A stretch of 64,000 nt of DNA from Caldifarciminota bacterium (lineage in GTDB: Bacteria > Hydrothermota > Hydrothermia > LBFQ01 > DSFT01): NCBI GenBank assembly GCA_025060695.1, contig JANXBH010000001.1, forward strand, positions 1 through 64,000, in the 5' to 3' direction. Both the position numbers and the translations under genes were made by a program. A model generated the notes under the pieces. It ran no database searches. It was not told the origin of the DNA and saw nothing but the letters and a program-made list of their open reading frames with translations. Below are positions 1 through 64,000 of this stretch, one piece after another (position 1 is the first letter of the stretch; every line of letters begins with the position of its first letter).

Positions 1-1
1 A

Positions 2-325
2 ATTCTGGACTATGAAGGTGATAAAAGGGTAAATAAAAATACAACTGTGGTATCTATTGGGATTTTCTTATCGCAATTACTTTCTATGATAGGACTTTTA
101 ATTGGATTTTTTATTTCAAGTGAAATTTATATTAAAACTGCATTTTTTTTATCTTTTTTATTTTTATCCTTAGATGAATATAAGCTCTCAATTGGCATAC
201 CATTGTTAATACTTCTTGTTTATCCTTCTATACACGGATATATTGAAATACTTATAATATCAATTTTGCTATTTTTGGCATCCGAAATATACTATAGATT
301 GGTTTTTAAAAGAGGCGTGCTTTAA
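2..325 (+). CDS. Membrane protein, 5'-truncated by the window edge
   Basis: The frame is open from base 2, so the ORF-track start at 47 (a GTG) is probably internal and the gene begins outside the window. The visible C-terminal part is almost wholly hydrophobic, with about three membrane segments separated by short loops (for example near LDEYKLS and SEIYYRL) and ending in a basic tail, FKRGVL. It lies directly upstream of acpP-fabF, where lipid-synthesis genes are common, but I cannot assign a family from this fragment. The next gene's promoter motif begins at its last codons. Confidence is good that it is coding and low on function. Confidence 0.5.
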   Translation: MLDYEGDKRVNKNTTVVSIGIFLSQLLSMIGLLIGFFISSEIYIKTAFFLSFLFLSLDEYKLSIGIPLLILLVYPSIHGYIEILIISILLFLASEIYYRLVFKRGVL

Positions 326-349
326 AATTGTCAAAGCAAAAAAGGAGGG
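320..349 (+). promoter_or_regulatory. acpP promoter and Shine-Dalgarno leader
   Basis: A CTTTAAAAT motif (-10 box TAAAAT at 323-328) is followed about 15 nt later by the strong ribosome-binding site AAAGGAGGG, then the ATG at 355. This is one of the few genes here with the shared -10 motif and a true leader. The Shine-Dalgarno site shows that the ORF-track start at 328 (TTG) is wrong, because that start would place the ribosome-binding site inside the coding sequence. Confidence 0.6.
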
Positions 350-354
350 AAGTT

Positions 355-594
355 ATGAACTTCGATGTTGACAGATTCAAAAAACTTATAGCTGATGAGC
401 TTTCTATAGATCCATCTCAGGTAAAGGAAGAAGCAAAGTTTATAGAGGACCTTGGTGCTGATTCTATTGGGCTAATGGAACTTGTGATGAAATTTGAAGA
501 GGAGTATGGTATAAAAATACCAGACCAAGATATTGAAAAAATTAGAACTGTTGGTGATGCAATAAATTATATAAAGAGTAAATTGTCCTCATGA
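355..594 (+). CDS. acpP: Acyl carrier protein
   Basis: This 79-residue acidic protein is the carrier that holds growing acyl chains as a 4'-phosphopantetheine thioester during fatty-acid synthesis in the cytoplasm. The DSIGLMEL motif contains the attachment serine (about residue 37), and the length is typical for AcpP. I start it at the ATG at 355 because a strong AAAGGAGGG site lies just upstream; the tracked 328 start adds nine atypical residues. The stop overlaps the fabF start (ATGA), so the two are probably translationally coupled. The order acpP-fabF-rnc is classical for bacteria. Confidence 0.95.
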   Translation: MNFDVDRFKKLIADELSIDPSQVKEEAKFIEDLGADSIGLMELVMKFEEEYGIKIPDQDIEKIRTVGDAINYIKSKLSS

Positions 595-1838
595 GAAGAG
601 TTGTAATAACTGGTATGGGGGCACTAACGCCCCTTGGAAAAACTGTAGAAGAATTTTGGAATAACTTAATCGAAGGTAAAAGTGGTATAAGAAAAATAGA
701 TAGGTTTGATACTTCAAACTTAAAGACTCAAATAGCAGGATTAATACCTGAGAACTTTGACCCACTTGAAAGATTAGACAAAAAAGAGGCAGGTGTTCCA
801 ATAAATAAACTTGATAGATTTTCAACTTACACGTTATATGCGTCCGCTGAAGCTATTGAAGATGCAAAATTATATAATGTAAATCCTGATAGAATAGGTG
901 TAATTATAGCAAGTGGTATAGGTGGTATTGAAACCTTAGTGAATGAGATAAAAGTATCATTAGAAAAAGGATACGATAGGGTTAGTCCGTATTTAATTCC
1001 TATGATGATACCCGATATGGCAAGTGGTCTTGTTTCAATTAAGTATAAATTTAAAGGTCCTAATTTTTGCACAGTCTCAGCATGTTCATCTTCAGCACAT
1101 GCAATAGGTGAGGCGTACAGACTTATAAAATATGGTGATGCGGATATAATAGTTGCAGGTGGAAGTGAAGCTCCCATTATTCCTATAGCAATCTCAGGAT
1201 TCAATCAAATTAGAGCGCTTTCTACAAGAAATGATGAACCACAAAAAGCCTCCAGACCTTTTGATAAACTTAGAGATGGATTCGTAATGGGTGAAGGCGC
1301 AGGTATAGTAGTTTTAGAAGAATTAGAACATGCGATAAAAAGAGGTGCGAGAATATATGCGGAGATTGTAGGTTATGGGCAAAGTGCTGATGCATATCAT
1401 ATTACTGCACCTTGTGTAGATGGAGAAGGTGCAATAAAGTGCATGTTAAACGCAATAAAAGATGCAAAAGTTGATATTTCCGAAATTAGCTATATAAATG
1501 CACACGGAACTTCCACTGAACTAAACGATAAGTCTGAAACTCTTGCAATAAAATCAGTATTTAAAGAATATGCATATAAAATTCCTATAAGTTCTACTAA
1601 ATCTATGATAGGTCATTTACTTGGTGCAGCGGGTGTAGTTGAAAGTATTGCAGTTATAAAGTCAATTCAAACAGGAATTATTCATCCTACTATAAACTAC
1701 GAAGTGCCTGACCCAGAATGTGATTTGGACTATGTCCCAAATGTTAAAAGAAATAGTGAAATAAGATATGCGCTAAAAAATTCTTTTGGTTTTGGTGGTC
1801 ATAATGTATCATTAGTATTTAAGAAATTTGAAGATTGA
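591..1838 (+). CDS. fabF: 3-oxoacyl-ACP synthase II
   Basis: This 415-residue KAS II condenses malonyl-ACP with acyl-ACP to extend fatty acids. The Cys-His-His triad is visible: the nucleophile in TVSACSSS (Cys about 165), the first histidine in NAHGTSTE and the second in GHLLGAAG. The N-terminal VVITGMGALTPLG and C-terminal NSFGFGGHN are family hallmarks. Its start overlaps the acpP stop by four bases, and its 3' end overlaps the next gene by 11. It uses AcpP from the gene before it as acyl donor. Length and motifs are complete and nothing is unusual. Confidence 0.96.
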   Translation: MRRVVITGMGALTPLGKTVEEFWNNLIEGKSGIRKIDRFDTSNLKTQIAGLIPENFDPLERLDKKEAGVPINKLDRFSTYTLYASAEAIEDAKLYNVNPDRIGVIIASGIGGIETLVNEIKVSLEKGYDRVSPYLIPMMIPDMASGLVSIKYKFKGPNFCTVSACSSSAHAIGEAYRLIKYGDADIIVAGGSEAPIIPIAISGFNQIRALSTRNDEPQKASRPFDKLRDGFVMGEGAGIVVLEELEHAIKRGARIYAEIVGYGQSADAYHITAPCVDGEGAIKCMLNAIKDAKVDISEISYINAHGTSTELNDKSETLAIKSVFKEYAYKIPISSTKSMIGHLLGAAGVVESIAVIKSIQTGIIHPTINYEVPDPECDLDYVPNVKRNSEIRYALKNSFGFGGHNVSLVFKKFED

Positions 1839-2424
1839 GCTAAAGGAAAAAACAAAAATTAGAGTATTTAGCCACGGTCCAGTGGAGGGAAAATTCAACA
1901 GGATTTATGCTTTCATTGGAGATGGAATTATTGATTTTTATTTAAGACAGAAGTTATTTCAAGTTTATTTTAATGATTTAAAAAAAGCATCTATTGAAAG
2001 GTCAATACTTGCAAGCACCAGAAGTCTTGCATATGTTGCAAAGTTATTAAATTTGGAAGAAGAAATAGTAAAATCTGAACAAGTAAATGTAAGTGATAGT
2101 TTACTTGCTACAATTTTTGAAGCATATTGCTGTGGTATATACTTGGACTATGGATTAAATAAAGTATTTGAATTTTTAGAAGAAGAACTATGGTCAAGAA
2201 GGGACTTCCTTATTGAAAATTTTGCAGACTTTATTAGTAAACTAAAATATGAATATCCAAACTCTCGTATTGAAATACAGAAAATAGGCAATATCTATAA
2301 ATTCAAACTTTACATTGGTAATAATTTTATTCTTGAGACTAATCATCATAACAAACACGAGGGTAAATACGAAATTGCTAAAAAATTCTTTCTTGAAAAG
2401 GTATATAGTCAACAACGTTTTTAA
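1828..2424 (+). CDS. RNase III-like protein with degenerate catalytic site
   Basis: Position after acpP-fabF, length (198 aa) and fold landmarks (FIGDGIIDFYL for the signature motif, FEAYCCGIYLDYGLN for the second helix pair) mark this as the rnc homologue. However, by eye alignment with the canonical LEFLGD and GDxFEA motifs, two of the four metal-binding acids are missing: the Glu of LEFLGD is Ala (YAFIGD) and the Asp before FEA is Thr (ATIFEA). Asp in GDG and Glu in FEA remain. The C-terminal part from about residue 135 resembles a weak double-stranded-RNA-binding domain. It may bind RNA without cutting it, or work with altered metal use. The start is TTG overlapping the fabF end. It converges on the arsA-like gene with a 47-nt overlap. 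Confidence 0.7.
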   Translation: MKIELKEKTKIRVFSHGPVEGKFNRIYAFIGDGIIDFYLRQKLFQVYFNDLKKASIERSILASTRSLAYVAKLLNLEEEIVKSEQVNVSDSLLATIFEAYCCGIYLDYGLNKVFEFLEEELWSRRDFLIENFADFISKLKYEYPNSRIEIQKIGNIYKFKLYIGNNFILETNHHNKHEGKYEIAKKFFLEKVYSQQRF

Positions 2425-3163
2425 TTTTAATATTTTCATTTTTGTACTTATTTACGATATAACCAATAAAATTTAAATTATGTTTCTTTAAAAAATCTTC
2501 CATACTCTTTGACCTTCTAATCACTATCTCACTTGGATTAATTACTATGTAGTAGTTAGCCAATTTAAAGAAACTTTCAATTTCTATAGCAATATTTAAA
2601 TTTTCCCTTATCTTTTCATAATTTCTTAACTTTCTTTCTGAAAAGTTTTCTAAAATTCTCTTCCAGTTTTCATAAATTTTTAAAACGAAATCCAAGTTTT
2701 TCTCTAAAGAGAATAATGTATTTAAAAATGAGATAAATTGGAAGGATGGAGGAGTATCAATAATAATAATATCAAAGTTTTTTTCAATTTTATACAATCC
2801 ATAGATTATTGCTGTATTTATTGCAACTTGTGAATTTAGTAATATCCTTGAGTAGTTTTTAATACTTTCTAAACTTTTTGGAGTTATTAACTCTTTTATA
2901 CTATCAATAGTTGAACTTATATAATGCTTTGCAATATCACTTGCATCTATTTCAATTGCATATAAATTTTCATCTAATTTAATAACCCTATTTCCAATTT
3001 CCCTATTGAATATAATAGAAATCGTATGGTCTTGGTCAATAGAAACGAGAAGAACCTTATATCCACTTGAAAGTTTTTTTGCATATATACTTGATACTGA
3101 ACTTTTACCAACTCCACCTTTTCCGCAAATTACATATATTTTAGCTTTTAATTCTTTTGACAC
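2378..3163 (-). CDS. ArsA/Get3-like P-loop ATPase
   Basis: This 261-residue ATPase has the deviant Walker A motif GKGGVGKSS near the N-terminus, a switch-like DQDHTIS segment that aligns with the DPAHS of ArsA, and a Walker B-like IIIIDTPPS. The ENLYAIEIDA segment is also typical of the ArsA/Get3 family rather than ParA or MinD. ArsA proteins energise metalloid export and Get3 proteins target tail-anchored membrane proteins; the client here is unknown and no ars pump gene is nearby. The GTG start lies 23 nt inside the secA 3' end in another frame, so it is cotranscribed with secA, which may hint at a role in protein targeting. Its 3' end overlaps the rnc-like gene on the other strand. Confidence 0.75.
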   Translation of the reverse strand: MSKELKAKIYVICGKGGVGKSSVSSIYAKKLSSGYKVLLVSIDQDHTISIIFNREIGNRVIKLDENLYAIEIDASDIAKHYISSTIDSIKELITPKSLESIKNYSRILLNSQVAINTAIIYGLYKIEKNFDIIIIDTPPSFQFISFLNTLFSLEKNLDFVLKIYENWKRILENFSERKLRNYEKIRENLNIAIEIESFFKLANYYIVINPSEIVIRRSKSMEDFLKKHNLNFIGYIVNKYKNENIKIKNVVDYIPFQERIF

Positions 3164-6100
3164 CTTTTAGTAATTTTTTGTTTTCACTATCTTCTTGTTT
3201 TGTAGTAGGTGCAGCTACAGGTCTTATATCCGCTCTTAACACTCTCATTACTAATTCTTTCTTTAGTCTATTTATAAATTCATCAAAAAGATAATAGCTT
3301 TCCTTTTTAAATTCAACAAGTGGGTCTTTATTTCCATATGCTCTTAAATATACACCTTCCTTTAGTTGGTCTAATGCATATAAATGCTCTCTCCAATATT
3401 CGTCCAATGTTATTAGTGCTATCCATCTTTCCATATTTCTCATGTTTTCATATCCTACTACTTCTTCCTTTTTTGCATATATTTCTTTTATTGTATTCAT
3501 TGCAAAGTTTTTAATGTCTTCTCTTCTTTCTAAATTCAAAATTCCTTTAAAGTCTCCTAAGAAAATATAACTTAGTTCATCTGCTAATCCTTTCATATTC
3601 CACTTAATCTTTGATTCTTCCTTTGGTAAATAGTGTTCAATAAGTTCATCTAAATAGTCTTCAAAAAATCCTATATACATTTCTCTTAAGTCTTTTCCAT
3701 TTAAAATATCCTCCCTTAGAGAATATACAACTTCCCTCTGTTTATTTATTACATCGTCATATTCTAAAAGTCTTTTTCTTATTTGAAAGTGCATCATTTC
3801 AACTCTTTTTTGCGCTCCTTCAAGGGCTTTTAATACCGCTTTAGATTCAACTACGTCCTCTCCGGCTATTTTTAAAGCTCTTAGTATTTTATATTTTCCA
3901 AGCTTTTCATTTAGTTCTATGACTTTATCTGAACCGAAAAGTCTAAGAAGGTCATCTTCAAGCGATAAGAAAAATTTACTTGCACCGGGGTCTCCTTGTC
4001 TTCCACTTCTTCCCCTTAATTGATTGTCTATTCTTCTTGCTTCATGTTTATTTGTCCCAATTACATAAAGTCCATAGTATCCCCAAGTTTTAGAATTATT
4101 CTCATCGTACTCGGGAATATATCCAAGTTTAATAATTTCCTTCCAGTGTCCTGGAATTACTTCACCTTTTTCTATCTTTTTCTTTAAATCTTCTATTATC
4201 TCACTCACTACTTTACTATCGTACTGTGAGATTACTCCTTCTTGTAGTCTAATGTCAGTTCCTCTACCTGCCATATTTGTAGATATAGTGACCGCATACT
4301 TTTGACCTGCTTTGGCTATGATTTTTGCCTCTTTTTCATGATGCTTTGCATTTAGTACCTCATGCTTTATCCCTCTAAGTTTTAATAATCTTGATAGTAA
4401 TTCTGATTCTTCAATAGATGTGGTTCCAACAAGTATTGGTCTTCCAAGTTTATGCCATCTTTCAATTTCATCAACAACTGCTAAGTACTTGTCCTTTTTC
4501 GTTTTAAATATAATATCTACGTAATCTATCCTCCTTACAGGTTTATTAGTTGGAATTGCTATTACATCAAGTTTATATATATCCCAAAATTCTGCTGCTT
4601 CCGTTATAGCAGTTCCAGTCATACCTGCTAATTTTTCATATAGTCTAAAGTAATTTTGAAGCGTAATAGTTGCAAGTGTTTGAGTTTGTTCTTGAACTTT
4701 TACTCCTTCCTTTGCTTCAATTGCTTCGTGCAAACCATCGCTCCATCTTCTTCCAGGCATCATCCTTCCTGTAAATTCGTCTACAATTATTACTTGATTA
4801 TCCTTCACTACATAATTTACGTCCTTTTCAAATAACATATAGCCTTTTAGCATTTGTTGAATTGCATGTATTCTGTCAGTTTTTTCCGCATATTCTCTAT
4901 ATAACTCTTCTCTTAACTTGAATTTCTCATCAACCGGCAAATCACTCCTTTCAATTTTTTCTAATTCTATAGATAAATCAGGAATTTTAAATAAATTCGC
5001 TCTATATCTACTTTCTAAAAAGTCTCTTCCCTTTTCAGTTATATCTATGGTATTGTGCTTTTCATCTACTATGAAATATAGTTCTTTATCGTATTCCCTT
5101 AATTTTTTTTCTTTAATGAGTTTTAGCTCTATTTTATCAACTGTTCTTAAAACTCCTGGTTCTTGAAGAATTTTAAATAATCTCTTGTTCTTTGGGTCCC
5201 CTCTTCTTACTTGCAAAAGTCTAATACTTGCTTTTTCTATGTCTTCTTTTAAAAGTTTTTCAACTTCATCTAAGAATTTTCTAATAATTTCTTTTTGCTT
5301 TTCTACCATATTACTTACAAAAGGTTTAACTTCATAAAAATGTTCTACAGAAGAATGTTCAACTGGACCTGAAATAATTAAAGGTGTTCTCGCTTCATCT
5401 ATTAAGATTGAATCTACCTCATCTACTATTGCATAGTAGTGTGCTCTTTGAACAACGTCTTCAATATTAAATGCCATATGGTCTCTTAAATAATCAAAAC
5501 CAAACTCATTATTAGTCCCATAAGTTATATCAGTTTGATATACCGATTTTCTATTAGTATATATAATTTGAGTTTTCCCCTCTTCATTGAATACAATTAT
5601 CTGATCATTTCTATCACTTTGTATTGCTGAAACACTTAAACCTAATTTTAAGTAAAGTGGTGCCATCCATTGTGCATCTCTTCTTGCTAAATAGTCATTT
5701 ACTGTAACTATATGAACTGCACCAATGGGTTTACCATTTACTAAAAATCTTTTATCTCCTTTTTTTCCTCTTGCTCTTGAGATAAGTGCATGTAAATATG
5801 CAGGTAATGTTGCAACTAAGGTTTTACCTTCACCTGTCTTCATTTCCGCAATTTTGCCTTCAAATAGAACTATTCCACCAATTAGTTGAACATCAAAATG
5901 GACCATATCCCACTTGTATTTATTACCTGTAATTTCATACTCATAGCCAAGAAGTCTTCTTGCGGTTTCTTTTACAAGTGCAAATGCCTCAGGCAATATT
6001 TCAAAAACACTCTCACCGTCAGCTAATCTGTCTACAAACTCCTCAGTTTTTTGAACTATTTCTTCATCTCTAAGTTTCTTATAGCCTTCAAAAAAATAAT

Positions 6101-6185
6101 TTATTCTTTCAACTACTCTCCATCTTTTTTTTATCTCTCTTTCATTTCTTGTTCCTAAGAATCTAGATAACATTTCACTAATCAT
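3141..6185 (-). CDS. secA: Protein translocase ATPase SecA
   Basis: This 1014-residue DEAD-type motor drives proteins through SecYEG. Visible landmarks are Walker A in MKTGEGKTL (about residue 113), the Walker B region AIVDEVDSILIDEARTPLI, EAIEAKEGV, the second motor domain TNMAGRGTDIRL, and GGLYVIGT-like GLYVIGTNKHE followed by NQLRGRSGRQGD. The protein is longer than the usual 840-900 residues because of an insert in the preprotein-binding region (around LLQVRRGDPKNKR), as known from Bacteroidetes/Chlorobi relatives. The C-terminus ends in a basic tail without the zinc-binding cysteine motif of many SecAs. A TAAAAT motif 10 nt before the ATG gives it its own near-leaderless promoter. Confidence 0.97.
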   Translation of the reverse strand: MISEMLSRFLGTRNEREIKKRWRVVERINYFFEGYKKLRDEEIVQKTEEFVDRLADGESVFEILPEAFALVKETARRLLGYEYEITGNKYKWDMVHFDVQLIGGIVLFEGKIAEMKTGEGKTLVATLPAYLHALISRARGKKGDKRFLVNGKPIGAVHIVTVNDYLARRDAQWMAPLYLKLGLSVSAIQSDRNDQIIVFNEEGKTQIIYTNRKSVYQTDITYGTNNEFGFDYLRDHMAFNIEDVVQRAHYYAIVDEVDSILIDEARTPLIISGPVEHSSVEHFYEVKPFVSNMVEKQKEIIRKFLDEVEKLLKEDIEKASIRLLQVRRGDPKNKRLFKILQEPGVLRTVDKIELKLIKEKKLREYDKELYFIVDEKHNTIDITEKGRDFLESRYRANLFKIPDLSIELEKIERSDLPVDEKFKLREELYREYAEKTDRIHAIQQMLKGYMLFEKDVNYVVKDNQVIIVDEFTGRMMPGRRWSDGLHEAIEAKEGVKVQEQTQTLATITLQNYFRLYEKLAGMTGTAITEAAEFWDIYKLDVIAIPTNKPVRRIDYVDIIFKTKKDKYLAVVDEIERWHKLGRPILVGTTSIEESELLSRLLKLRGIKHEVLNAKHHEKEAKIIAKAGQKYAVTISTNMAGRGTDIRLQEGVISQYDSKVVSEIIEDLKKKIEKGEVIPGHWKEIIKLGYIPEYDENNSKTWGYYGLYVIGTNKHEARRIDNQLRGRSGRQGDPGASKFFLSLEDDLLRLFGSDKVIELNEKLGKYKILRALKIAGEDVVESKAVLKALEGAQKRVEMMHFQIRKRLLEYDDVINKQREVVYSLREDILNGKDLREMYIGFFEDYLDELIEHYLPKEESKIKWNMKGLADELSYIFLGDFKGILNLERREDIKNFAMNTIKEIYAKKEEVVGYENMRNMERWIALITLDEYWREHLYALDQLKEGVYLRAYGNKDPLVEFKKESYYLFDEFINRLKKELVMRVLRADIRPVAAPTTKQEDSENKKLLKGVKRIKS

Positions 6186-6302
6186 AGAACATAAAATTTT
6201 AAAGCTTTTAGAAGTTGTTCAAAAATTTGAAAAAATAATGTATACTTTGGTAATTTTTTATTTGATTTAATATAACAAAGATTAGTCAATAATTTTGAAG
6301 TA

Positions 6303-6365
6303 TTGAAATATTACATTTTCTTTGTATAAACTTTGAAGTGTGCTCATAAGAAGGAGGTGGTTAAT
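6303..6365 (+). promoter_or_regulatory. Promoter and Shine-Dalgarno site of first FG-GAP gene
   Basis: TTGAAA (6303-6308) and TATAAA (6325-6330) are separated by 16 nt, a good sigma-70-type arrangement. They are followed by a leader of about 35 nt that contains AGAAGGAGGTGG, an almost full anti-16S match, before the ATG at 6366. The rest of the 180-bp gap between secA and this gene is AT-rich and holds only the secA -10 motif (6196-6201, minus strand). Confidence 0.6.
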
Positions 6366-8055
6366 ATGAAATGGCTATTAAGTTTGAGTGTGTTTTTGGG
6401 TCTGATTTCACAATTACATGCTCAAAATGCAAGGTATGGACCAATGTCTACAGAGTGGCTCCAGTCAGGCCATGACTACAAAAAAACCAGAAGAGCTCCA
6501 TTAAAGTGTACAAGTCCTGCAAATGTAAATAGAGTATGGACTAGTGAAGATAGTCCTGGTAATTGGTTTTCTTCAGGAGGAGCGGTGTATAATAATACAT
6601 TTGATTGGGACAATAATGGTTATGTGGAGGTTTCAGGTGGCGGTGAAGATTGCGATCAGTGGGATTGTGATGTTTTATGGAGACTACATCATGGAGGTGG
6701 TGGTATTATTTTTCAGACGGGTTATGGTGAAGAATACTATACAACTTATTGGGCAACAGGATATACTAACACGGGTGAGTCAAGAGTAGCTATGCATATA
6801 GATGATGATTTCAAGCTTCAAAGAGGTAATGGAAGTTTAATTTATAGTGTAGGAGTTGGCTGGAATGTATCGGATATAACTGTAGCGGATTTGAATAATG
6901 ATAATTGTGCTGAGGTTTATGTACAACATAGTAATAATTTCAGAGCCTTAAACTTATGTGCAAATAACTATTCCGCCATATGGAGTGTTCCTCAGGATGG
7001 TTGGACAATCGGTTCTGCAATAGGTTTTGTTCAAAATGTAGGAAGTTGGGATATAGTTCTTTCTAATGTAAATAACGGAAATGCAAGAATTATCATAAGA
7101 GACGCCCTAAGCGGTGCATGGAAGAATACTATAAACATGGGAACGGGTGCAAATTACATGACACTACCAACACTTGTTGATATAGACAATGATGGAAGAG
7201 ATGAGATAATAGTAGCTTACGCAGGTGAAACAGTCAATGGACCATATTTATCCATGCGAATTTTGTTTCCCTGTTTGCGACATAACTACTACTATAAATA
7301 TTTCTGCATATAAGTTTAATTCTACTGTATGGCAATATTCAACAAGTAACACAACAACAGTTCCTGCTGTATACGATGAATGGCAAGGATATTATTGTCC
7401 AACTTCTTATTACTCATATCTTTCTCATATAGCGGTTGGCAGAATACTTCCTAATGATCAATTAGGTATTGCTTATTTATTAAATGGTGAGCTTTACATC
7501 AGGTCAGCAAGTAACGGAACATTAATTGCAGGTCCAATAGGTAATTATTTTGGTTCTCCAAGTATAGCTGACATGAACGCTGATGGTATTGAGGGTGTTA
7601 TAGTTTCGGATGGTTGTGGTAATCCAAAAGAGCATTCGTATATAAACGGTTGGACTAACCCTGTATGGTCTGCATCTGGATGTGCGGATGAACCACCAAT
7701 CACATCAGATTTAATTATATCAAAGTGGTATATGTTTGGAAATCCTCCAACAGGTAAACTTATGATAGTAGAGGGGGATGCGAGTTGCTATACTAATGTA
7801 TGGCATTGTCAAAGTGCGGAAATGATAACACCTGTTGATGTTTCTGAAACTAATATACACCCAATTGTCAAGTATCAAAATGGAAATATAAAGGTTTTAA
7901 ACTATATAGGAAATGTTGAAATATATGATATAGCTGGAAGAAAGCTAATAAGTGATAGAGTTGAAAGTGAGAAGCGTTTTGAAATAAAGAAAGAAGGAGT
8001 TTATATTGTGAAGTTAGATAATAAACAATTTAAGGTTTTAGTAAGCGGGAGGTAA
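6366..8055 (+). CDS. Secreted FG-GAP repeat protein with T9SS-like sorting domain, frameshifted
   Basis: The track splits this gene into 6333-7313 and 7225-8055, but together they match the intact paralogue at 10507-12087 end to end. The start at 6366 follows a strong ribosome-binding site and gives a signal peptide, MKWLLSLSVFLGLISQLHAQ. Integrin-like FG-GAP/VCBS calcium loops recur (VADLNNDNC, LVDIDNDGRDE, IADMNADGI), so a beta-propeller is likely. Cysteines are frequent. The last 50 or so residues (VEIYDIAGRKL...GVYIVKL) look like a type A T9SS/Por sorting domain. Between about 7225 and 7313 the frame changes by +1 (or -2). This may be a real mutation, programmed frameshifting or a sequence error; I cannot tell which. 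Confidence 0.7.
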
Positions 8056-8060
8056 AAAAC

Positions 8061-8612
8061 ATGTTAGTTCTAATTTTAAGCTCTATTGAAGATGAGATAG
8101 TTAATGCCTACAATAGTTATAAGTTAGTGAAATCTGAGATTGTAGAAATTCAATATAATAGATTTTATACAGATATACATAGAGGTTATAAGGTATTTCC
8201 AAAGCATGTAATTCAGGGTAGTGGTTCGGTTGTATACGATTTTGTAGCTAAAGTTGACCAATATGATATAAATGATACAAAGAGAGGGAATGTACAAGCA
8301 GTAGTAAATTACAATGAAGAAAGTAGAACTGCGAACTACAAGATAATCTATAACGGCAAGTCAGAAGAGGGTAGTATGCCATTTATGTATATTTCACCAT
8401 ATATTACTTTGAAACAATTGATTATGTCTGATATGGAGAGAACTATAAGTATAGAAGGTAGTAAAATTAAGTTAGAGTTTAAAATAAACGATAGAGAAAC
8501 TATAAGGTTTGTGCTAAATAAGAACGACTATACAATAAGATATGTTGCTCATTTAAAGGATGGACTTTTTAAAGCAAAGGTAAGGTTTGATAATACTCAG
8601 GTTATTCAATAG
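8061..8612 (+). CDS. Small exported protein of FG-GAP cassette 1
   Basis: I do not recognise this 183-residue protein by family. It begins with a very short hydrophobic stretch (MLVLILSS) that may serve as a minimal signal sequence, followed by mostly beta-strand-like sequence, loosely reminiscent of LolA/outer-membrane lipoprotein-sorting folds (NYKIIYNGKS, IKLEFKINDRETIRFVL). It begins five bases after the FG-GAP gene, with a GGGAGG site overlapping that stop codon. The gene at 12099 occupies the same place after the second FG-GAP gene and has similar size order and strand pattern (IRYVAHL compared with ILKYVPP), so the pair behaves as a two-gene cassette. A perfect terminator hairpin starts at its stop codon. 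Confidence 0.6.
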   Translation: MLVLILSSIEDEIVNAYNSYKLVKSEIVEIQYNRFYTDIHRGYKVFPKHVIQGSGSVVYDFVAKVDQYDINDTKRGNVQAVVNYNEESRTANYKIIYNGKSEEGSMPFMYISPYITLKQLIMSDMERTISIEGSKIKLEFKINDRETIRFVLNKNDYTIRYVAHLKDGLFKAKVRFDNTQVIQ

Positions 8613-10377
8613 GGGCTATAGCCCCTTTTATATACTTAGATTTTTCAATAATTTCATTTAAAACTTTATATGGATGAAATTCTATTGCAAATGGAATAGA
8701 CTTAAATAGTTTTTTCGCTCTTTTTAGGTTGTTTGCTTCTATTGAGAGTAGTGCTTCATTTATATCAGTATGAACATTAGCATTTAAAACAATTTCTCCT
8801 TTATTTTCAAAAATTGGAATTTTTAGACGGTATTTTAATATCCTTAGTTCGTTTTTGCTTAATTTCCACGCAGGCAAGCTACATTTGTAAAAAAGTTCAA
8901 TTAATGCCAGATGTATTCCTTTTGTCTTTAAATAGTGTTTTTTATTCCTTAGTATAAAGTATGGTCTTTTCCTAAGAAAGAAAATTTTTATACTTTCTTT
9001 CTTTGCAAATTTAATAAAATCCTTTAATATCTTATATTTTTTTATCTTGCTAAATGATTTTGGTTGAAATAGCAGTAAAAGGTATAAAATTGTTCTAATT
9101 CCAAATCTACTTGCCAATTCAATAGCTCTATTTACCCTTCCACTAATCCAATACTTAATAACTAGATCCTTGGGAGACTTCTCTAAATGAGAAATATCAC
9201 CTGTTACTATTGCATAAAAGTGTTTATTAATATTATTACCCAAAACACTCTTTAGTTCTTCAAATATTTCCAAGTCCAATTTGGTATTTAAAAACCTATG
9301 GTAAACTATTAAGAAGGTATAGTAAAATTCTGCCACATTCGGAATAAGGTTCTCTCCCATCTCCTTGTATGCATTACTCATAGTTGTCATTGCCTTGCTT
9401 GTATCCGAGAGAAATAAATATGAGATGGCCTTTGCATAGTTAATTATAAAACTTTCTAATTTATTATTGGAAATATAATTACGTGAAATAACTTCTTGGT
9501 ATTTTCCCATGGCATATGCACTTAATATATTTATTAATGAGCCTTTCCTTGAAAGTCTATATGATTTTTTAAAATAACCTAAATTATAATAAAAAGCTTC
9601 AACAAACTTTAAAACTTTACGCTTTTGGCTTAAATTTAGCTTTCTATATATCTTTTTTTGCTTTTTTATTATGTTTAATGCTTTATTTGCGTCAATAAAA
9701 CTATAAGCGTTTGATAGAGAATTGTAAAGACGAGACTTTACTGTTAAAGATAGTAACTTATCAAATTTTTCATCATAGTAATTTATAATCTTTGAATATT
9801 CGCCCTTAAGAATAAAAATATCAAATTTAGAAGATAGTGCAAAATAATAGCTTAGCATGTAATTTCTTTCCTTTAGTTTATTTAGGTATTCTTCTATTTC
9901 ATATAGTAAATCGTCTGGTTTTTTTACTATTTGTGTAATTTCGTAATCAATTTTGAAAATCTCAAGTTCAAGTGGAATGTTCTTTAATTTTGCAATTACA
10001 TCGTATGGAACAATTATGTGATAATAATGTGCAAACTTTATTAAATTATCTATGTCATTTTTTTGTATAAGAAAATTTATAATGGTAAGGTCATTTTTGT
10101 CCGCATCTTTAAATACAAAGATGTTATACTTCTTCAGTGTTCTATATACAAATACTTTACTTAAATTAAGTTCAGTCGAAATTTCATTTATACTTTTAAA
10201 TGGATTTTTTTCAACATATTCAATCACTTTTAACTCTTTAGGTCTGATTTTTATAAAACCATAGTTTTTTATCTTATAAACTGTTCCTTTTGATATATTG
10301 TATGTTTGTAATATGTAGTCTATGTCTTTACCTTCTTTTATTGACTTGTATATTAAAAATCTTCTATAAAGATTCAT
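8602..10377 (-). CDS. Large helix-turn-helix protein with helical repeat-like C-terminus
   Basis: This 591-residue protein has two predicted helix-turn-helix units in its first 75 residues: DYILQTYNISKGTVYKI and INEISTELNLSKVFVYRTLKK. The rest is rich in Leu/Ile/Lys/Tyr and looks all-helical, possibly TPR-like (for example NNLKRAKKLFKSIP near the end), but no clear repeat consensus is visible. It sits between the two FG-GAP cassettes and is divergent from the second, so it may regulate them; that is an inference from position only. The promoter motif CTTTAAAAT lies 7 nt before the ATG, so the mRNA is probably leaderless. Its 3' end overlaps cassette 1 by 11 nt. I know of no named family for it. 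Confidence 0.6.
   Translation of the reverse strand: MNLYRRFLIYKSIKEGKDIDYILQTYNISKGTVYKIKNYGFIKIRPKELKVIEYVEKNPFKSINEISTELNLSKVFVYRTLKKYNIFVFKDADKNDLTIINFLIQKNDIDNLIKFAHYYHIIVPYDVIAKLKNIPLELEIFKIDYEITQIVKKPDDLLYEIEEYLNKLKERNYMLSYYFALSSKFDIFILKGEYSKIINYYDEKFDKLLSLTVKSRLYNSLSNAYSFIDANKALNIIKKQKKIYRKLNLSQKRKVLKFVEAFYYNLGYFKKSYRLSRKGSLINILSAYAMGKYQEVISRNYISNNKLESFIINYAKAISYLFLSDTSKAMTTMSNAYKEMGENLIPNVAEFYYTFLIVYHRFLNTKLDLEIFEELKSVLGNNINKHFYAIVTGDISHLEKSPKDLVIKYWISGRVNRAIELASRFGIRTILYLLLLFQPKSFSKIKKYKILKDFIKFAKKESIKIFFLRKRPYFILRNKKHYLKTKGIHLALIELFYKCSLPAWKLSKNELRILKYRLKIPIFENKGEIVLNANVHTDINEALLSIEANNLKRAKKLFKSIPFAIEFHPYKVLNEIIEKSKYIKGAIAPIE
8612..8629 (+). terminator. Rho-independent terminator of cassette 1
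   Basis: GGGGCTATAGCCCC is a perfect palindrome followed by TTTT, beginning at the last base of the stop codon of the 8061 gene. The same bases are coding on the other strand, where they give KGAIAP at the C-terminus of the convergent regulator. The T-run is on the plus strand only, so it should act on the cassette and not on the regulator. Confidence 0.8.
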
Positions 10378-10384
10378 TTTTTAA

Positions 10385-10506
10385 ATTTTAAAGTGAAAAA
10401 ATTTAAAAATTTTTGTAAAAAAATTTTTGACATTTTATTTTAACTAGCTTTTCGTGTTTCTAAAATCTTGAAAAGTTTAATGTTTTTATGCTAAAATTTT
10501 CATGCT
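10385..10506. promoter_or_regulatory. Divergent promoter region, HTH regulator / FG-GAP gene 2
   Basis: This very AT-rich gap holds both promoters. On the minus strand TAAAAT (10385-10390) lies 7 nt before the regulator ATG. On the plus strand TTGAAA (10468-10473) and TAAAAT (10492-10497) are 18 nt apart and end 9 nt before the ATG at 10507. Several A/T tracts (AAATTTTT-type repeats) lie between and could serve as regulator or bending sites; I cannot define an operator. Confidence 0.5.
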
Positions 10507-12087
10507 ATGATTTATTTAATTTTAAATCAAATGAGTTTGTATGGACCAGAAAGCCCAGATTGGCTACAAGGGAGACATGACTATAAGAAAACGGGAAAGT
10601 CTGCATGGAGATGTAACCAGCCTGCAATTACTAATAGACTTTGGCATGATAAGACAAGTTCGGACTGTTTCGGGGCAGGTGGAAATTTGGTTGTGAATGT
10701 AGTTATGGACATTAACAATAATAATGTAAATGAAGTTTTGGGTGCAGGCAATTATACTTGTCCCTTTATTGATAACGCGGTAAGGCTAAGAGTTTATCCT
10801 GCTAATAGTTCAAACCATTTATGGGAGCTAAAATGGAATGGCGGTGCTACTTCTGCGGATGCAAATGTGGATGCATTTATGGCAGGTGCATATACAAGCG
10901 TAGGAAGAAGGCTATTTAGTGTGGACTATAGAAGTCCATTCTTTGGCACTACAAGAAGATATTTTACAGCAGTGAACCTTACGAGCTCTTCAGGTTCAGT
11001 AATCTATCAAAGACAAGATTGCCAGAGTGATGATATATGTTCATCTGGATTGACAGTTGCTGATGTAGATAACAATGGTTGTCCTGAAATATATAGAGGA
11101 GTTCGTAATTTTGCAGTAGCGGTAAATGGTTGTGCTAATAGTTACACTGAAATATGGAGTGTTAATTTAGGAAATAGGGTAGGTATTCCTGCAATTGGAA
11201 AAATAGACAACAATCCTGATTGGGACGTCATTTATCCTGTAATGAATAATCTTTTATATGTAAGAAGGGCAAGTGATGGAAGTGCAAAATTTTCATTCAC
11301 ATTACCTTCAAATTTTCCAGATGTTTATGGACTTGATGACTATTCAACACTTATTAGTTTATACGATATTGATAATGACGGCTTGGATGAAGTATTTGTA
11401 AGAACATCTACTCAACTTATAGCACTAAAGTACAATGGTTCTTCATTTAATATACTATGGCAACAAAATTATATATCAAGCTCAGCACTTGCAATTGGAC
11501 CTATACTAAGTAATAATCAAATAGGTATAGCTTTTAGGAATAATTCTTCACTTTCAGTTGTAAGAGCAAGTGATGGCGCACTAATTTCTAATTCAGGTTC
11601 AAGTTTATGTGGTGCTCCGACAATTACTGACATAAATGGAGATGGTATATGGGATGTGCTTATATCTGAGTGTGGTTGTGGTAATCCGTATGGTTTTAGT
11701 AGGACTAATAATTTTTCTTCTCCTGTATGGCAAGCTGGTGGTTGTGCGGAGGAACCTCCAATAAGTTCTGATTTAATAGTTGCGAAATATTATTTAAATC
11801 CAGATAATACTGGTAAATTAGTCATAGTAGAAGGAGATCAAAGTTGTGATACTAATGTATGGATGTGTGATGGAGCAGAATTAGTAACTCCTATAAGTGT
11901 GGATGAAGTATATTATAAAGATGGCATTTTTTACATAGAAAATTACAAAGGAAAAGTGATGTTATATAATATAAATGGAAGATTAGTATATAGTGGATAC
12001 ATGAATGAAAAGTTAAATTTAAAGACGAAGCCCGGGATATACTTTATCAAAACTGAAAGTAGAAGTTATAAAGTTATTGTAAATTAA
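10507..12087 (+). CDS. Secreted FG-GAP repeat protein with T9SS-like sorting domain
   Basis: This 526-residue protein is the intact paralogue of the frameshifted gene at 6366. Both start their mature part with YGP..WLQ.HDYKKT and share regular Asp-rich loops (VADVDNNGC, LYDIDNDGLDE, ITDINGDGIWD) of FG-GAP/VCBS beta-propellers, plus conserved cysteine pairs (CGCGNP, GGCAEEPP, CDTNVWMCDG). The C-terminal 50 residues (VMLYNINGRLV...PGIYFIKT) look like a T9SS type A sorting domain, so it is probably placed on the cell surface. The N-terminus MIYLILNQ is far shorter than a normal signal peptide, and the promoter -10 box sits only 9 nt upstream, which leaves no room for an earlier start. Confidence 0.75.
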   Translation: MIYLILNQMSLYGPESPDWLQGRHDYKKTGKSAWRCNQPAITNRLWHDKTSSDCFGAGGNLVVNVVMDINNNNVNEVLGAGNYTCPFIDNAVRLRVYPANSSNHLWELKWNGGATSADANVDAFMAGAYTSVGRRLFSVDYRSPFFGTTRRYFTAVNLTSSSGSVIYQRQDCQSDDICSSGLTVADVDNNGCPEIYRGVRNFAVAVNGCANSYTEIWSVNLGNRVGIPAIGKIDNNPDWDVIYPVMNNLLYVRRASDGSAKFSFTLPSNFPDVYGLDDYSTLISLYDIDNDGLDEVFVRTSTQLIALKYNGSSFNILWQQNYISSSALAIGPILSNNQIGIAFRNNSSLSVVRASDGALISNSGSSLCGAPTITDINGDGIWDVLISECGCGNPYGFSRTNNFSSPVWQAGGCAEEPPISSDLIVAKYYLNPDNTGKLVIVEGDQSCDTNVWMCDGAELVTPISVDEVYYKDGIFYIENYKGKVMLYNINGRLVYSGYMNEKLNLKTKPGIYFIKTESRSYKVIVN

Positions 12088-12098
12088 GGAGGTAAAAC

Positions 12099-12563
12099 AT
12101 GGTTCTAACTATATTTTTATTGAACCTTGAAGATGTTGTAAATTACTATGCTAATGTAAATATATACGATAATGTAAAGAGTTTTTCGTTCTATAAATCG
12201 AAAAAGTCTAAGTTTATGTATTCCATAAGTGCAAGTTTTTATGATAGTAAGGAATATACTTATTATTTTGGGTATTTGAGAAATGGAAATAAGTTTCTGA
12301 TTGAAAGAAAAAACGATAGTGTATTTTTATTTATAAATGATAATTTAGTAAGTTCGTCACCTGAGGAAATTCCAACAATTTCTCCATATCGCATGTTTAT
12401 TTATTTATACCAGAACAACTTCCCTTATACTGTAAAGTTAGATAACGGAAAATATTCAGTTAGATTTTATACAGAAGATAAGAATTTTCTATTTTTGATA
12501 GATCAAAATTATAGGATTTTAAAATATGTCCCACCTTCCACATTCGAAATAATATTTGAATAG
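12099..12563 (+). CDS. Small exported protein of FG-GAP cassette 2
   Basis: This 154-residue protein of unknown family follows the second FG-GAP gene exactly as 8061 follows the first, 11 bases downstream with a strong AAGGAGGT site. The N-terminus MVLTIFLLN is hydrophobic and very short, then the sequence alternates polar and aromatic/aliphatic residues like a beta-sheet protein (KFLIERKNDSVFLFIND, KYSVRFYTED). Sequence identity with the cassette 1 partner is low by eye, so the two have diverged more than the large proteins. It may help export or anchor the FG-GAP protein, or bind it outside the cell; this is a guess from the repeated gene order. Confidence 0.55.
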   Translation: MVLTIFLLNLEDVVNYYANVNIYDNVKSFSFYKSKKSKFMYSISASFYDSKEYTYYFGYLRNGNKFLIERKNDSVFLFINDNLVSSSPEEIPTISPYRMFIYLYQNNFPYTVKLDNGKYSVRFYTEDKNFLFLIDQNYRILKYVPPSTFEIIFE

Positions 12564-12584
12564 AGTATTTTAATCACCTCCCCG

Positions 12585-12605
12585 GGGGCATCTTTGTGCC
12601 CCTTT
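12585..12605 (+). terminator. Terminator of cassette 2, merged with panC promoter
   Basis: GGGGCA and TGCCCC flank a six-base loop and are followed by TTT. Those Ts are also the start of TTTAAAAT, the promoter motif in front of panC, so the stop signal of one unit and the -10 box of the next share bases. Confidence 0.65.
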
Positions 12606-12623
12606 AAAATTTAAGTAAAATTT

Positions 12624-13493
12624 ATGAAAGTAATTAGAAAAATTGGTGAAATGATGGATATTTCTGAAATATATAGAAGAGAAGGAAGGACTATTGGTTT
12701 TGTACCTACGATGGGTTATTTACATCAAGGGCATACTTCATTATTTAAAATTGCAAGGAAAAAATCTCATATTTTGGTAGTCTCCATTTTTGTAAATCCG
12801 CTACAGTTTGGTCCAAACGAAGACTATAAGGAATACCCAAGGGACTTACAACGAGACTTAGAAATATGTAAAAACGAAAATGTAGATATAGTTTTTGCAC
12901 CTAGTGAAAGTGAGATGTATCTTAAGGACTTTTCAACATTTGTAGAGGTTAAAAATTTAGATGAGGAATTGTGTGGAAAGTATAGACCAGGACACTTTAT
13001 AGGTGTTGCAACTGTTGTTTTAAAATTATTTAATATAGTAAAACCGCATATTGCAGTTTTTGGACTAAAGGACGCTCAACAATATTTTATAATAAGAAGA
13101 ATGGTAAGGGATTTAAATTTAGATATTGAAATTATTCCAGGACCAACTATTAGAGAAAGTGATGGACTTGCAATGTCTTCAAGAAATGTTTATTTAAATT
13201 CTGAAGAAAGAAAGCAAGCAACTGTTCTCTATAAATCACTAATGTTAGCAAAAGACATAATAGAAAAAGGTGAAAGAAGTGCCAGTAGAATAATTTACGA
13301 GATGGAGAAATTTATAAAAGAAAATGCTCCACTTTCTAAAATTCAATATATTCAAATTGTAGATACTAATAATTTAAAGCCTATAGAAGAGCTAAAGAGT
13401 GAGTTTTTGATTGCGCTTGCGGTATTTTTTGGTAAAACAAGACTAATAGACAATATTATTATTTCTTTAGATGGGACAACGAATATAATATGA
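12624..13493 (+). CDS. panC: Pantothenate synthetase
   Basis: PanC joins beta-alanine and pantoate with ATP to make pantothenate, the precursor of coenzyme A. The HIGH-like motif appears in VPTMGYLHQGHTSLF, followed by VSIFVNPLQFGPNEDY, the pantoate-binding FGLKDAQQY and the KMSKS-equivalent AMSSRNVYL. The length of 289 is normal. It overlaps trpS by four bases (ATGA), so the two are cotranscribed although functionally unrelated. Its supply of CoA fits the many acyl-CoA genes in the window. No panB or panD is seen here. Confidence 0.95.
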   Translation: MKVIRKIGEMMDISEIYRREGRTIGFVPTMGYLHQGHTSLFKIARKKSHILVVSIFVNPLQFGPNEDYKEYPRDLQRDLEICKNENVDIVFAPSESEMYLKDFSTFVEVKNLDEELCGKYRPGHFIGVATVVLKLFNIVKPHIAVFGLKDAQQYFIIRRMVRDLNLDIEIIPGPTIRESDGLAMSSRNVYLNSEERKQATVLYKSLMLAKDIIEKGERSASRIIYEMEKFIKENAPLSKIQYIQIVDTNNLKPIEELKSEFLIALAVFFGKTRLIDNIIISLDGTTNII

Positions 13494-14671
13494 TAGTTTT
13501 ATCTGGTATGCGTCCTACTGGAAAATTACATATTGGGCACCTTGTAGGGGTTCTTGAGAATTGGAAACATCTTCAAGATAAATATAGGTGCTACTTTTTT
13601 ATAGCGGATTTTCATGCTCTTACGGAAAATCCAAAAAATGCATTTGAAATAGTTCAAAATACTCTTGAAGTTGTAAAAGACTGGATTAGTGTAGGTATTG
13701 ACTATAAGAAAAGTGTTATATTTGTTCAATCTAAAGTAATGGAACATGCACAGCTACATCTTATTTTATCCATGCTTGTATCACTAAATAGACTATTTAG
13801 AAATCCAACATATAAAGAAAAAGTTGAGGAACTTGCAAGAAGAGGTATTGAGAGTAAACTTGTTTTGAATGTAGATGAAAATAGAATAGAGGAGAGTATT
13901 AATTCAACTTTAGATTTTATATTCAAAACTATAGAAATTGAGAATGACAAATCAAAATCACGCGAACAGATATATAGAAAGCTAAAGAGTGATATAATGG
14001 AGTTATTGAGGACCACTTTAGATAGTTCTATTATAATAGAGCAATTTTTACCAAATGCTGAAATAAGCTATGGATTTCTTGGTTATCCGGTTTTACAAAG
14101 TGCGGATATTTTAATATATAGGGCAAATTTCGTTCCAATAGGTCAAGACCAAATACCACACCTTGAACTTGCAAGAGAATTAGCACGAAGATTCAATAGT
14201 CTATATTCAGAAGTTTTCCCTATACCAGAACCTATTTTAACCGAATTTCCAAAAGTATTAGGCATAGATGGTAGAAAGATGAGCAAAAGCTACAACAATG
14301 CTATTTATATATCCGATAGTAGTAATACAGTAAAAGAAAAAATAAGAAAATACTTTACTGACCCTAATAAAATCAGAAAAAATGACCCTGGAAGACCTGA
14401 CATTTGTCCAATATTTTACTTGCATAGGGTATTTAATAAGGAAGAAAAGGAAGAAATATATATAGATTGCTCTAAGGGTAAATTGGGTTGTGTAGATTGT
14501 AAGATGAAATTATTTAAAAAATTAGATAGTTATTTAGAACCAATACGACAAAGAAGAGAGGAAGTTAGTAGCAAAGAGATTTTTGATATACTAAACGATG
14601 GCTTTATAGAAGCTCAGAAAAGGGCACAACAAACATTAGAATTAGCATATAAAGCTATGAAATTTCAATAA
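13490..14671 (+). CDS. trpS: Tryptophanyl-tRNA synthetase, long form with Fe-S-type cysteine motif
   Basis: This class I synthetase charges tRNA-Trp. The HIGH signature is GKLHIGHLVG and the KMSKS signature is GRKMSKSYNNA. At 393 residues it is about 60 longer than usual because of an insert after FRNPTYKEKVEE and before YGFLGYPVLQSADIL. In the C-terminal part four cysteines have the spacing C-x20-C-x6-C-x2-C (CPIF..., DCSKGKLGCVDC). This is close to the C-x22-C-x6-C-x2-C motif that binds a [4Fe-4S] cluster in Thermotoga maritima TrpRS, so a cluster near the anticodon-binding region is plausible. It overlaps the convergent recF by 17 nt. Confidence 0.95.
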   Translation: MIVLSGMRPTGKLHIGHLVGVLENWKHLQDKYRCYFFIADFHALTENPKNAFEIVQNTLEVVKDWISVGIDYKKSVIFVQSKVMEHAQLHLILSMLVSLNRLFRNPTYKEKVEELARRGIESKLVLNVDENRIEESINSTLDFIFKTIEIENDKSKSREQIYRKLKSDIMELLRTTLDSSIIIEQFLPNAEISYGFLGYPVLQSADILIYRANFVPIGQDQIPHLELARELARRFNSLYSEVFPIPEPILTEFPKVLGIDGRKMSKSYNNAIYISDSSNTVKEKIRKYFTDPNKIRKNDPGRPDICPIFYLHRVFNKEEKEEIYIDCSKGKLGCVDCKMKLFKKLDSYLEPIRQRREEVSSKEIFDILNDGFIEAQKRAQQTLELAYKAMKFQ

Positions 14672-15653
14672 TATTCATAAACTCTTCTACATAGTCCTTA
14701 CTATGAGCAGTAATTACTACTTGTAAATCTAATTCTGTCATTTTCTTTATAAATTTTTTTATGTTATCCTTATCTAAAACTCCAAATAGTTCATCAAATG
14801 CTAAAACAGGCTTAACGTTTTTAGTCTTCTCTACAAGTTTTACCATACCATTAACCAATTCAAAAAATGCTTTTCTCCTTTCGCCATCTGATGCATACAG
14901 CCTAGCATTTTTACCTCTATAGTAAAAATCAAACATATCCCTGTGAGGACCTACAATAGAAAAACCTCTTTTTAATTCAATCTCTTCAAAATCTTCAAAA
15001 GTTTTGTTTTCTAAAGTACTCGTATATTTTATTTTAACTTCATCTGGTATAATAGAATTTAATTCATTTATGTATTTTTTCCTTATATCATTAATATAAC
15101 TTGCATATGGCTTTAACTGACTATTCCATAGTTTTATATCCTTGCTTGTCTTTAATGATTTATTCTTTTGAATCAATATTTTCTTGTATCTATGTAGATT
15201 TATATAGTATTCTTCATCTATTAATGAAAAAAACCAATCAAAGAAATATCTCCTACTTGCAGGACTTTGTTCTATTATAGAGTAATTATAGTTATGAAAA
15301 GCAAGAACGATTATTTCTTTATGTAATTTAGTAATTAGTTTTTGCCTTTTATTGTCTACATATACTCTCTTTACTGATTTATCATTCTCCTTTCTGTATA
15401 TAATTTTTATTTCATGTTCTGTCAGGTTTGAAATATTTGCTGTTATAGAAAATTCCTTTTCACCAAATCTTAGAAGGTCTTCATCTTTTACATGTCTAAA
15501 CGAGCGTTGAAATGAAATGTAAGCCAAAGCTTCCACTATAGTAGTCTTACCACTTCCATTTTTACCTACTATAATGTTAAGTCCTTCTGCAAATTCCGCT
15601 GTAAAGTTTGAAAATTTCCCAAAATTTATCAAATTGAGTTTTTTAATTAACAT
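14655..15653 (-). CDS. recF: DNA replication and repair protein RecF
   Basis: RecF is an SMC-like ATPase that helps load RecA at gaps. Walker A is GKNGSGKTT (about residue 35), the signature region is YASDGERRKAFF and Walker B is VLAFDELFGVLD. The 332-residue length is slightly short for the family but the domains look complete. The first 17 codons are duplicated in tandem upstream, and the -10 motif used by recF (TAAAAT, 9 nt before ATG) lies inside the duplicated copy. It is not next to dnaN or gyrB as in many bacteria; it is convergent with trpS and divergent from uvrB, another repair gene. Confidence 0.92.
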   Translation of the reverse strand: MLIKKLNLINFGKFSNFTAEFAEGLNIIVGKNGSGKTTIVEALAYISFQRSFRHVKDEDLLRFGEKEFSITANISNLTEHEIKIIYRKENDKSVKRVYVDNKRQKLITKLHKEIIVLAFHNYNYSIIEQSPASRRYFFDWFFSLIDEEYYINLHRYKKILIQKNKSLKTSKDIKLWNSQLKPYASYINDIRKKYINELNSIIPDEVKIKYTSTLENKTFEDFEEIELKRGFSIVGPHRDMFDFYYRGKNARLYASDGERRKAFFELVNGMVKLVEKTKNVKPVLAFDELFGVLDKDNIKKFIKKMTELDLQVVITAHSKDYVEEFMNIIEIS

Positions 15654-15731
15654 AGTTTCAAAATTTTAAAGTTTGAAAATTTCTTAAAATTTATCAAATT
15701 GAGTTTTTTAATTAACATAGTTTTAAAATTT
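15602..15731. repeat. 65-bp tandem duplication of the recF 5' end
   Basis: Two direct copies (15602-15666 and 15667-15731) differ at about three positions. The first copy is the real recF start; the second lies just upstream of it. The duplicated block contains the recF start codon, its first 17 codons and the bases that now supply its -10 motif. Confidence 0.85.
15647..15718 (-). CDS. Possible leader peptide mimicking the RecF N-terminus
   Basis: The upstream repeat copy keeps an ATG and reads MLIKKLNLINFKKFSNF before diverging, for 23 codons. Its TAA lies inside the first bases of recF (CTATGTTAA), so a ribosome ending here is in position to start recF. Whether it is translated is unknown; the upstream copy lacks a perfect TAAAAT box. 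It may be only a relic of the duplication. Confidence 0.3.
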   Translation of the reverse strand: MLIKKLNLINFKKFSNFKILKLC

Positions 15732-15747
15732 TTTTTATGATTTCTAA

Positions 15748-15762
15748 AACTAAATTTTAGTT
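15748..15762. promoter_or_regulatory. Palindrome upstream of uvrB, possible operator
   Basis: AACTAAA and TTTAGTT are perfectly inverted around a single T, 15 bp before the uvrB ATG, in the gap between two DNA-repair genes. An SOS-type repressor site would fit, but no lexA is in the window and a low-complexity AT background makes chance palindromes common. Confidence 0.3.
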
Positions 15763-15777
15763 AACATAAGGTCCATT

Positions 15778-17784
15778 ATGTTTAAATTAAGTGCACCATA
15801 TCTGCCATCTGGAGACCAACCAAAAGCAATAGAAGAAATTGTAAAAAAAATTGAACAAGGTCAAAAATATGTAGTTTTACTTGGTGCAACAGGGACAGGA
15901 AAAACATTTACAATTGCAAATGTAATAGCAAGACTAAATAAACCCACATTAATAATTTCACACAATAAGACACTTGCTGCACAATTATATGGTGAGCTAA
16001 AACAACTTTTTCCAGAGAATGCTGTAGAATACTTTATTTCCTATTACGATTATTATATACCTGAGTCCTATATTCCTGAAACTGACACATATATTGAAAA
16101 ACAAGCGGATATTAATGATGATATTGAAAGGCTAAGACTTAGGACTATTGCAAGTTTATTTAGTAGAAAAGATGTAATTGTAGTTGCAAGTGTATCTTGC
16201 ATATATACACTTGGAGACCCATCAGATGTAAGAGAATTTTTTATTCTATTTGAAAAAGGAAAAGAATATAAAAGAAGAAATACAATAGAAACACTTCTTT
16301 CTATGCAATATAAAAGAAATGATATTGAACTACAAAGGGGGTATTTTTCAGTAAAAGGAGAAATAATTGACATTCAACCTGCATACGAAGAGGCGATTTT
16401 TATAAGACTTGAGTTTTTTGACACTATACTTGAGAGAATAACTATAAGAGAAAAACTAACAAAAAAAATATTACAGGACTTAAACTCATATGCACTCTAC
16501 CCTGCAAGTCCATTTATCACATCTGAAGAAAAACTAAAAATAGCTTTAAAGAATATAGAAAAAGAGCTTGAAGAAAGAGTTAAATACTTTGAATCACAAG
16601 GAAGATATTTAGAGGCACAAAGATTAAAACAAAGAGTAAAATTTGACCTTGAATTACTAAGAGAAACTGGGACTTGTCCCGGTGTTGAAAATTATTCAAG
16701 ACATTTATCACTAAGACCACCTAATTCTAGACCATGGACACTAATAGACTATTTTCCAAAGGATTTTTTACTAATTATAGATGAAAGTCATGTAACTGTT
16801 CCACAACTAAGAGCAATGTACAATGGTGATAAAACAAGGAAGGAAAAGCTTGTGGAGTTTGGATTTAGACTTCCATCCGCACTTGATAATAGACCCTTGA
16901 AATTTGAAGAGCTTGAAAGTCTGTGGAGTCAAGTAATATTTATGAGTGCAACACCCGGTCCGTATGAACTAAAATTAGTAAATAACAAAGTAGTTGAGCA
17001 AATTGTAAGACCAACAGGTATAGTAGACCCAGAAATTGAAGTCAGACCTACTATAAATCAAATAGACGATATACTAAACGAGATTAGTAAGAGAATAGAA
17101 AAAAATGAAAGGGTTCTAATTACTACAACTACAAAAAGAACAAGTGAGGAACTTTCGGATTTCTTAACTAATGCAGGAATAAAAGCAAAATATCTACATG
17201 CTGAACTTGATGCAATAGAAAGAATTGAAATTCTGAGAGATTTAAGATTAGGTAATATTGATGTAATAGTAGGTGTTAATTTACTTAGAGAAGGTTTGGA
17301 TTTGCCTGAAGTTTCACTTGTTATTATTACTGAAGCTGATAAAAAGGGATTTTTAAGAAGTTATACTTCCTTAATTCAAACCATAGGAAGAGCTGCAAGA
17401 AACTCTGCAGGGAAAGTAATACTGTATGCAGATGAAATTACTGAAGCTATGAAAGATGCAATTGAGGAAACTGAAAGAAGAAGAAAAATTCAAATAGAAT
17501 ACAATAAAAAACATGGAATTATTCCAAAAACTATAAAAAAATCCATTGACCAAATACTAAAAATTACTGCTGTTGCTGATGAAAGAATATTTACGAAAAA
17601 AGATATAAAAGCTATTGAAGAAGAAGTAAATAAAGAAATTGTAGAATTATTAAAACAAAATAATAAAATAGAACTAATAGCGGAACTTGAATATAGAATG
17701 AAGAAATGTGCTGATGAATGGGATTTTGAAAAAGCAATGGTTTACAGAGATGCTATAATGAAGATATTAGGAAGAAAACTTTAA
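15778..17784 (+). CDS. uvrB: Excinuclease ABC subunit B
   Basis: UvrB is the damage-verifying helicase-like core of nucleotide excision repair. Walker A is [11 protein letters not shown] (about residue 37), the beta-hairpin region is [21 protein letters not shown], and helicase motifs follow ([44 protein letters not shown]). The C-terminal UVR domain that binds UvrC is present ([21 protein letters not shown]). The length of 668 is standard. Its stop codon overlaps the promoter motif of aspS. The gap upstream holds a palindrome that might be an operator. Confidence 0.97.
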
Positions 17785-17787
17785 AAT
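17780..17787 (+). promoter_or_regulatory. aspS -10 motif overlapping the uvrB stop codon
   Basis: TTTAAAAT spans the last codon and stop of uvrB (CTT TAA) and ends 8 nt before the aspS ATG. A transcript starting about 7 nt downstream would be leaderless or nearly so. Confidence 0.55.
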
Positions 17788-17795
17788 TCTCTTGT

Positions 17796-19553
17796 ATGTT
17801 AAGAACTCACACATGTGGAGAAATAAAAAAGGAAGATATTGGAAAAACTGTGGTAGTATGCGGATGGGTAAGAAGATTTAGAGAAATTGGTGGGATAAAT
17901 TTTATAGACTTAAGAGACAGATATGGTAGAGTTCAAATAGTAGTAGAAGACAAGAATTTAATAAAAGAAATTGGCTTAGAATATGTTATAAAAGTTAAGG
18001 GTATTGTAAGAACAAGACCAGAAAAAGACATAAATCCAAATCATCCAACAGGTGAAATTGAAATATTAGCAAGTGAAATTGAAATACTAAATACATCAAA
18101 ACCACTACCCTTTTTACCTGAGGACGATATTAACATAAATGAAGAAACCAGACTAAAGTATAGATTTATAGACTTAAGAAGACAAAAGATGCAAAGAAAT
18201 CTTATTATAAGACATGAGACAGCACAAATTGTTAGAAACTTCCTTTCTGAAAATGGATTTTTAGAAATTGAAACCCCCTTTCTTACAAAATCCACACCAG
18301 AAGGTGCAAGAGACTTTATCATTCCCTCAAGACTTAATCCAGGAAAATTCTATGCCCTTCCACAATCACCACAACTATATAAGCAAATACTTATGGTTTC
18401 TGGTTTTGATAAGTATTTCCAAATTGTAAGGTGTTTTAGAGATGAAGATTTAAGAGCTGACAGACAGCCAGAATTTACCCAAGTAGATATTGAAATGAGT
18501 TTTGTAGATGTGAATGATGTATTAAATATTACAGAAGAGCTAATAAAGAGAATATTTTTAAAGACTTTAGACTACGAATTAGAAAAACCATTTTTAAGAA
18601 TTAGTTATAGGGATGCAATTTTAAAATATGGTTCGGATAAACCGGACTTAAGAAGTTCTATAACTATAGTAGATATTACAGATAAAATTTTCGCTCATAA
18701 TTTACTTGAAGAAATTAAACAAAAAGGAGGCAAAATTTTAGCACTTCCTATTAATATTGACATTTCAAGAAAGGAAATGGACCAGCTTAGAAATATTGTA
18801 AAGGATTTTATGTATTTTAAGAAGTTTTCTAATGAAATTTCAGGGCAGCTTTCAAAATATGTAGTTAATTGGGAAGAACTTACTGATGGAACATATATCG
18901 TAATCGGTGGTTATAATTTAGAACCATATAAAAAACTTGGTATTTTAAGAAATGAAATTATAAAGAAGTACAAACTATTTGAAAAAAAATTCTCTGCACT
19001 CTGGGTTGTAGACTTTCCAATATTTGAATATAATGAAGAGGAAAAAAGAATAGAGCCTTCACACCATATTTTTACAAGTATTTATGAAGAGGATATGAAG
19101 CATTTAGAGGAGTTGGAAAAAGCAATAATTGAGCAAAAGGACTATTTACATATTTTGGATAAAATTAGAGCTAAACAATATGACCTTGTAATAAATGGTA
19201 ATGAAGTGGGTTCAGGTTCAATTAGAATACATAATAGGCATTTGCAAGAAAGACTAATGAGAATAATTGGTTTAAGTGATGAAGATATTAATAGAAAATT
19301 TGGCTTTTTCTTAAATATATTAGAATACGGAGCACCACCACATGGTGGTATTGCTCTTGGATTTGATAGAATAGTAGCAATATTAACAGGCAATGAAAGT
19401 ATTAGAGATGTTATTGCATTTCCAAAAACAGCAATGGGTCAAGCATTGTTTGAAGAAGCTCCAAGTAAAGTTGACACTAATTTGTTAAGAGAACATGAGG
19501 AAACTTTTAAAATCGTACTTGAAATTCTAAGTAATTACAAAACAATTAGTTAA
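17796..19553 (+). CDS. aspS: Aspartyl-tRNA synthetase
   Basis: This bacterial-type class IIb synthetase charges tRNA-Asp (and possibly tRNA-Asn). An OB-fold anticodon domain with [21 protein letters not shown] is followed by the class II core: motif 2 in [18 protein letters not shown] and motif 3 in [14 protein letters not shown]. The family-specific GAD insert lies in the middle but looks short and diverged (585 residues in total against about 590-600). The RQPEFTQ sequence is standard. It has its own promoter motif inside the uvrB stop and a second-strand neighbour about 140 bp downstream. Confidence 0.95.
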
Positions 19554-19690
19554 AGTTTTTATTAAATAAGTTTTTAATTTTCAATAACTTAATTATAAAA
19601 TTCTGTAATTTCTTGTTGAATTTTAATTTTAAATTCTTCATTTTCAAAAACTAAAATATTATAAACTTTAATTTTTTGATTTCTAATAAC
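19554..19690. other. AT-rich gap between aspS and a convergent small gene
   Basis: The stretch is nearly all A/T. I see no RNA gene, no clear GC-rich terminator and no convincing ORF; a 31-codon minus-strand frame (from about 19641) is low-complexity Lys/Asn/Leu and is not supported. Confidence 0.5.
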
Positions 19691-19867
19691 TTATAAAGAT
19701 AGTCGTTTTTCCACTACTCTACCAATTGAAAATATTATTACAGCTATAATAATTAGAATAAATTCCCATTTTAACGAACCTTTAAGCATTGCTATTATAG
19801 CCATAAACCCTATTCCTAAGCCAATAGCCTGAACGAATTTAGACAAAAGAAATAAAAAATATCGCAT
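19691..19867 (-). CDS. Small two-helix membrane protein (58 aa)
   Basis: This gene is too short for the ORF track. It reads MRYFLFLLSKFVQAIGLGIG..., with two hydrophobic segments (about residues 3-27 and 34-48) around a polar KGSLKWE turn, and a basic C-terminus VVEKRLSL. The promoter motif CTTTAAAATTTATTT before the ATG is identical to that of the PduO gene at 27253 (6 nt spacing), which strongly supports expression and this start. It lies 19 nt after the ychF stop on the same strand. Similar tiny membrane proteins of unknown function occur in other thermophiles, as far as I recall; I give no function. Confidence 0.7.
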   Translation of the reverse strand: MRYFLFLLSKFVQAIGLGIGFMAIIAMLKGSLKWEFILIIIAVIIFSIGRVVEKRLSL

Positions 19868-19886
19868 AAATAAATTTTAAAGAGAG

Positions 19887-20789
19887 TTAAATACTTGACC
19901 TAATATAGATAATATCTCCATCATTTACTATATAGTCCTTACCTTCAATTCTAACAAGACCTCTTTCTTTTGCAAGTTTCATACTCTTTAAGCTTATAAA
20001 TTCACTATAGTTTATAACTTCCGCTCTAATAAACCCTTTTTCTAAATCAGAATGTATTTTTCTTGCACAGTCCTTAGCTGTCTTACCTTTTTGAATTATC
20101 CAAGACCTTACTTCTTTTTCTCCCACAGTAAAAAACAGAATAATATTTAACTTTTCCTTTAAAAGAGAAATAATCTTAGGTTTAATTTCTTCAAAATTAT
20201 ATAACCTTAAGAACTCCATTCTTTCCTCCTCATTCAGACTTAAGACTTCTTCTTGTAGTTTTAAATTTGTAATAATATCTACATCCAAGTTTTCAATGTT
20301 TTCACCTTCAAAAACATTATATACTACGATGAATGGTTTTAATGTAATTAAGTTCATGTCATTTAAAAAATTTTGTTCTATTTTAATAGAACATAAAAAC
20401 TCTTCATTTTCTAAATGATTTTTTAATTTCTCTAAAATTTTTACTTCCTCATTTTTTCCTTTTTTCCTTAAATTTTCCATTCTAGTTTCTATAGCTTTTA
20501 AATCAGAAATTATCATTTTATATTTTAAATCTAAAAGCTCTTTTCCATTTCTTATAACAAAAATAAACACGTCATATAGTGAGGACTTTTGAATATTTCT
20601 TTCAAAGTCATCAATATCGTGAACTTCAATATAAGCATGCGTTGTTTTTTTAGGATTAAATATTTTAGATAGCTCTTCTACTCTTTCATCGTATAGTGTT
20701 AAATTTCCTTCCTTTGAACTTGAACCAGTTAGTATTTTAAATAATGTGGATTTACCAGAACTTCTTAAACCCAAAATTCCTGCTCTCAT
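19887..20789 (-). CDS. ychF: YchF/Ola1-like GTPase, short and diverged
   Basis: The C-terminal part is clearly YchF, with a TGS-type domain FFTVGEKEVRSWIIQKGKTAKDCARKIHSDLEKGFIRAEVI split here only for reading. The N-terminal P-loop is GLRSSGKSTLFK in place of the usual GLPNVGKST. At 300 residues it is about 60 shorter than normal, and I cannot find a clear NxxE-type base-specificity motif (VYNVFEG stands near the expected place), so nucleotide use may be altered. YchF proteins bind ribosomes and prefer ATP. Its start is three bases from the degT stop, so it is the second gene of that unit. Confidence 0.75.
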   Translation of the reverse strand: MRAGILGLRSSGKSTLFKILTGSSSKEGNLTLYDERVEELSKIFNPKKTTHAYIEVHDIDDFERNIQKSSLYDVFIFVIRNGKELLDLKYKMIISDLKAIETRMENLRKKGKNEEVKILEKLKNHLENEEFLCSIKIEQNFLNDMNLITLKPFIVVYNVFEGENIENLDVDIITNLKLQEEVLSLNEEERMEFLRLYNFEEIKPKIISLLKEKLNIILFFTVGEKEVRSWIIQKGKTAKDCARKIHSDLEKGFIRAEVINYSEFISLKSMKLAKERGLVRIEGKDYIVNDGDIIYIRSSI

Positions 20790-20791
20790 AA

Positions 20792-21886
20792 CTAAAAATT
20801 ATTTATTACATCTATTATATAATCAACCTCTTCATCAGTAAGCTCAGGGAAAATAGGAATGGAGACAGTAGTTTTTGCCAATTCCTCACTAACAGGTAAA
20901 GAATTTTCTTTATAGTTAAGATGTGCGTACGCTTTTTGTAAATGAATGGGTTTTGGATAGTGGAATGCATAACCAATACCAAATTTTTCTAAGTGTTTTA
21001 CAAATTTCTCTCTATCTTTCAATTTAACTACAAAAAGGTGATAAACTCCCTTTCCTCCTTCTACTAATTTTTGAAAAGTTATTTTTGGATTATTTATTTT
21101 GCTCATATATTTATTTGCAATTTCTCTTCTTCTTTCATTCCACATATCTAAGTGTTTTAACTTTATATTTAAAATAGCACCTTGAAATCCTTCCATTCTC
21201 ATATTATATCCAACTTCTACATGTTCATATTTTTGTTTTTGTCCTTGATTTCTTAATATTTTTATTCTATTGGAAATGTCTTCTATGTTAGTAGAAACAG
21301 CTCCTGCTTCACCAAAACTACCTAAGTTCTTTGTGGGATAAAAACTAAATGCATTTACTATACCAAAAGTCCCAACTTTTTTTTGATAATACTCCGCTCC
21401 ATGTGCTTGTGCACAATCTTCAATTAAATGTAAATTATATTCTTTCGATATATCCAAAATTCTCTTGACATCAAATGGTTGACCATATATATGAACCCCT
21501 ATTATAGCTCTTGTTTTTTTAGTTATCTTCCTTCTTACATCATTTGGATCTATTTGCCACGTTTCCTCGTCCACATCCGCAAATACTATTTTTGCATTAA
21601 GATAACTTACAGACCAAGCGGTAGCTATAAATGTCCAAGATGGAAGTATTATTTCATCTTCTTCGCTTATATTTAAACTCTTTAAGGCCAAAAATAGTGC
21701 GGATGTCCCGCTATTTAGTGCAACAACGTGCTTTGCGCCTAAGTATTGGGAAAAATTCCTCTCAAACTCCTCAACTGCATATCCAAGAGAAAATTCACAT
21801 CTATCAATAACTTTTTCTATTTCCATTAGCACTTCATTTTTTAAAAAATTTGCCTGTCTTTTTAAATCAAAAAAAGGAATTTTCAT
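20792..21886 (-). CDS. DegT/DnrJ/EryC1-family aminotransferase
   Basis: This 364-residue PLP enzyme belongs to the sugar aminotransferase family that makes amino-sugar nucleotides for glycans and surface polysaccharides. Visible motifs are the substrate-binding VALNSGTSALFLAL, the PLP aspartate in HLIEDCAQAHGA, and the Schiff-base lysine in FYPTKNLGSFGEAGA. Length is typical. Its sugar substrate cannot be read from sequence. The -10 motif lies 10 nt before the ATG. It leads a short unit with ychF; a glycosyltransferase is found 3.3 kb upstream on the same strand. Confidence 0.9.
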   Translation of the reverse strand: MKIPFFDLKRQANFLKNEVLMEIEKVIDRCEFSLGYAVEEFERNFSQYLGAKHVVALNSGTSALFLALKSLNISEEDEIILPSWTFIATAWSVSYLNAKIVFADVDEETWQIDPNDVRRKITKKTRAIIGVHIYGQPFDVKRILDISKEYNLHLIEDCAQAHGAEYYQKKVGTFGIVNAFSFYPTKNLGSFGEAGAVSTNIEDISNRIKILRNQGQKQKYEHVEVGYNMRMEGFQGAILNIKLKHLDMWNERRREIANKYMSKINNPKITFQKLVEGGKGVYHLFVVKLKDREKFVKHLEKFGIGYAFHYPKPIHLQKAYAHLNYKENSLPVSEELAKTTVSIPIFPELTDEEVDYIIDVINNF

Positions 21887-21914
21887 GAAACTTTAAATTT
21901 TAAGGTAAAATGGT

Positions 21915-22152
21915 CCATTACCAAGTCCAATATCCTGCAGAAGTTTGAAAAAACTCTTCAAAATATTTATTTACAACAAAAGTATAAATAGCATCACTTC
22001 TAAAGTCTAATGAATTACTAAAAAGTCGTGTCTTTCATATTTAAGAAGCCGTATCCCCTTGCTTGAATATATTCTCTATCTATTGGATTAGAAGTAAATT
22101 GAAGTGCAAAACCAGTAGAAAAAAATATAATAAAAAGGAATTTATTTATCTA
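21915..22152 (-). pseudogene. Eroded copy of the 23401-24174 lipoprotein gene
   Basis: Blocks of this stretch match the neighbouring barrel-like lipoprotein gene nearly base for base (for example CCGTATCCCCTTGCTT and AGTATAAATAGCATCAC), in the same order and on the same strand, but with several internal deletions between them. One deletion is bounded by the 10-base repeat TTCAAAATAT in the intact copy, as expected for slippage. The start codon is changed to ATA, the 3' half is missing and no promoter is left. It is a dead partial duplicate. Confidence 0.85.
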
Positions 22153-22592
22153 AACTTTTCAAAAGGGTTCTTACAATTATTACAATAGTATATCATTCTA
22201 CATCTAGTTGGACCAAACTCACTTTTTAAAACTACATTCTTTGAATTACAGTATGGACAAGTTTCTTCGTCAGGAGGACAAATTCCTGCCTCTTTAAGAG
22301 CAATTTTTCCTCTTGGTGTAATATCCGAACTTCTCCAAGGAGGACTATAAACCCATACTACTTCAAAATCGTTTATATTCATATCTTTTAAGTCATTTTC
22401 AATACTAAGCTTTATCAAATCTAGTGCAATGCAGTTTGTATAGGTTTTCTTTATTTCAACTATTACTTTATTTTCTAAGACTTTTATATCATGAATTATG
22501 CCTAAGTCTAAAATACTAATAGTTGGAATTTCAGGGTCTTTTATGCGAGAAATTTTCTCCAATATTCTCTCTTTTAAATTACCACCTTGCAT
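22146..22592 (-). CDS. paaD: PaaD-like protein (MIP18 domain plus zinc ribbon)
   Basis: This 148-residue protein has an N-terminal MIP18/DUF59 domain (IKDPEIPTISILDLGIIHDI, with the family Cys in YTNCIALD) and a C-terminal four-cysteine ribbon, CPYCNSKN...CNNC followed by PFEKF, which is the PaaD arrangement. PaaD is needed to mature the phenylacetyl-CoA epoxidase complex, probably by iron-sulfur delivery. It overlaps the PaaC-like gene by 14 nt. No paaA, paaB or paaE is present in this window, so the real partner may be the PaaC-like protein alone. The last codons sit against the pseudogene. Confidence 0.85.
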   Translation of the reverse strand: MQGGNLKERILEKISRIKDPEIPTISILDLGIIHDIKVLENKVIVEIKKTYTNCIALDLIKLSIENDLKDMNINDFEVVWVYSPPWRSSDITPRGKIALKEAGICPPDEETCPYCNSKNVVLKSEFGPTRCRMIYYCNNCKNPFEKFR

Positions 22593-23307
22593 CTGGTTCT
22601 AATCTATATACTTCTGTAAAGGTTTCATAAAATTTTAAAAAACTTTCACTTTTTTCTCCTCTTCTTGATTTAAAACTACTTAAATTCAATAAAACCTCAT
22701 CTTTGCTTGGAAATTTATAAAACGGAAAATCTAATTTTATTCTTTCATAAAACTTATCAAAGTGCTCTTCATAACTTATAGGAAATATATCAGTTCCATA
22801 TACTTTCAGAATTTCATTGTCTACTTCAAAAATACTAAAAAGTTCATACTTAAACTTATCAATAGTGTTTGAAATTACCTTTTTACCTTCCTCTTTTTGT
22901 GCGAGTTTATTTAAAATTATCCTAAAATGTTTTAAATGATAGTCTTCTTCTATTATAATTTTTTCCGCTCTTGATTTTAGTTCATAATTACTTGAATTTA
23001 AAAGTGCACCTATTCTAATATAGTCAAATTCATCGTAAAATAGATGTCTAACTAATGTAAATACATAATCGTAGTTTTCAAGTTCTGTAATGTATGCATT
23101 TTTAAATAATTTTGGTTCTCTTTTATATACAAAATCATCAGGATTTCCTATAATTTCATAGAACATACTTGCATGTGATATTTCATCTTGAGCTATTGAT
23201 GAAAGTGCTAAATCTTCTTCTAAAAATGGTCCAACACCTGTCCACTCGCAATCTCTATAACCTAAAATTAAATCATCATCTGCAAAATAAAATATTAAGT
23301 TTTCCAT
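22579..23307 (-). CDS. PaaC-like ferritin-type diiron protein
   Basis: This 242-residue four-helix protein matches PaaC of the phenylacetyl-CoA monooxygenase (ADDDLILGYRDCEWTGVGPF, EEDLALSSIAQDE). PaaC is a structural subunit that has lost its iron ligands, but here both ExxH pairs are visible: DEISHA in the second helix and EEDYHLKH in the fourth, with acidic residues in the first (CEW) and third (YDEFDYI). A working diiron site is therefore plausible. It is paired with a PaaD-like gene and preceded by a leaderless-type promoter (TAAAAT 7 nt before ATG). The substrate is unknown; an oxygen-using enzyme would be notable in an otherwise anaerobic-looking gene set. Confidence 0.75.
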   Translation of the reverse strand: MENLIFYFADDDLILGYRDCEWTGVGPFLEEDLALSSIAQDEISHASMFYEIIGNPDDFVYKREPKLFKNAYITELENYDYVFTLVRHLFYDEFDYIRIGALLNSSNYELKSRAEKIIIEEDYHLKHFRIILNKLAQKEEGKKVISNTIDKFKYELFSIFEVDNEILKVYGTDIFPISYEEHFDKFYERIKLDFPFYKFPSKDEVLLNLSSFKSRRGEKSESFLKFYETFTEVYRLEPDARW

Positions 23308-23400
23308 ATAAAAAATTTTAAAGCCTCAATTAAGTATTAGGAAAAATTACTTTCCAATTCTTCTTTAGTAATTCATTTTTTAAAGAATCTACTTGCTTTT

Positions 23401-24174
23401 TTAACTAAATAAGGCACTTATTATATATAGAAAAATACCACCAGGGCAAAATGTTTCCTTTTCTATACGATAACACTTAAAAAACCCAGGTCCTCCAAAA
23501 CTTATAGCAAAATTTAGTATTGGAATAACTCTTCTATTTTCACTAAGGTAAACTGGGAAAAATCCTAATTCTATATTAAATCTAAAATCAGGTGATATGT
23601 CTTTAGAACTCTTTCTTTTTTGTTGGATGTATATATTAAATCCACTACCAAGTCCGAAAAATTGATAATATCCATTTCCTACATTGCCTAAAGGCTTGTA
23701 TCCTGCAGAAGCTTGAAAAAACTCTTCAAAATATGGATGATAATATGCTTGGTAAAAAACAAATGGTTCAAAATATTTATTTACAACAAAAGTATAAATA
23801 GCATCACCTCTAAAACCTAATGAATTACTGAAAAATGGATCATATAAAAAGTAAGGAGTTATTGAAAATATATGTCGTGTCTTTCCTATTTTTTTATTAT
23901 ATAGTTCAATTTTAAGAAATGGTCCAAGCCCTGCACCTGATAAATTAAAACCAACATCTAAACCTTTTAATATACCATATGAAAAACCAATATTAAAATT
24001 ACCTAATAAGCCGTATCCCCTTGCTTCAATATATTCTCTATCTATTGGATTAGAAGTAAATTGAAGTGCAAAACCAGTAGAAAAGTCAAAATTCCCTTCA
24101 CCAACTGTCCTTGGTCTTTGATATATTCCAAAAAAGCAACCGCTTAAAAATATAATAAAAAGGAACTTGTTCAT
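23401..24174 (-). CDS. Barrel-like outer-membrane lipoprotein
   Basis: The first 13 residues, MNKFLFIIFLSGC, form a short signal with a lipobox (LSGC). The rest is rich in Tyr, Phe and Gly with alternating strands (FNIGFSYGILKGLDVGFNLS, FRFNIELGFFPVY), which suggests a beta-barrel or beta-sheet protein in the outer membrane. I know no family name for it. A decayed partial copy lies about 1.2 kb downstream at 21915-22152, so the locus has been duplicated. The gap of 93 bp before paaC has only a weak GGAAA/TTTCC hairpin. Confidence 0.65.
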   Translation of the reverse strand: MNKFLFIIFLSGCFFGIYQRPRTVGEGNFDFSTGFALQFTSNPIDREYIEARGYGLLGNFNIGFSYGILKGLDVGFNLSGAGLGPFLKIELYNKKIGKTRHIFSITPYFLYDPFFSNSLGFRGDAIYTFVVNKYFEPFVFYQAYYHPYFEEFFQASAGYKPLGNVGNGYYQFFGLGSGFNIYIQQKRKSSKDISPDFRFNIELGFFPVYLSENRRVIPILNFAISFGGPGFFKCYRIEKETFCPGGIFLYIISALFS

Positions 24175-24210
24175 CTAAACTTTATTGCAATACTCTTAAT
24201 AAAAAAAACT

Positions 24211-25083
24211 TCAAAGCTTTAATTTTGATATATAAGAATAGCTTTCTATTTCAAGAATACTATAAGCCTGAATGACTTTTTCAATATCAACCATAACATT
24301 AGCTCCCAGTCTTTTTAGCATATATACTAAGTCCTCGGTCGCAATATTACCTCTCGCATTAGGTGCGAACGGACATCCTCCAATACCACCTACTGAGCTA
24401 TCGAACTTATAAATAGAAAATTCCCTATATGCAATATATACATTTGCACTTGCCATACCATAGGTTACATGAAAATGCATTACAATATTATCCCTTTTTA
24501 TATCCTTTAATATTAACTCTAATAACTCCCTTACGTCATCTGGACTTGCTTTTCCAATTGTGTCTCCCAATGAAATTTCATCAACCCCCATATTTAATAG
24601 CTTTAATGATATATCTCTTACCTTCATACTATCTATTTTACCTTCATATGGACACCAGAATGCTGTTGAAATATATGCCCTTGTTAGTTTTGAACTTTCC
24701 TTTGCAATCTTTATAATATTTTTAAATTTATTTAAAGATTCTTCTATACTCATATTGATATTCTTTAAATTAAACGTTTCACTCGCAGAAGTAAAAACGC
24801 TTATTTTATCTACATTTACACTTAATGCCCTTTCTAATCCTTTTTCATTTGGAACAAGTGCAGAATAGATAATTTTCTTGTTTCTCTTTATGTTTTTAAA
24901 TACCTCTTCCGCATCAGAAAGCTGCGGAACTAACTTTGGAGATACGAACGACGATACTTCAATTTCGTCCACATTGCTTTCAGAAAGTAAATTTATAAAC
25001 TCTACTTTTTTTTTAGTATCTATTATTTTAGGATAGTTTTGAAGTCCATCTCTTGGTCCTACTTCTGTTATATATATTTTCAA
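24211..25083 (-). CDS. Hydroxymethylglutaryl-CoA lyase family protein
   Basis: The TIM-barrel motifs are those of HMG-CoA lyase: TEVGPRDGLQN at the N-terminus, the metal histidines in HFHVTYGMA, and the catalytic cysteine in GGCPFAPNARGN. This enzyme splits HMG-CoA to acetyl-CoA and acetoacetate in leucine or ketone-body metabolism; a thiolase and biotin carboxylase lie nearby. The usual HxHDT aspartate is Val here. The tracked start at 25149 translates the tRNA-Cys gene and is wrong. I place the start at the TTG at 25083, giving MKIYITEVGPRDGL, exactly the family N-terminus. This codon abuts the discriminator base of tRNA-Cys. Confidence 0.88.
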   Translation of the reverse strand: MKIYITEVGPRDGLQNYPKIIDTKKKVEFINLLSESNVDEIEVSSFVSPKLVPQLSDAEEVFKNIKRNKKIIYSALVPNEKGLERALSVNVDKISVFTSASETFNLKNINMSIEESLNKFKNIIKIAKESSKLTRAYISTAFWCPYEGKIDSMKVRDISLKLLNMGVDEISLGDTIGKASPDDVRELLELILKDIKRDNIVMHFHVTYGMASANVYIAYREFSIYKFDSSVGGIGGCPFAPNARGNIATEDLVYMLKRLGANVMVDIEKVIQAYSILEIESYSYISKLKL

Positions 25084-25155
25084 AGGCGACTCCCGGATTC
25101 GAACCGGGGTAAAGCGGTTTTGCAAACCGCCGCCTAGCCGCTCGGCCAAGTCGCC
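25084..25155 (-). tRNA. tRNA-Cys (GCA)
   Basis: A complete cloverleaf can be folded: acceptor GGCGACT/AGTCGCC, anticodon loop TTGCAAA with anticodon GCA, and T arm CCGGG/CCCGG around TTCGAAT. The discriminator base is U (25084), as in other bacterial tRNA-Cys. CCA is not encoded. The next base after the discriminator is the first base of the HMG-CoA lyase start codon, so 3' processing of the tRNA would produce the lyase mRNA. Confidence 0.97.
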
Positions 25156-25161
25156 AAGTTT

Positions 25162-26211
25162 TCAAATTTTAAAGTCCAAAAGAAATTTTACTTTTTCTTC
25201 TATTAAATGAGAAAAAGTTGGGGTATTTTCAAGAGTTTTACTTGCATTTTTTGAAAGTTTTTTTAAAAGTGCTTCATCCTTAGATAAACTATATACCGAG
25301 TTTACAAACTCATCTATATCAAATTTTCTTACTAAAATTCCGTTTTCTAAGTGTTTAATCTTTGTCCATATTGAAATATCAAATGCAATTACAGGTTTTG
25401 AATAGAATAAGGCTTCAATTGTTGGAAGTGTCATATTTCCATAATGAACAGGATTTATCAAAAAATCAATAGATGAATAAAACTTATAGTTTTGAAAATA
25501 CGGAAGATTACTTATTATAGTAATGTTCTTATATTTTCCTTGGAGTTTATAAAGTTTTTTATTTTCACCCTTCAAAAGCACAATAAGATGAATGTTTTTG
25601 TATTTTAGTATCTTTTCAAAAATTTCTAAAATAATTTTCTCACCTTTATATTTAGAGATTGCACCACAATAGCCAACATTTATACAACCCTCTTTTCTAT
25701 ATACTGGTTCAATCTTTAGAAAATCTGGCTTTGGATGTTCGTACAATTTTATTTTATATGAAGGTATTCCAAGAAGCATAGCAAATAGACTTCCATTAGT
25801 CCCATCTTCCCAAATAATATAAAAATTAGCTTGTTTTTTAAAACTATTTAAAAGTTGCTTATATCTTATTTTGATATAAAAACTATTTATATTCCACACT
25901 AAAGGATTTAAGACTATACCAAAATGCTCGTTAATATATGGAATGTTATGTTCTCTTGAAATTTCCAACGCAATATTATGAAACTGATGAGAAAATGCAA
26001 TAATTAAATCGTATTTTGAAGCTTTAAAGTCTCTAAAGTTTATAAAATTAATATTTTCATAAGGTTTATATTTACTGCTTCCACAAAAAACCCAATCTAC
26101 TATAGTATTTTTATACTTTCTAAGTTCGTTTAGCAAATAGTAATTCAAAGGTGCTCCTACCACATTTTCATTCCAGTCATTTTCCCAAGGACTAAGAATT
26201 AATATTTTCAA
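25162..26211 (-). CDS. Glycosyltransferase family 4-like protein
   Basis: This 349-residue protein has a GT-B layout: an N-terminal half starting MKILILSPWENDW and a C-terminal half with the donor-binding EALFYSKPVIAFD and ILVRKFDIDEFV. It probably moves a sugar onto a surface glycan or lipid on the cytoplasmic side; donor and acceptor are unknown. The start is TTG overlapping the stop of the phosphodiesterase upstream. The final codons, GAC TTT AAA ATT TGA, contain the promoter motif of tRNA-Cys, so coding and promoter overlap at this end. Confidence 0.85.
   Translation of the reverse strand: MKILILSPWENDWNENVVGAPLNYYLLNELRKYKNTIVDWVFCGSSKYKPYENINFINFRDFKASKYDLIIAFSHQFHNIALEISREHNIPYINEHFGIVLNPLVWNINSFYIKIRYKQLLNSFKKQANFYIIWEDGTNGSLFAMLLGIPSYKIKLYEHPKPDFLKIEPVYRKEGCINVGYCGAISKYKGEKIILEIFEKILKYKNIHLIVLLKGENKKLYKLQGKYKNITIISNLPYFQNYKFYSSIDFLINPVHYGNMTLPTIEALFYSKPVIAFDISIWTKIKHLENGILVRKFDIDEFVNSVYSLSKDEALLKKLSKNASKTLENTPTFSHLIEEKVKFLLDFKI
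25166..25173 (-). promoter_or_regulatory. tRNA-Cys -10 motif inside glycosyltransferase 3' end
   Basis: TTTAAAAT lies 10 nt before the tRNA 5' end. It is read as Phe-Lys-Ile at the C-terminus of the upstream gene. The same motif precedes many protein genes here, so tRNA and mRNA promoters share one form. Confidence 0.55.
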
Positions 26212-26705
26212 ACTACTTCTTTTATCTCTACTTTTATGGTATTATTTTTAATTTCTAAGATTGCATAGGTTCTTTTATGTCCTAAAAAAGTGTCAGTAGG
26301 ACTTCCAGGATTAACTACATGAATTCCATTTTCATATTTATAGTATGCAATATGACTATGACCGAATATAATTACATCAAAGTTCTCAGAATAATTTTTT
26401 AATTTTTGAATAACTCTCTCTTTTAGTCCAACAGGTGGTCCAAGACCATGAAATAGACCAAATTTAAATCTTTCAATTTCAAAAACTTCAACTTCTTTTA
26501 GTATATCAAGTAATTTTACTTCATCCATGTTTCCATATACTGCAACGATTGGCTTTAGAGTTTTTAGCTCATTGTACACATCAGCTATTACAAAATCCCC
26601 AGCATGAATAATCATATCGCTATTTTCAATCTCCTCATAAATTATCTTTGGTAAGGATTTTGCTCTAAATGGAATGTGCGTATCAGATAGTATTATAATT
26701 CTCAT
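26208..26705 (-). CDS. YfcE/MJ0936-type metallophosphodiesterase
   Basis: The binuclear-metal phosphoesterase motifs are all present: SDTHIPF, HAGDFV, YGNMDE, FGHSHIAY and the late NPGSPTD typical of the YfcE/MJ0936 group. Such enzymes hydrolyse phosphodiesters in vitro; the natural substrate is generally not known. I use the ATG at 26705 (MRIIILSDTHIP) rather than the tracked TTG two codons earlier, because that ATG overlaps the PduO stop (ATGA). It is the second gene of a PduO-phosphodiesterase-glycosyltransferase unit. Confidence 0.9.
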   Translation of the reverse strand: MRIIILSDTHIPFRAKSLPKIIYEEIENSDMIIHAGDFVIADVYNELKTLKPIVAVYGNMDEVKLLDILKEVEVFEIERFKFGLFHGLGPPVGLKERVIQKLKNYSENFDVIIFGHSHIAYYKYENGIHVVNPGSPTDTFLGHKRTYAILEIKNNTIKVEIKEVV

Positions 26706-27253
26706 TTCCAACTTACATATTCTTCTTCTATATTATCTAACTTGGCAACATATCTTGCTAAGACAAAAAATAGGTCAGATAGTCTATTTAGATACACTAA
26801 AACATTTTTATTAACTTCTTCCTCTTTCATTAATCTTACTACATTTCTTTCCGCTCTCCTTGTAATTGTCCTACATATGTGAAATAGTGATACTTTTTCA
26901 TTTCCATATGGTAAAATAAAGTCCTTTAATGGTTCTAATTTTTCATTATATTCATCTATCCAATTTTCCAATATTTTTATTTTCTCTTCTTCAATTCTAA
27001 ATGTTTTTTCGAAACTCATAGGTGTTGCTAAGTCTGAACCAATGATAAATAAATCATTTTGAATTGTTTTAAGCTTCTCGTCTATTTCTTTATATTCCTT
27101 TACTTTTATTCTGAGATAGCCGATAAAGCTATTTAGTTCATCTACATCTCCATACGCACTTACTCTTGCGCTATCTTTATACACTCTACTTCCATCTACA
27201 AGTTGAGTTAAACCATTATCTCCTTGCTTTGTATATACCTTCGTTATACGCAT
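26702..27253 (-). CDS. ATP:cob(I)alamin adenosyltransferase, PduO type
   Basis: This 183-residue enzyme transfers adenosyl from ATP to cob(I)alamin, making adenosylcobalamin for mutases. Family motifs are YTKQGDNGLT at the ATP site, YGDVDELNSFIG, FILPYG and RTITRRAERNVV. The presence of a B12 coenzyme enzyme suggests methylmalonyl-CoA mutase, ribonucleotide reductase or similar elsewhere in the genome. It is transcribed divergently from trxB from a 34-bp gap, with TAAAAT 6 nt before its ATG. Confidence 0.93.
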   Translation of the reverse strand: MRITKVYTKQGDNGLTQLVDGSRVYKDSARVSAYGDVDELNSFIGYLRIKVKEYKEIDEKLKTIQNDLFIIGSDLATPMSFEKTFRIEEEKIKILENWIDEYNEKLEPLKDFILPYGNEKVSLFHICRTITRRAERNVVRLMKEEEVNKNVLVYLNRLSDLFFVLARYVAKLDNIEEEYVSWK

Positions 27254-27287
27254 AAATAAATTTTAAAGCTACTTTAAAATTTTATAT
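27254..27287. promoter_or_regulatory. Bidirectional leaderless promoter, PduO/trxB
   Basis: The 34-bp gap contains ATTTTAAAG and CTTTAAAAT as an inverted pair three bases apart. The minus-strand box (27260-27265) is 6 nt and the plus-strand box (27275-27280) 7 nt from the respective ATG. Any -35 contacts must lie across the partner box or in the neighbouring coding region. Confidence 0.65.
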
Positions 27288-28211
27288 ATGAACTACGATG
27301 TGATTATTGTAGGTGGTGGACCTGCAGGTTTTACTGCAGGAATTTATGTAGCAAGGGCGATGTACAAGGCTATAATTGTAGAAAAAAGTGTACCAGGTGG
27401 TCAAGTGGCAATATCAGACATTGTGGATAATTATACTGGTTTTATTGAAATTACAGGTTCTGAATTAAGTCAAAAGATGTTGGAGCATGTTATGAAATTT
27501 GATGTCCCAATTGAATATAGCGAGGTAGTTGAAATTTGGAAAGAAGACAAAACCTTTTATGTTAAACTAATAGATGATAGAATTTTAACTTCAAAGGCAT
27601 TAATTGTAGCAACGGGAGCAAGTCCAAGAAAATTAAATGTTAAGGGAGAGGCTGAGTTTTATGGAAGAGGTGTTTCGTATTGTGCGGTATGTGATGGTGC
27701 ATTTTTTAAAAATAAAGTAGTAGCAGTTGTAGGTGGCGGAGATTCTGCATTTACTGAAGGTTTATATCTATCTAATATAGTATCGAAACTATATTTAATA
27801 CACAGAAGAGAACAATTTAGAGCTCAACCTATATACGTTGAAAGGTTAAAACAAAGACAAAATACAGAATTTATATTAAATAGTGTAGTAAAGGAAATAA
27901 TAGGAGAAAAGAAAGTTAGTGATATTATATTAGAAAATTTAAAAACAGGAGAAATTAGTAGTTTAAGAGTTGATGGTATTTTCATATACATAGGTATGGT
28001 GCCACAAAATCAGATTTTAAGGAATTTCAAAGAATTAAAGTATGATGAAAATGGATTTGTAATAGCAGATGAAACTACAAGAACAGAAATTGAAGGATTG
28101 TTTGTCGCAGGTGATTTAAGAAGTAAGCACTTAAGACAGATTACGACTGCTGTAAGTGATGGTGCATATGCAGGAACTATGGCAGTAGAGTATATCCAAA
28201 ATAACTTTTAA
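27288..28211 (+). CDS. trxB: Thioredoxin reductase
   Basis: TrxB uses NADPH and FAD to reduce thioredoxin. The FAD motif is IIVGGGPAGFTAGIY, the redox-active pair is CAVCDG (about residues 134-137), the NAD(P) motif is VVGGGDSAFTEG, and the second FAD motif is GLFVAGDLR. The length of 307 is normal. The HRREQFRAQ sequence after the dinucleotide fold keeps HRR, which usually goes with NADPH preference. It is the first gene of a unit with a thiolase, an export-like protein, PqqD and accC. Confidence 0.95.
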   Translation: MNYDVIIVGGGPAGFTAGIYVARAMYKAIIVEKSVPGGQVAISDIVDNYTGFIEITGSELSQKMLEHVMKFDVPIEYSEVVEIWKEDKTFYVKLIDDRILTSKALIVATGASPRKLNVKGEAEFYGRGVSYCAVCDGAFFKNKVVAVVGGGDSAFTEGLYLSNIVSKLYLIHRREQFRAQPIYVERLKQRQNTEFILNSVVKEIIGEKKVSDIILENLKTGEISSLRVDGIFIYIGMVPQNQILRNFKELKYDENGFVIADETTRTEIEGLFVAGDLRSKHLRQITTAVSDGAYAGTMAVEYIQNNF

Positions 28212-28212
28212 A

Positions 28213-29388
28213 ATGGTATATATTACACTTGCACTGAGAACCCCTATTGGTAAATACGGAGGTGCTTTAAAGGATGTAAGACCAGATGACTTACTTGCAT
28301 ATTTACTAAAAGAAGTAGTAGAAAGGTCTCAGATTGAACCTGAGTTAATAGATGATGTATATGTAGGCTGTGCGAATCAGGCGGGCGAGGATAATAGAAA
28401 TGTTGCAAGGATGGCTGTATTGCTTGCAGGTCTTCCCTATACTATTCCCGCATGTACTGTAAATAGGCTATGTGGTTCAGGACTTGAAGCGGTTAATATA
28501 GCATATAAAAGTATAGTTTCACATGAGGCGGATATTATAATTGCAGGTGGCGTAGAAAGTATGACGAGAGCTCCATATGTAATGCCAAAGTTTAATGAAC
28601 CATTTAAAAGAGGTAATTTTGAAGTATACGATACATCCTTAGGATGGCGTTTTATAAATCCAAAATTTCCATACTATCCATATTCTATGGGTGAAACTGC
28701 AGAAAATCTTGCAAGTTTATATAAAATTTCAAGAGAGGAACAAGACCTATTTGCATATGATAGCCATAGAAAAGCAATTAAAGCAATAGATGAAGGAAAA
28801 TTTAAAGATGAAATTGTGCCTGTAATATTACCTGATAATACTATATTTGAGACAGATGAAGGGCCAAGAAGAGATACAAGTTTAGAAAAACTCTCCAAGT
28901 TAAAGCCAGTATTTAAAAAAGATGGAACAGTTACAGCTGGAAATTCTTCTAATTTAAATGATGGAGCAAGTCTATTAGTTTTAGTCTCAGAAAGAAAACT
29001 AAAAGAGTTAAATTTAAAGCCATTAGCAAGAATAATAGGAACAAGTGTGGTTGGTGTTAATCCTGATATTATGGGTATAGGTCCCGTATACGCTATTAAA
29101 AAGCTATTAAATAGGTTTAATTTAAAGCTTGACGATGTTAAACTATTTGAGATAAATGAAGCATTTGCTGCCCAGATTTTAGCAGTATTAAGAGAATTAC
29201 CAATAGAAGAAGAAAAATTAAATGTAAATGGGGGGGCTATTGCACTTGGTCATCCACTTGGATGCTCAGGAGCAAGAATTCTAACTACATTAGTCCATGA
29301 ACTAAAAAGGAGAGGAGGTGGATTAGGTATAGCAAGCTTGTGTATAGGTGTAGGACAGGGAATTGCAACACTTGTTGAGGTATATTAA
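28213..29388 (+). CDS. Acetyl-CoA acetyltransferase (thiolase)
   Basis: Thiolases condense or cleave acyl-CoA at the beta position. The acylated cysteine is in NRLCGSGLEAV (about residue 88), the catalytic His in NVNGGAIALGHPLG and the second cysteine in GCSGARI. The length of 391 fits the degradative/biosynthetic acetyl-CoA acetyltransferase type. It begins two bases after the trxB stop with no Shine-Dalgarno site. With HMG-CoA lyase in the window and a biotin carboxylase in the same unit, acetoacetyl-CoA turnover is a likely role; its exact chain-length preference is not readable. Confidence 0.93.
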   Translation: MVYITLALRTPIGKYGGALKDVRPDDLLAYLLKEVVERSQIEPELIDDVYVGCANQAGEDNRNVARMAVLLAGLPYTIPACTVNRLCGSGLEAVNIAYKSIVSHEADIIIAGGVESMTRAPYVMPKFNEPFKRGNFEVYDTSLGWRFINPKFPYYPYSMGETAENLASLYKISREEQDLFAYDSHRKAIKAIDEGKFKDEIVPVILPDNTIFETDEGPRRDTSLEKLSKLKPVFKKDGTVTAGNSSNLNDGASLLVLVSERKLKELNLKPLARIIGTSVVGVNPDIMGIGPVYAIKKLLNRFNLKLDDVKLFEINEAFAAQILAVLRELPIEEEKLNVNGGAIALGHPLGCSGARILTTLVHELKRRGGGLGIASLCIGVGQGIATLVEVY

Positions 29389-29402
29389 GCTTTAAACTTT
29401 GA

Positions 29403-29963
29403 GTGTTGCTACTTTTGATATTTCAGCTTGATAGTTTAAAAGTTGGAGATATTTTACAGATAAATATAATAGGATATAACTACGAAACTAAGACAATTAT
29501 AGATAATAATGGCTATGCACTTATTCAACCATTTGGATACTTTAAATTAGCAAATTTAGACTTACTGTCCGCTCAAGATAGTATATTAGAGAGAATAAGG
29601 GATATTTACCCGCTTGCAAGAATTTCCATTACTATACTAAATAAAATGCTTCCTAAGGTATATATTCTAACTAATAAGGGTATTTCCGCAGCTATAGACT
29701 ATCAAAAGGGAATGGATATTAAGTTTGTTCTTTTTTCAAGTGGAAAATTTTCTGAAGATAAAATAGAAAGAATAATTCTTATAAGAAATGGCAAAGGTCA
29801 AGCAATTAGAAAAAATCAATACGATGTGGAAGTTTTACCGAACGATATTATAAAGATAGACCTAAAGGAAGATTTTCCTTGGCAAAATTTACTCACGCTT
29901 ATAAATGTTATTACAAGTAGTTTAACACTTTTAATTCTTTTGGGAGTTATATCACCAAGATGA
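29403..29963 (+). CDS. Polysaccharide export-like protein
   Basis: After a very short hydrophobic N-terminus (MLLLLIFQ), LDSLKVGDILQINIIGYN matches the start of the Wza/KpsD-type polysaccharide export domain (typical ...GPGDVLRI...). A second strand-rich domain follows (IERIILIRNGKGQA, VEVLPNDIIKID, like an SLBB domain), and a C-terminal membrane segment (LLTLINVITSSLTLLILLGV) anchors it. At 186 residues it is shorter than outer-membrane Wza. It starts with GTG, 5 nt after a variant -10 box (TAAACT). Neighbouring PqqD and accC overlap it; no capsule genes are adjacent. Confidence 0.7.
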   Translation: MLLLLIFQLDSLKVGDILQINIIGYNYETKTIIDNNGYALIQPFGYFKLANLDLLSAQDSILERIRDIYPLARISITILNKMLPKVYILTNKGISAAIDYQKGMDIKFVLFSSGKFSEDKIERIILIRNGKGQAIRKNQYDVEVLPNDIIKIDLKEDFPWQNLLTLINVITSSLTLLILLGVISPR

Positions 29964-30214
29964 AAATAAAGAAGGATTTAGTAATTGAGATTATTGAGGA
30001 TAGTTATACTATATATGACCCAATTGAAGATAGACTAATTAGTCTAAATCTCTCAGCATCTTTAATATTTGAATGGATACTAAAGAATAAGGAAATTAAC
30101 GATATGATAAAAGAGTATGCAAAAATTTATGAAATAAGCCAAGAAAAGGCAAAGGAAGATATATATGGTGTAATAGAGGAACTAAAAAAAGAGGGAGTGA
30201 TAGTAAATGATTAA
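29960..30214 (+). CDS. PqqD-like peptide-binding protein
   Basis: This 84-residue protein shows the PqqD pattern: an N-terminal strand pair ending in [21 protein letters not shown] and a C-terminal helical part with [11 protein letters not shown]. PqqD domains bind precursor peptides for radical-SAM RiPP enzymes. No radical-SAM enzyme or precursor peptide is seen nearby, so the role here is open. It overlaps both neighbours (four bases with the export-like gene, eight with accC), which argues for tight co-expression. Confidence 0.75.
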
Positions 30215-31565
30215 GAGAGTGCTTATAGCAAATAGGGGTGAAATTGCAGTAAGGATAATATATGCATTAAAGGAACTTGGTATAGAGAGTGTCGCAGTTT
30301 ATTCAGAAGCTGATGAAAATTCATTACATGTTATGCTTGCCAATTATGCAATTAGGATAGGACCTCCAGCATCAAAAAGTAGCTATTTAAATATGAAGAA
30401 CATAATATCAGCAGCGGAAATTTCAGGAGCAGATGCAATTCACCCCGGATATGGTTTTTTAGCGGAAAATCCTGAGTTTGCAGAAATGTGTAGAGATCAT
30501 AATATTACATTTATAGGTCCTCCTCCTGAAGCAATTAGAGCAATGGGAGATAAAATAGAAGCAAAGAGAATTATGAAAAAAGCAGGTGTTCCAGTAGTGC
30601 CGGGAAGCGATGACCCAATAAGCAGTTTAGAGGAAGGACTAAATATCGCGAAGGAAATAGGTTTTCCAATAATTATTAAAGCAGCAGCAGGTGGTGGTGG
30701 AAGAGGTATGAGATTAGTAAGAGATGAGAGCGAATTTACTAATGCTTTTCTTTCTGCAAGTAATGAAGCGCTAAATGCATTCGGTGATGCAAGAGTATAC
30801 ATAGAAAAGTATCTTGAAAAGCCAAGACATATAGAAATACAATTGCTTGGAGATATGCATGGCAATATGGTTTATTTAGGTGAAAGGGAGTGTTCTATTC
30901 AAAGAAGACATCAAAAGATTATAGAAGAAGCATTAAGTCCTGCACTTAGTGAAGAAAAAAGAAGGTGGCTTGGTGAGGTTGCAGTAAAAGGAGCAAAGGC
31001 AATAGGATATTATTCTGCAGGAACTATGGAGTTTCTTATGGACAAAGATGGTAATATTTACTTTATAGAAATGAACACAAGAATACAAGTTGAACATCCT
31101 GTAAGTGAAATGATAACGGGCATTGATATAGTAAAAGAAATGATTTTAATTGCTATGGGAGAAAAACTAAGGTATAAACAGGAGGACATTAAATTCAATG
31201 GACATTCGATAGAAGCAAGGATAACTGCGGAAGACCCTGAAAGAAACTTTACACCAACTGCAGGTAAAATTGACTTTGTTCACAAACCCGGAGGACCGGG
31301 AATAAGAGTAGATAGTCATATTTACTCAGGTTATAGTATTCCACCATATTACGATTCACTAATTGCAAAGCTTATAGTTTGGGATAAGGATAGAATTAGT
31401 GCAATTAGTAGGCTAAAAAGGGCACTTGAGGAATTTGTTATAAGAGGAGAAGGTATTAAAACAACAATTCCATTACATTTAAAAATAATAGAAGATGAAA
31501 GATTTAAAAAAGGAGACATTCATACTGGATTTATAGAGAGTATTCTTAAGTTAGATAATATTTAG
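30207..31565 (+). CDS. accC: Acetyl-CoA carboxylase, biotin carboxylase subunit
   Basis: This 452-residue ATP-grasp enzyme carboxylates biotin on its carrier. The N-terminal [25 protein letters not shown], the glycine-rich ATP loop [14 protein letters not shown] and [14 protein letters not shown] are complete, followed by the C-terminal barrel-sandwich part. The same family also serves propionyl-CoA, pyruvate or methylcrotonyl carboxylases; no accB or carboxyltransferase gene is adjacent, so the substrate is not certain. With acpP and fabF in the genome, a fatty-acid role is the simplest reading. It ends 22 nt from the convergent copA gene. Confidence 0.92.
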
Positions 31566-31587
31566 ATTGCACTACTAAAACCGAACA

Positions 31588-33858
31588 TTAATCTTTCCAA
31601 TTATATATAGCATTATAAACTACAATAATATCAGAAATAGCCATTGCAAATGCTGACCATATAGGATTAAAATAATCATTAAATAAAATGAAATATAAGC
31701 CACCTGCAAAGGGAATAAGAATGATATTATAAATAAATGTCCAAAATAAATTCCACCTCATCTTATATGCTGAAGTCTTTGAAATACTAAAAGCTTTTAA
31801 GATAGAACTAATGTCATTTTTAAATAAAACAATATCCCCACTCTCTTTTGCAATATCAATAGCATTAGAAACAGCAATTGACAAATCCGCTTTTGAAAGT
31901 GCAATAGCATCATTTATACCATCACCTACATAAAGAACCTTATTTCCATTTTTCTTTAAACTTTCAATAAAATCTGCCTTTTCAAAAGGGCTTAAATTAG
32001 AATAAAATTCATCAATCCCTAACTTCTCACAAACCTTTCTCACATTTTCATAACTATCTCCACTTAGAACAATTACTCTATACTTCTTTCTTAACTCGGA
32101 AATTAATACTTTAGCATCTTTTTTAATCTCATTTTCAAATGTTATACTAAAACTACCATAGCCCTCAATAAAATATCCAAAATCAAAATCTACATTAAAA
32201 CCTTCCCTAAAAAAGAGCTTTCTATTACCAAACAATAGCTTTCTATTATTTACCCTCGCCTTAATACCCTCTCCTTTTATATACTCAAAATCACTAACTT
32301 CATAAAAATCATTTCCTTTGTATAAATTTAAGATTGCATTTGATATGGGATGACTAACCAACTTTTCTACAGATGCTAAATATTTTAAATGTTCCTCTGG
32401 AATATAAGAACTAATAGTTAATTTACTTTCAGTCAAAGTCCCAGTTTTATCAAAAACAACTACATTTATCAAGTTTGCATTTTCCAGTGATTTTGAGTTT
32501 TTTATAATTATTCCCTTTTTTAGACCTATATTTATAGCCCTTGCAATCACAAGGGGAATAGCTATACCAATTGCACAGGGGCATGCAATTACTAATACTG
32601 AAATTAAACTTAAAAGTGCAAGCTCAAAATTATTAAAAAATACATACCAAAAGAAAAATACAACTATAGCAAAAGTTAGAACAACAGGAATAAAAATTGC
32701 AGAAACCCTATCTGCAATACTTTCCAATTTAGTCCTCTCTCTTATTTCATATCTTGAAATTCTTATAATCTCATTGAATATAGTATTCTTTACATTTATT
32801 GCCTTCACCTTTACATAACCTGACTTTAACATTGTTCCTTGATATACAAAATCATTTATGGACTTTTTTATAGGGAAAGACTCTCCGCTAAAAGCGCTTT
32901 CATCAAAAATTCCCTCTCCTTCAACAACTATTCCATCTGCAGGAGATATAAACCCTTCTTTAAGGATAAAAACATCTCCTTCTGAAAGCTCAAAAATATC
33001 AATCTCCTTATTTGTTTCTAATAAAACTTTTTTAGGCTTTTTTGTATATAGTGATCTTAAATTTTCAAAAACTTTAAATTTTGCTCTTTCTTCAAAATAT
33101 TTACCAAGTAAAATAACACTTATTATTATACCACTTGCCGAAAAGTATACATGATGAAAAACATGGGGATTTACAAAGTGGAGAAAGGAAGCAAAGAATG
33201 CGGATAATGTCCCTAATGATATTAGCACATTCATATCTAAATTTCCTGCCCTTAATGATTTATATGCATTTTTAATAAAGTATAGTCCGAAATAAAATTG
33301 AATAGGTATAGCTAAGACCATTTGAAAAATAGGATTTAGATTTAAGCCAAATTCATGTAATAATAATGGAAATGCAATAGCTGAAGAAATAATAGCACTA
33401 TACTTGAGTTTCTTTAATTCTTTAACTCTTTCACTATACTCAATATCAAAAATACTTTTTTCTTGATTTATTAGATAGCACCTATATCCCAAATTTCTAA
33501 TTTCTCTAATTAATTCCGATACATCATTACTTACCTCCAGTCTTATAATTCTAAGCTCTTGATCAAAACCAAAATTTATTACCAAGTCATGGTTTTTTAA
33601 AAAATTCTCCAAATTCTCATCCATATTAGAAACGTATAGCTCATAAGTTTGTGTAATAATTTTATAACCAAACTCAGCTAACTCTTGGTTTAACTTTTTA
33701 AAATTATAACCATTTTCTAATTTTATAGTAATAGTGCTTGATGTTATATCTACATCTATGATCTCAATATCACTATAATTTTTTGCTATATTTTTTATAG
33801 CCCTTGCACAACTCACACAATCAACACCTTTTACAGGTAATTTAAATAATTTTTCCAA
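31588..33858 (-). CDS. copA: Copper-type P1B ATPase
   Basis: This 756-residue heavy-metal pump has an N-terminal HMA domain with the metal-binding GVDCVSCARAI, and a second HMA-like unit without cysteines (YVSNMDENLENF). The membrane motif is CPCAIGIA, typical of Cu(I)/Ag(I) exporters; the phosphorylation site is FDKTGTLTE, the actuator loop is FSGESFPI and the hinge is VGDGINDAIAL. It moves copper out of the cytoplasm using ATP. The start is TTG, 9 nt after a TAAAAT box, consistent with a leaderless mRNA. No CopZ or regulator is nearby. Confidence 0.92.
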   Translation of the reverse strand: MEKLFKLPVKGVDCVSCARAIKNIAKNYSDIEIIDVDITSSTITIKLENGYNFKKLNQELAEFGYKIITQTYELYVSNMDENLENFLKNHDLVINFGFDQELRIIRLEVSNDVSELIREIRNLGYRCYLINQEKSIFDIEYSERVKELKKLKYSAIISSAIAFPLLLHEFGLNLNPIFQMVLAIPIQFYFGLYFIKNAYKSLRAGNLDMNVLISLGTLSAFFASFLHFVNPHVFHHVYFSASGIIISVILLGKYFEERAKFKVFENLRSLYTKKPKKVLLETNKEIDIFELSEGDVFILKEGFISPADGIVVEGEGIFDESAFSGESFPIKKSINDFVYQGTMLKSGYVKVKAINVKNTIFNEIIRISRYEIRERTKLESIADRVSAIFIPVVLTFAIVVFFFWYVFFNNFELALLSLISVLVIACPCAIGIAIPLVIARAINIGLKKGIIIKNSKSLENANLINVVVFDKTGTLTESKLTISSYIPEEHLKYLASVEKLVSHPISNAILNLYKGNDFYEVSDFEYIKGEGIKARVNNRKLLFGNRKLFFREGFNVDFDFGYFIEGYGSFSITFENEIKKDAKVLISELRKKYRVIVLSGDSYENVRKVCEKLGIDEFYSNLSPFEKADFIESLKKNGNKVLYVGDGINDAIALSKADLSIAVSNAIDIAKESGDIVLFKNDISSILKAFSISKTSAYKMRWNLFWTFIYNIILIPFAGGLYFILFNDYFNPIWSAFAMAISDIIVVYNAIYNWKD

Positions 33859-33881
33859 AGCTTTAAAATTTTAATGCTAAT
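33859..33881. promoter_or_regulatory. Bidirectional promoter, copA/33882
   Basis: The 23-bp gap contains GCTTTAAAATTTTAATGC, in which TAAAAT occurs on both strands with overlapping bases (plus 33864-33869, minus 33868-33873). Distances to start codons are 12 nt (plus) and 9 nt (minus). Confidence 0.6.
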
Positions 33882-34325
33882 ATGTTAAAATATAAAAAGA
33901 AAACAAATATCTTTCCTATAGTAATTGCATTTTCCATTCTCATAATGATGATTTCGTACTACTTTACAAAAAAAATCACATTACTAATTTTATTGGCTAT
34001 AAGCACGATAGTTCTTACAATAATTTCATATTTATTGCAAAAGAATTACAATAAAATTTCGGACTTTGAAATAAAAGTTGATGATGAAGGCATATACTAT
34101 AAACTGCCGAGAAACATAGCAGATTATTACAATATTGAGCATGAAAAAGCGAAGTACTTATGGAAACAGATAAAACTAATTAGATATAGTAGTGAGGAGA
34201 ATTTAATTTACATTGTGCTCGTAAGCAAAGTGAAAATTCCTATATTAGTAAGTATGCTGAGTAAAAATGAAATTGAGAAACTAATTGAAAAGATTAGCAG
34301 TTATACCAATATAGAAGTACTATGA
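33882..34325 (+). CDS. Two-helix membrane protein of unknown function
   Basis: This 147-residue protein starts with a basic stretch, two adjacent membrane helices (IFPIVIAFSILIMMISYYF and LLILLAISTIVLTIISYLL) and then a cytoplasmic domain of about 90 residues with strands (FEIKVDDEGIYYKLP, LIYIVLVSKVKIPIL). The layout is like bacterial PH-domain or YcxB-type proteins, with a Trp-Lys-Gln strand that would fit (YLWKQIKLIRYSS), but I would not assign it firmly. It overlaps nusB by four bases (ATGA). Confidence 0.55.
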   Translation: MLKYKKKTNIFPIVIAFSILIMMISYYFTKKITLLILLAISTIVLTIISYLLQKNYNKISDFEIKVDDEGIYYKLPRNIADYYNIEHEKAKYLWKQIKLIRYSSEENLIYIVLVSKVKIPILVSMLSKNEIEKLIEKISSYTNIEVL

Positions 34326-34828
34326 TTTATCCCTTTCACAGAAGAAGACTTTCTAGAGCATTAGCAGTTGAGGCAATATACAATAGCGAATTGATGGAAA
34401 AACCAATTAAAGAAGCTTTTGGTGAAATAGTAAGTTTAAAAAGAAGCTATTTTGAAAGCATAATAAGTGAAATTAAAAATCAAAAAGTAAGAAGTAAATT
34501 TGAGGATGATTTGAATAATTGGGATAGTATTGTCAATTTTTCTAAAAAAATTATTGATTCATATGAACAAAATTTAGAAAAGATTGAAAATATTCTAAGG
34601 CAAAATATTACAGGAAGTTGGGAATATGAAAGAGTATATAATCTTGAAAAGGCTATACTAAAAACTGCGATAGCGGAAGCAATTTCTTTAGATACACCCT
34701 ATAAAGTTATAATATCAGAGGCTTTAAAGATAAGTGAATATTTTTTATCTACGGAATCCTTAAAGTTTATAAATGCAATTCTTGATAAGACTATTAAAAA
34801 ATTAATGTCAGAAGTAAGCAATCACTAA
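34322..34828 (+). CDS. nusB: Transcription antitermination factor NusB
   Basis: NusB, with NusE (ribosomal S10), promotes antitermination on rRNA operons. The N-terminal RRLSRALAVEAIYNSEL and the C-terminal pattern ILKTAIAEAISLDTPYKVIISEALKI with FINAILDKT are characteristic. At 168 residues it is a bit longer than usual (about 140), with extra helix in the middle. Overall match is moderate, but spacing of the C-terminal motifs is right. Its end overlaps the convergent SAM hydrolase gene by 21 nt. Confidence 0.85.
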   Translation: MIYPFHRRRLSRALAVEAIYNSELMEKPIKEAFGEIVSLKRSYFESIISEIKNQKVRSKFEDDLNNWDSIVNFSKKIIDSYEQNLEKIENILRQNITGSWEYERVYNLEKAILKTAIAEAISLDTPYKVIISEALKISEYFLSTESLKFINAILDKTIKKLMSEVSNH

Positions 34829-35542
34829 ATCTCCAATTTTTGCATCCAAAAAGCTCTTTAAATCATCCTCTACTCTACTAATCTCTAAAAATTCATATGA
34901 ACCTTTTAAAAAAACTATATCCCCCTTACTTGCATTAGCATAAGTTCTAACTTTTTTATATACTCTAATTCCATTTATTTCAACCATCTTAAATTTCTCA
35001 TCAAACTCTATATTTGTTATAAGATTTCCGAAATCATCAATGTATATAACTTCACCAACTACATAGTCTCTATATACTTCTACTTTTCTAAAATCAAATT
35101 CTAAGATTTTTTCTATTGGTTTTAAATTTTCTAAATTCTCGCTTAATGCAATTTTTGCGCAAGTAGGAGCAAATACATCTCTCGCGTGAAATGTAGGACT
35201 TGCAGTTTCCGAAACACTAATTTCATATGCACTATAATTTTTTAAAAATCCAAATAATCCATTGTCAGGACCTATAAAATAATATCCTTCCGATTTTACT
35301 ACTATTGCTTTTCTACTTGAACCGACACCCGGATCAACTACCACTAAGAATATAGTACCTTTTAGAAAGTATTTATAAGATGAATATAAAATAAATTGTC
35401 CTGCCTTTATATTGAACTTTGGCACATTATGAGTAATGTCAATAATTTCTACATTAGGATTAATACTCTTAATAACTCCTTTAACTTGTCCTACATAAAA
35501 ACTTTCACCAAAGTCTGTAATTAGTGCAATTATTCTTTTCAT
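34808..35542 (-). CDS. SAM hydroxide adenosyltransferase (DUF62)
   Basis: This 244-residue enzyme is of the family that splits S-adenosylmethionine to adenosine and methionine using hydroxide, related to fluorinases. The catalytic Asp and Arg are in DPGVGSSRKA (seven residues apart, as in the archaeal enzyme), the His in FHARDVFAP, and the nucleotide site in FIGPDNGLFGF. The N-terminal IALITDFGESFYVGQVKGVI is also typical. It probably controls SAM levels. Its promoter motif lies inside the last codons of the upstream barrel gene (Phe-Lys-Ile-Phe-stop), 7 nt from the ATG. Confidence 0.9.
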   Translation of the reverse strand: MKRIIALITDFGESFYVGQVKGVIKSINPNVEIIDITHNVPKFNIKAGQFILYSSYKYFLKGTIFLVVVDPGVGSSRKAIVVKSEGYYFIGPDNGLFGFLKNYSAYEISVSETASPTFHARDVFAPTCAKIALSENLENLKPIEKILEFDFRKVEVYRDYVVGEVIYIDDFGNLITNIEFDEKFKMVEINGIRVYKKVRTYANASKGDIVFLKGSYEFLEISRVEDDLKSFLDAKIGDLVIAYF

Positions 35543-36265
35543 TTAGAAAATTTTAAATTTATAGTAAAAACCAATTTTAAAATCTTCTTCGTTTAAGATA
35601 ATATCAGCTCTCAAATTTTCATAATTTAGAGAAAAACCGTAGTTTAAAAATATACTATTTTCCCTTAAGTTTTCATAAACGCCAGCTCTTAGGCCAACGT
35701 ACTGCCTATATATAAAAAACTCTACATTACTAAAAGCATAGTAATTACTATCAATAGCTGATATTCCAAATGACAAAAATCTATATATGGTAGGCTCGTA
35801 GAATATTCCCAAAGATAAAAAAATATTATTTCTGCGCTCAATAGCTAATCTAAAATTAGTTTGCTCAAATGCTCCTATACTAAAAAAGCCTCTAAAATAA
35901 GCACTATCCTTAATATCAATTGCTAACTTTAATTCGGAATTTTTTAAAAATTTATAATGTAATCCAATAATGAAGTAAAATTCATTTTTATGCTTAAATG
36001 CATTTGCGCCGATAGAAAGAGAACTTAAATTTCCATAAGCGAAACCAAAACCATATGAACTATCAAAGTAAAAAGAGTAAGATAAATTTTCAAATATAGG
36101 AAATGTAAAGTATGCTTTTTTGTAAGTAATTTCAAATTGTAATGCACCAGCATAAGTTAATTGAGATGAAGGGAAATATATTCTTTCGTTCTCATCTGGA
36201 ATAACTAAACTTGATATACCAAACACCTCATGTCTTACAATTGTTGATATGGTAATTAAAAGCAA
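35543..36265 (-). CDS. Outer-membrane beta-barrel-like protein
   Basis: This 240-residue protein starts with a short hydrophobic stretch (MLLITISTIV) and then has about ten amphipathic strands rich in Tyr, Phe and Gly (LSYSFYFDSSYGFGFAYGNL, FFSIGAFEQTNFRLAIE, FKIGFYYKFKIF at the end). The final aromatic residue is typical of outer-membrane barrels. It resembles PorV/PorP-type small barrels in style, but I cannot name a family. The start is TTG, 6 nt after a TAAACT box. It is followed by SAM hydrolase and preceded by a run of surface-related genes. Confidence 0.6.
   Translation of the reverse strand: MLLITISTIVRHEVFGISSLVIPDENERIYFPSSQLTYAGALQFEITYKKAYFTFPIFENLSYSFYFDSSYGFGFAYGNLSSLSIGANAFKHKNEFYFIIGLHYKFLKNSELKLAIDIKDSAYFRGFFSIGAFEQTNFRLAIERRNNIFLSLGIFYEPTIYRFLSFGISAIDSNYYAFSNVEFFIYRQYVGLRAGVYENLRENSIFLNYGFSLNYENLRADIILNEEDFKIGFYYKFKIF
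35550..35557 (-). promoter_or_regulatory. SAM hydrolase -10 motif inside upstream gene
   Basis: TTTAAAAT is read as part of Phe-Lys-Ile in the C-terminal FKIF-stop of the 35543 gene and ends 7 nt before the next ATG, the standard spacing in this window. A separate leaderless transcript can begin although the genes touch. Confidence 0.5.
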
Positions 36266-36279
36266 ACGTAAAGTTTAAA

Positions 36280-36296
36280 GGTTATTTCTAATAACC
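36280..36296 (-). promoter_or_regulatory. Hairpin between 36288 gene and barrel gene
   Basis: GGTTATT and AATAACC form a perfect 7-bp inverted repeat around three bases. It includes the stop codon of the 36288 gene and lies directly before the -10 box of the next one. It could be a weak terminator or an operator; AU-richness makes a strong terminator unlikely. Confidence 0.35.
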
Positions 36297-36896
36297 TATC
36301 TTAATTTCAAAAGTAGCAATGTAATATCTACCCTTACTTTTTATATAGTAAAGCCTGCTTCCTTTGTAATTTTTTATTTTTTCTAAAATATTTAAAATTT
36401 CGTCTTTATCATTTACTTCAACAGTTCCACTATTTTCCTTTAGTTCAAGTTCACTTAAGTCAATATAATAAGGTTTTTCAAAGAAGTCCAACAAGCTATA
36501 GTAAATTATAATCTTAGATGGAAGAGTTTTATTTAAGATTTTATAATTTATATTTCTTGAAAGCTCATAAACTTTATTTATAAACATTCTATCTGCTTTA
36601 TTTCCAAATCCTATAGCATAAACTTCCAATTCCTTTTTACAGGGCTTATTTATTATAAGTTTAAAAGTAGTTGCATCGGTAGGTAATGGAACTTCATGAA
36701 AATCAAAACTTTTTCTTTTACAAACTTTTTCAATGTAGTTGTAAATTCTTTTGTCTAAAATTTCTACTTCATAAAAATCAAAGTCCTTCCTTATTATAGC
36801 TCTTGAATTATGTATGTATAAATATTCGTCATAAATACCTGCAAAGCCTCCATATATTATAAAAACTACAGAAAATTCTTTAACTCCGGATACCAT
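36288..36896 (-). CDS. Protein of unknown function, possibly exported
   Basis: This 202-residue protein starts with a mildly hydrophobic N-terminus (VKEFSVVFIIYGGFAGIY) that could be a signal. The rest alternates charged helices and strands with no motif I recognise; two cysteines (KVCKRKS, KPCKKE) are present. The ATG follows directly on the stop codon of the T9SS-type protease gene (TAG ATG), so it is cotranscribed with it, and it may assist that protein or the barrel protein downstream. No functional claim is possible. Confidence 0.5.
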   Translation of the reverse strand: MVSGVKEFSVVFIIYGGFAGIYDEYLYIHNSRAIIRKDFDFYEVEILDKRIYNYIEKVCKRKSFDFHEVPLPTDATTFKLIINKPCKKELEVYAIGFGNKADRMFINKVYELSRNINYKILNKTLPSKIIIYYSLLDFFEKPYYIDLSELELKENSGTVEVNDKDEILNILEKIKNYKGSRLYYIKSKGRYYIATFEIKIGY

Positions 36897-38354
36897 CTAG
36901 TTTATAATAATTTTACCTTTATATGTTTTTTTGTCCATTTTTAATTGGTAAAAATATACACCCTTTGCTAAGTTCCTATTTGAAACAGCCTTTCCATCTA
37001 TTGAAAATAATCTAAAGTCAAAATCTTTTTTATCTGTAATAATTTCAACATTTCTTCCATTTACTAAAATTTTATATTCGCTATATCTACTTTCTAAAAC
37101 ATTTGATGCAGGTTCTATTCTATATCTATATACTATATCATTTCCACCAAGTGTCTTTGAAACTATTACTATTGAAGCATAACTATAACCACTAAAGTCA
37201 TATATAACATTTATTGAATCACCATTTCCTGTAATATTATCTATTACTGGTCCTGGAATTCTAATTAAATAGACATTTGCACAACCTTGACATTGCTTAA
37301 ATTTTATCACAATTCTAAGAGCACCACTATACGGAGATAATCTTATAAATTGAGCACCACCTGGATTTTGAATACTAAGAGTTTGATTACTATCTACACT
37401 TGGATATGTAGAGATGTTTCTAAAAAGAGTAGATGTAGGATATAAATTTCCTTCACTATATCTATAACCTATTCCATCATTCCATCTATTTCCAGTAAAA
37501 AACCTCCAAATTGCATAATAAGATAAAATTTCTTCTTGACTCTTAGAATAATTCCCACTAAGGACATCAAAAATATCAATTAAGGTATTATTACCGGGAA
37601 CTGTACCCATTCTATGCCAAATGTCTTTTAAAGCTTGATGGTTATTTCCTAAGTATTCATAAATAAAATAAGGAAATATTGCACCCGCATACTGATAAAG
37701 ACCTCCATTTTGAAATGTATTAATTCTATATTGTGGAGCTGTTAAAGGACTTTGTCCCGAGACACCAAGATAACTAATATAGTCATTTACATTGTCATAT
37801 ACTATATCCTCTATCCAAGTAGCTGTGTTTTCATAGAACCATCCGCCGTCTAAAGCAGTATATGCAAATTGAACTGCATGATGAAACTCATGTGCAACAG
37901 TAACTTTTAAAACACCTATTCCGTATGCAGCATCTATATTTTTATTTATTACAAAGTAGCTTGTATAACCTTCTGTTCCGTATCCATAGTATGGACTTTC
38001 TGGGACAGCATAACCAAGAACTCCAGCTCCAATGTTTTTAATATAGATATCGTATTTATTATTTCCACCTTGATTATTATCTGGTGGTGGTGCAAACCAT
38101 CCAATTTGGTTAACTAATATATTCCAAGAATATTCCGCAAAAACTGCTACACTTTCCGCATATGCAGGACTTACCGCGTCAGTTCCACTTGTAGTATAGT
38201 GAATAACAAAATTCTGAGTTTGAATAATTTGCTCAGGACCACTTAGAGTGGGTCGAGAAAAGGTCTTATATTCACCTTTTTGAAAACTTTCCAATACTTG
38301 AGGCGTTAAACATCTTTCTGATATAAAAGAGTTAAAATATAGAAGAAGTAGCAT
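36897..38354 (-). CDS. Secreted metalloprotease-like protein with T9SS-like sorting domain
   Basis: This 485-residue protein contains a zinc-protease motif HEFHHAVQFAYT (HExxH, about residue 155) followed by a glutamate-rich helix (ENTATWIEDIVYD), as in the MXAN_6640-type putative metalloproteases of surface-secreting bacteria. The C-terminal 60 or so residues (NGRNVEIITDKKDFDFRLF, GVYFYQLKMDKKTYKGKI) look like a type A T9SS sorting domain. The N-terminus MLLLLYFNSFI is short for a signal peptide; the -10 box lies 6 nt before this ATG. It probably acts on the cell surface or outside. Confidence 0.8.
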   Translation of the reverse strand: MLLLLYFNSFISERCLTPQVLESFQKGEYKTFSRPTLSGPEQIIQTQNFVIHYTTSGTDAVSPAYAESVAVFAEYSWNILVNQIGWFAPPPDNNQGGNNKYDIYIKNIGAGVLGYAVPESPYYGYGTEGYTSYFVINKNIDAAYGIGVLKVTVAHEFHHAVQFAYTALDGGWFYENTATWIEDIVYDNVNDYISYLGVSGQSPLTAPQYRINTFQNGGLYQYAGAIFPYFIYEYLGNNHQALKDIWHRMGTVPGNNTLIDIFDVLSGNYSKSQEEILSYYAIWRFFTGNRWNDGIGYRYSEGNLYPTSTLFRNISTYPSVDSNQTLSIQNPGGAQFIRLSPYSGALRIVIKFKQCQGCANVYLIRIPGPVIDNITGNGDSINVIYDFSGYSYASIVIVSKTLGGNDIVYRYRIEPASNVLESRYSEYKILVNGRNVEIITDKKDFDFRLFSIDGKAVSNRNLAKGVYFYQLKMDKKTYKGKIIIN

Positions 38355-38360
38355 GCTTAA

Positions 38361-38368
38361 ATTTTAAA
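38361..38368 (-). promoter_or_regulatory. Protease-gene -10 motif overlapping the Omp85 stop codon
   Basis: TTTTAAAAT covers the last codon and stop (TTT TAA) of the Omp85-like gene and ends 6 nt before the ATG of the protease-like gene, so a leaderless transcript can start inside the tail of the upstream gene. Confidence 0.5.
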
Positions 38369-40025
38369 ACATATTTCCTATACCAAAGTATAAAAACAAG
38401 TCTTTTGGTAATATCTTAGAATTTGGATTTAGGGCTATATCAAACCTCAATGGAATAAGGTTTACATAAAACCTAAAACCTATACCATAACCAGAATATA
38501 ACTTGCTATTAAAAAGTTTTAAAAACTCATTTGATGTTATAGCAAAATCGTAAAAGAATACTATTGCAAAAATACTATTAAATCTCCATCTGTACTCAAA
38601 ATTTCCATTTATAAAATGATTTGATGCAGGCTGTAAATTATCAAAACTTTCACCTATTGAATTATTTAAATATCCCCTTACACTACCTTCCCCTCCAAGA
38701 AAGAACTTTTCCGAATATGGAATATTACTGCCGAATATCTGTCCCATTCTTATTCTAAGCGCAAAACTATAAAAATACTTACTATAAATTTCACTCAGTT
38801 TAATAAACCTTGCCTGACCAAACGCTTCCAAAATAGAAAGACTTAGATTAAAACCCCTCGTTGCATCCAAATAGTTATTTCTGTCATCGTAAAACGCCCT
38901 TTGAGAGAAAGAGAGTATAAACCTACTTTCTTCATAACCAAGAGTTATACTTCTTTTTAAGGACATACCGAATGCACTATAAAAGTATCTTGAAAATTGT
39001 CTAATAATTTCTGAGAACAAACTAAACTCCTCAATCTTTCCATAATCACTAAACTCTCCAACTTGACCATATTTATTATAAATCAAATTAGAACTTAGTA
39101 GCAAATTTTTTCTGTCTAAAAAATACCTTTCACGATAGTTTATAGTAAATGACCTGTCATTTAGAAGAACTCTATTATTTTTATAGCTAAATAAACCTGA
39201 AAGCTCTATTTCCGCGTTTTGTGCATTTCCAAATATATTTAAATGTCCAAGTAAAATACTCAAATTTAAAAAATAAGGATAAGTAAAACCTGCATTTGTT
39301 TCTAAGTATCTTTGTGGAACCTCATTTACACTAAAAATTAATATACTATCATCCTGAATTCTATAATCTACGCTACTAAAAAGTCTAAGTGAATATAACC
39401 TTTGGCTACTTTCGCTAATTTTGTCGTAATTAAAGTATTCATTTGGTCTGATAGTTATTTCTTTATAAAAAATTCCATCTCTTACACTACGATTATTTTC
39501 AATCTTTATTGACTTTATAAGAATTCTTTTTCCTGCTGCTATTTTCTCTTTAAAAATTAATAAGCTATCGTTTAAAAAACTTGTATCTCTTTCTAATCTA
39601 ACAAATGGATAACCATTGTTGTAATAAAGATAGTATATTTTATTTTCAATAGTATTTATAAATTCATCTGAATAAGCTATAGGCAGTTTTTTAGGCATAA
39701 TGTAAATCAAGCTATCTAAGATAATATCTCCATCAAATTCAATATTGCTTATTAGTGCTCTCTTTCCCTCATTTATTTTTATGGTTATGACCACTTTACT
39801 TGCCTCAACGAATTCATATTCGTGATTAATACTTACTTGAAAATATCCGCTTGCATAGTATTTTGAATAAAGTCTTGAAATAGCACTTTTTAATTTTATT
39901 TTGCTAAATTCTTGATTTTTTCTTAATCTTAAAATATCCAATATTTCTTTTTTTGATAAATATTTATTACCTTCAACGTTTATATCCTTTATAGTTATTA
40001 GCTGTGCAAAGATTAGACTAAGCAG
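38364..40025 (-). CDS. Omp85-family outer-membrane protein (BamA/TamA-like)
   Basis: Two or three POTRA domains ([53 protein letters not shown]) are followed by a 16-strand barrel with the lid motif [12 protein letters not shown] and a final phenylalanine-containing strand. Such proteins insert barrels into the outer membrane or export substrates. The tracked start (39941) cuts the first POTRA strand. In frame upstream, a CTG at 40025 with GGGAG before it gives MLSLIFAQ and then the full POTRA. This start overlaps the ATPase stop by eight bases. At about 553 residues it is much shorter than BamA (about 800), closer to TamA or a minimal Omp85. Confidence 0.85.
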
Positions 40026-41817
40026 CTTTCTCCCTTTGAATAATGTATTCTTTTAGAGAATTTAATATCTCCTCTATCTCATTTTCTATGTGTTTCTCTT
40101 CCACTTCTTTTAATCTTATTATTTTCTCAACCTGTGGTAGCTTCTCTATTTCATCCGCAGATATAAGTTCCTTTTCAATACTCTCTTTTAGTATATCGTA
40201 AAATTGAAAAATTGCTTTCATCATATAAAATTGCTTCTTCAAAGAACAACTTGCATCAATAGGATTGAATGCATTTTGCTGTAAATAACCTAATCTTATT
40301 ATCTTTCCTATCTCAAGAATTAGTCTTTCCATTTCTTGAAGCGCATCAGGTCCAATTAACTGGACTATGTCTTGTAATTCAGCTTCTTTTTGTAATATAC
40401 TACTAATAAAGTTTCTAAGTTCAGACCACTTTTCATTTACATTTTCTTTATACCACTTTTCAATAAGCGGATAGTATAGTGTATAGCTTCTTAACCAGTT
40501 TATAGCAGGGTAATGCCTTCTTCTTGCCAAGCTTGAATCCAATGCCCAAAATGCACCTACTACTCTTAGCGTAGACTGAGTTACTGGTTCAGAATAATCA
40601 CCGCCTTGTGGTGAAACCGCTCCAACCGCAGTAACTGAACCTTCCAAATTACTTAATGTTATAACTCTTCCCGTTCTTTCGTAAAAAGCGGAAAGTCTTG
40701 AAGATAAATACGTAGGATAACCTTCTTCTCCTGGCATTTCTTCAAGTCTCGAAGATAATTCTCTTAAAGCTTCTGCCCACCTGCTTGTAGAATCCGCCAG
40801 TAGCAGAACATTATAGCCCATGTCCCTATAATATTCGGCAAGTGTAATTCCTGTATATATTGATGCTTCTCTTGCAGCAACTGGCATATTTGAAGTATTT
40901 ACAACGAGTATAGTTCTATCCATAAGTGGAGAGCCCGGTCTTGAAGGATCTTCAAGATGTGGAAATTCAGTTAAAACCTCTGTCATTTCATTTCCTCTCT
41001 CACCACATCCAATATATACTACAATATCAACAAGTGCATATTTTGCAAGTGTCTGTTCGGTCACAGTTTTACCTGTACCAAATCCTCCAGGTAGTCCTGC
41101 ATTTCCACCAAGTGCAATAGGAAATAGTGTATCCAATATCCTTTGACCAGTTAGTAATGGTATAGTAGGAAGCTCTTTTCTAATTACAGGTCTTGGTATT
41201 CTAACGGGCCATTTATGAGATAGTGTAATAGTATATTCTTTCTTGTCCTTTTCACTCTTTATAATACATACAGTATCTTTTACAGTATATTCTCCTTCTT
41301 TAATCTCTAAAATTGTAAATGTTTCTTCTAAGTCTTCCTTGTTTAATTCGGTCTTTCCTTTTAAGTTTGGAGGAATTATTATTCTGTGTACTACTGAGGG
41401 AGTTTCTTGAACTTCGCCTATGATATGTCCAAGTTTTACCTTATCTCCAGATTTTACTCTTGGTTTAAAGAACCACTTTTTCTCGTAGTCCAATGCTGGA
41501 ATATCTATTCCTCTTGAGATGAATGGACCTGTACTGTTCATTATTACATCTAATGGTCTTTGAATACCATCAAATGCTTTTCCAAGTAAACCTGGTCCAA
41601 GTTCAACTGCAAGAGATTCATTAGTTCTTTCAATTGATTCTCCTACAAATAGTCCCGATGTATCTTCGTAAACTTGAATATATGCAGTATCCTCTTTAAG
41701 TCTAATAATCTCACCTATAAGTTTTTCTTTTCCAACTTTAACAATTTCATTCATCCTTGCTCCTTTAAGTCCTTTTCCTACAACAAGAACACCTGCTATT
41801 CTTGTAATTTCTGCCAT
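40018..41817 (-). CDS. atpA: A/V-type ATPase catalytic subunit A
   Basis: This 599-residue protein is the nucleotide-hydrolysing subunit of an archaeal/vacuolar-type ATPase. The subunit-specific non-homologous region ([17 protein letters not shown]), Walker A in [12 protein letters not shown], and the segments [32 protein letters not shown] and [13 protein letters not shown] are all clear. Subunits B, D, I, K, C, E and F are not next to it in this window, which is unusual because the operon is normally kept together. It has its own leaderless-type promoter (6 nt) and its stop overlaps the Omp85 gene. Rotor direction, ion and operon elsewhere are unknown. Confidence 0.95.
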
Positions 41818-41834
41818 ACTGAAATTTTAAAGTA

Positions 41835-42521
41835 TTAAATAATACTTGAAGTTCCTATTCTATTTGCACCACATAATATCATTTTAATAGCAGTTTCTCT
41901 ATCCCTTATACCACCAGAAGCCTTCACTCCAAAATCATTGCCAACTACTGCTCTAATTAATGCTACGTCATAAAAAGTAGCACCATGCTTGGAAAAACCT
42001 GTCGATGTTTTTACAAACTTAGCTTTTGAATTTCTTACTATTTTAGATAACTCTATTTTTTCTTCATCAGTAAGAAGAGAAGTTTCAATAATAATTTTTG
42101 AGTTTGGGAAAATCCTTGAGATTTCCCTAATTTCATTTTCAACGTATTTATAGTTTTTATTTTTAACTTCTGAAATATTTATTACAAAATCAATTTCATC
42201 GACACCTTGTTCCATTAGCCAGTATAACTCGTATAGTTTTAAATTCAACGGTAGAGCGCCAAGTGGAAAACCCACAACTGAGCACAATTTTATCTCACTA
42301 CTTATTAGCTCCTTTGCCATTGGCACAAAGTATGGATTTATACATATAGCATAGTATCTCTTTTCCGTTGCAATTTTTATTAAATTCCTAAGGTCTTCGT
42401 AAGTTGCGTCAGGTCTTAGTAAGGTAAAATCTACCATTTGATTTATATCTATATTTGGAATTTGAGTTAAGTTTTCAATTTCCTTTTGTTTTTTTGTAGC
42501 TATTTCAGTATAATAGTTCAT
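41835..42521 (-). CDS. deoC: Deoxyribose-phosphate aldolase
   Basis: DeoC cleaves 2-deoxyribose-5-phosphate to glyceraldehyde-3-phosphate and acetaldehyde in nucleoside breakdown. The Schiff-base lysine is in KFVKTSTGFS (about residue 165), with VVGFPLGALPLNLK and GVKASGGIRD as further family signatures. Length (228) is normal. A TATAAT box lies 10 nt before the ATG, a slightly different form of the usual box here. It sits alone between lepA and atpA. Confidence 0.93.
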   Translation of the reverse strand: MNYYTEIATKKQKEIENLTQIPNIDINQMVDFTLLRPDATYEDLRNLIKIATEKRYYAICINPYFVPMAKELISSEIKLCSVVGFPLGALPLNLKLYELYWLMEQGVDEIDFVINISEVKNKNYKYVENEIREISRIFPNSKIIIETSLLTDEEKIELSKIVRNSKAKFVKTSTGFSKHGATFYDVALIRAVVGNDFGVKASGGIRDRETAIKMILCGANRIGTSSII

Positions 42522-42555
42522 AAGTTAAAAAATTATAAAGCAAATTTAAATTTCG

Positions 42556-44322
42556 TTATTTGTTTTCAATTTTCATTACCTCAAGGAATACTTCGCTTGG
42601 CACTTCAACTCTACCAATCATTTTCATTCTCTTCTTCCCTTCCTTTTGCCTTTCAAGTAGTTTTCTTTTTCTTGTAATATCTCCTCCATAACACTTCGCA
42701 GTTACGTCCTTTCTAAGTGGAGGTATTCTTTCACTTGCTATTACTCTTTTTCCGATGCTTGCTTGAATTTTTACTTCAAATAGTTGTCTTGGTATTAAAC
42801 TTCTTAGCTTTTCTACTATATTCTTAGATACTTCATATGCCTTTATTCTTGGAACTACAAAACTAAGAGCATCTACTTTTTCATTTGCAACATAAATATC
42901 GACCCTTACTAAATCACCCTCCTTAAATCCAATAAACTCATAGTCCATAGAAGCATATCCTCTGCTTAGGCTTTTTACTTTATCAAATAAGTCAAAAATT
43001 ACTTCATAAAGTGGTATCTCATACTCCATCTCAACAGTCTTACTATCTAAATAGAATAAATTCCTTTGAATTCCTCTTCTATTTTGAAGTAGCGTTATGA
43101 GATTTCCTAAATATTCTGAAGGCGTTATAATTTTTAGTAATACATATGGTTCAAATGCCTTTTCATAGTAATCTGGAAAGTCCTTTGGGTTATTTATAAA
43201 AACTTTCTCTTCGTTTGTTAAAATTACTTCATATTCTACATTGGGTATGGTTATTACGATATCTAAATCGTATTCTCTTTTTATCCTTTCTTTAAAAATC
43301 TCTAAGTGCAATAATCCTAAAAATCCCATTCTAAAACCTGGACCAAGTGCAGGAGAATTTTCTGGAATATATACAAGCGATGCATCATTTAGCGAAAGCT
43401 TTTCTATTGCTTTTCTTAATTCTTCAAACTCAGAAGGATTTATAGGATATATACCTGCATATATCATGGGTTTTATTTCTCTAAAACCTTCAATAGCAAT
43501 GGTTTGTGGATATCTTGCATCTACTATGGTATCACCAACTCTCGCTTCTCTGATTTCTCTTATATTAGCAACGACATAACCTATTTCACCTGAACTTAGT
43601 TTATCTTTCTTAATCCTCCCGTTAGGATGAAAATACCCGACTTCTAAAACTTCATATTCTCTTGATGTTGATTTAAATAATATTTTCATCTTTGGTCTTA
43701 TTTCTCCATCAAATACTCTAATATATGGAATAACCCCTAAATAGTCATCGTATATTGCATCAAATATTAGTGCTTTTAGTTTATCGCTATTGGTTTTTGG
43801 ACTTGGAACTTCGTTTATTATTCTCTCTATTAATTCCTCTACCCCCCAACCGTATTTCGCCGATATTCTTGAAACTTTGACATTTCCAATAAGCTCCCTT
43901 ATCTGACTTTCTACCCTTTCAATTTCCGCATTCGGAAGGTCTATCTTATTAATTACAGGAATAATTACTAAATTATTTTCAAGTGCAAGATATAGATTAG
44001 ATATTGTTTGTGCTTCAATGCCTTGAGTAGCATCTATTAGTAATATAGCACCTTCTACAGCTTTTAAACTTCTTGATACTTCGTATGTAAAATCTACATG
44101 TCCAGGTGTATCGATTAAATTTAAAATGTAGTCTTTATATTCCATTCTTACAGGATGCATTTTAATAGTAATACCTTTTTCTCTTTCTAAGTCCATACTA
44201 TCTAATACTTGTTCTTTAATTTCATCTTCTCTTAAAGTTTTTGTAATTTCTAAAAGTCTATCTGCAAGTGTAGATTTACCATGATCTATATGTGCAATTA
44301 TGCAAAAATTTCTTATATTCAT
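42556..44322 (-). CDS. lepA: Elongation factor 4
   Basis: LepA is a ribosomal GTPase. G1 is AHIDHGKSTLADR (residues about 9-21), G3 DTPGHVDF, and G4 NKIDLP; the LepA-specific C-terminal domain with GYASMDYEF and ECYGGDITRKRKLLERQKEGKK-like CYGGDITRKRKLL is present. The length of 588 is standard. It starts 10 nt after a TAAAAT box that is part of a 22-bp palindrome shared with yebC. Confidence 0.97.
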   Translation of the reverse strand: MNIRNFCIIAHIDHGKSTLADRLLEITKTLREDEIKEQVLDSMDLEREKGITIKMHPVRMEYKDYILNLIDTPGHVDFTYEVSRSLKAVEGAILLIDATQGIEAQTISNLYLALENNLVIIPVINKIDLPNAEIERVESQIRELIGNVKVSRISAKYGWGVEELIERIINEVPSPKTNSDKLKALIFDAIYDDYLGVIPYIRVFDGEIRPKMKILFKSTSREYEVLEVGYFHPNGRIKKDKLSSGEIGYVVANIREIREARVGDTIVDARYPQTIAIEGFREIKPMIYAGIYPINPSEFEELRKAIEKLSLNDASLVYIPENSPALGPGFRMGFLGLLHLEIFKERIKREYDLDIVITIPNVEYEVILTNEEKVFINNPKDFPDYYEKAFEPYVLLKIITPSEYLGNLITLLQNRRGIQRNLFYLDSKTVEMEYEIPLYEVIFDLFDKVKSLSRGYASMDYEFIGFKEGDLVRVDIYVANEKVDALSFVVPRIKAYEVSKNIVEKLRSLIPRQLFEVKIQASIGKRVIASERIPPLRKDVTAKCYGGDITRKRKLLERQKEGKKRMKMIGRVEVPSEVFLEVMKIENK

Positions 44323-44330
44323 AGGCTTTA

Positions 44331-44352
44331 TAATTTTAAAGCTTTAAAATTA
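44331..44352. promoter_or_regulatory. Palindromic bidirectional promoter, lepA/yebC
   Basis: A perfect 22-bp palindrome with core TTTTAAAGCTTTAAAA fills the middle of a 39-bp gap. It carries TAAAAT facing outward on each strand, 10 nt (lepA) and 11 nt (yebC) before the start codons. Confidence 0.7.
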
Positions 44353-44361
44353 TCGTAAATT

Positions 44362-45114
44362 ATGGCAGGACATAGTAAATGGGCACAAATTAAGCATAAA
44401 AAAGCTATAAAAGATGCAAGAAAGGGAAAATTATTTTCTAAAATCGTAAGAGAAATTACAGTTGCGGTAAAAGTTGGAGGTCCTGACCCTGAAGGAAATC
44501 CAAGACTAAGATTAGCACTTGAAAAAGCAAAAGAAGTAAATTTACCAAAAGATAACATTGAGAGAGCAATAAAAAAAGCTATAGGAGGCGATGAAGGCAA
44601 TAATTATGAAGAGGTAATATATGAAGGTTATGGACCTGAGGGTGTTGCTTTTGTAGTAAAGACACTTACTGACAATAAAAATAGAACTGTAAATGAGATA
44701 AGATATATATTTTCTAAGTATGGAGGTAGTTTAGCAACTAGTGGTTCAGTCCTTTGGCAGTTTTCTGAAAAAGGAACAATTTACATATTAAAGAATAAAG
44801 TAAGAGAAGAGGAAGTTTTTGAATTAGCACTTTCTTTAAACATAGAAGATATAAAGGAAGACGAAGATAGCTATGTAGTATATACATTGCCTAAGGACTT
44901 TCATAGTGTAAAAGAAAAACTACAGGAAAGTGGTATAGAAATTGAAAGTGCAACAATTACTCTAATACCGCAAAATACTATAAAGGTTAGTTCAGATAAA
45001 GCTCAAAAAGTGCTAAAGTTATATGAAGCACTTGAAGAACACGATGATGTTCAGGAAGTATATGCAAACTTTGATATTGAAAAGGAAGTATTAGAAGCAT
45101 TTACGAGCGAATAA
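44362..45114 (+). CDS. YebC/PmpR-family protein
   Basis: This 250-residue protein begins MAGHSKWAQIKHKKAIKDA, the invariant start of the YebC/TACO1 family, and continues with GGPDPEGNPRLRLALEKAK, GYGPEGVAFVV and GGSLATSGSVLWQF. Members help translation of difficult sequences or act as transcription regulators. The C-terminal end (DVQEVYANFDI) is intact. It is divergent from lepA, another translation factor, from a shared palindromic promoter. The last 24 nt overlap folK on the opposite strand. Confidence 0.96.
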   Translation: MAGHSKWAQIKHKKAIKDARKGKLFSKIVREITVAVKVGGPDPEGNPRLRLALEKAKEVNLPKDNIERAIKKAIGGDEGNNYEEVIYEGYGPEGVAFVVKTLTDNKNRTVNEIRYIFSKYGGSLATSGSVLWQFSEKGTIYILKNKVREEEVFELALSLNIEDIKEDEDSYVVYTLPKDFHSVKEKLQESGIEIESATITLIPQNTIKVSSDKAQKVLKLYEALEEHDDVQEVYANFDIEKEVLEAFTSE

Positions 45115-45570
45115 AAATAAGTCTTTATCTTTAAAGTTACACTTGTTTATATTAAAGTTTAAGCTGCTATATCCTCTTGATATTATTTCAAGCAAAGGGA
45201 TTACAAAAAATTTCCTACTATATAAATCATAGTGTGGAATTTCTAAGTTATTACTTTTGATTGTGAGTTCATTAAAAAGCAAAATGTCTATGTCTATAAC
45301 TCTTGGTGAATTTTTAAATAGCCTTTTTCTGTTCATTAGGTTTTCAACCTTTTGAATATTCTCCAAAAGTAAAAATGGACTTAAGTTAGTTACTATAAGC
45401 AAAGTCATATTTAAGAATGTATTTTGTTTTTCATACCCATATGGATAGCTTTCATATATACTTGATATTTCAAGTATCTTTGAAAATTCAGATATTTTCT
45501 TTATTGCATATTTTAAGTTTCTTTCTCTAACGAATAAGTTAGTTCCAAGTGAAAGATAAACGTAGTTCAT
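45091..45570 (-). CDS. folK: HPPK, folate synthesis pyrophosphokinase
   Basis: FolK pyrophosphorylates 6-hydroxymethyl-dihydropterin in folate synthesis. The N-terminal YLSLGTNL, the central QNTFLNMTLLI, the signature RVIDIDILLF and PHYDLYSRKFFVIPLLEI are clear. At 159 residues it is of normal length. The start overlaps the permease upstream by four bases (ATGA). No folP or folB is nearby. Confidence 0.92.
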   Translation of the reverse strand: MNYVYLSLGTNLFVRERNLKYAIKKISEFSKILEISSIYESYPYGYEKQNTFLNMTLLIVTNLSPFLLLENIQKVENLMNRKRLFKNSPRVIDIDILLFNELTIKSNNLEIPHYDLYSRKFFVIPLLEIISRGYSSLNFNINKCNFKDKDLFLFARKCF

Positions 45571-46445
45571 TTTAAATACTTAAGCAGGATGAATATGAAA
45601 AATGGCACACCTATAAGCGAAGTAATAATTCCAACAGGAATTGAAAGTTTAGAAAACTTTAAAAATATAACGGAAACTATAAGAAGAAATATAGAAAGGT
45701 TTATAGAACTTACTAATATCCAAAAGTAATTGTCTTTATGTATAATTCTTGAAATGTGTGGGACTATAAGACCTAAAAAACCGATAATACCTGAAAAGTA
45801 AACACTTATTGAAGTAAGAATAAATGCAATAGATAGGAAAATTTTCTTGTATTTTTTTATATTTAATCCAAGGCTAAGTGCTTCCTCATCCGAAAGCGAT
45901 AAAATTAAAAGCTTCTTTCTTTGAATTATGGTATATAATATTGAAACTAAGACAACTACAAAGCAAAAGTAAAGAAATATTGCATCTTGCTTCGTTAAAA
46001 CTCTATCTAAATTACCCCATAGTATAAATATCGTTTTAAATATATCTTGTTTTGAAATTGCCATAATCAAATTTATCAAACTGGAACAAATAAGATTTAT
46101 TGATATTCCTATTAAAATGAACTTTAGATTACTTCCATAGTTTGATATGATTACTAAAAAACACAATATTACTAAAGATAGCATTATAACATTTGTGAAG
46201 AAGATATTTAGATTAAAGACTATAGAAATTACAAAGCCTATACCTGCACAGGAAGAAATTCCAAGAATATATGGCTCTACAAGTGGATTTTTTAAAATTA
46301 CTTGTAGTATAAGACCGGCAATAGAAAGTGAACTTCCTACTATGAAAATAAGCATAAGCTTGTGTATAGTAAGTTCAATTAAAGAAATATCGCTGCCAAG
46401 AATATAAACTACAATTGAAAGAATAGATAAAATAAGAAATATCAA
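45567..46445 (-). CDS. FecCD/BtuC-family ABC transporter permease
   Basis: This 292-residue membrane protein has about eight or nine helices and the BtuC/FecCD core signature GSSLSIAGLILQVILKNPLVEPYILGIS near the N-terminus, plus GIIGFLGLIVPHISRI in the second half. Such permeases import cobalamin, siderophores or haem. No ATPase or binding-protein gene is next to it, and it is slightly short at the N-terminus. The start is TTG, 7 nt after a TAAAAT box, and only 14 bp from the divergent acyl-CoA synthetase gene. B12 uptake would fit the PduO enzyme elsewhere in the window, but that is inference. Confidence 0.85.
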   Translation of the reverse strand: MIFLILSILSIVVYILGSDISLIELTIHKLMLIFIVGSSLSIAGLILQVILKNPLVEPYILGISSCAGIGFVISIVFNLNIFFTNVIMLSLVILCFLVIISNYGSNLKFILIGISINLICSSLINLIMAISKQDIFKTIFILWGNLDRVLTKQDAIFLYFCFVVVLVSILYTIIQRKKLLILSLSDEEALSLGLNIKKYKKIFLSIAFILTSISVYFSGIIGFLGLIVPHISRIIHKDNYFWILVSSINLSIFLLIVSVIFLKFSKLSIPVGIITSLIGVPFFIFILLKYLK

Positions 46446-46459
46446 CTTTAAAATTTTAT
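46446..46459. promoter_or_regulatory. 14-bp bidirectional promoter, permease/acyl-CoA synthetase
   Basis: The entire gap is CTTTAAAATTTTAT. TAAAAT is read on both strands with overlapping bases (plus 46449-46454, minus 46453-46458), 5 nt and 7 nt before the start codons ATG and TTG. Polymerase bound in either direction must cover the other gene's coding region. Confidence 0.65.
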
Positions 46460-48535
46460 ATGCTTAAGATTTTAGAGCCCAAAAGTATAGCAGTTATTGG
46501 AGCATCAAGAGATGAAAATAGTGTAGGTTTTGGAATTTTAAGAAATATCATATTTGGTGGCTATAAAGGTGTAGTTTATCCTGTAAATCCAAGGGCAAAG
46601 TCCATACTTGGTATAAAATCATATAGTAGTGTTCTTGATATAGAAGATGAAGTTGATATAGGTATAGTAGTTACGCCTTATTATATAGTAGAGGACATTT
46701 TAACTGAGTGCGGTAAAAAGGGCATTCCATATTGCATTATCATAAGTTCGGGATTTAAGGAAGTAGGTGAGGAAGGATTGGAAAGAGAAATTAGAATTTT
46801 AGAAATAGCAAGGAGGTATAATATAAGAATATTGGGACCTAATTGTTTTGGTATAATGAATACCGATAGCAAGATTTCACTAAATGCAACATTCTCAAAG
46901 CAGATATTTAAAGATGGAAACATTGCATTTATAAGTCAAAGTGGTGCTCTTGCTGCAGGTGTTCTTGATTATGCAAAGGACAAAAACATAGGCTTTAGTA
47001 AAGTAATAACTCTCGGTAATAAAGCTGATTTAGATGAAGTAGATTTCTTATTGTATTTAAAGGATGACCCATTGACTAAGGTTATATTGCTATACTTAGA
47101 AGACATCTCAAGGGGAAGGGAGTTTCTTGAAGTAGCAAGGGAAATTACTGAAAATTATAAGCCCATACTTGCTATAAAATCTGGTAGAACTGAAGAGGGT
47201 AAAAGGGCTGTTAGTTCTCATACAGGTTCACTTACAAGTTCAGACGAACTATACGAAGCTGTTTTTAAACAAAGTGGTGTTTTAAGGGTAGAGAGTGTTG
47301 AAGAATTATTTAACTATGCTACTGCTTTTTCAAATTTAAACATTCCAAAGAGCAATAGAATTGTAATTTTAACTAATGCGGGAGGACCTGGTATTTTAGC
47401 AGTAGATAGTGCAATTAGAAATAAACTAAGTATACCTGAGACATCAGAAAAAACAAAAGAAGAATTAAGGAAAATACTACCAAACTATGCATCTTTAAAA
47501 AATCCTATTGATACAACTGGAGGCATAAGTGTAGATGAATATATTAAAGTGCTAAATATATTAGATAAAGATGATAGTTTTGATGGTATTATAGCGATTT
47601 TTGTTAGGGCATTTACTATGGACATAAATGAATTTTGTGATAAGGTCTTAAGTATTTATAAAGATATTAAAAAGCCAATAATTATTACTCTTATGGGTAT
47701 TACAGAAATTGAACAGGGTTTAAGAAAGCTTCAGGAAAATTCAATAGTAGTTTATACATTTCCTGAGGATGCAGTTAGAAGCTTTAAGGAACTGTATGAA
47801 TATAAAACTTGGCTTGAAAGACCAAGAACAAAAATTAGGAAGTTTGATGTAAATAAGGAAAAGGCAAGAAACTTAATAATAAATGCCAAAAGAGGTAAAG
47901 AGGGTTTTATAATGGAAGATAAGGCTTTTGAAGCGTTAAGAATTTATGGATTTAATGTAGTGAATTTTGGTGTTGCGAATAGTATAAATCAAGCTAATTC
48001 AATTGCAAGGGAAATAGGATTTCCAGTTGTATTAAAAGTGTTATCAAGCGAGATAGTCCATAAATTTGATATAGGAGGTATTAAACTTAATATAAGGAAC
48101 GAAAAAGAGTTAGAAATTGCGTTTAGTGAAATGTTAGAAAAATTTAATGACAAAATAGATGGGATTATAGTGCAAAAAATGATAAGTAAAGGATATGAAG
48201 TAATAGTTGGTGCAAAGAGAGATAAAAAATTTGGACCTATTGTCCTTTTTGGTCTTGGTGGTATATATGTGGAGGTATTTAAGGATATTTCATTTAGGCT
48301 TGCTCCAATTAGAGAATATAGTGCACATAGGATGATTCAGGAAACAAAGGCGTACGAACTACTAAAAGGCGTAAGAGGTCAAAAGCCTGCAAATATAGAT
48401 AGCTTAGTTGAAACTATAGAAAGACTATCTCAAATGATAGTTGAAATTGAAGAAATAGACGAGATAGATATTAACCCTGTTATCGTAAACGAAGAAGGTG
48501 CATTTATTGTAGATACGAGAATAAGAATTAGGTAA
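46460..48535 (+). CDS. ADP-forming acyl-CoA synthetase (fused alpha-beta)
   Basis: This 691-residue enzyme makes ATP and an acid from acyl-CoA, ADP and phosphate, the energy-yielding step of many peptide- and sugar-fermenting archaea and some bacteria. The alpha part has the CoA-binding SIAVIGASRDENSVG, ISQSGALAAG and the phospho-His loop SSHTGSLTSSD; the beta ATP-grasp part begins near residue 480 with FEALRIYGFNVVNF and VVLKVLSSEIVHKFDIGGI. The acid used is not readable. It supports a fermentative, anaerobic life style. Confidence 0.92.
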   Translation: MLKILEPKSIAVIGASRDENSVGFGILRNIIFGGYKGVVYPVNPRAKSILGIKSYSSVLDIEDEVDIGIVVTPYYIVEDILTECGKKGIPYCIIISSGFKEVGEEGLEREIRILEIARRYNIRILGPNCFGIMNTDSKISLNATFSKQIFKDGNIAFISQSGALAAGVLDYAKDKNIGFSKVITLGNKADLDEVDFLLYLKDDPLTKVILLYLEDISRGREFLEVAREITENYKPILAIKSGRTEEGKRAVSSHTGSLTSSDELYEAVFKQSGVLRVESVEELFNYATAFSNLNIPKSNRIVILTNAGGPGILAVDSAIRNKLSIPETSEKTKEELRKILPNYASLKNPIDTTGGISVDEYIKVLNILDKDDSFDGIIAIFVRAFTMDINEFCDKVLSIYKDIKKPIIITLMGITEIEQGLRKLQENSIVVYTFPEDAVRSFKELYEYKTWLERPRTKIRKFDVNKEKARNLIINAKRGKEGFIMEDKAFEALRIYGFNVVNFGVANSINQANSIAREIGFPVVLKVLSSEIVHKFDIGGIKLNIRNEKELEIAFSEMLEKFNDKIDGIIVQKMISKGYEVIVGAKRDKKFGPIVLFGLGGIYVEVFKDISFRLAPIREYSAHRMIQETKAYELLKGVRGQKPANIDSLVETIERLSQMIVEIEEIDEIDINPVIVNEEGAFIVDTRIRIR

Positions 48536-49499
48536 TATCCCTAAAGCAGATTTTACAAATGAGGTTTTTATCAAATAAATATATTCCTTGTTTTGGAACT
48601 CTTCTTAATATTGACTTATGACTACTTTTATGAATTTTGTCGTCTTTTGCAAAGCCGCATATTTCTTCTGCTTTTTCATTATTTTTTATTTCTTCATAAA
48701 TTTCTTTTAAAAGTAGTGCGTCCATTTCCATGTATGGACTCTCACTTACAACTATTCCACTTACTTTAAGTTCTACCAAAACCTTTATAAAATCAAAATA
48801 GTTCATATCACTTTCCTTTTCCCATAAATTTACATGTTTCTTTTCTCCTTTACTATCATATACTATACCTGAGTAGTGTATATGTATATCATTTAAGAGG
48901 TCTTTTGGAAATTTTTCAAATAAGTTAAAAATCTCCTCATAAGTATTATATCTTCCATTTTCTCTTGCATGCAAGTGGGCAATGTCAATACACGGCTTTA
49001 CATTTTCTATTTCCATTAGGTCTATTATCTCTTCAATACTTCCGTATTGCGAAGGCTTTCCCATAGTTTCAGGTCTTAAGACAACATTTATGTTTTCATT
49101 TTTTAAAATTTCTGATATTTCACTTATTCTTAGTTTAATTTTTTTGTGAACCTCTATGGGATTTTCATTTTGATAATAACCGGCATGAAAAACTATATTT
49201 CTTGCACCTGCTATATAACCTATTCTTGATGCATCTAATATGAACTTTATGGAATTTTTTAGCTTTGAATTATCATTAGTATTTAAATTTATATAGTATG
49301 GAGCATGTACTGAAAGAGTTAAATTATTTTCCTTAGAAAACTTATTGACTTCTATTGCTTTATCTTTACTCATTTTTACACCTCTTACAAATTCTAATTC
49401 CATACCACTTAAATTTAGTTCCAATATCCTTCTTAAACCACTAATTGTGTCAGATTTTTTTGAACTTATAGGGACACCTGCTGTTAAAAAAAGTATCAT
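48528..49499 (-). CDS. nfo: Endonuclease IV-like AP endonuclease
   Basis: This TIM-barrel enzyme cuts DNA at abasic sites. Metal ligands of the Nfo family are visible in SVHAPYYIN, FHAGYY, PETMG, CIDIAHLHA, DIHIHYSG and VSESPYME. The length of 323 is about 40 more than the core family because of a C-terminal extension with a lone CKIC pair (LICKICFRDIT), which may bind metal or be irrelevant. The form resembles archaeal endonuclease IV. It follows gcvT (four-base overlap) and overlaps the acyl-CoA synthetase 3' end by 8 nt. Confidence 0.88.
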   Translation of the reverse strand: MILFLTAGVPISSKKSDTISGLRRILELNLSGMELEFVRGVKMSKDKAIEVNKFSKENNLTLSVHAPYYINLNTNDNSKLKNSIKFILDASRIGYIAGARNIVFHAGYYQNENPIEVHKKIKLRISEISEILKNENINVVLRPETMGKPSQYGSIEEIIDLMEIENVKPCIDIAHLHARENGRYNTYEEIFNLFEKFPKDLLNDIHIHYSGIVYDSKGEKKHVNLWEKESDMNYFDFIKVLVELKVSGIVVSESPYMEMDALLLKEIYEEIKNNEKAEEICGFAKDDKIHKSSHKSILRRVPKQGIYLFDKNLICKICFRDIT

Positions 49500-50557
49500 T
49501 TCTTAATATTCTTCAAACTTCCTTCTACAAACGGCAATCTCACGACCTTAAATTTGTTTCCATTTATTAATATTTCTGTATCTAATTTTGAATATTCTTT
49601 TAACATGTAGCCCATACCTATACCCTTTTTCAATGTAGGTGAAAATGCTCCACTTGTTACATAACCCACTTTTTTTTCATTAATATAAATATCGTCTTTT
49701 TCTCTTGGAATACCTCTATCAATTGCAATAAAACCAACTCTTACATAATTTACTCCATTTTCTATAATTTTTAATAGTCTCTCCTTACCTAAAAAATTCT
49801 TATCTAAGTAAATAGTCCATCTCAATCTTGCGCTAATTGGATTTATATTTTCGTCTATATCATTTCCATAAAGACAATATCCCGCTTCAAGCCTTAATGT
49901 ATTTCTTGCACCAAGACCAGCCATTTTTATATTAGGATTTTTTAATAGATTTTCAGTGAATTCTAAAGCTCTATCTGAATTAATATAAACTTCAAATCCA
50001 TCTTCGGTTGTATAGCCAGTTCTTGATATTATCATATCATCATGTTTTACAAAACAATAATAAGGAATATCTATGGAAATACCTAAAACTTCTTCTAATA
50101 CTGATTTTGACTTTGGACCTTGGATTGCTATTTGTGAAATATTAAAAGTAATATCCTCTATTTTTATATCAAACTCCTCTGAATGTCTTCTTATATGCTC
50201 TAAGTCTTTATTTCTTGTTCCTGCATTTACTACTAATAAGAAACCTAATTCATCTATTCTATAAACTACCAAGTCATCAACTATACCTGCATTTTCATTT
50301 AATATTAGTCCATATTTTGCACTACCTATCTGCAAATTCAATATATCAATTGTAGTAATGTAGTTAAGAAAATCTATACTGCCTTTACCATTAATTAGTA
50401 TTCTACCCATATGAGAAACATCAAATATGGAAGCATTTTCTTTTGTCCAAAGATGCTCGTTTATAATGCTATCGTAATAAAGAGGCATTTTCCAATTATG
50501 AAAATCTACAATTTTGGCATTTAACTTCTTATGTAATTGAATTAATGGAGTTTCCAT
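49496..50557 (-). CDS. gcvT: Glycine cleavage system T protein
   Basis: The T protein transfers the C1 unit from lipoyl-bound aminomethyl to tetrahydrofolate. Motifs include NEHLWTKENASIFDVSHMG, the folate-site aspartate region RTGYTTEDGFEVYI, LRLEAGYCLYGND and the C-terminal GYVTSGAFSPTLKKGIG. The length of 353 is normal. No gcvH, gcvP or lpd is near. It is downstream of two GWxTD genes and upstream of nfo in one unit. Confidence 0.94.
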   Translation of the reverse strand: METPLIQLHKKLNAKIVDFHNWKMPLYYDSIINEHLWTKENASIFDVSHMGRILINGKGSIDFLNYITTIDILNLQIGSAKYGLILNENAGIVDDLVVYRIDELGFLLVVNAGTRNKDLEHIRRHSEEFDIKIEDITFNISQIAIQGPKSKSVLEEVLGISIDIPYYCFVKHDDMIISRTGYTTEDGFEVYINSDRALEFTENLLKNPNIKMAGLGARNTLRLEAGYCLYGNDIDENINPISARLRWTIYLDKNFLGKERLLKIIENGVNYVRVGFIAIDRGIPREKDDIYINEKKVGYVTSGAFSPTLKKGIGMGYMLKEYSKLDTEILINGNKFKVVRLPFVEGSLKNIKK

Positions 50558-50562
50558 AAGTT

Positions 50563-51759
50563 TTATTCCTCTTTTATATCTTCCATATAATGACCATAAC
50601 CTGGAACATTAGAAAACATTAGTTTGTATTCTCCCGTACCCAATTGGTCTAAAAATTTAAATCTTAAATTGTTTTGATAATATATCCAAATTACGTAGGA
50701 TTTTGTACCAAGTGCAACTTCTTGTCTTCTTATATCATCCGGTTGTCCAAATAGTATATAAATTTTCCCCATATCAGTATATCTTCCTTCTTTAAATGGT
50801 GTTGAGAATTTCATGTCCGCCTCTATTACCCTTTGTTTATATATTGGATAAAATGAACCATCTGGGTCTTTTTTCTTCCAAAACTTATCTATCCATAGTT
50901 CTCTTGCTTGCTTATTTTTAATACTTCTAAATTCATTTAGTTCAGTCTGACTTGCTATATAATCTATAAAATATCTAATATCATCAATTATTGCTTGTTC
51001 TCTTTGTATTTCAAAACTTTTTTCTAATAACTTTTTAATATTTAATCCTAAGTCCACAACTTCAAACTTTATCTTATATTGACCATCCTTAATGGAACTT
51101 ATAGGAATTTTTCCTGTAATTAAAAATTCTCCTTTATCTTTTAGCAATATTTGCTGGTTAGATATAAGAACTGTACTGTCATTTTTTACATCCTGAATAT
51201 AAAATCTTATTGAAATTTTCTTGCTGTCTATTTTTACATTATAAATTTCAAAAAAGTAAAATATCGTATCTTTGAAAATAGAAGATGGATTTGGTAAAAA
51301 TCCGATACCATTTCTATAAAATGGACTATTTAAACTATCTTCATAAAATTTACTTGCTAAAATAAGCGATGAGAAGTTTAAGTAAGTATCTTCTACAATT
51401 TCAAGGGGAAAGTCTACTCTTGAATTCCTTGACTTACTTTTAATTTCAAATTTTATATTGTATTTTCCGGGTTTTGAAAGTATTTCATAGCTATCTACCA
51501 TATATACCGCACTTTTTGAAATTTTTTTATCCTTTTTTTCCTCCATTAACTTTTCCCTATCTTTAAAAACCCTTAAATGTATTTGATAATTATCTGATAT
51601 ATCGGAAGGATTTATGGAATATACAAAACTAACAATATATATATCTTCCGAGAGCTTAAAATATATTGGCTCAACATAACCTCTGATACTACCATCCAAT
51701 ACAAAGTTCTTATTATCTAAACTCGTTATACCAACTAATAGGAGCAAGTTCATAATCAC
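50563..51759 (-). CDS. GWxTD-domain protein 2
   Basis: This 398-residue protein has an N-terminal secreted part with beta-rich domains and a C-terminal GWxTD domain: LWIDKFWKKKDPDGSF, GRYTDMGKIYILFGQPDDI and YVIWIYYQNNLRFKFLDQ. The domain is known mainly from FCB-group and Acidobacteria proteins; its function is unknown. The start region [13 protein letters not shown] is encoded out of frame within the last codons of the upstream GWxTD gene (47-nt overlap), so the signal sequence of one protein overlaps the conserved tail of the other. It is followed by gcvT after five bases. Confidence 0.8.
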   Translation of the reverse strand: MIMNLLLLVGITSLDNKNFVLDGSIRGYVEPIYFKLSEDIYIVSFVYSINPSDISDNYQIHLRVFKDREKLMEEKKDKKISKSAVYMVDSYEILSKPGKYNIKFEIKSKSRNSRVDFPLEIVEDTYLNFSSLILASKFYEDSLNSPFYRNGIGFLPNPSSIFKDTIFYFFEIYNVKIDSKKISIRFYIQDVKNDSTVLISNQQILLKDKGEFLITGKIPISSIKDGQYKIKFEVVDLGLNIKKLLEKSFEIQREQAIIDDIRYFIDYIASQTELNEFRSIKNKQARELWIDKFWKKKDPDGSFYPIYKQRVIEADMKFSTPFKEGRYTDMGKIYILFGQPDDIRRQEVALGTKSYVIWIYYQNNLRFKFLDQLGTGEYKLMFSNVPGYGHYMEDIKEE

Positions 51760-52774
51760 CCGTCCCGTATTTATCTACAAAGACAAATTTTAAACCTAAA
51801 CTTTCATAATACCATATTTGGTATGGTCTATCGTATAAATTAAACTCACTTTTTTCTATATAATCAGGTGGTCCATGCTTTAAATAGATTAAACCCATAT
51901 CGTTTATTTTACCCCTTTTAGCATAGTTTTCAATAACATATTTATATCTTTGTAAAAATAGCTCCTTGTCTTCATTTAATTTAGTATTGGGAGTTGGGTC
52001 TTTATCTTCCCAAAACCTATCCCAAGCGGATTTTAAATCCTTGTATTTTTTGAGATAAATATTAAATTCACCCGAATATAAATAATTTAATGCAAAAACC
52101 AAGTTATCTAATTCTTTTTTTGTCATATCAAACAAACCAAGCTTATAAAATTTAAATTTTTGCTCTGCTTTAAACTTCTTGTAAGCTATTAATATTTTTC
52201 CTTCATATCTATCAAGACCTAAATCTTTAATATTTAGATTTATATCCAGCTCATTATATCCTTGATTTAGATACTTAGTATAGTTCAATTTATTTACTCT
52301 ATTTTCATTTTCAAAAGATAATTTAATTTGCACACTGTCTGACATTGTGGAGTATAATGGAATTTTTAAATTTACAAGTGTATCTGAAGAACTATACTTT
52401 TCCCTATCAGTAATTATATCTCCAATGATTATTGGTTGCTTTTTCATATATAACATAAACGTTGTATCTAAAATATTAGCATTCGCATTTAGGTCAACAG
52501 CTCTAAAGTTAACCTTATATTTTTTATCATAAGGAAAGCTTAAACTGATTTTTAATATATGAAAACCTTCTTTTAAACTACTATCTATAACATTTGAAGC
52601 AACTATGGTTTTACCTAAAAATATGTCATATTGAATTCTATAATGTGCAATACTTTTTAAAAATAGTAAATCTGATTTATTTAGCTTGTAAATAATGTTA
52701 ACTATAAAACTATCCTGCTCCGGTATTCTTTGTATTTCAAATATACTAATAAGCCACACCAAGCTCTCGTGCAA
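51713..52774 (-). CDS. GWxTD-domain protein 1
   Basis: The C-terminal GWxTD domain is clear: [36 protein letters not shown] and [18 protein letters not shown]. The first 230 residues look beta-rich and may be extracellular or periplasmic. The start is uncertain: the tracked TTG lies inside the htpX 3' end; in-frame TTG or GTG codons at 52762 and 52759 give a short hydrophobic N-terminus (WLISIFEIQ). It shares the domain pattern with the next gene, and the two may form a pair by tandem duplication. Confidence 0.78.
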
Positions 52775-53600
52775 GTTGTTTTAATCTTTTTATCCTTTCT
52801 TCTGTTGGTGGGTGAGTAGAGAATAGTTTAAATAATCCTTCAAGAATTGGTGGTATAATAAATAGATGACTTGTTGAAGGATTTGCTTCCAATGGGACTT
52901 TATATGCATAGTTTTGTATTTTATCTAATGCATTTGCAAGTGCTATTGGGTCTCTTATGATTTTTGCTCCTGTTTCATCAGCCAAAAACTCTCTTGAACG
53001 AGAAATAGCCATTTGTATTATAATCGCTGCTATTGGTGCAAGTAAAATAACCAAGATATCTAATATAGGGTTATGATTTTCTCTATTACTTGAACCTCTA
53101 AATATCATTGCCCACTTAGCCATCTCTACTAAGTAAGTTATAGCACTTACTATAATTGCTGAAATAGTAGAAATTAAAATATCTCTGTTTTTTATGTGGG
53201 CTATTTCATGCGCTATTACACCTTTTAGTTCTCTTTCGTCTAAAAGTCTTAAAATTCCAGTTGTAAATGCAACAGCTGAATGCTTTGGGTTTCTCCCTGT
53301 TGCAAAAGCATTAGGACTTTCCTCTTCAATAATATACACTCTTGGCATAGGAATACCTGCTTTTATTGCAACTTCCCTTACCATATTGTATAGCTTTGGA
53401 TTATCCGTCTCAGTTATTTCCTTTGCTCTATACATAGAAAGCACTATCTTATCTGAGAAGAAATATGAAAATAAATTAAAAAGAATTGCAAAACCAAGAG
53501 CTATCGTAAGTCCTATCTCACCTCCTAAATAACCACCAATTACTATAAACAATGCGGAAAGTGTAGCTAAAAGTATTAAAGTTTTGAACTGATTAATCAT
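52746..53600 (-). CDS. htpX: Membrane protease HtpX
   Basis: HtpX is an inner-membrane zinc protease that removes misfolded membrane proteins. The HExxH motif is in [14 protein letters not shown] (about residue 145), with a downstream [11 protein letters not shown]-like glutamate in [13 protein letters not shown]. Two N-terminal and two central membrane helices are visible, and the C-terminal [13 protein letters not shown] is typical. The length of 284 is standard. Its mRNA is probably leaderless (TAAAAT 6 nt before ATG). It begins the unit with GWxTD genes, gcvT and nfo. Confidence 0.95.
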
Positions 53601-53638
53601 AACAAAATTTTAAAGGATAGTTTAAAATTTTGATAAGA

Positions 53639-54769
53639 TTGCTACTTTCCGATTTATCTATATATTTTCTCATTTTCAATCAATATGACTATAGATTTCT
53701 TATATACTCAAAGAATAATTATTCCATTAAAAACTTTCAAATTAGTTATGACGGTAGAATTTATTTTTTTAGAAATGATGTAAATAGCTTCTCACCCACA
53801 CAACTTTCTTCAAAATTTTCGTATAGCTACTTCTTTCGTAATTTCTCTATTTTTATTGACCACTTTTGTGAAAATACCATTGAATATAAACCATACGATA
53901 TTAAAAGATTCGATATTTTAGGAATTAAGTATAAAAATTTCGGTGTTGGCTGGACATTTAATAAGCGATATGTAAATTATGAATTCTGGTTTCTTTACGA
54001 ATTTCATTATTTTCTATTTAGAGGAAGTTTTTACTTTGGTATTAGTGAAGACTTTAGAAAAATTTATCCATTTATTTCTATTTGGATGCTAAATGTTTTA
54101 GGAATTGAAAGCTTTTCCAATCCAAATAGTGCGGATACATTAAAGCAAGGTGAAATACCTAATGTAGAAAAGCTTAGTATAATTTCAATAGGAGCAAGTT
54201 TAGGATTTTTGTTAAATAAAGCTAAACTTGAGTTTAATAAGTATATTCCAATAGACAACTATATTTATAATTTTAATTATAAGTATGAAGTGGATTTTCT
54301 TATAAAGAATATGTTTGGCATCAGAACATATTTAGAGGCTAATTCTGCAACGCAACTTATTTATCCTAAGTGGTTAGTCTTGGGAATGAATTTAAACTAT
54401 AGGGGCTTTGGTATTGGACTAAGTGAGTTATATACTACTAATGTAAGATATGAAGAGAAACCAATTAGAAGAAAAGAATACTTTTTAAGTTTTTTAAAAA
54501 ATTTTAAAAATTTAGAATTAGACTTAAGATATCGCTTATATAAGTCAGATAGCTTAAGGCGAGTCTTCTTAAAATTCGGCATAAATTTTGAGTTAAAAAG
54601 TATATTTCTAAATTTAAAATACGAAATTTTTAGTAATAGTTTTGATGGTTATATCGGTTTTAAGTATAGCTATTTTAGGATATACTACCTCCATAAGCTC
54701 AGAAGCAGACTGGCTTTTGATTATTTTTCAGATACAAATAATTTATTTGGTATTCAAATAGAATTTTAG
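53639..54769 (+). CDS. Outer-membrane barrel-like protein of unknown family
   Basis: This protein of about 376 residues is rich in Tyr, Phe, Asn and Lys and built of alternating strands (GVGWTFNKRYVNYEFWFLYEF, LKYEIFSNSFDGYIGFKYSY), ending in an aromatic strand GIQIEF, typical of outer-membrane barrels. The tracked TTG at 53630 would lie only one base after the -10 box; the TTG at 53639 leaves 10 nt and gives the short hydrophobic start LLLSDLSIYFLIFN-like sequence. No family is recognised. It is divergent from htpX and followed by an enoyl reductase gene. Confidence 0.6.
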   Translation: MLLSDLSIYFLIFNQYDYRFLIYSKNNYSIKNFQISYDGRIYFFRNDVNSFSPTQLSSKFSYSYFFRNFSIFIDHFCENTIEYKPYDIKRFDILGIKYKNFGVGWTFNKRYVNYEFWFLYEFHYFLFRGSFYFGISEDFRKIYPFISIWMLNVLGIESFSNPNSADTLKQGEIPNVEKLSIISIGASLGFLLNKAKLEFNKYIPIDNYIYNFNYKYEVDFLIKNMFGIRTYLEANSATQLIYPKWLVLGMNLNYRGFGIGLSELYTTNVRYEEKPIRRKEYFLSFLKNFKNLELDLRYRLYKSDSLRRVFLKFGINFELKSIFLNLKYEIFSNSFDGYIGFKYSYFRIYYLHKLRSRLAFDYFSDTNNLFGIQIEF

Positions 54770-54792
54770 ATATACTTTAAAATTTCAAAACT

Positions 54793-55581
54793 ATGAGAGA
54801 TTGGGCTTTAATACTTGGTTCTTCAAGTGGATTTGGTGCAGCAGTAAGCATAGAACTTTCAAAAAGGGGATTTAATATAATTGGAGTACACTTTGATACA
54901 AGAGCTACAATAGAAAATGCAGAAAGTGTAAGGAGGGAAATAGAAAATAATGGAAAAATAGCACTATTTTTTAATTTAAATGCAGGTGATGAAGAAAAAA
55001 GGAAATTAGTTTTGGATGAATTTGAAAAGAAATATCCAAATGAAAAAATTAGAGTTTTACTCCATTCTATTGCATTTGGTACTTTAAAGCCATTTATTGG
55101 AGAAAATTTAGAATCATCTATAAATCAGAAACAAATAGAAATGACACTCCACTTAATGGCTAATACTTTAGTATATTGGACTCAGGATATATTTTTTAGA
55201 AACCTATTTAAAATACCTGGTTCAAGAATATTTGCTATGACTAGTGAGGGTAGTTTAAGAGTCACAAAGTACTATGGAGCTGTTTCAGCAGCAAAAGCGG
55301 TATTAGAAAGTCATGTTAGACAATTGGCTTTAGAATTAGTACCATATGGTATAACTGTAAATGCGATAAGAGCTGGTGTAACTGATACACCTGCCTTAAG
55401 AAAAATTCCTTCAAGCGATAAGATTATAGAATTAACTTTAAAAAGGAATCCTTCTGGAAGACTTACGACTCCAGAGGATGTAGCAAAAGCAATTGCAGTT
55501 CTTTGTAATGAGGATTTATACTGGATGACAGGTAATATAATAAACGTAGATGGTGGAGAAACTATAACAGGAATTTCTTAA
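54793..55581 (+). CDS. Enoyl-ACP reductase, FabI/FabL-like SDR
   Basis: This 262-residue short-chain dehydrogenase has the N-terminal nucleotide fold (LILGSSSGFGAAVS) and the Tyr-x6-Lys active site typical of enoyl-ACP reductases (YGAVSAAKAVLESHVRQLALEL), not the Tyr-x3-Lys of ordinary SDRs. The NAIRAGVTDTPAL and GNIINVDGG segments fit FabL/FabI. It would do the last step of each fatty-acid elongation cycle, with AcpP and FabF encoded at the other end of the window. The promoter box TAAAAT is 9 nt before the ATG. Confidence 0.85.
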   Translation: MRDWALILGSSSGFGAAVSIELSKRGFNIIGVHFDTRATIENAESVRREIENNGKIALFFNLNAGDEEKRKLVLDEFEKKYPNEKIRVLLHSIAFGTLKPFIGENLESSINQKQIEMTLHLMANTLVYWTQDIFFRNLFKIPGSRIFAMTSEGSLRVTKYYGAVSAAKAVLESHVRQLALELVPYGITVNAIRAGVTDTPALRKIPSSDKIIELTLKRNPSGRLTTPEDVAKAIAVLCNEDLYWMTGNIINVDGGETITGIS

Positions 55582-55588
55582 TGAATAC

Positions 55589-55614
55589 TTTAAAATTTTC
55601 AAGTAAAAAGGAGG
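55589..55614 (+). promoter_or_regulatory. OmpA lipoprotein promoter and Shine-Dalgarno site
   Basis: TTTAAAAT (55589-55596) is followed by a short leader with the strong AAGGAGG site (55608-55614), 6 nt before the ATG at 55621. The tracked ATG at 55615 overlaps the ribosome-binding site and is unlikely. Confidence 0.65.
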
Positions 55615-55620
55615 ATGAAA

Positions 55621-56919
55621 ATGAGAAAGTTAATTTTGACCATTGTTCTTGTTGGATGTGGTGTAACTTATAATGTAAGAGTTGTGGATCAAGCAACAAA
55701 TCAACCAATTGACGCTAAGCTAACAGTAAAAAAAGGTGATAAGGTTATAAAACAGCAAGAAGCAAAAGGAGGACAGGCTAAGGTAGGTCTATCAAGAGGG
55801 GAATTTTTATTACAAGGAGAAAGCAACAATTATTATACTGATTCAGTAAGAATAAGTCCACAAAATAGAGAAATAACGCTTGCACTGGAACCTATGAAGA
55901 GCTTAGTAGTAAGAAGCATAGATGGTAGAACACAAAATCCTGTATCTGCTCAAGTAGAGCTAACTTATCCAGATAATAAGAAAGAGCAAAAAACAGGAGA
56001 AGTTGTTCAGTTCGATAATTTAAGAAGTGGAAAGTATTCTATAAAAGTATCCGCTAAAGACTACGAAGAGTATAAGCAAGATATCCAACTTACAAAAACT
56101 GAGACTTTACTAGTTAGATTAAATTATACAATAACTAATGCCACAGTTAAAATAGTGGATGATAAGGGAAAACCAGTTAAAAATGCAACTGTAACATTAA
56201 GAGATGGTGCAGGAAATGAGTATAAAGCTATAACGGATGAAACTGGGAATGCAAAAATTAGTGTTCCAGCAGGGACATATACTATAAAAGGTAGTGGAGA
56301 GGGTTATGTAACAAATGCAAAAGTAGTTCAACTTCAACCAGGAGATACTACATTAGATTTATCTATTGCAAGAAGTGGAATATTTAAAGTCTATTTTGAT
56401 TTTGATAAGTCAGATATAAGAAGTGATGCGGATGCAACATTAAAAATAGCCTGTGATTTAGTAAAGGAAGTTCAAAATCAAACTAATAAGTTCTCTATTA
56501 AAATAGAAGGACATGCAGACCAAAGAGGAACAGATGCTTACAACTTAGCACTTTCAGATAGAAGAGCAAAAAGTGTATTAAATTATATTACACAAGTTTG
56601 CGGTATTGACAGAAAGTATATAAAAACATTTGCTTTTGGTGAAAGACAACCTGAAGATAAAGGATGCGATATGAAGAATAAATCAATATGGGAAAATACA
56701 AGGGATAACTCACCTATTCATTGGTTCAATTGGAATAAAGAGCAAGAGTTAAACAGTGCAACGCCTTGCCAAAAGAATAGAAGAGCAGTTGTTTTAACTA
56801 CAAGAACTGATCAAGTGAAAAAATCTTCAGTTGAATACGACTTTGGAAATTATTGCTCAGTTGATGGAAATATAGAAGGAGATTATAGTGGTATTATATT
56901 AACAATTGAGCTTCAGTAA
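55621..56919 (+). CDS. OmpA-family lipoprotein with PEGA/CarboxypepD-like repeats
   Basis: The N-terminus MRKLILTIVLVGCG carries a lipobox (LVGC), so the protein is lipid-anchored. Three or four beta-sandwich repeats follow (YNVRVVDQATNQPIDAKL, LVVRSIDGRTQNPVSAQV, ATVKIVDDKGKPVKNATV), then a C-terminal OmpA domain with YFDFDKSDI and the peptidoglycan-binding IEGHADQRGTDAYNLALSDRRAKSV. It probably links the outer membrane to the cell wall. In the OmpA domain an extra Cys-containing loop (GCDMKNKSIWENTRDN) interrupts the usual end. A strong ribosome-binding site suggests high expression. Confidence 0.9.
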   Translation: MRKLILTIVLVGCGVTYNVRVVDQATNQPIDAKLTVKKGDKVIKQQEAKGGQAKVGLSRGEFLLQGESNNYYTDSVRISPQNREITLALEPMKSLVVRSIDGRTQNPVSAQVELTYPDNKKEQKTGEVVQFDNLRSGKYSIKVSAKDYEEYKQDIQLTKTETLLVRLNYTITNATVKIVDDKGKPVKNATVTLRDGAGNEYKAITDETGNAKISVPAGTYTIKGSGEGYVTNAKVVQLQPGDTTLDLSIARSGIFKVYFDFDKSDIRSDADATLKIACDLVKEVQNQTNKFSIKIEGHADQRGTDAYNLALSDRRAKSVLNYITQVCGIDRKYIKTFAFGERQPEDKGCDMKNKSIWENTRDNSPIHWFNWNKEQELNSATPCQKNRRAVVLTTRTDQVKKSSVEYDFGNYCSVDGNIEGDYSGIILTIELQ

Positions 56920-56940
56920 GCCCCCTTGGGGGCTAATTTT
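56919..56940 (+). terminator. Terminator between OmpA gene and TetR gene
   Basis: AGCCCCC and GGGGGCT form a tight stem around TT, followed by AATTTT, directly after the OmpA stop. The TetR ATG follows immediately, so the regulator is read by escape past this hairpin or from an unseen start. Confidence 0.75.
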
Positions 56941-57504
56941 ATGAAAAGTATTAAGGAAAAACAAAGAGAATGGAAAAGACAAGAAATAATAAATGCAGTA
57001 ATGGATATTGCACTAAAGGAAGGAGTGTTAGAACTTTCAGTAGAGGAAATAGCGAAAAAATCGGGATTTGCAAAATCTTCAATTTATTACTACTTTAAAT
57101 CAAAAGACGAAATATTTAAGGAAATTCTTATAAATGGTTGGAAAAAAATGCTCTCAAAAATAAAAAGTATAAAAATTGACCCAAATAAGCCGTATGAAAG
57201 TTTAGTTGAAGTTATAAAAACTCACTTAGATTTTACACAGGAAGAAAAAAAACTATTTCAGTTTCTCGCAAGATTTACAAAAGCTCTAAAAAATAAAGAA
57301 ATTGAAAAGTATTTAAAACAAGAAAGTGAAATTTATCTATCACTTATTGAAAAATGTATAGAAAAGGGGATTTTGAAAGGAGATATAAAGTTCATTTATA
57401 ACTCCTTAGCAGGTTCTGTAAAGCAAATTGCACAAAATGAAGATTTAACATTTCAAGAAAAACTAAAATATATTTTAAAAAACTTAGAAGAATTCAAGCA
57501 ATAA
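56941..57504 (+). CDS. TetR-family transcriptional regulator
   Basis: The N-terminal DNA-binding part has the TetR signature: REIINAVMDIALKEG-like IINAVMDIALKEGVLELSVE, then IAKKSGFAKSSIYYYFKSKDEIFKEI. The C-terminal helical domain that senses ligand is about 130 residues. The tracked start at 56926 is inside the terminator; the ATG at 56941 is better. It follows the OmpA gene and may control it or a nearby envelope gene; there is no direct evidence. Its 3' end overlaps the M16 protease gene by 11 nt. Confidence 0.88.
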   Translation: MKSIKEKQREWKRQEIINAVMDIALKEGVLELSVEEIAKKSGFAKSSIYYYFKSKDEIFKEILINGWKKMLSKIKSIKIDPNKPYESLVEVIKTHLDFTQEEKKLFQFLARFTKALKNKEIEKYLKQESEIYLSLIEKCIEKGILKGDIKFIYNSLAGSVKQIAQNEDLTFQEKLKYILKNLEEFKQ

Positions 57505-58672
57505 TTGAAATAGAATAATGTTCAAAGTTTTCTAGTATTTTAATAACTTTTAAAATATCTTCAAAATTCAGACTTTCAATCTGATATAGAATATCCTCAA
57601 TTTTTAAAATTTTTCCGCTTTGAAGATATTCACTTATAACAAAAAACAAATAATTTAAATAACTATCAAACTCTATTATAATAGATGTCTTAAACTTTTG
57701 CTTTAACTTCTTAAAATTTACATGGCTTTCTAAGCTTCTTAGTATTTTAATAATTTCCTCCACTACCCTTTCATTAACGCTTTTGCTTACTACATAACTT
57801 ATACCAAAGACACTAACTTCTCTATATAAATCTAAAAATGTATGTATATCATAAACCAAACCATATTTTCCCCTTATAATGTCAAATAGAATAGAGCTAC
57901 TTCCTGAACCAAGAAAATAGGAAAATGCATTAAGAGCTAACTTAAATTCATGGTAATTAAATATTGGAATTCCAAGTGAGACATAATTATTGTAAGCTTT
58001 CCTTTTTTTTATAATGTTTGAAGGATAATATGAATTAAATGGTAAGAAAGCCAACTTATAATAATTTTCCAAGTAAAAATTATCTTCTATAAATCTTATA
58101 ATGTCATCAATGTTAACACTACCAGAAATTAGCATGACTACATTGTCTTTTGAAAATACTTCATTTTTTCTCCTTAATAAATCATCCATAGTAAAATTCA
58201 GAATATTTTCCTTTGTCCCTATAATTTCTCTTGAAAGCGGATGCTCTTTAAATATTGCCTTGTTTAAATAATAATAACTTCTTTCTTCATAGTTATCAAG
58301 AATTTCCCTGTATTCTTGTATTATTACACTCTTCTCTTTTTCATAATTCTCAAATGTTGAATTAGCAATTATATCAAATATTATTTTGAGAGCTTCCTTT
58401 AGTTTTTCGTTTAAAATGCTCGTAAAAATTACTAAATTTTCTTTTGTAGTCCATGCATCAATAGAACCTCCATACAACTCAAAAAATTCATTTATCTCTT
58501 CATAACTATAGTGTTTTGAGCCTCTAAATATTGTATGTTCTAAAAAATGAGTTATACCAGACTTTTGTTCATATCTTGAGCCTACTCTTGAAGCTAAAAT
58601 GATATGGGATAGTCTTGAGTTTTCTCTGTTATCTAAAATAACTTCTAATCCATTAATTTTATATATTTCCAA
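57494..58672 (-). CDS. M16-family zinc peptidase
   Basis: This 392-residue protein has the inverted zinc motif HFLEHTIFRG (HxxEH, about residue 43) with the distal glutamate in EKSVIIQEYREI, as in PqqL, processing peptidases and insulysin. Only the first two M16 domains are present, the usual form for bacterial single-chain members. It probably degrades peptides or processes proteins in the cytoplasm or periplasm; no signal peptide is seen. The start is TTG, 8 nt after a TAAAAT box, in a 17-bp gap shared with polA. Confidence 0.9.
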   Translation of the reverse strand: MEIYKINGLEVILDNRENSRLSHIILASRVGSRYEQKSGITHFLEHTIFRGSKHYSYEEINEFFELYGGSIDAWTTKENLVIFTSILNEKLKEALKIIFDIIANSTFENYEKEKSVIIQEYREILDNYEERSYYYLNKAIFKEHPLSREIIGTKENILNFTMDDLLRRKNEVFSKDNVVMLISGSVNIDDIIRFIEDNFYLENYYKLAFLPFNSYYPSNIIKKRKAYNNYVSLGIPIFNYHEFKLALNAFSYFLGSGSSSILFDIIRGKYGLVYDIHTFLDLYREVSVFGISYVVSKSVNERVVEEIIKILRSLESHVNFKKLKQKFKTSIIIEFDSYLNYLFFVISEYLQSGKILKIEDILYQIESLNFEDILKVIKILENFEHYSISIIA

Positions 58673-58689
58673 ACTTTAAAATTTTAAAC
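58673..58689. promoter_or_regulatory. 17-bp bidirectional promoter, M16 peptidase/polA
   Basis: ACTTTAAAATTTTAAAC is almost palindromic and carries TAAAAT on both strands (plus 58677-58682, minus 58681-58686). The spacings are 8 nt to the peptidase TTG and 7 nt to the proposed polA CTG. Confidence 0.6.
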
Positions 58690-61128
58690 CTGAATACTAA
58701 AATATTAAGTATATTTGATGCGAATTCTATTGCATATAGGTCGTTCTTTGCATTTAAAGACGAACCACTATATAATTCAAGTGGTGAAAATACTTCAGCG
58801 GAATTTGGCTTTCTAAATACACTATTAAAAGTCCTAAAAATAACAAAAAGCAACTATATTGCTGTTTGCTTTGACAGAGGGAAAAGTAAAAGAGAACAAT
58901 ACTATATTAAATACAAAGCACAAAGGCCAAAAATGCCTAATGAACTTAGAATGAGTATAGATAGGATTAAGGAAATTGTAGAAGCACTAAAATATAAAGT
59001 TTTTGAAATTGAGGGATATGAAGCAGATGATATTATAGCATCGATTGTTAGAAAATCAAGTGAAAAGTTTGAAAAAGTTTATATTGTAAGTTCTGACAAA
59101 GATTTATTACAACTTATTGATAAAAGCGTAAACGTATTAGTATACGATAATCAAGGTTATACTATATACGATAGAAATAAAGTTTTTGAGAGGTTTTCAG
59201 TTTTTCCTGAGTTTATACCTGATTATTTCGTGCTTGTTGGAGATAGTGCGGATAATATTGAAGGAGTTAAGGGCATTGGCAAAAAAACAGCAAGTGAAAT
59301 TATAAATAAATATGGAAAATTAGAAAATATACTAAATCACATAGACGAACTACCTGCAAAGATTGGACTTAAACTACATAGCATAAAGGAAGAAATAATA
59401 AAAAGAAGAGACCAGCTATTTAAACTAAAAACTATAGATATTGAAATAGATGAAGAAGAGTTAAGTATAAAACAACCAGACAAGAATAAATTGTTTTCTA
59501 TCTTTAGAGAACTTGAGTTTTATAAATTTATGGAAGAATTTTCAGAAACTGCACCAATTATAGAGATAAAAGAAGAGGAGTTTGAGATATTTGATGGTGA
59601 TATAGTAGAGATATTGAATGGATATATTTATAAACTAAATGGAAGTGTTGTATTAAAGAGAAAAATAAGAAAAGAAGACTTTGAAAAAAATATTAGTGTT
59701 TTTGAAAGTAAAGAACAATTTAAACATGGAGCAAAGCACATAGTATTCGATTTAACTTTAGCAGACTATTTAATTGACCCAGAATTTGCATCTCATAAGA
59801 GCAATGAAAACACAGTTGAATATATACTTTTGAAATATTTTGGACAAAAACCAAGTCAGAATGAAGAGCAACAAATTGCATACAAATTAAAATCGGTTTA
59901 TTTATTGAAAGAACAAATAGAAGAAAAACTAAGAACACTTGATATGTTAAATTTACTAAAAGAAATTGAAATACCTGTTTCTAAAGTCATTTCAAATATG
60001 GAAAAGGTAGGAATAAAAATTGATGTAAATTATTTAAGTGCACTTTCATTAGAGTTTCAAGAAAATCTTAGGAATATTGAAAGAGAAATATATCAATTAG
60101 CAGGGAAAAAATTTAACATAAACTCTCCAAAACAATTGCAAGAGGTTCTATTTAAAAGATTAGGCTTAAAACCCATTAAGAAAACTAAAACAGGATATTC
60201 TACAGACACTGAAACACTAATAAAACTTAGTGAAATACACCCGATTGCAAAGAAAATACTTGAATATAGAGAAGTTTTTAAGCTCAAAAGTGCATATATT
60301 GATAGCATATTGCCTATGGCAAATCCTCAAACTCATAGAATACATCCAATTTACAATCAAAGGGGAACATCAACTGGAAGAATTTCCGCATCTAATCCAA
60401 ATATCCAAACTATTCCAATAAAATCAGAACTTGGTAAAAAAATAAGAAAAGCATTTATTTCAGATAAATCAAAGTTATTTATAAAAGCGGACTATTCTCA
60501 AATTGAACTTAGAATACTTGCACACTTAAGCGAAGATGAAAAACTCATATATGCATTCTTAAATGACTACGATATTCATACTATTACATCAAGAATAATA
60601 TTCTCAAAAGATGAAATTAGTGAAGAGGAGAGAAGAATAGGAAAGACAGTAAATTTTGCTATTATATATGGTGTAAGCCCTTATGGACTAAGTAAGCAAA
60701 TAAATACAGACCAAGAAATAGCAGAAAAATTTATTGACACATACTTTAAACACTACGAAGGAGTAAAAAATTGGATTGAATATATTAAAAACTTTGCAAA
60801 AGAAAACGGATATGTAAAAACTATATTAAACAGAAGAAGAATTATTCCAAAACTTGCTATAAATAGTCAAAACAAAGTTATAAGAGAAAGCTGGGAAAGA
60901 ATATGTATAAACTCACCTGTTCAAGGTTCTGCAAGTGATATTATAAAATTAGCAATGATAAAAACCGAGAAATTTAATCCAATACTTCAAGTTCATGATG
61001 AACTTGTATTTGAAGTAGACGAAAATAAAGCAAATGAATATGCAAATACAATTAAGGAAATAATGGAAAATGTCATAAAGCTAAAAGTTCCACTAAAAGT
61101 AAACATTGAGATATCAAATTCGCTTTAG
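58690..61128 (+). CDS. polA: DNA polymerase I
   Basis: The tracked start (58933) misses the beginning of the 5'-nuclease domain. The frame is open upstream and reads KILSIFDANSIAYRSFFAF and NYIAVCFDRGK, the canonical PolA N-terminus, and only a CTG at 58690 can serve as a usual-type start; it lies 7 nt after a TAAAAT box. The protein is then about 812 residues. The 5'-nuclease acids are in EGYEADDIIA and VGDSADNIEGVKGIG. The 3'-exonuclease region is short and lacks clear catalytic acids. Polymerase motifs are DYSQIELRILAHL (A), RRIGKTVNFAIIYG (B, with Phe at the ddNTP-selectivity site) and QVHDELVFEV (C). Confidence 0.93.
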   Translation: MNTKILSIFDANSIAYRSFFAFKDEPLYNSSGENTSAEFGFLNTLLKVLKITKSNYIAVCFDRGKSKREQYYIKYKAQRPKMPNELRMSIDRIKEIVEALKYKVFEIEGYEADDIIASIVRKSSEKFEKVYIVSSDKDLLQLIDKSVNVLVYDNQGYTIYDRNKVFERFSVFPEFIPDYFVLVGDSADNIEGVKGIGKKTASEIINKYGKLENILNHIDELPAKIGLKLHSIKEEIIKRRDQLFKLKTIDIEIDEEELSIKQPDKNKLFSIFRELEFYKFMEEFSETAPIIEIKEEEFEIFDGDIVEILNGYIYKLNGSVVLKRKIRKEDFEKNISVFESKEQFKHGAKHIVFDLTLADYLIDPEFASHKSNENTVEYILLKYFGQKPSQNEEQQIAYKLKSVYLLKEQIEEKLRTLDMLNLLKEIEIPVSKVISNMEKVGIKIDVNYLSALSLEFQENLRNIEREIYQLAGKKFNINSPKQLQEVLFKRLGLKPIKKTKTGYSTDTETLIKLSEIHPIAKKILEYREVFKLKSAYIDSILPMANPQTHRIHPIYNQRGTSTGRISASNPNIQTIPIKSELGKKIRKAFISDKSKLFIKADYSQIELRILAHLSEDEKLIYAFLNDYDIHTITSRIIFSKDEISEEERRIGKTVNFAIIYGVSPYGLSKQINTDQEIAEKFIDTYFKHYEGVKNWIEYIKNFAKENGYVKTILNRRRIIPKLAINSQNKVIRESWERICINSPVQGSASDIIKLAMIKTEKFNPILQVHDELVFEVDENKANEYANTIKEIMENVIKLKVPLKVNIEISNSL

Positions 61129-62265
61129 TCCATCTAAAATATTCATTCTTGAGATATTCAAAGATGTTAATATAGAAAACGATAAAACTATAAAAAATGC
61201 AAATCCAGAAATAATTAGATAGTCCATAATTGAGGTTTTTATTGGTATGTAGTCTATAAAATAAATTTCAGGTTGAAGTTTAATAAGTTTTAAATCAGTA
61301 ATAAGAAACGAGAGTATAAAACCCAAAAAATTTCCAAGCACTATTCCAATTAAACCTATCAAAATTCCAAGCATTAAAAAAACAATCATTATATCTTTAC
61401 TTTTAAATCCAAAAACCTTCAAAATTGCAATATCATACGCTTTTTGCTGGGACATTATTGACAGTGTTGAAATTATATTAAAACTCGCAACAATTGTTAT
61501 TAAAAGTAAAACCAAGAACATACCAAGTTTTTCAAGCTCCAGTGCTGAAAATAAATTTCTATTTAAATCTATCCAAGTATATATGTGCATATTTTCTAAG
61601 TCTTTTCTTAATAAGTTTGCCAAGCTTGTAGTATTACTTGGTCTATATAAATATACCTCAATACCACTTATTTCAAAATCAATCAATTTTTCCAAAGTTT
61701 TAAAACTTGTAAGCACAAAGTGCTCATTTATATCATATATACCAGCATCTACTATACCATTTACTCTAAGTTTTATAGGAATGAGGTTCATCCCAAAAAA
61801 AATATCTATACTATCTCCATCTAATATATTTAGTTTCTGGGCAAGACCTTTACCTAAAACAACACCATCTTCTATATTTAAACTCCCACTTATAACCGCT
61901 TCTTTAAGCTCTTTATAAGGACTATCTACTACCTTCAAAACAACACCATCCATTTTATCATGTGATCTAACAACTGTTTTAATAATTGTAAATCTTTTAA
62001 TTTCTCTTATTTCTTGAAATCTCCTTAATTTTTCCTCTATTTCACTATAATCTAATATACGGTTTGGAATAATAGAAATATGTGGAGTAAATCTTAGTAG
62101 TCTATTTTCTATCTCACTTCTAAAACCATTCATAATTCCAATAACTACGAGCAAAGCACTTACACCGAGCATTATACCAACTATAGAAAAAATTGAAAGG
62201 AATGATAATATACCTTTTCTCGTTGTCTTGAAAAACCTAAGTACAAGAAGGATGTATATGTTCAT
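61114..62265 (-). CDS. LolC/LolE-family lipoprotein-releasing permease
   Basis: This 383-residue protein has one N-terminal helix (SFLSIFSIVGIMLGVSALLVVIGIMNG), a periplasmic domain of about 190 residues and three C-terminal helices, the MacB/FtsX core with LolC/E layout. LolCDE extracts lipoproteins from the inner membrane for transfer to the outer membrane, which fits the lipoproteins encoded in this window. The ATPase LolD is not here. It follows mglA with a four-base overlap, and its 3' end overlaps polA by 15 nt. Confidence 0.9.
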   Translation of the reverse strand: MNIYILLVLRFFKTTRKGILSFLSIFSIVGIMLGVSALLVVIGIMNGFRSEIENRLLRFTPHISIIPNRILDYSEIEEKLRRFQEIREIKRFTIIKTVVRSHDKMDGVVLKVVDSPYKELKEAVISGSLNIEDGVVLGKGLAQKLNILDGDSIDIFFGMNLIPIKLRVNGIVDAGIYDINEHFVLTSFKTLEKLIDFEISGIEVYLYRPSNTTSLANLLRKDLENMHIYTWIDLNRNLFSALELEKLGMFLVLLLITIVASFNIISTLSIMSQQKAYDIAILKVFGFKSKDIMIVFLMLGILIGLIGIVLGNFLGFILSFLITDLKLIKLQPEIYFIDYIPIKTSIMDYLIISGFAFFIVLSFSILTSLNISRMNILDGLKRI

Positions 62266-62840
62266 AGAATTCTTGCTTTAATACTTCTTATAACTAATTT
62301 TAATATTATTTCCAGTGTTTCAATAACCCCTTCTCCTATACTTGCTATTGCTAAGACATAGGGAAAATTATTCCAGTTTAAGTCTTTTTGCAATATTTCT
62401 ATACTTAATGCATCCTTTAAATCTCTTTTATTATATTGCAAAACAACAGGAATATCTTTCATTCCTAATTCTTCCATAAATTCCTTCATCTCTTCCATAC
62501 TACTGATATTAAATTCTCTTCTTTCAGGCATAGAGTCCGCTACAAATACTATACCATCCGCACCCCTTATCACTAACTTCCTTGAGATTTTATAAAATGT
62601 TTGACCCGGCACTGTATAAAGATGGACTTTAAGGGTATATGGACTAAATTGAAACTCAACAGGTATAAAGTCAAAGTATAGTGTCCTTTCTCCCTTAGTA
62701 TCTATTTTTATAAGTTCTCCTCTATACTCGGGCTTTACTTTTGAGTATATATATTTTAAATTTTCGGTTTTCCCTGCAAGTGCAGGACCATAGTATACAA
62801 TTTTTATATCCAATTCTTTTTTTGACTTATTTAATAACAT
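62262..62840 (-). CDS. MglA-like small GTPase
   Basis: This 192-residue Ras-like GTPase is of the MglA type: P-loop YYGPALAGKTENL, the switch region TLYFDFIPVEF and VPGQTFYKISRKLVIRGADG, and base motif QYNKRDL. MglA switches cell polarity for motility in Myxococcus and occurs in many non-motile bacteria with other roles. No mglB (roadblock) gene is in the window. It is placed between pntB and the LolC/E gene, one base after pntB on one side and overlapping on the other. Confidence 0.92.
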   Translation of the reverse strand: MLLNKSKKELDIKIVYYGPALAGKTENLKYIYSKVKPEYRGELIKIDTKGERTLYFDFIPVEFQFSPYTLKVHLYTVPGQTFYKISRKLVIRGADGIVFVADSMPERREFNISSMEEMKEFMEELGMKDIPVVLQYNKRDLKDALSIEILQKDLNWNNFPYVLAIASIGEGVIETLEIILKLVIRSIKARIL

Positions 62841-62841
62841 A

Positions 62842-64000
62842 CTATACCTTCAATTCTTTATACGCTCTTACTATTTCGGTTAATACTGGTTTTGCATCAC
62901 CAAAAACCATAATAGTATTTTCTCCTATAAATAGTGGATTTACTATACCTGAAAATCCTGGCGCTAAACTTCTCTTAATAACTACTACTGTTTTTGATTT
63001 ATCTACATCTAAAATAGGCATACCATATATTGGAGAATCTTGCTTTTCTCTGGCTAATGGATTTACTACATCATTTGCTCCAACTACAATTGAAATATCA
63101 GTTTGTGGTAATAGTTCATTACTTTCTTCTAATGTCTTTAACTTATCATATGGTATATCTACTTCTGCAAGTAATACGTTCATATGACCCGGCATTCTTC
63201 CCGCAACAGGATGAATAGCAAAATATACTTCTTTATTATCTTTTGTTAATAATTCGTATAGTTCTTTAACTATTTGCTGTGCTTGTGAAACCGCAAGACC
63301 ATAGCCAGGAACAAAAGCTATGGTTTTTGCATAGTCAAGTAGCATAGCAATTTCCTCAGGAGCTGCAGTTTTTATTTTTCCTTCATAATAACCTCTATCA
63401 TCAGAAGCTTTAGAAACTTCAGGCGGAGTAATATTTCCTAATAGTATTCCCCAAAAGTCTCTATTCATAGCCTTTGCCATTATTCTTGTTAAAATTAAAC
63501 CTGATGCACCAACTAATGAACCCACCATAATCAATCCATAATTACTAAATGTAAAACCTAACGCTGTCGCAGAAAGTCCTGCATATGATATAAGAAGTGA
63601 AATTAAAACTGGCATATCCGCACCACCTATAGGAAGAGTAAGAGTTAGTCCTAAAATAATGGAGCTTATTAAAACTATCCAAAGAAGCATTGGATATTTA
63701 TATATTGCAAAAGCAAATATGGAAACAAGACTAACTAATAAAAGTATTAAATTTATGAAATTCTTAAAGGGGATTAAAATAGGCTTTTCTGTTATTATAC
63801 CTTGAAGCTTTAAAAATGCAATAATACTACCAACAAATGTTATAGTTCCTATAAATGTATCAAATCCTACAGAAATATAGAACTGATATACGTTAACAAT
63901 TTCAGGAATTCTATTTTCTAAAAATGCCCATATACCTACAAGTGCGGAAACAGCACCTCCAAAACTATTTAATATTGCTACAAACTGTGGTATTGCTCTC
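62842..64000 (-). CDS. pntB: NAD(P) transhydrogenase subunit beta, 5'-truncated
   Basis: The ORF-track start at 63690 is internal; the frame is open to the window edge and reads GIITEKPILIPFKNFINL upstream, which fits the PntB membrane part. The C-terminal NADP-binding domain has FVPGYGLAVSQAQQIVKE, HPVAGRMPGHMNVLLAE, VVGANDVVNP and PGFSGIVNPLF. PntAB couples hydride transfer from NADH to NADP with proton movement across the inner membrane. The rest of the gene and pntA probably lie beyond position 64000. Confidence 0.95.
   Translation of the reverse strand, partial: RAIPQFVAILNSFGGAVSALVGIWAFLENRIPEIVNVYQFYISVGFDTFIGTITFVGSIIAFLKLQGIITEKPILIPFKNFINLILLLVSLVSIFAFAIYKYPMLLWIVLISSIILGLTLTLPIGGADMPVLISLLISYAGLSATALGFTFSNYGLIMVGSLVGASGLILTRIMAKAMNRDFWGILLGNITPPEVSKASDDRGYYEGKIKTAAPEEIAMLLDYAKTIAFVPGYGLAVSQAQQIVKELYELLTKDNKEVYFAIHPVAGRMPGHMNVLLAEVDIPYDKLKTLEESNELLPQTDISIVVGANDVVNPLAREKQDSPIYGMPILDVDKSKTVVVIKRSLAPGFSGIVNPLFIGENTIMVFGDAKPVLTEIVRAYKELKV

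Follow-up and report, generated by a model that had tools for sequence, protein, structure and literature searches.

A tRNA-Cys gene directly precedes the gene for hydroxymethylglutaryl-CoA lyase

The minus strand of the stretch of DNA analyzed here (64,000 nucleotides, hereafter the window) carries a glycosyltransferase gene, a tRNA-Cys gene and a gene for hydroxymethylglutaryl-CoA (HMG-CoA) lyase, in that order (Table 1). The tRNA gene specifies a cloverleaf with a GCA anticodon and ends with U73 at 25084, which is followed with zero gap by the lyase TTG (25083–25081); the sequence after U73, TTG AAA ATA TAT ATA ACA, opens the lyase frame with LKIYITEVGPRDGLQN. The earlier note had described this direct junction. 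ARAGORN and Rfam both placed tRNA-Cys accordingly, and the note's observation that CCA is absent from the 3′ end of the tRNA gene also held. On the other side of the tRNA gene, the promoter-like element TTTAAAAT ends 10 nt upstream, within the 3′-terminal part of the glycosyltransferase gene. The stop codon of the latter lies 6 nt before tRNA-Cys, so that read-through transcription from the glycosyltransferase gene into the tRNA gene is also possible. Downstream of the lyase gene, the same strand encodes the phenylacetyl-CoA epoxidase subunits PaaC and PaaD (window positions 22146–23307, minus strand).

Table 1 Features of the tRNA-Cys/lyase junction (window coordinates)
Feature	Position	Strand	Basis
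Glycosyltransferase gene upstream of tRNA-Cys	25162..26211	-	ORF; Pfam PF00534
Promoter-like element TTTAAAAT, within CTTTAAAATTT	25166..25173	-	Sequence
tRNA-Cys (GCA)	25084..25155	-	ARAGORN; Rfam RF00005, 59.4 bits; predicted cloverleaf fold
GGGAG, SD-like stretch in the T stem and acceptor stem	25090..25094	-	Sequence; predicted fold
Predicted cleavage directly after 25084 (nt 73)	25083..25084	-	Inferred from tRNA anatomy
TTG start codon of the lyase	25081..25083	-	Aligned with ATG of relatives
Hydroxymethylglutaryl-CoA lyase gene, 290 codons and stop	24211..25083	-	NCBIfam NF004283, 370.6 bits; Pfam HMGL-like

The lyase product scored above the curated cut-off of NF004283 (246 bits), with residues 2–276 aligned to profile positions 6–279, as expected for a hydroxymethylglutaryl-CoA lyase with an intact N-terminus. 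In seven relatives from the order or the family, an ATG stands in the alignment column of the TTG; at the remaining aligned loci, the start lies within two codons of this column or the N-terminus is different. The next in-frame start lies 111 nt downstream, and its use would remove the GPRDGLQN motif. Alignment with homologs confirmed the TTG at 25083 as the start codon, and the N-terminus is the one that the earlier note had expected of an HMG-CoA lyase.

The ORF finder placed the lyase start at 25149, inside tRNA-Cys. We rejected this start, which the earlier note had already called an artefact, since the homologs start at the TTG and the sister species has the lyase in another frame with respect to the tRNA. 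In the latter, which is the closest relative with the lyase gene (80 percent identical), tRNA-Gln and tRNA-Cys are followed by CA and then by TTG AAA ATT TAT ATA ACA; the TTG and the N-terminus are thus kept, with a spacer of 2 nt between the tRNA and the lyase gene. A search of genome contigs returned the sister species only, and no tRNA adjoins the lyase at the lyase loci of other genera in the family and order.

Gene starts abut tRNA genes at many sites of the genome

We tallied the surroundings of all 42 tRNAs of the genome from the retrieved loci. Seven of them precede another tRNA, and most of the others precede a gene on the same strand. The start codon of that gene lies 0–9 nt after nucleotide 73 in about 26 of 29 same-strand tRNA-gene junctions. 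With ATG, GTG and TTG alone, 21 of 28 junctions fell within 9 nt; inspection then added three CTG starts (rdgB, a HAD phosphatase and a membrane protein), one ATA start (a family 2 glycosyltransferase) and the L33 gene, whose ORF had initially been missed because it is shorter than the filter of the tally. By chance, a start within 9 nt would be expected in about 9 percent of junctions, given the frequency of in-frame ATG, GTG and TTG inside these ORFs (2.7 percent). The genes directly following tRNAs include those for the ribosomal proteins L19, L31 and L33, as well as ndk, the malate dehydrogenase gene, rdgB and gcvPA. NCBIfam profiles agreed with the starts at the junctions: residue 1 of L31 aligned with profile position 1, and L33, Ndk, malate dehydrogenase, RdgB and others aligned within a few residues.

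The gaps of the 26 abutting junctions leave no room for a promoter or a Shine-Dalgarno (SD) leader. Such signals are present in the three exceptions, two of which have a promoter of their own and one an SD leader. The gaps after tRNA-Arg(CCG) and tRNA-Gly(CCC) contain CTTTAAAATT at a leaderless distance from the start, and the gap between tRNA-Ile and glnA holds AAAGGAGG in a 78-nt leader that ends with AAAGGAGGTTTATAAT-ATG.

Several junctions have features of their own. Both rdgB after tRNA-Tyr and the gene after tRNA-His start with CTG in this genome and in the sister species. For the HAD gene that follows tRNA-Leu(TAG), the start is CTG here and ATG in the sister species, and the glycosyltransferase gene after tRNA-Val(TAC) starts with ATA in both (these starts are in loci L054, L050, L026 and L004 and in the sister loci L098, L070 and L063). 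Such starts would be misplaced by standard gene callers. The sole tRNA of the 42 with CCA right after nucleotide 73 is tRNA-Lys(CTT), which lies inside an Arg-Lys-Pro-His tRNA cluster (L026); its copy in the sister species lacks CCA. The protein encoded after tRNA-Pro(CGG) (L017, positions 1–1500, minus strand) matches only the C-terminal domain of helicases (Helicase_C). In this locus, the N-terminal half of a helicase is not found upstream of the tRNA, and the sister species has a homolog at the same site.

Abutting junctions are conserved in the sister species

In the sister species, 21 of 29 junctions have a start at 0–8 nt (ATG, GTG and TTG counted). The two species share 24 tRNA-gene pairs, at least 22 of which abut. 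In 12 shared abutting pairs, counted by eye, the gap differs between the species by a length not divisible by three; the frame relative to the tRNA is therefore different, which excludes a start inside the tRNA at these sites. The earlier note had expected the zero spacing to be conserved in relatives. It is not: the spacing at the lyase is 2 nt in the sister species, and across the genome it ranges from 0 to 9 nt, with 1–4 nt the commonest. What is conserved appears to be the absence of a leader rather than the zero gap.

The pattern was not found in another genus of the family, where 4 of 24 junctions abut, nor in a class-level relative (1 of 25) or a phylum-level relative (3 of 21, several having SD leaders of about 20 nt), with some relatives sampled only in part. 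The proportion in the present genome (21 of 28) differs from that in the other genus (Fisher p = 3e-5) and from that in the class- and phylum-level relatives together (4 of 46; p = 6e-9). Among the genomes compared, the high density of abutting junctions is confined to the two species, and this narrow distribution counts against the excision model proposed below. These full tRNA tallies in chosen genomes replaced a scan in which 60 relatives were searched for ATG behind a T-loop motif, at abutting versus control distance; we dropped it because of the background from non-tRNA matches.

Promoter elements lie close to gene starts

The exact TTTAAAAT element occurs 6–11 nt from the start upstream of 15 genes of the window, against an expected 0.17. 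In the retrieved DNA of the genome, it ends 5–14 nt (mostly 6–10 nt) before the start in 38 promoter-led genes. Transcription generally starts about 6–7 nt downstream of such a motif; if it does so here, the positions suggest that the 38 genes have leaders of 0–4 nt. Thus, leaderless expression looks common in this organism, judging from the placement of the motif. Since five of the 38 genes start with TTG, leaderless TTG starts are plausible here. The longer form CTTTAAAATTT lies about 6–11 nt before most gene starts of the window (for example, those of 22579–23307 and 26702–27253 on the minus strand and 27288–28211 on the plus strand); it is often common to divergent genes arranged head to head and looks like a −10 box at a leaderless distance.

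The same element precedes many tRNAs: an exact copy is present upstream of 27 of the 42, and a match of at least 7 of 8 nt within 40 nt upstream of 32. The 16S rRNA has an intact anti-SD (3′ end, GGATCACCTCCTTT).

Origin of the 5′ end of the lyase mRNA

From this anatomy, we infer that tRNA-Cys and the lyase gene form one transcription unit, which would be transcribed mainly from the TTTAAAAT promoter that ends 10 nt before tRNA-Cys. Excision of tRNA-Cys from the transcript, with a cut at or just after nucleotide 73, would also form the 5′ end of the lyase mRNA. This mRNA would have a leader of about 0 nt and begin with UUG, and the ribosome would initiate on the 5′-terminal UUG independently of an SD sequence. 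In the predicted fold, the cloverleaf of tRNA-Cys abuts the lyase start codon, and the lyase mRNA taken alone is unpaired over its first 18 nt; a tRNA folded in this way would sit where the 30S subunit must bind. The start codon would be freed most simply by excision, because the 3′ ends of the tRNAs hold no promoter match above 6 of 8 nt and no SD match above 4 nt, the GGGAG is buried, and the tRNA fold reaches the start. We therefore consider it probable that the lyase mRNA obtains its 5′ end through excision of tRNA-Cys, and that this junction exemplifies a genus-wide layout in which tRNAs punctuate transcripts. In this genus, such punctuation would be the ordinary route of expression for genes that follow tRNAs; promoter-made mRNAs would also often have their start codon within a few nucleotides of the 5′ end, and if their leaders are 0–4 nt, leaders made by processing and by promoters would be alike.

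The close packing of tRNAs and genes could alternatively reflect compaction only, with translation starting on the uncut tRNA-mRNA through SD-like bases in the tRNA. The window is indeed dense (95 percent ORF), and GGGAG is located 6 nt before the lyase TTG here and 8 nt before it in the sister species. This stretch, the sole SD candidate for the lyase, is however paired within the T and acceptor stems of the predicted tRNA-Cys fold, leaving no SD sequence open to the lyase start. We also rejected an SD inside the tRNA as a general device, since the SD match in the last 24 nt of the tRNAs never exceeds 4 nt and reaches 4 nt in just 4 of 42. Moreover, a distant relative has tRNA-gene pairs as well and yet keeps leaders of about 15–22 nt in them, several with AGGAG or GGAGG. 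We regard initiation on the uncut transcript as unlikely. Transcription of the lyase gene and others like it might instead begin independently, at the start codon or immediately ahead of it, from a promoter inside the tRNA gene; this would suit an organism in which promoter-led leaderless genes look common. An independent promoter at this position was nonetheless rejected: no match to TTTAAAAT above 6 of 8 nt exists in the last 30 nt of any of the 42 tRNAs, and the genes after tRNAs that do have their own promoter have a longer gap. This explanation is very improbable.

The enzyme that would make the cut bears on the remaining alternative. In known bacteria, tRNAs without an encoded CCA go with an endonuclease that cuts after nucleotide 73, and an RNase Z-type endonuclease leaves a 5′ phosphate. 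RNase Z, which the earlier note had named as the cutting enzyme, was not detected here, in the sister species or elsewhere in the order. The NCBIfam profile for RNase Z, which found its target in all 14 control genomes, gave a 36.7-bit match here and reached its cut-off in none of 21 genomes. A query with a divergent RNase Z, taken from a different family in the class, retrieved no true relative in the order, and the Thermotoga-type RNase Z profile gave no match. The only RNase Z-like match (contig C3, positions 23519–23935; L059) was set aside, since it has a generic metallo-beta-lactamase fold and reaches higher scores with other families. RNase E/G was likewise not detected in the genome or the order. 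The genome is 95 percent complete, and the gene might lie in a missing piece, but RNase Z went equally undetected in the sister species and the other members of the order.

These negative searches would fit a model in which exonucleases make the tRNA 3′ ends and the downstream gene is translated from another cut in its first nucleotides or from read-through transcripts. Exonucleolytic trimming would destroy the downstream mRNA and in that respect counts against excision. It sits poorly with the 41 of 42 tRNAs that lack an encoded CCA, and P. acnes has no clear tRNase Z and yet cuts close to the 3′ ends of its tRNAs (PMC3848588). We find the exonuclease model quite improbable. Excision as the source of the lyase 5′ end requires neither RNase Z nor a specific zero gap, and neither of these is supported. 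Thus, of the original proposal that one cut matures the tRNA and frees the mRNA, the core stands, in that the 5′ end is explained most economically by 3′ processing of the tRNA, given gaps that hold no promoter or SD and a layout that recurs at about 26 junctions; RNase Z and a conserved zero gap do not.

Initiation on UUG also has evidence against it from other bacteria: UUG and CUG are poor leaderless starts in mycobacteria (PMC4633059), and non-AUG leaderless starts are weak in E. coli (PMC9031893). In E. coli, translation of leaderless mRNAs reportedly requires a 5′ phosphate (Giliberti 2012, as cited in PMC9031893).

Relation to known systems

Punctuation of transcripts by tRNAs is textbook knowledge for animal mitochondria. 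It was described by Ojala, Montoya and Attardi (1981), as cited in PMC5203842; in animal mitochondria, start codons stand at or near the 5′ ends of mRNAs, and AUA is a start (PMC5203842). The present system is alike in that tRNAs abut genes, excision would leave the start codon at or near the 5′ end, and non-AUG starts occur, AUA being found in both. It differs in belonging to a free-living bacterium with a normal anti-SD, SD-led genes, many promoters and many ordinary operon genes; in addition, only genes after tRNAs are concerned, TTG and CTG serve as starts, and no RNase Z was found.

The leaderless (TA-led) genes of Actinobacteria and Deinococcus-Thermus (PMC3160421, PMC4633059) resemble those described here in lacking an SD and, for the promoter-led genes, in having a −10-like box some 10 nt ahead of the start codon. 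By contrast, RNA processing would give rise to the 5′ end of the lyase mRNA, which would bear a monophosphate, and genes that follow tRNAs often start with TTG or CTG, codons that work poorly as leaderless starts in mycobacteria. The leaderless mRNAs made by E. coli MazF, as cited in PMC3848588, share a post-transcriptional origin by an endonuclease; MazF is a stress toxin that cuts mRNA leaders, whereas constitutive tRNA maturation would be at work here. In the open-licence literature, we found no bacterial report of tRNA excision that makes leaderless mRNAs, nor of genome-wide punctuation in bacteria.

The broadest form of the proposal is that this bacterial genus generally uses tRNA excision to produce leaderless mRNAs of some 26 genes, including those for ribosomal proteins, with relaxed starts (ATG, TTG, CTG and ATA) and a tRNA 3′ endonuclease other than RNase Z or RNase E/G; we give this an even chance. 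If it is true, tRNA maturation would be tied to the translation of linked genes, as an independently arisen bacterial counterpart of mitochondrial punctuation, and would supply leaderless mRNAs with a 5′ monophosphate. The supply of tRNAs would be linked to the expression of metabolic and ribosomal genes, TTG, CTG and ATA would serve as starts positioned at the 5′ ends of mRNAs or close to them, and a tRNA 3′ endonuclease of new identity would be indicated. In such genomes, gene callers would put starts inside tRNAs or miss non-ATG starts.
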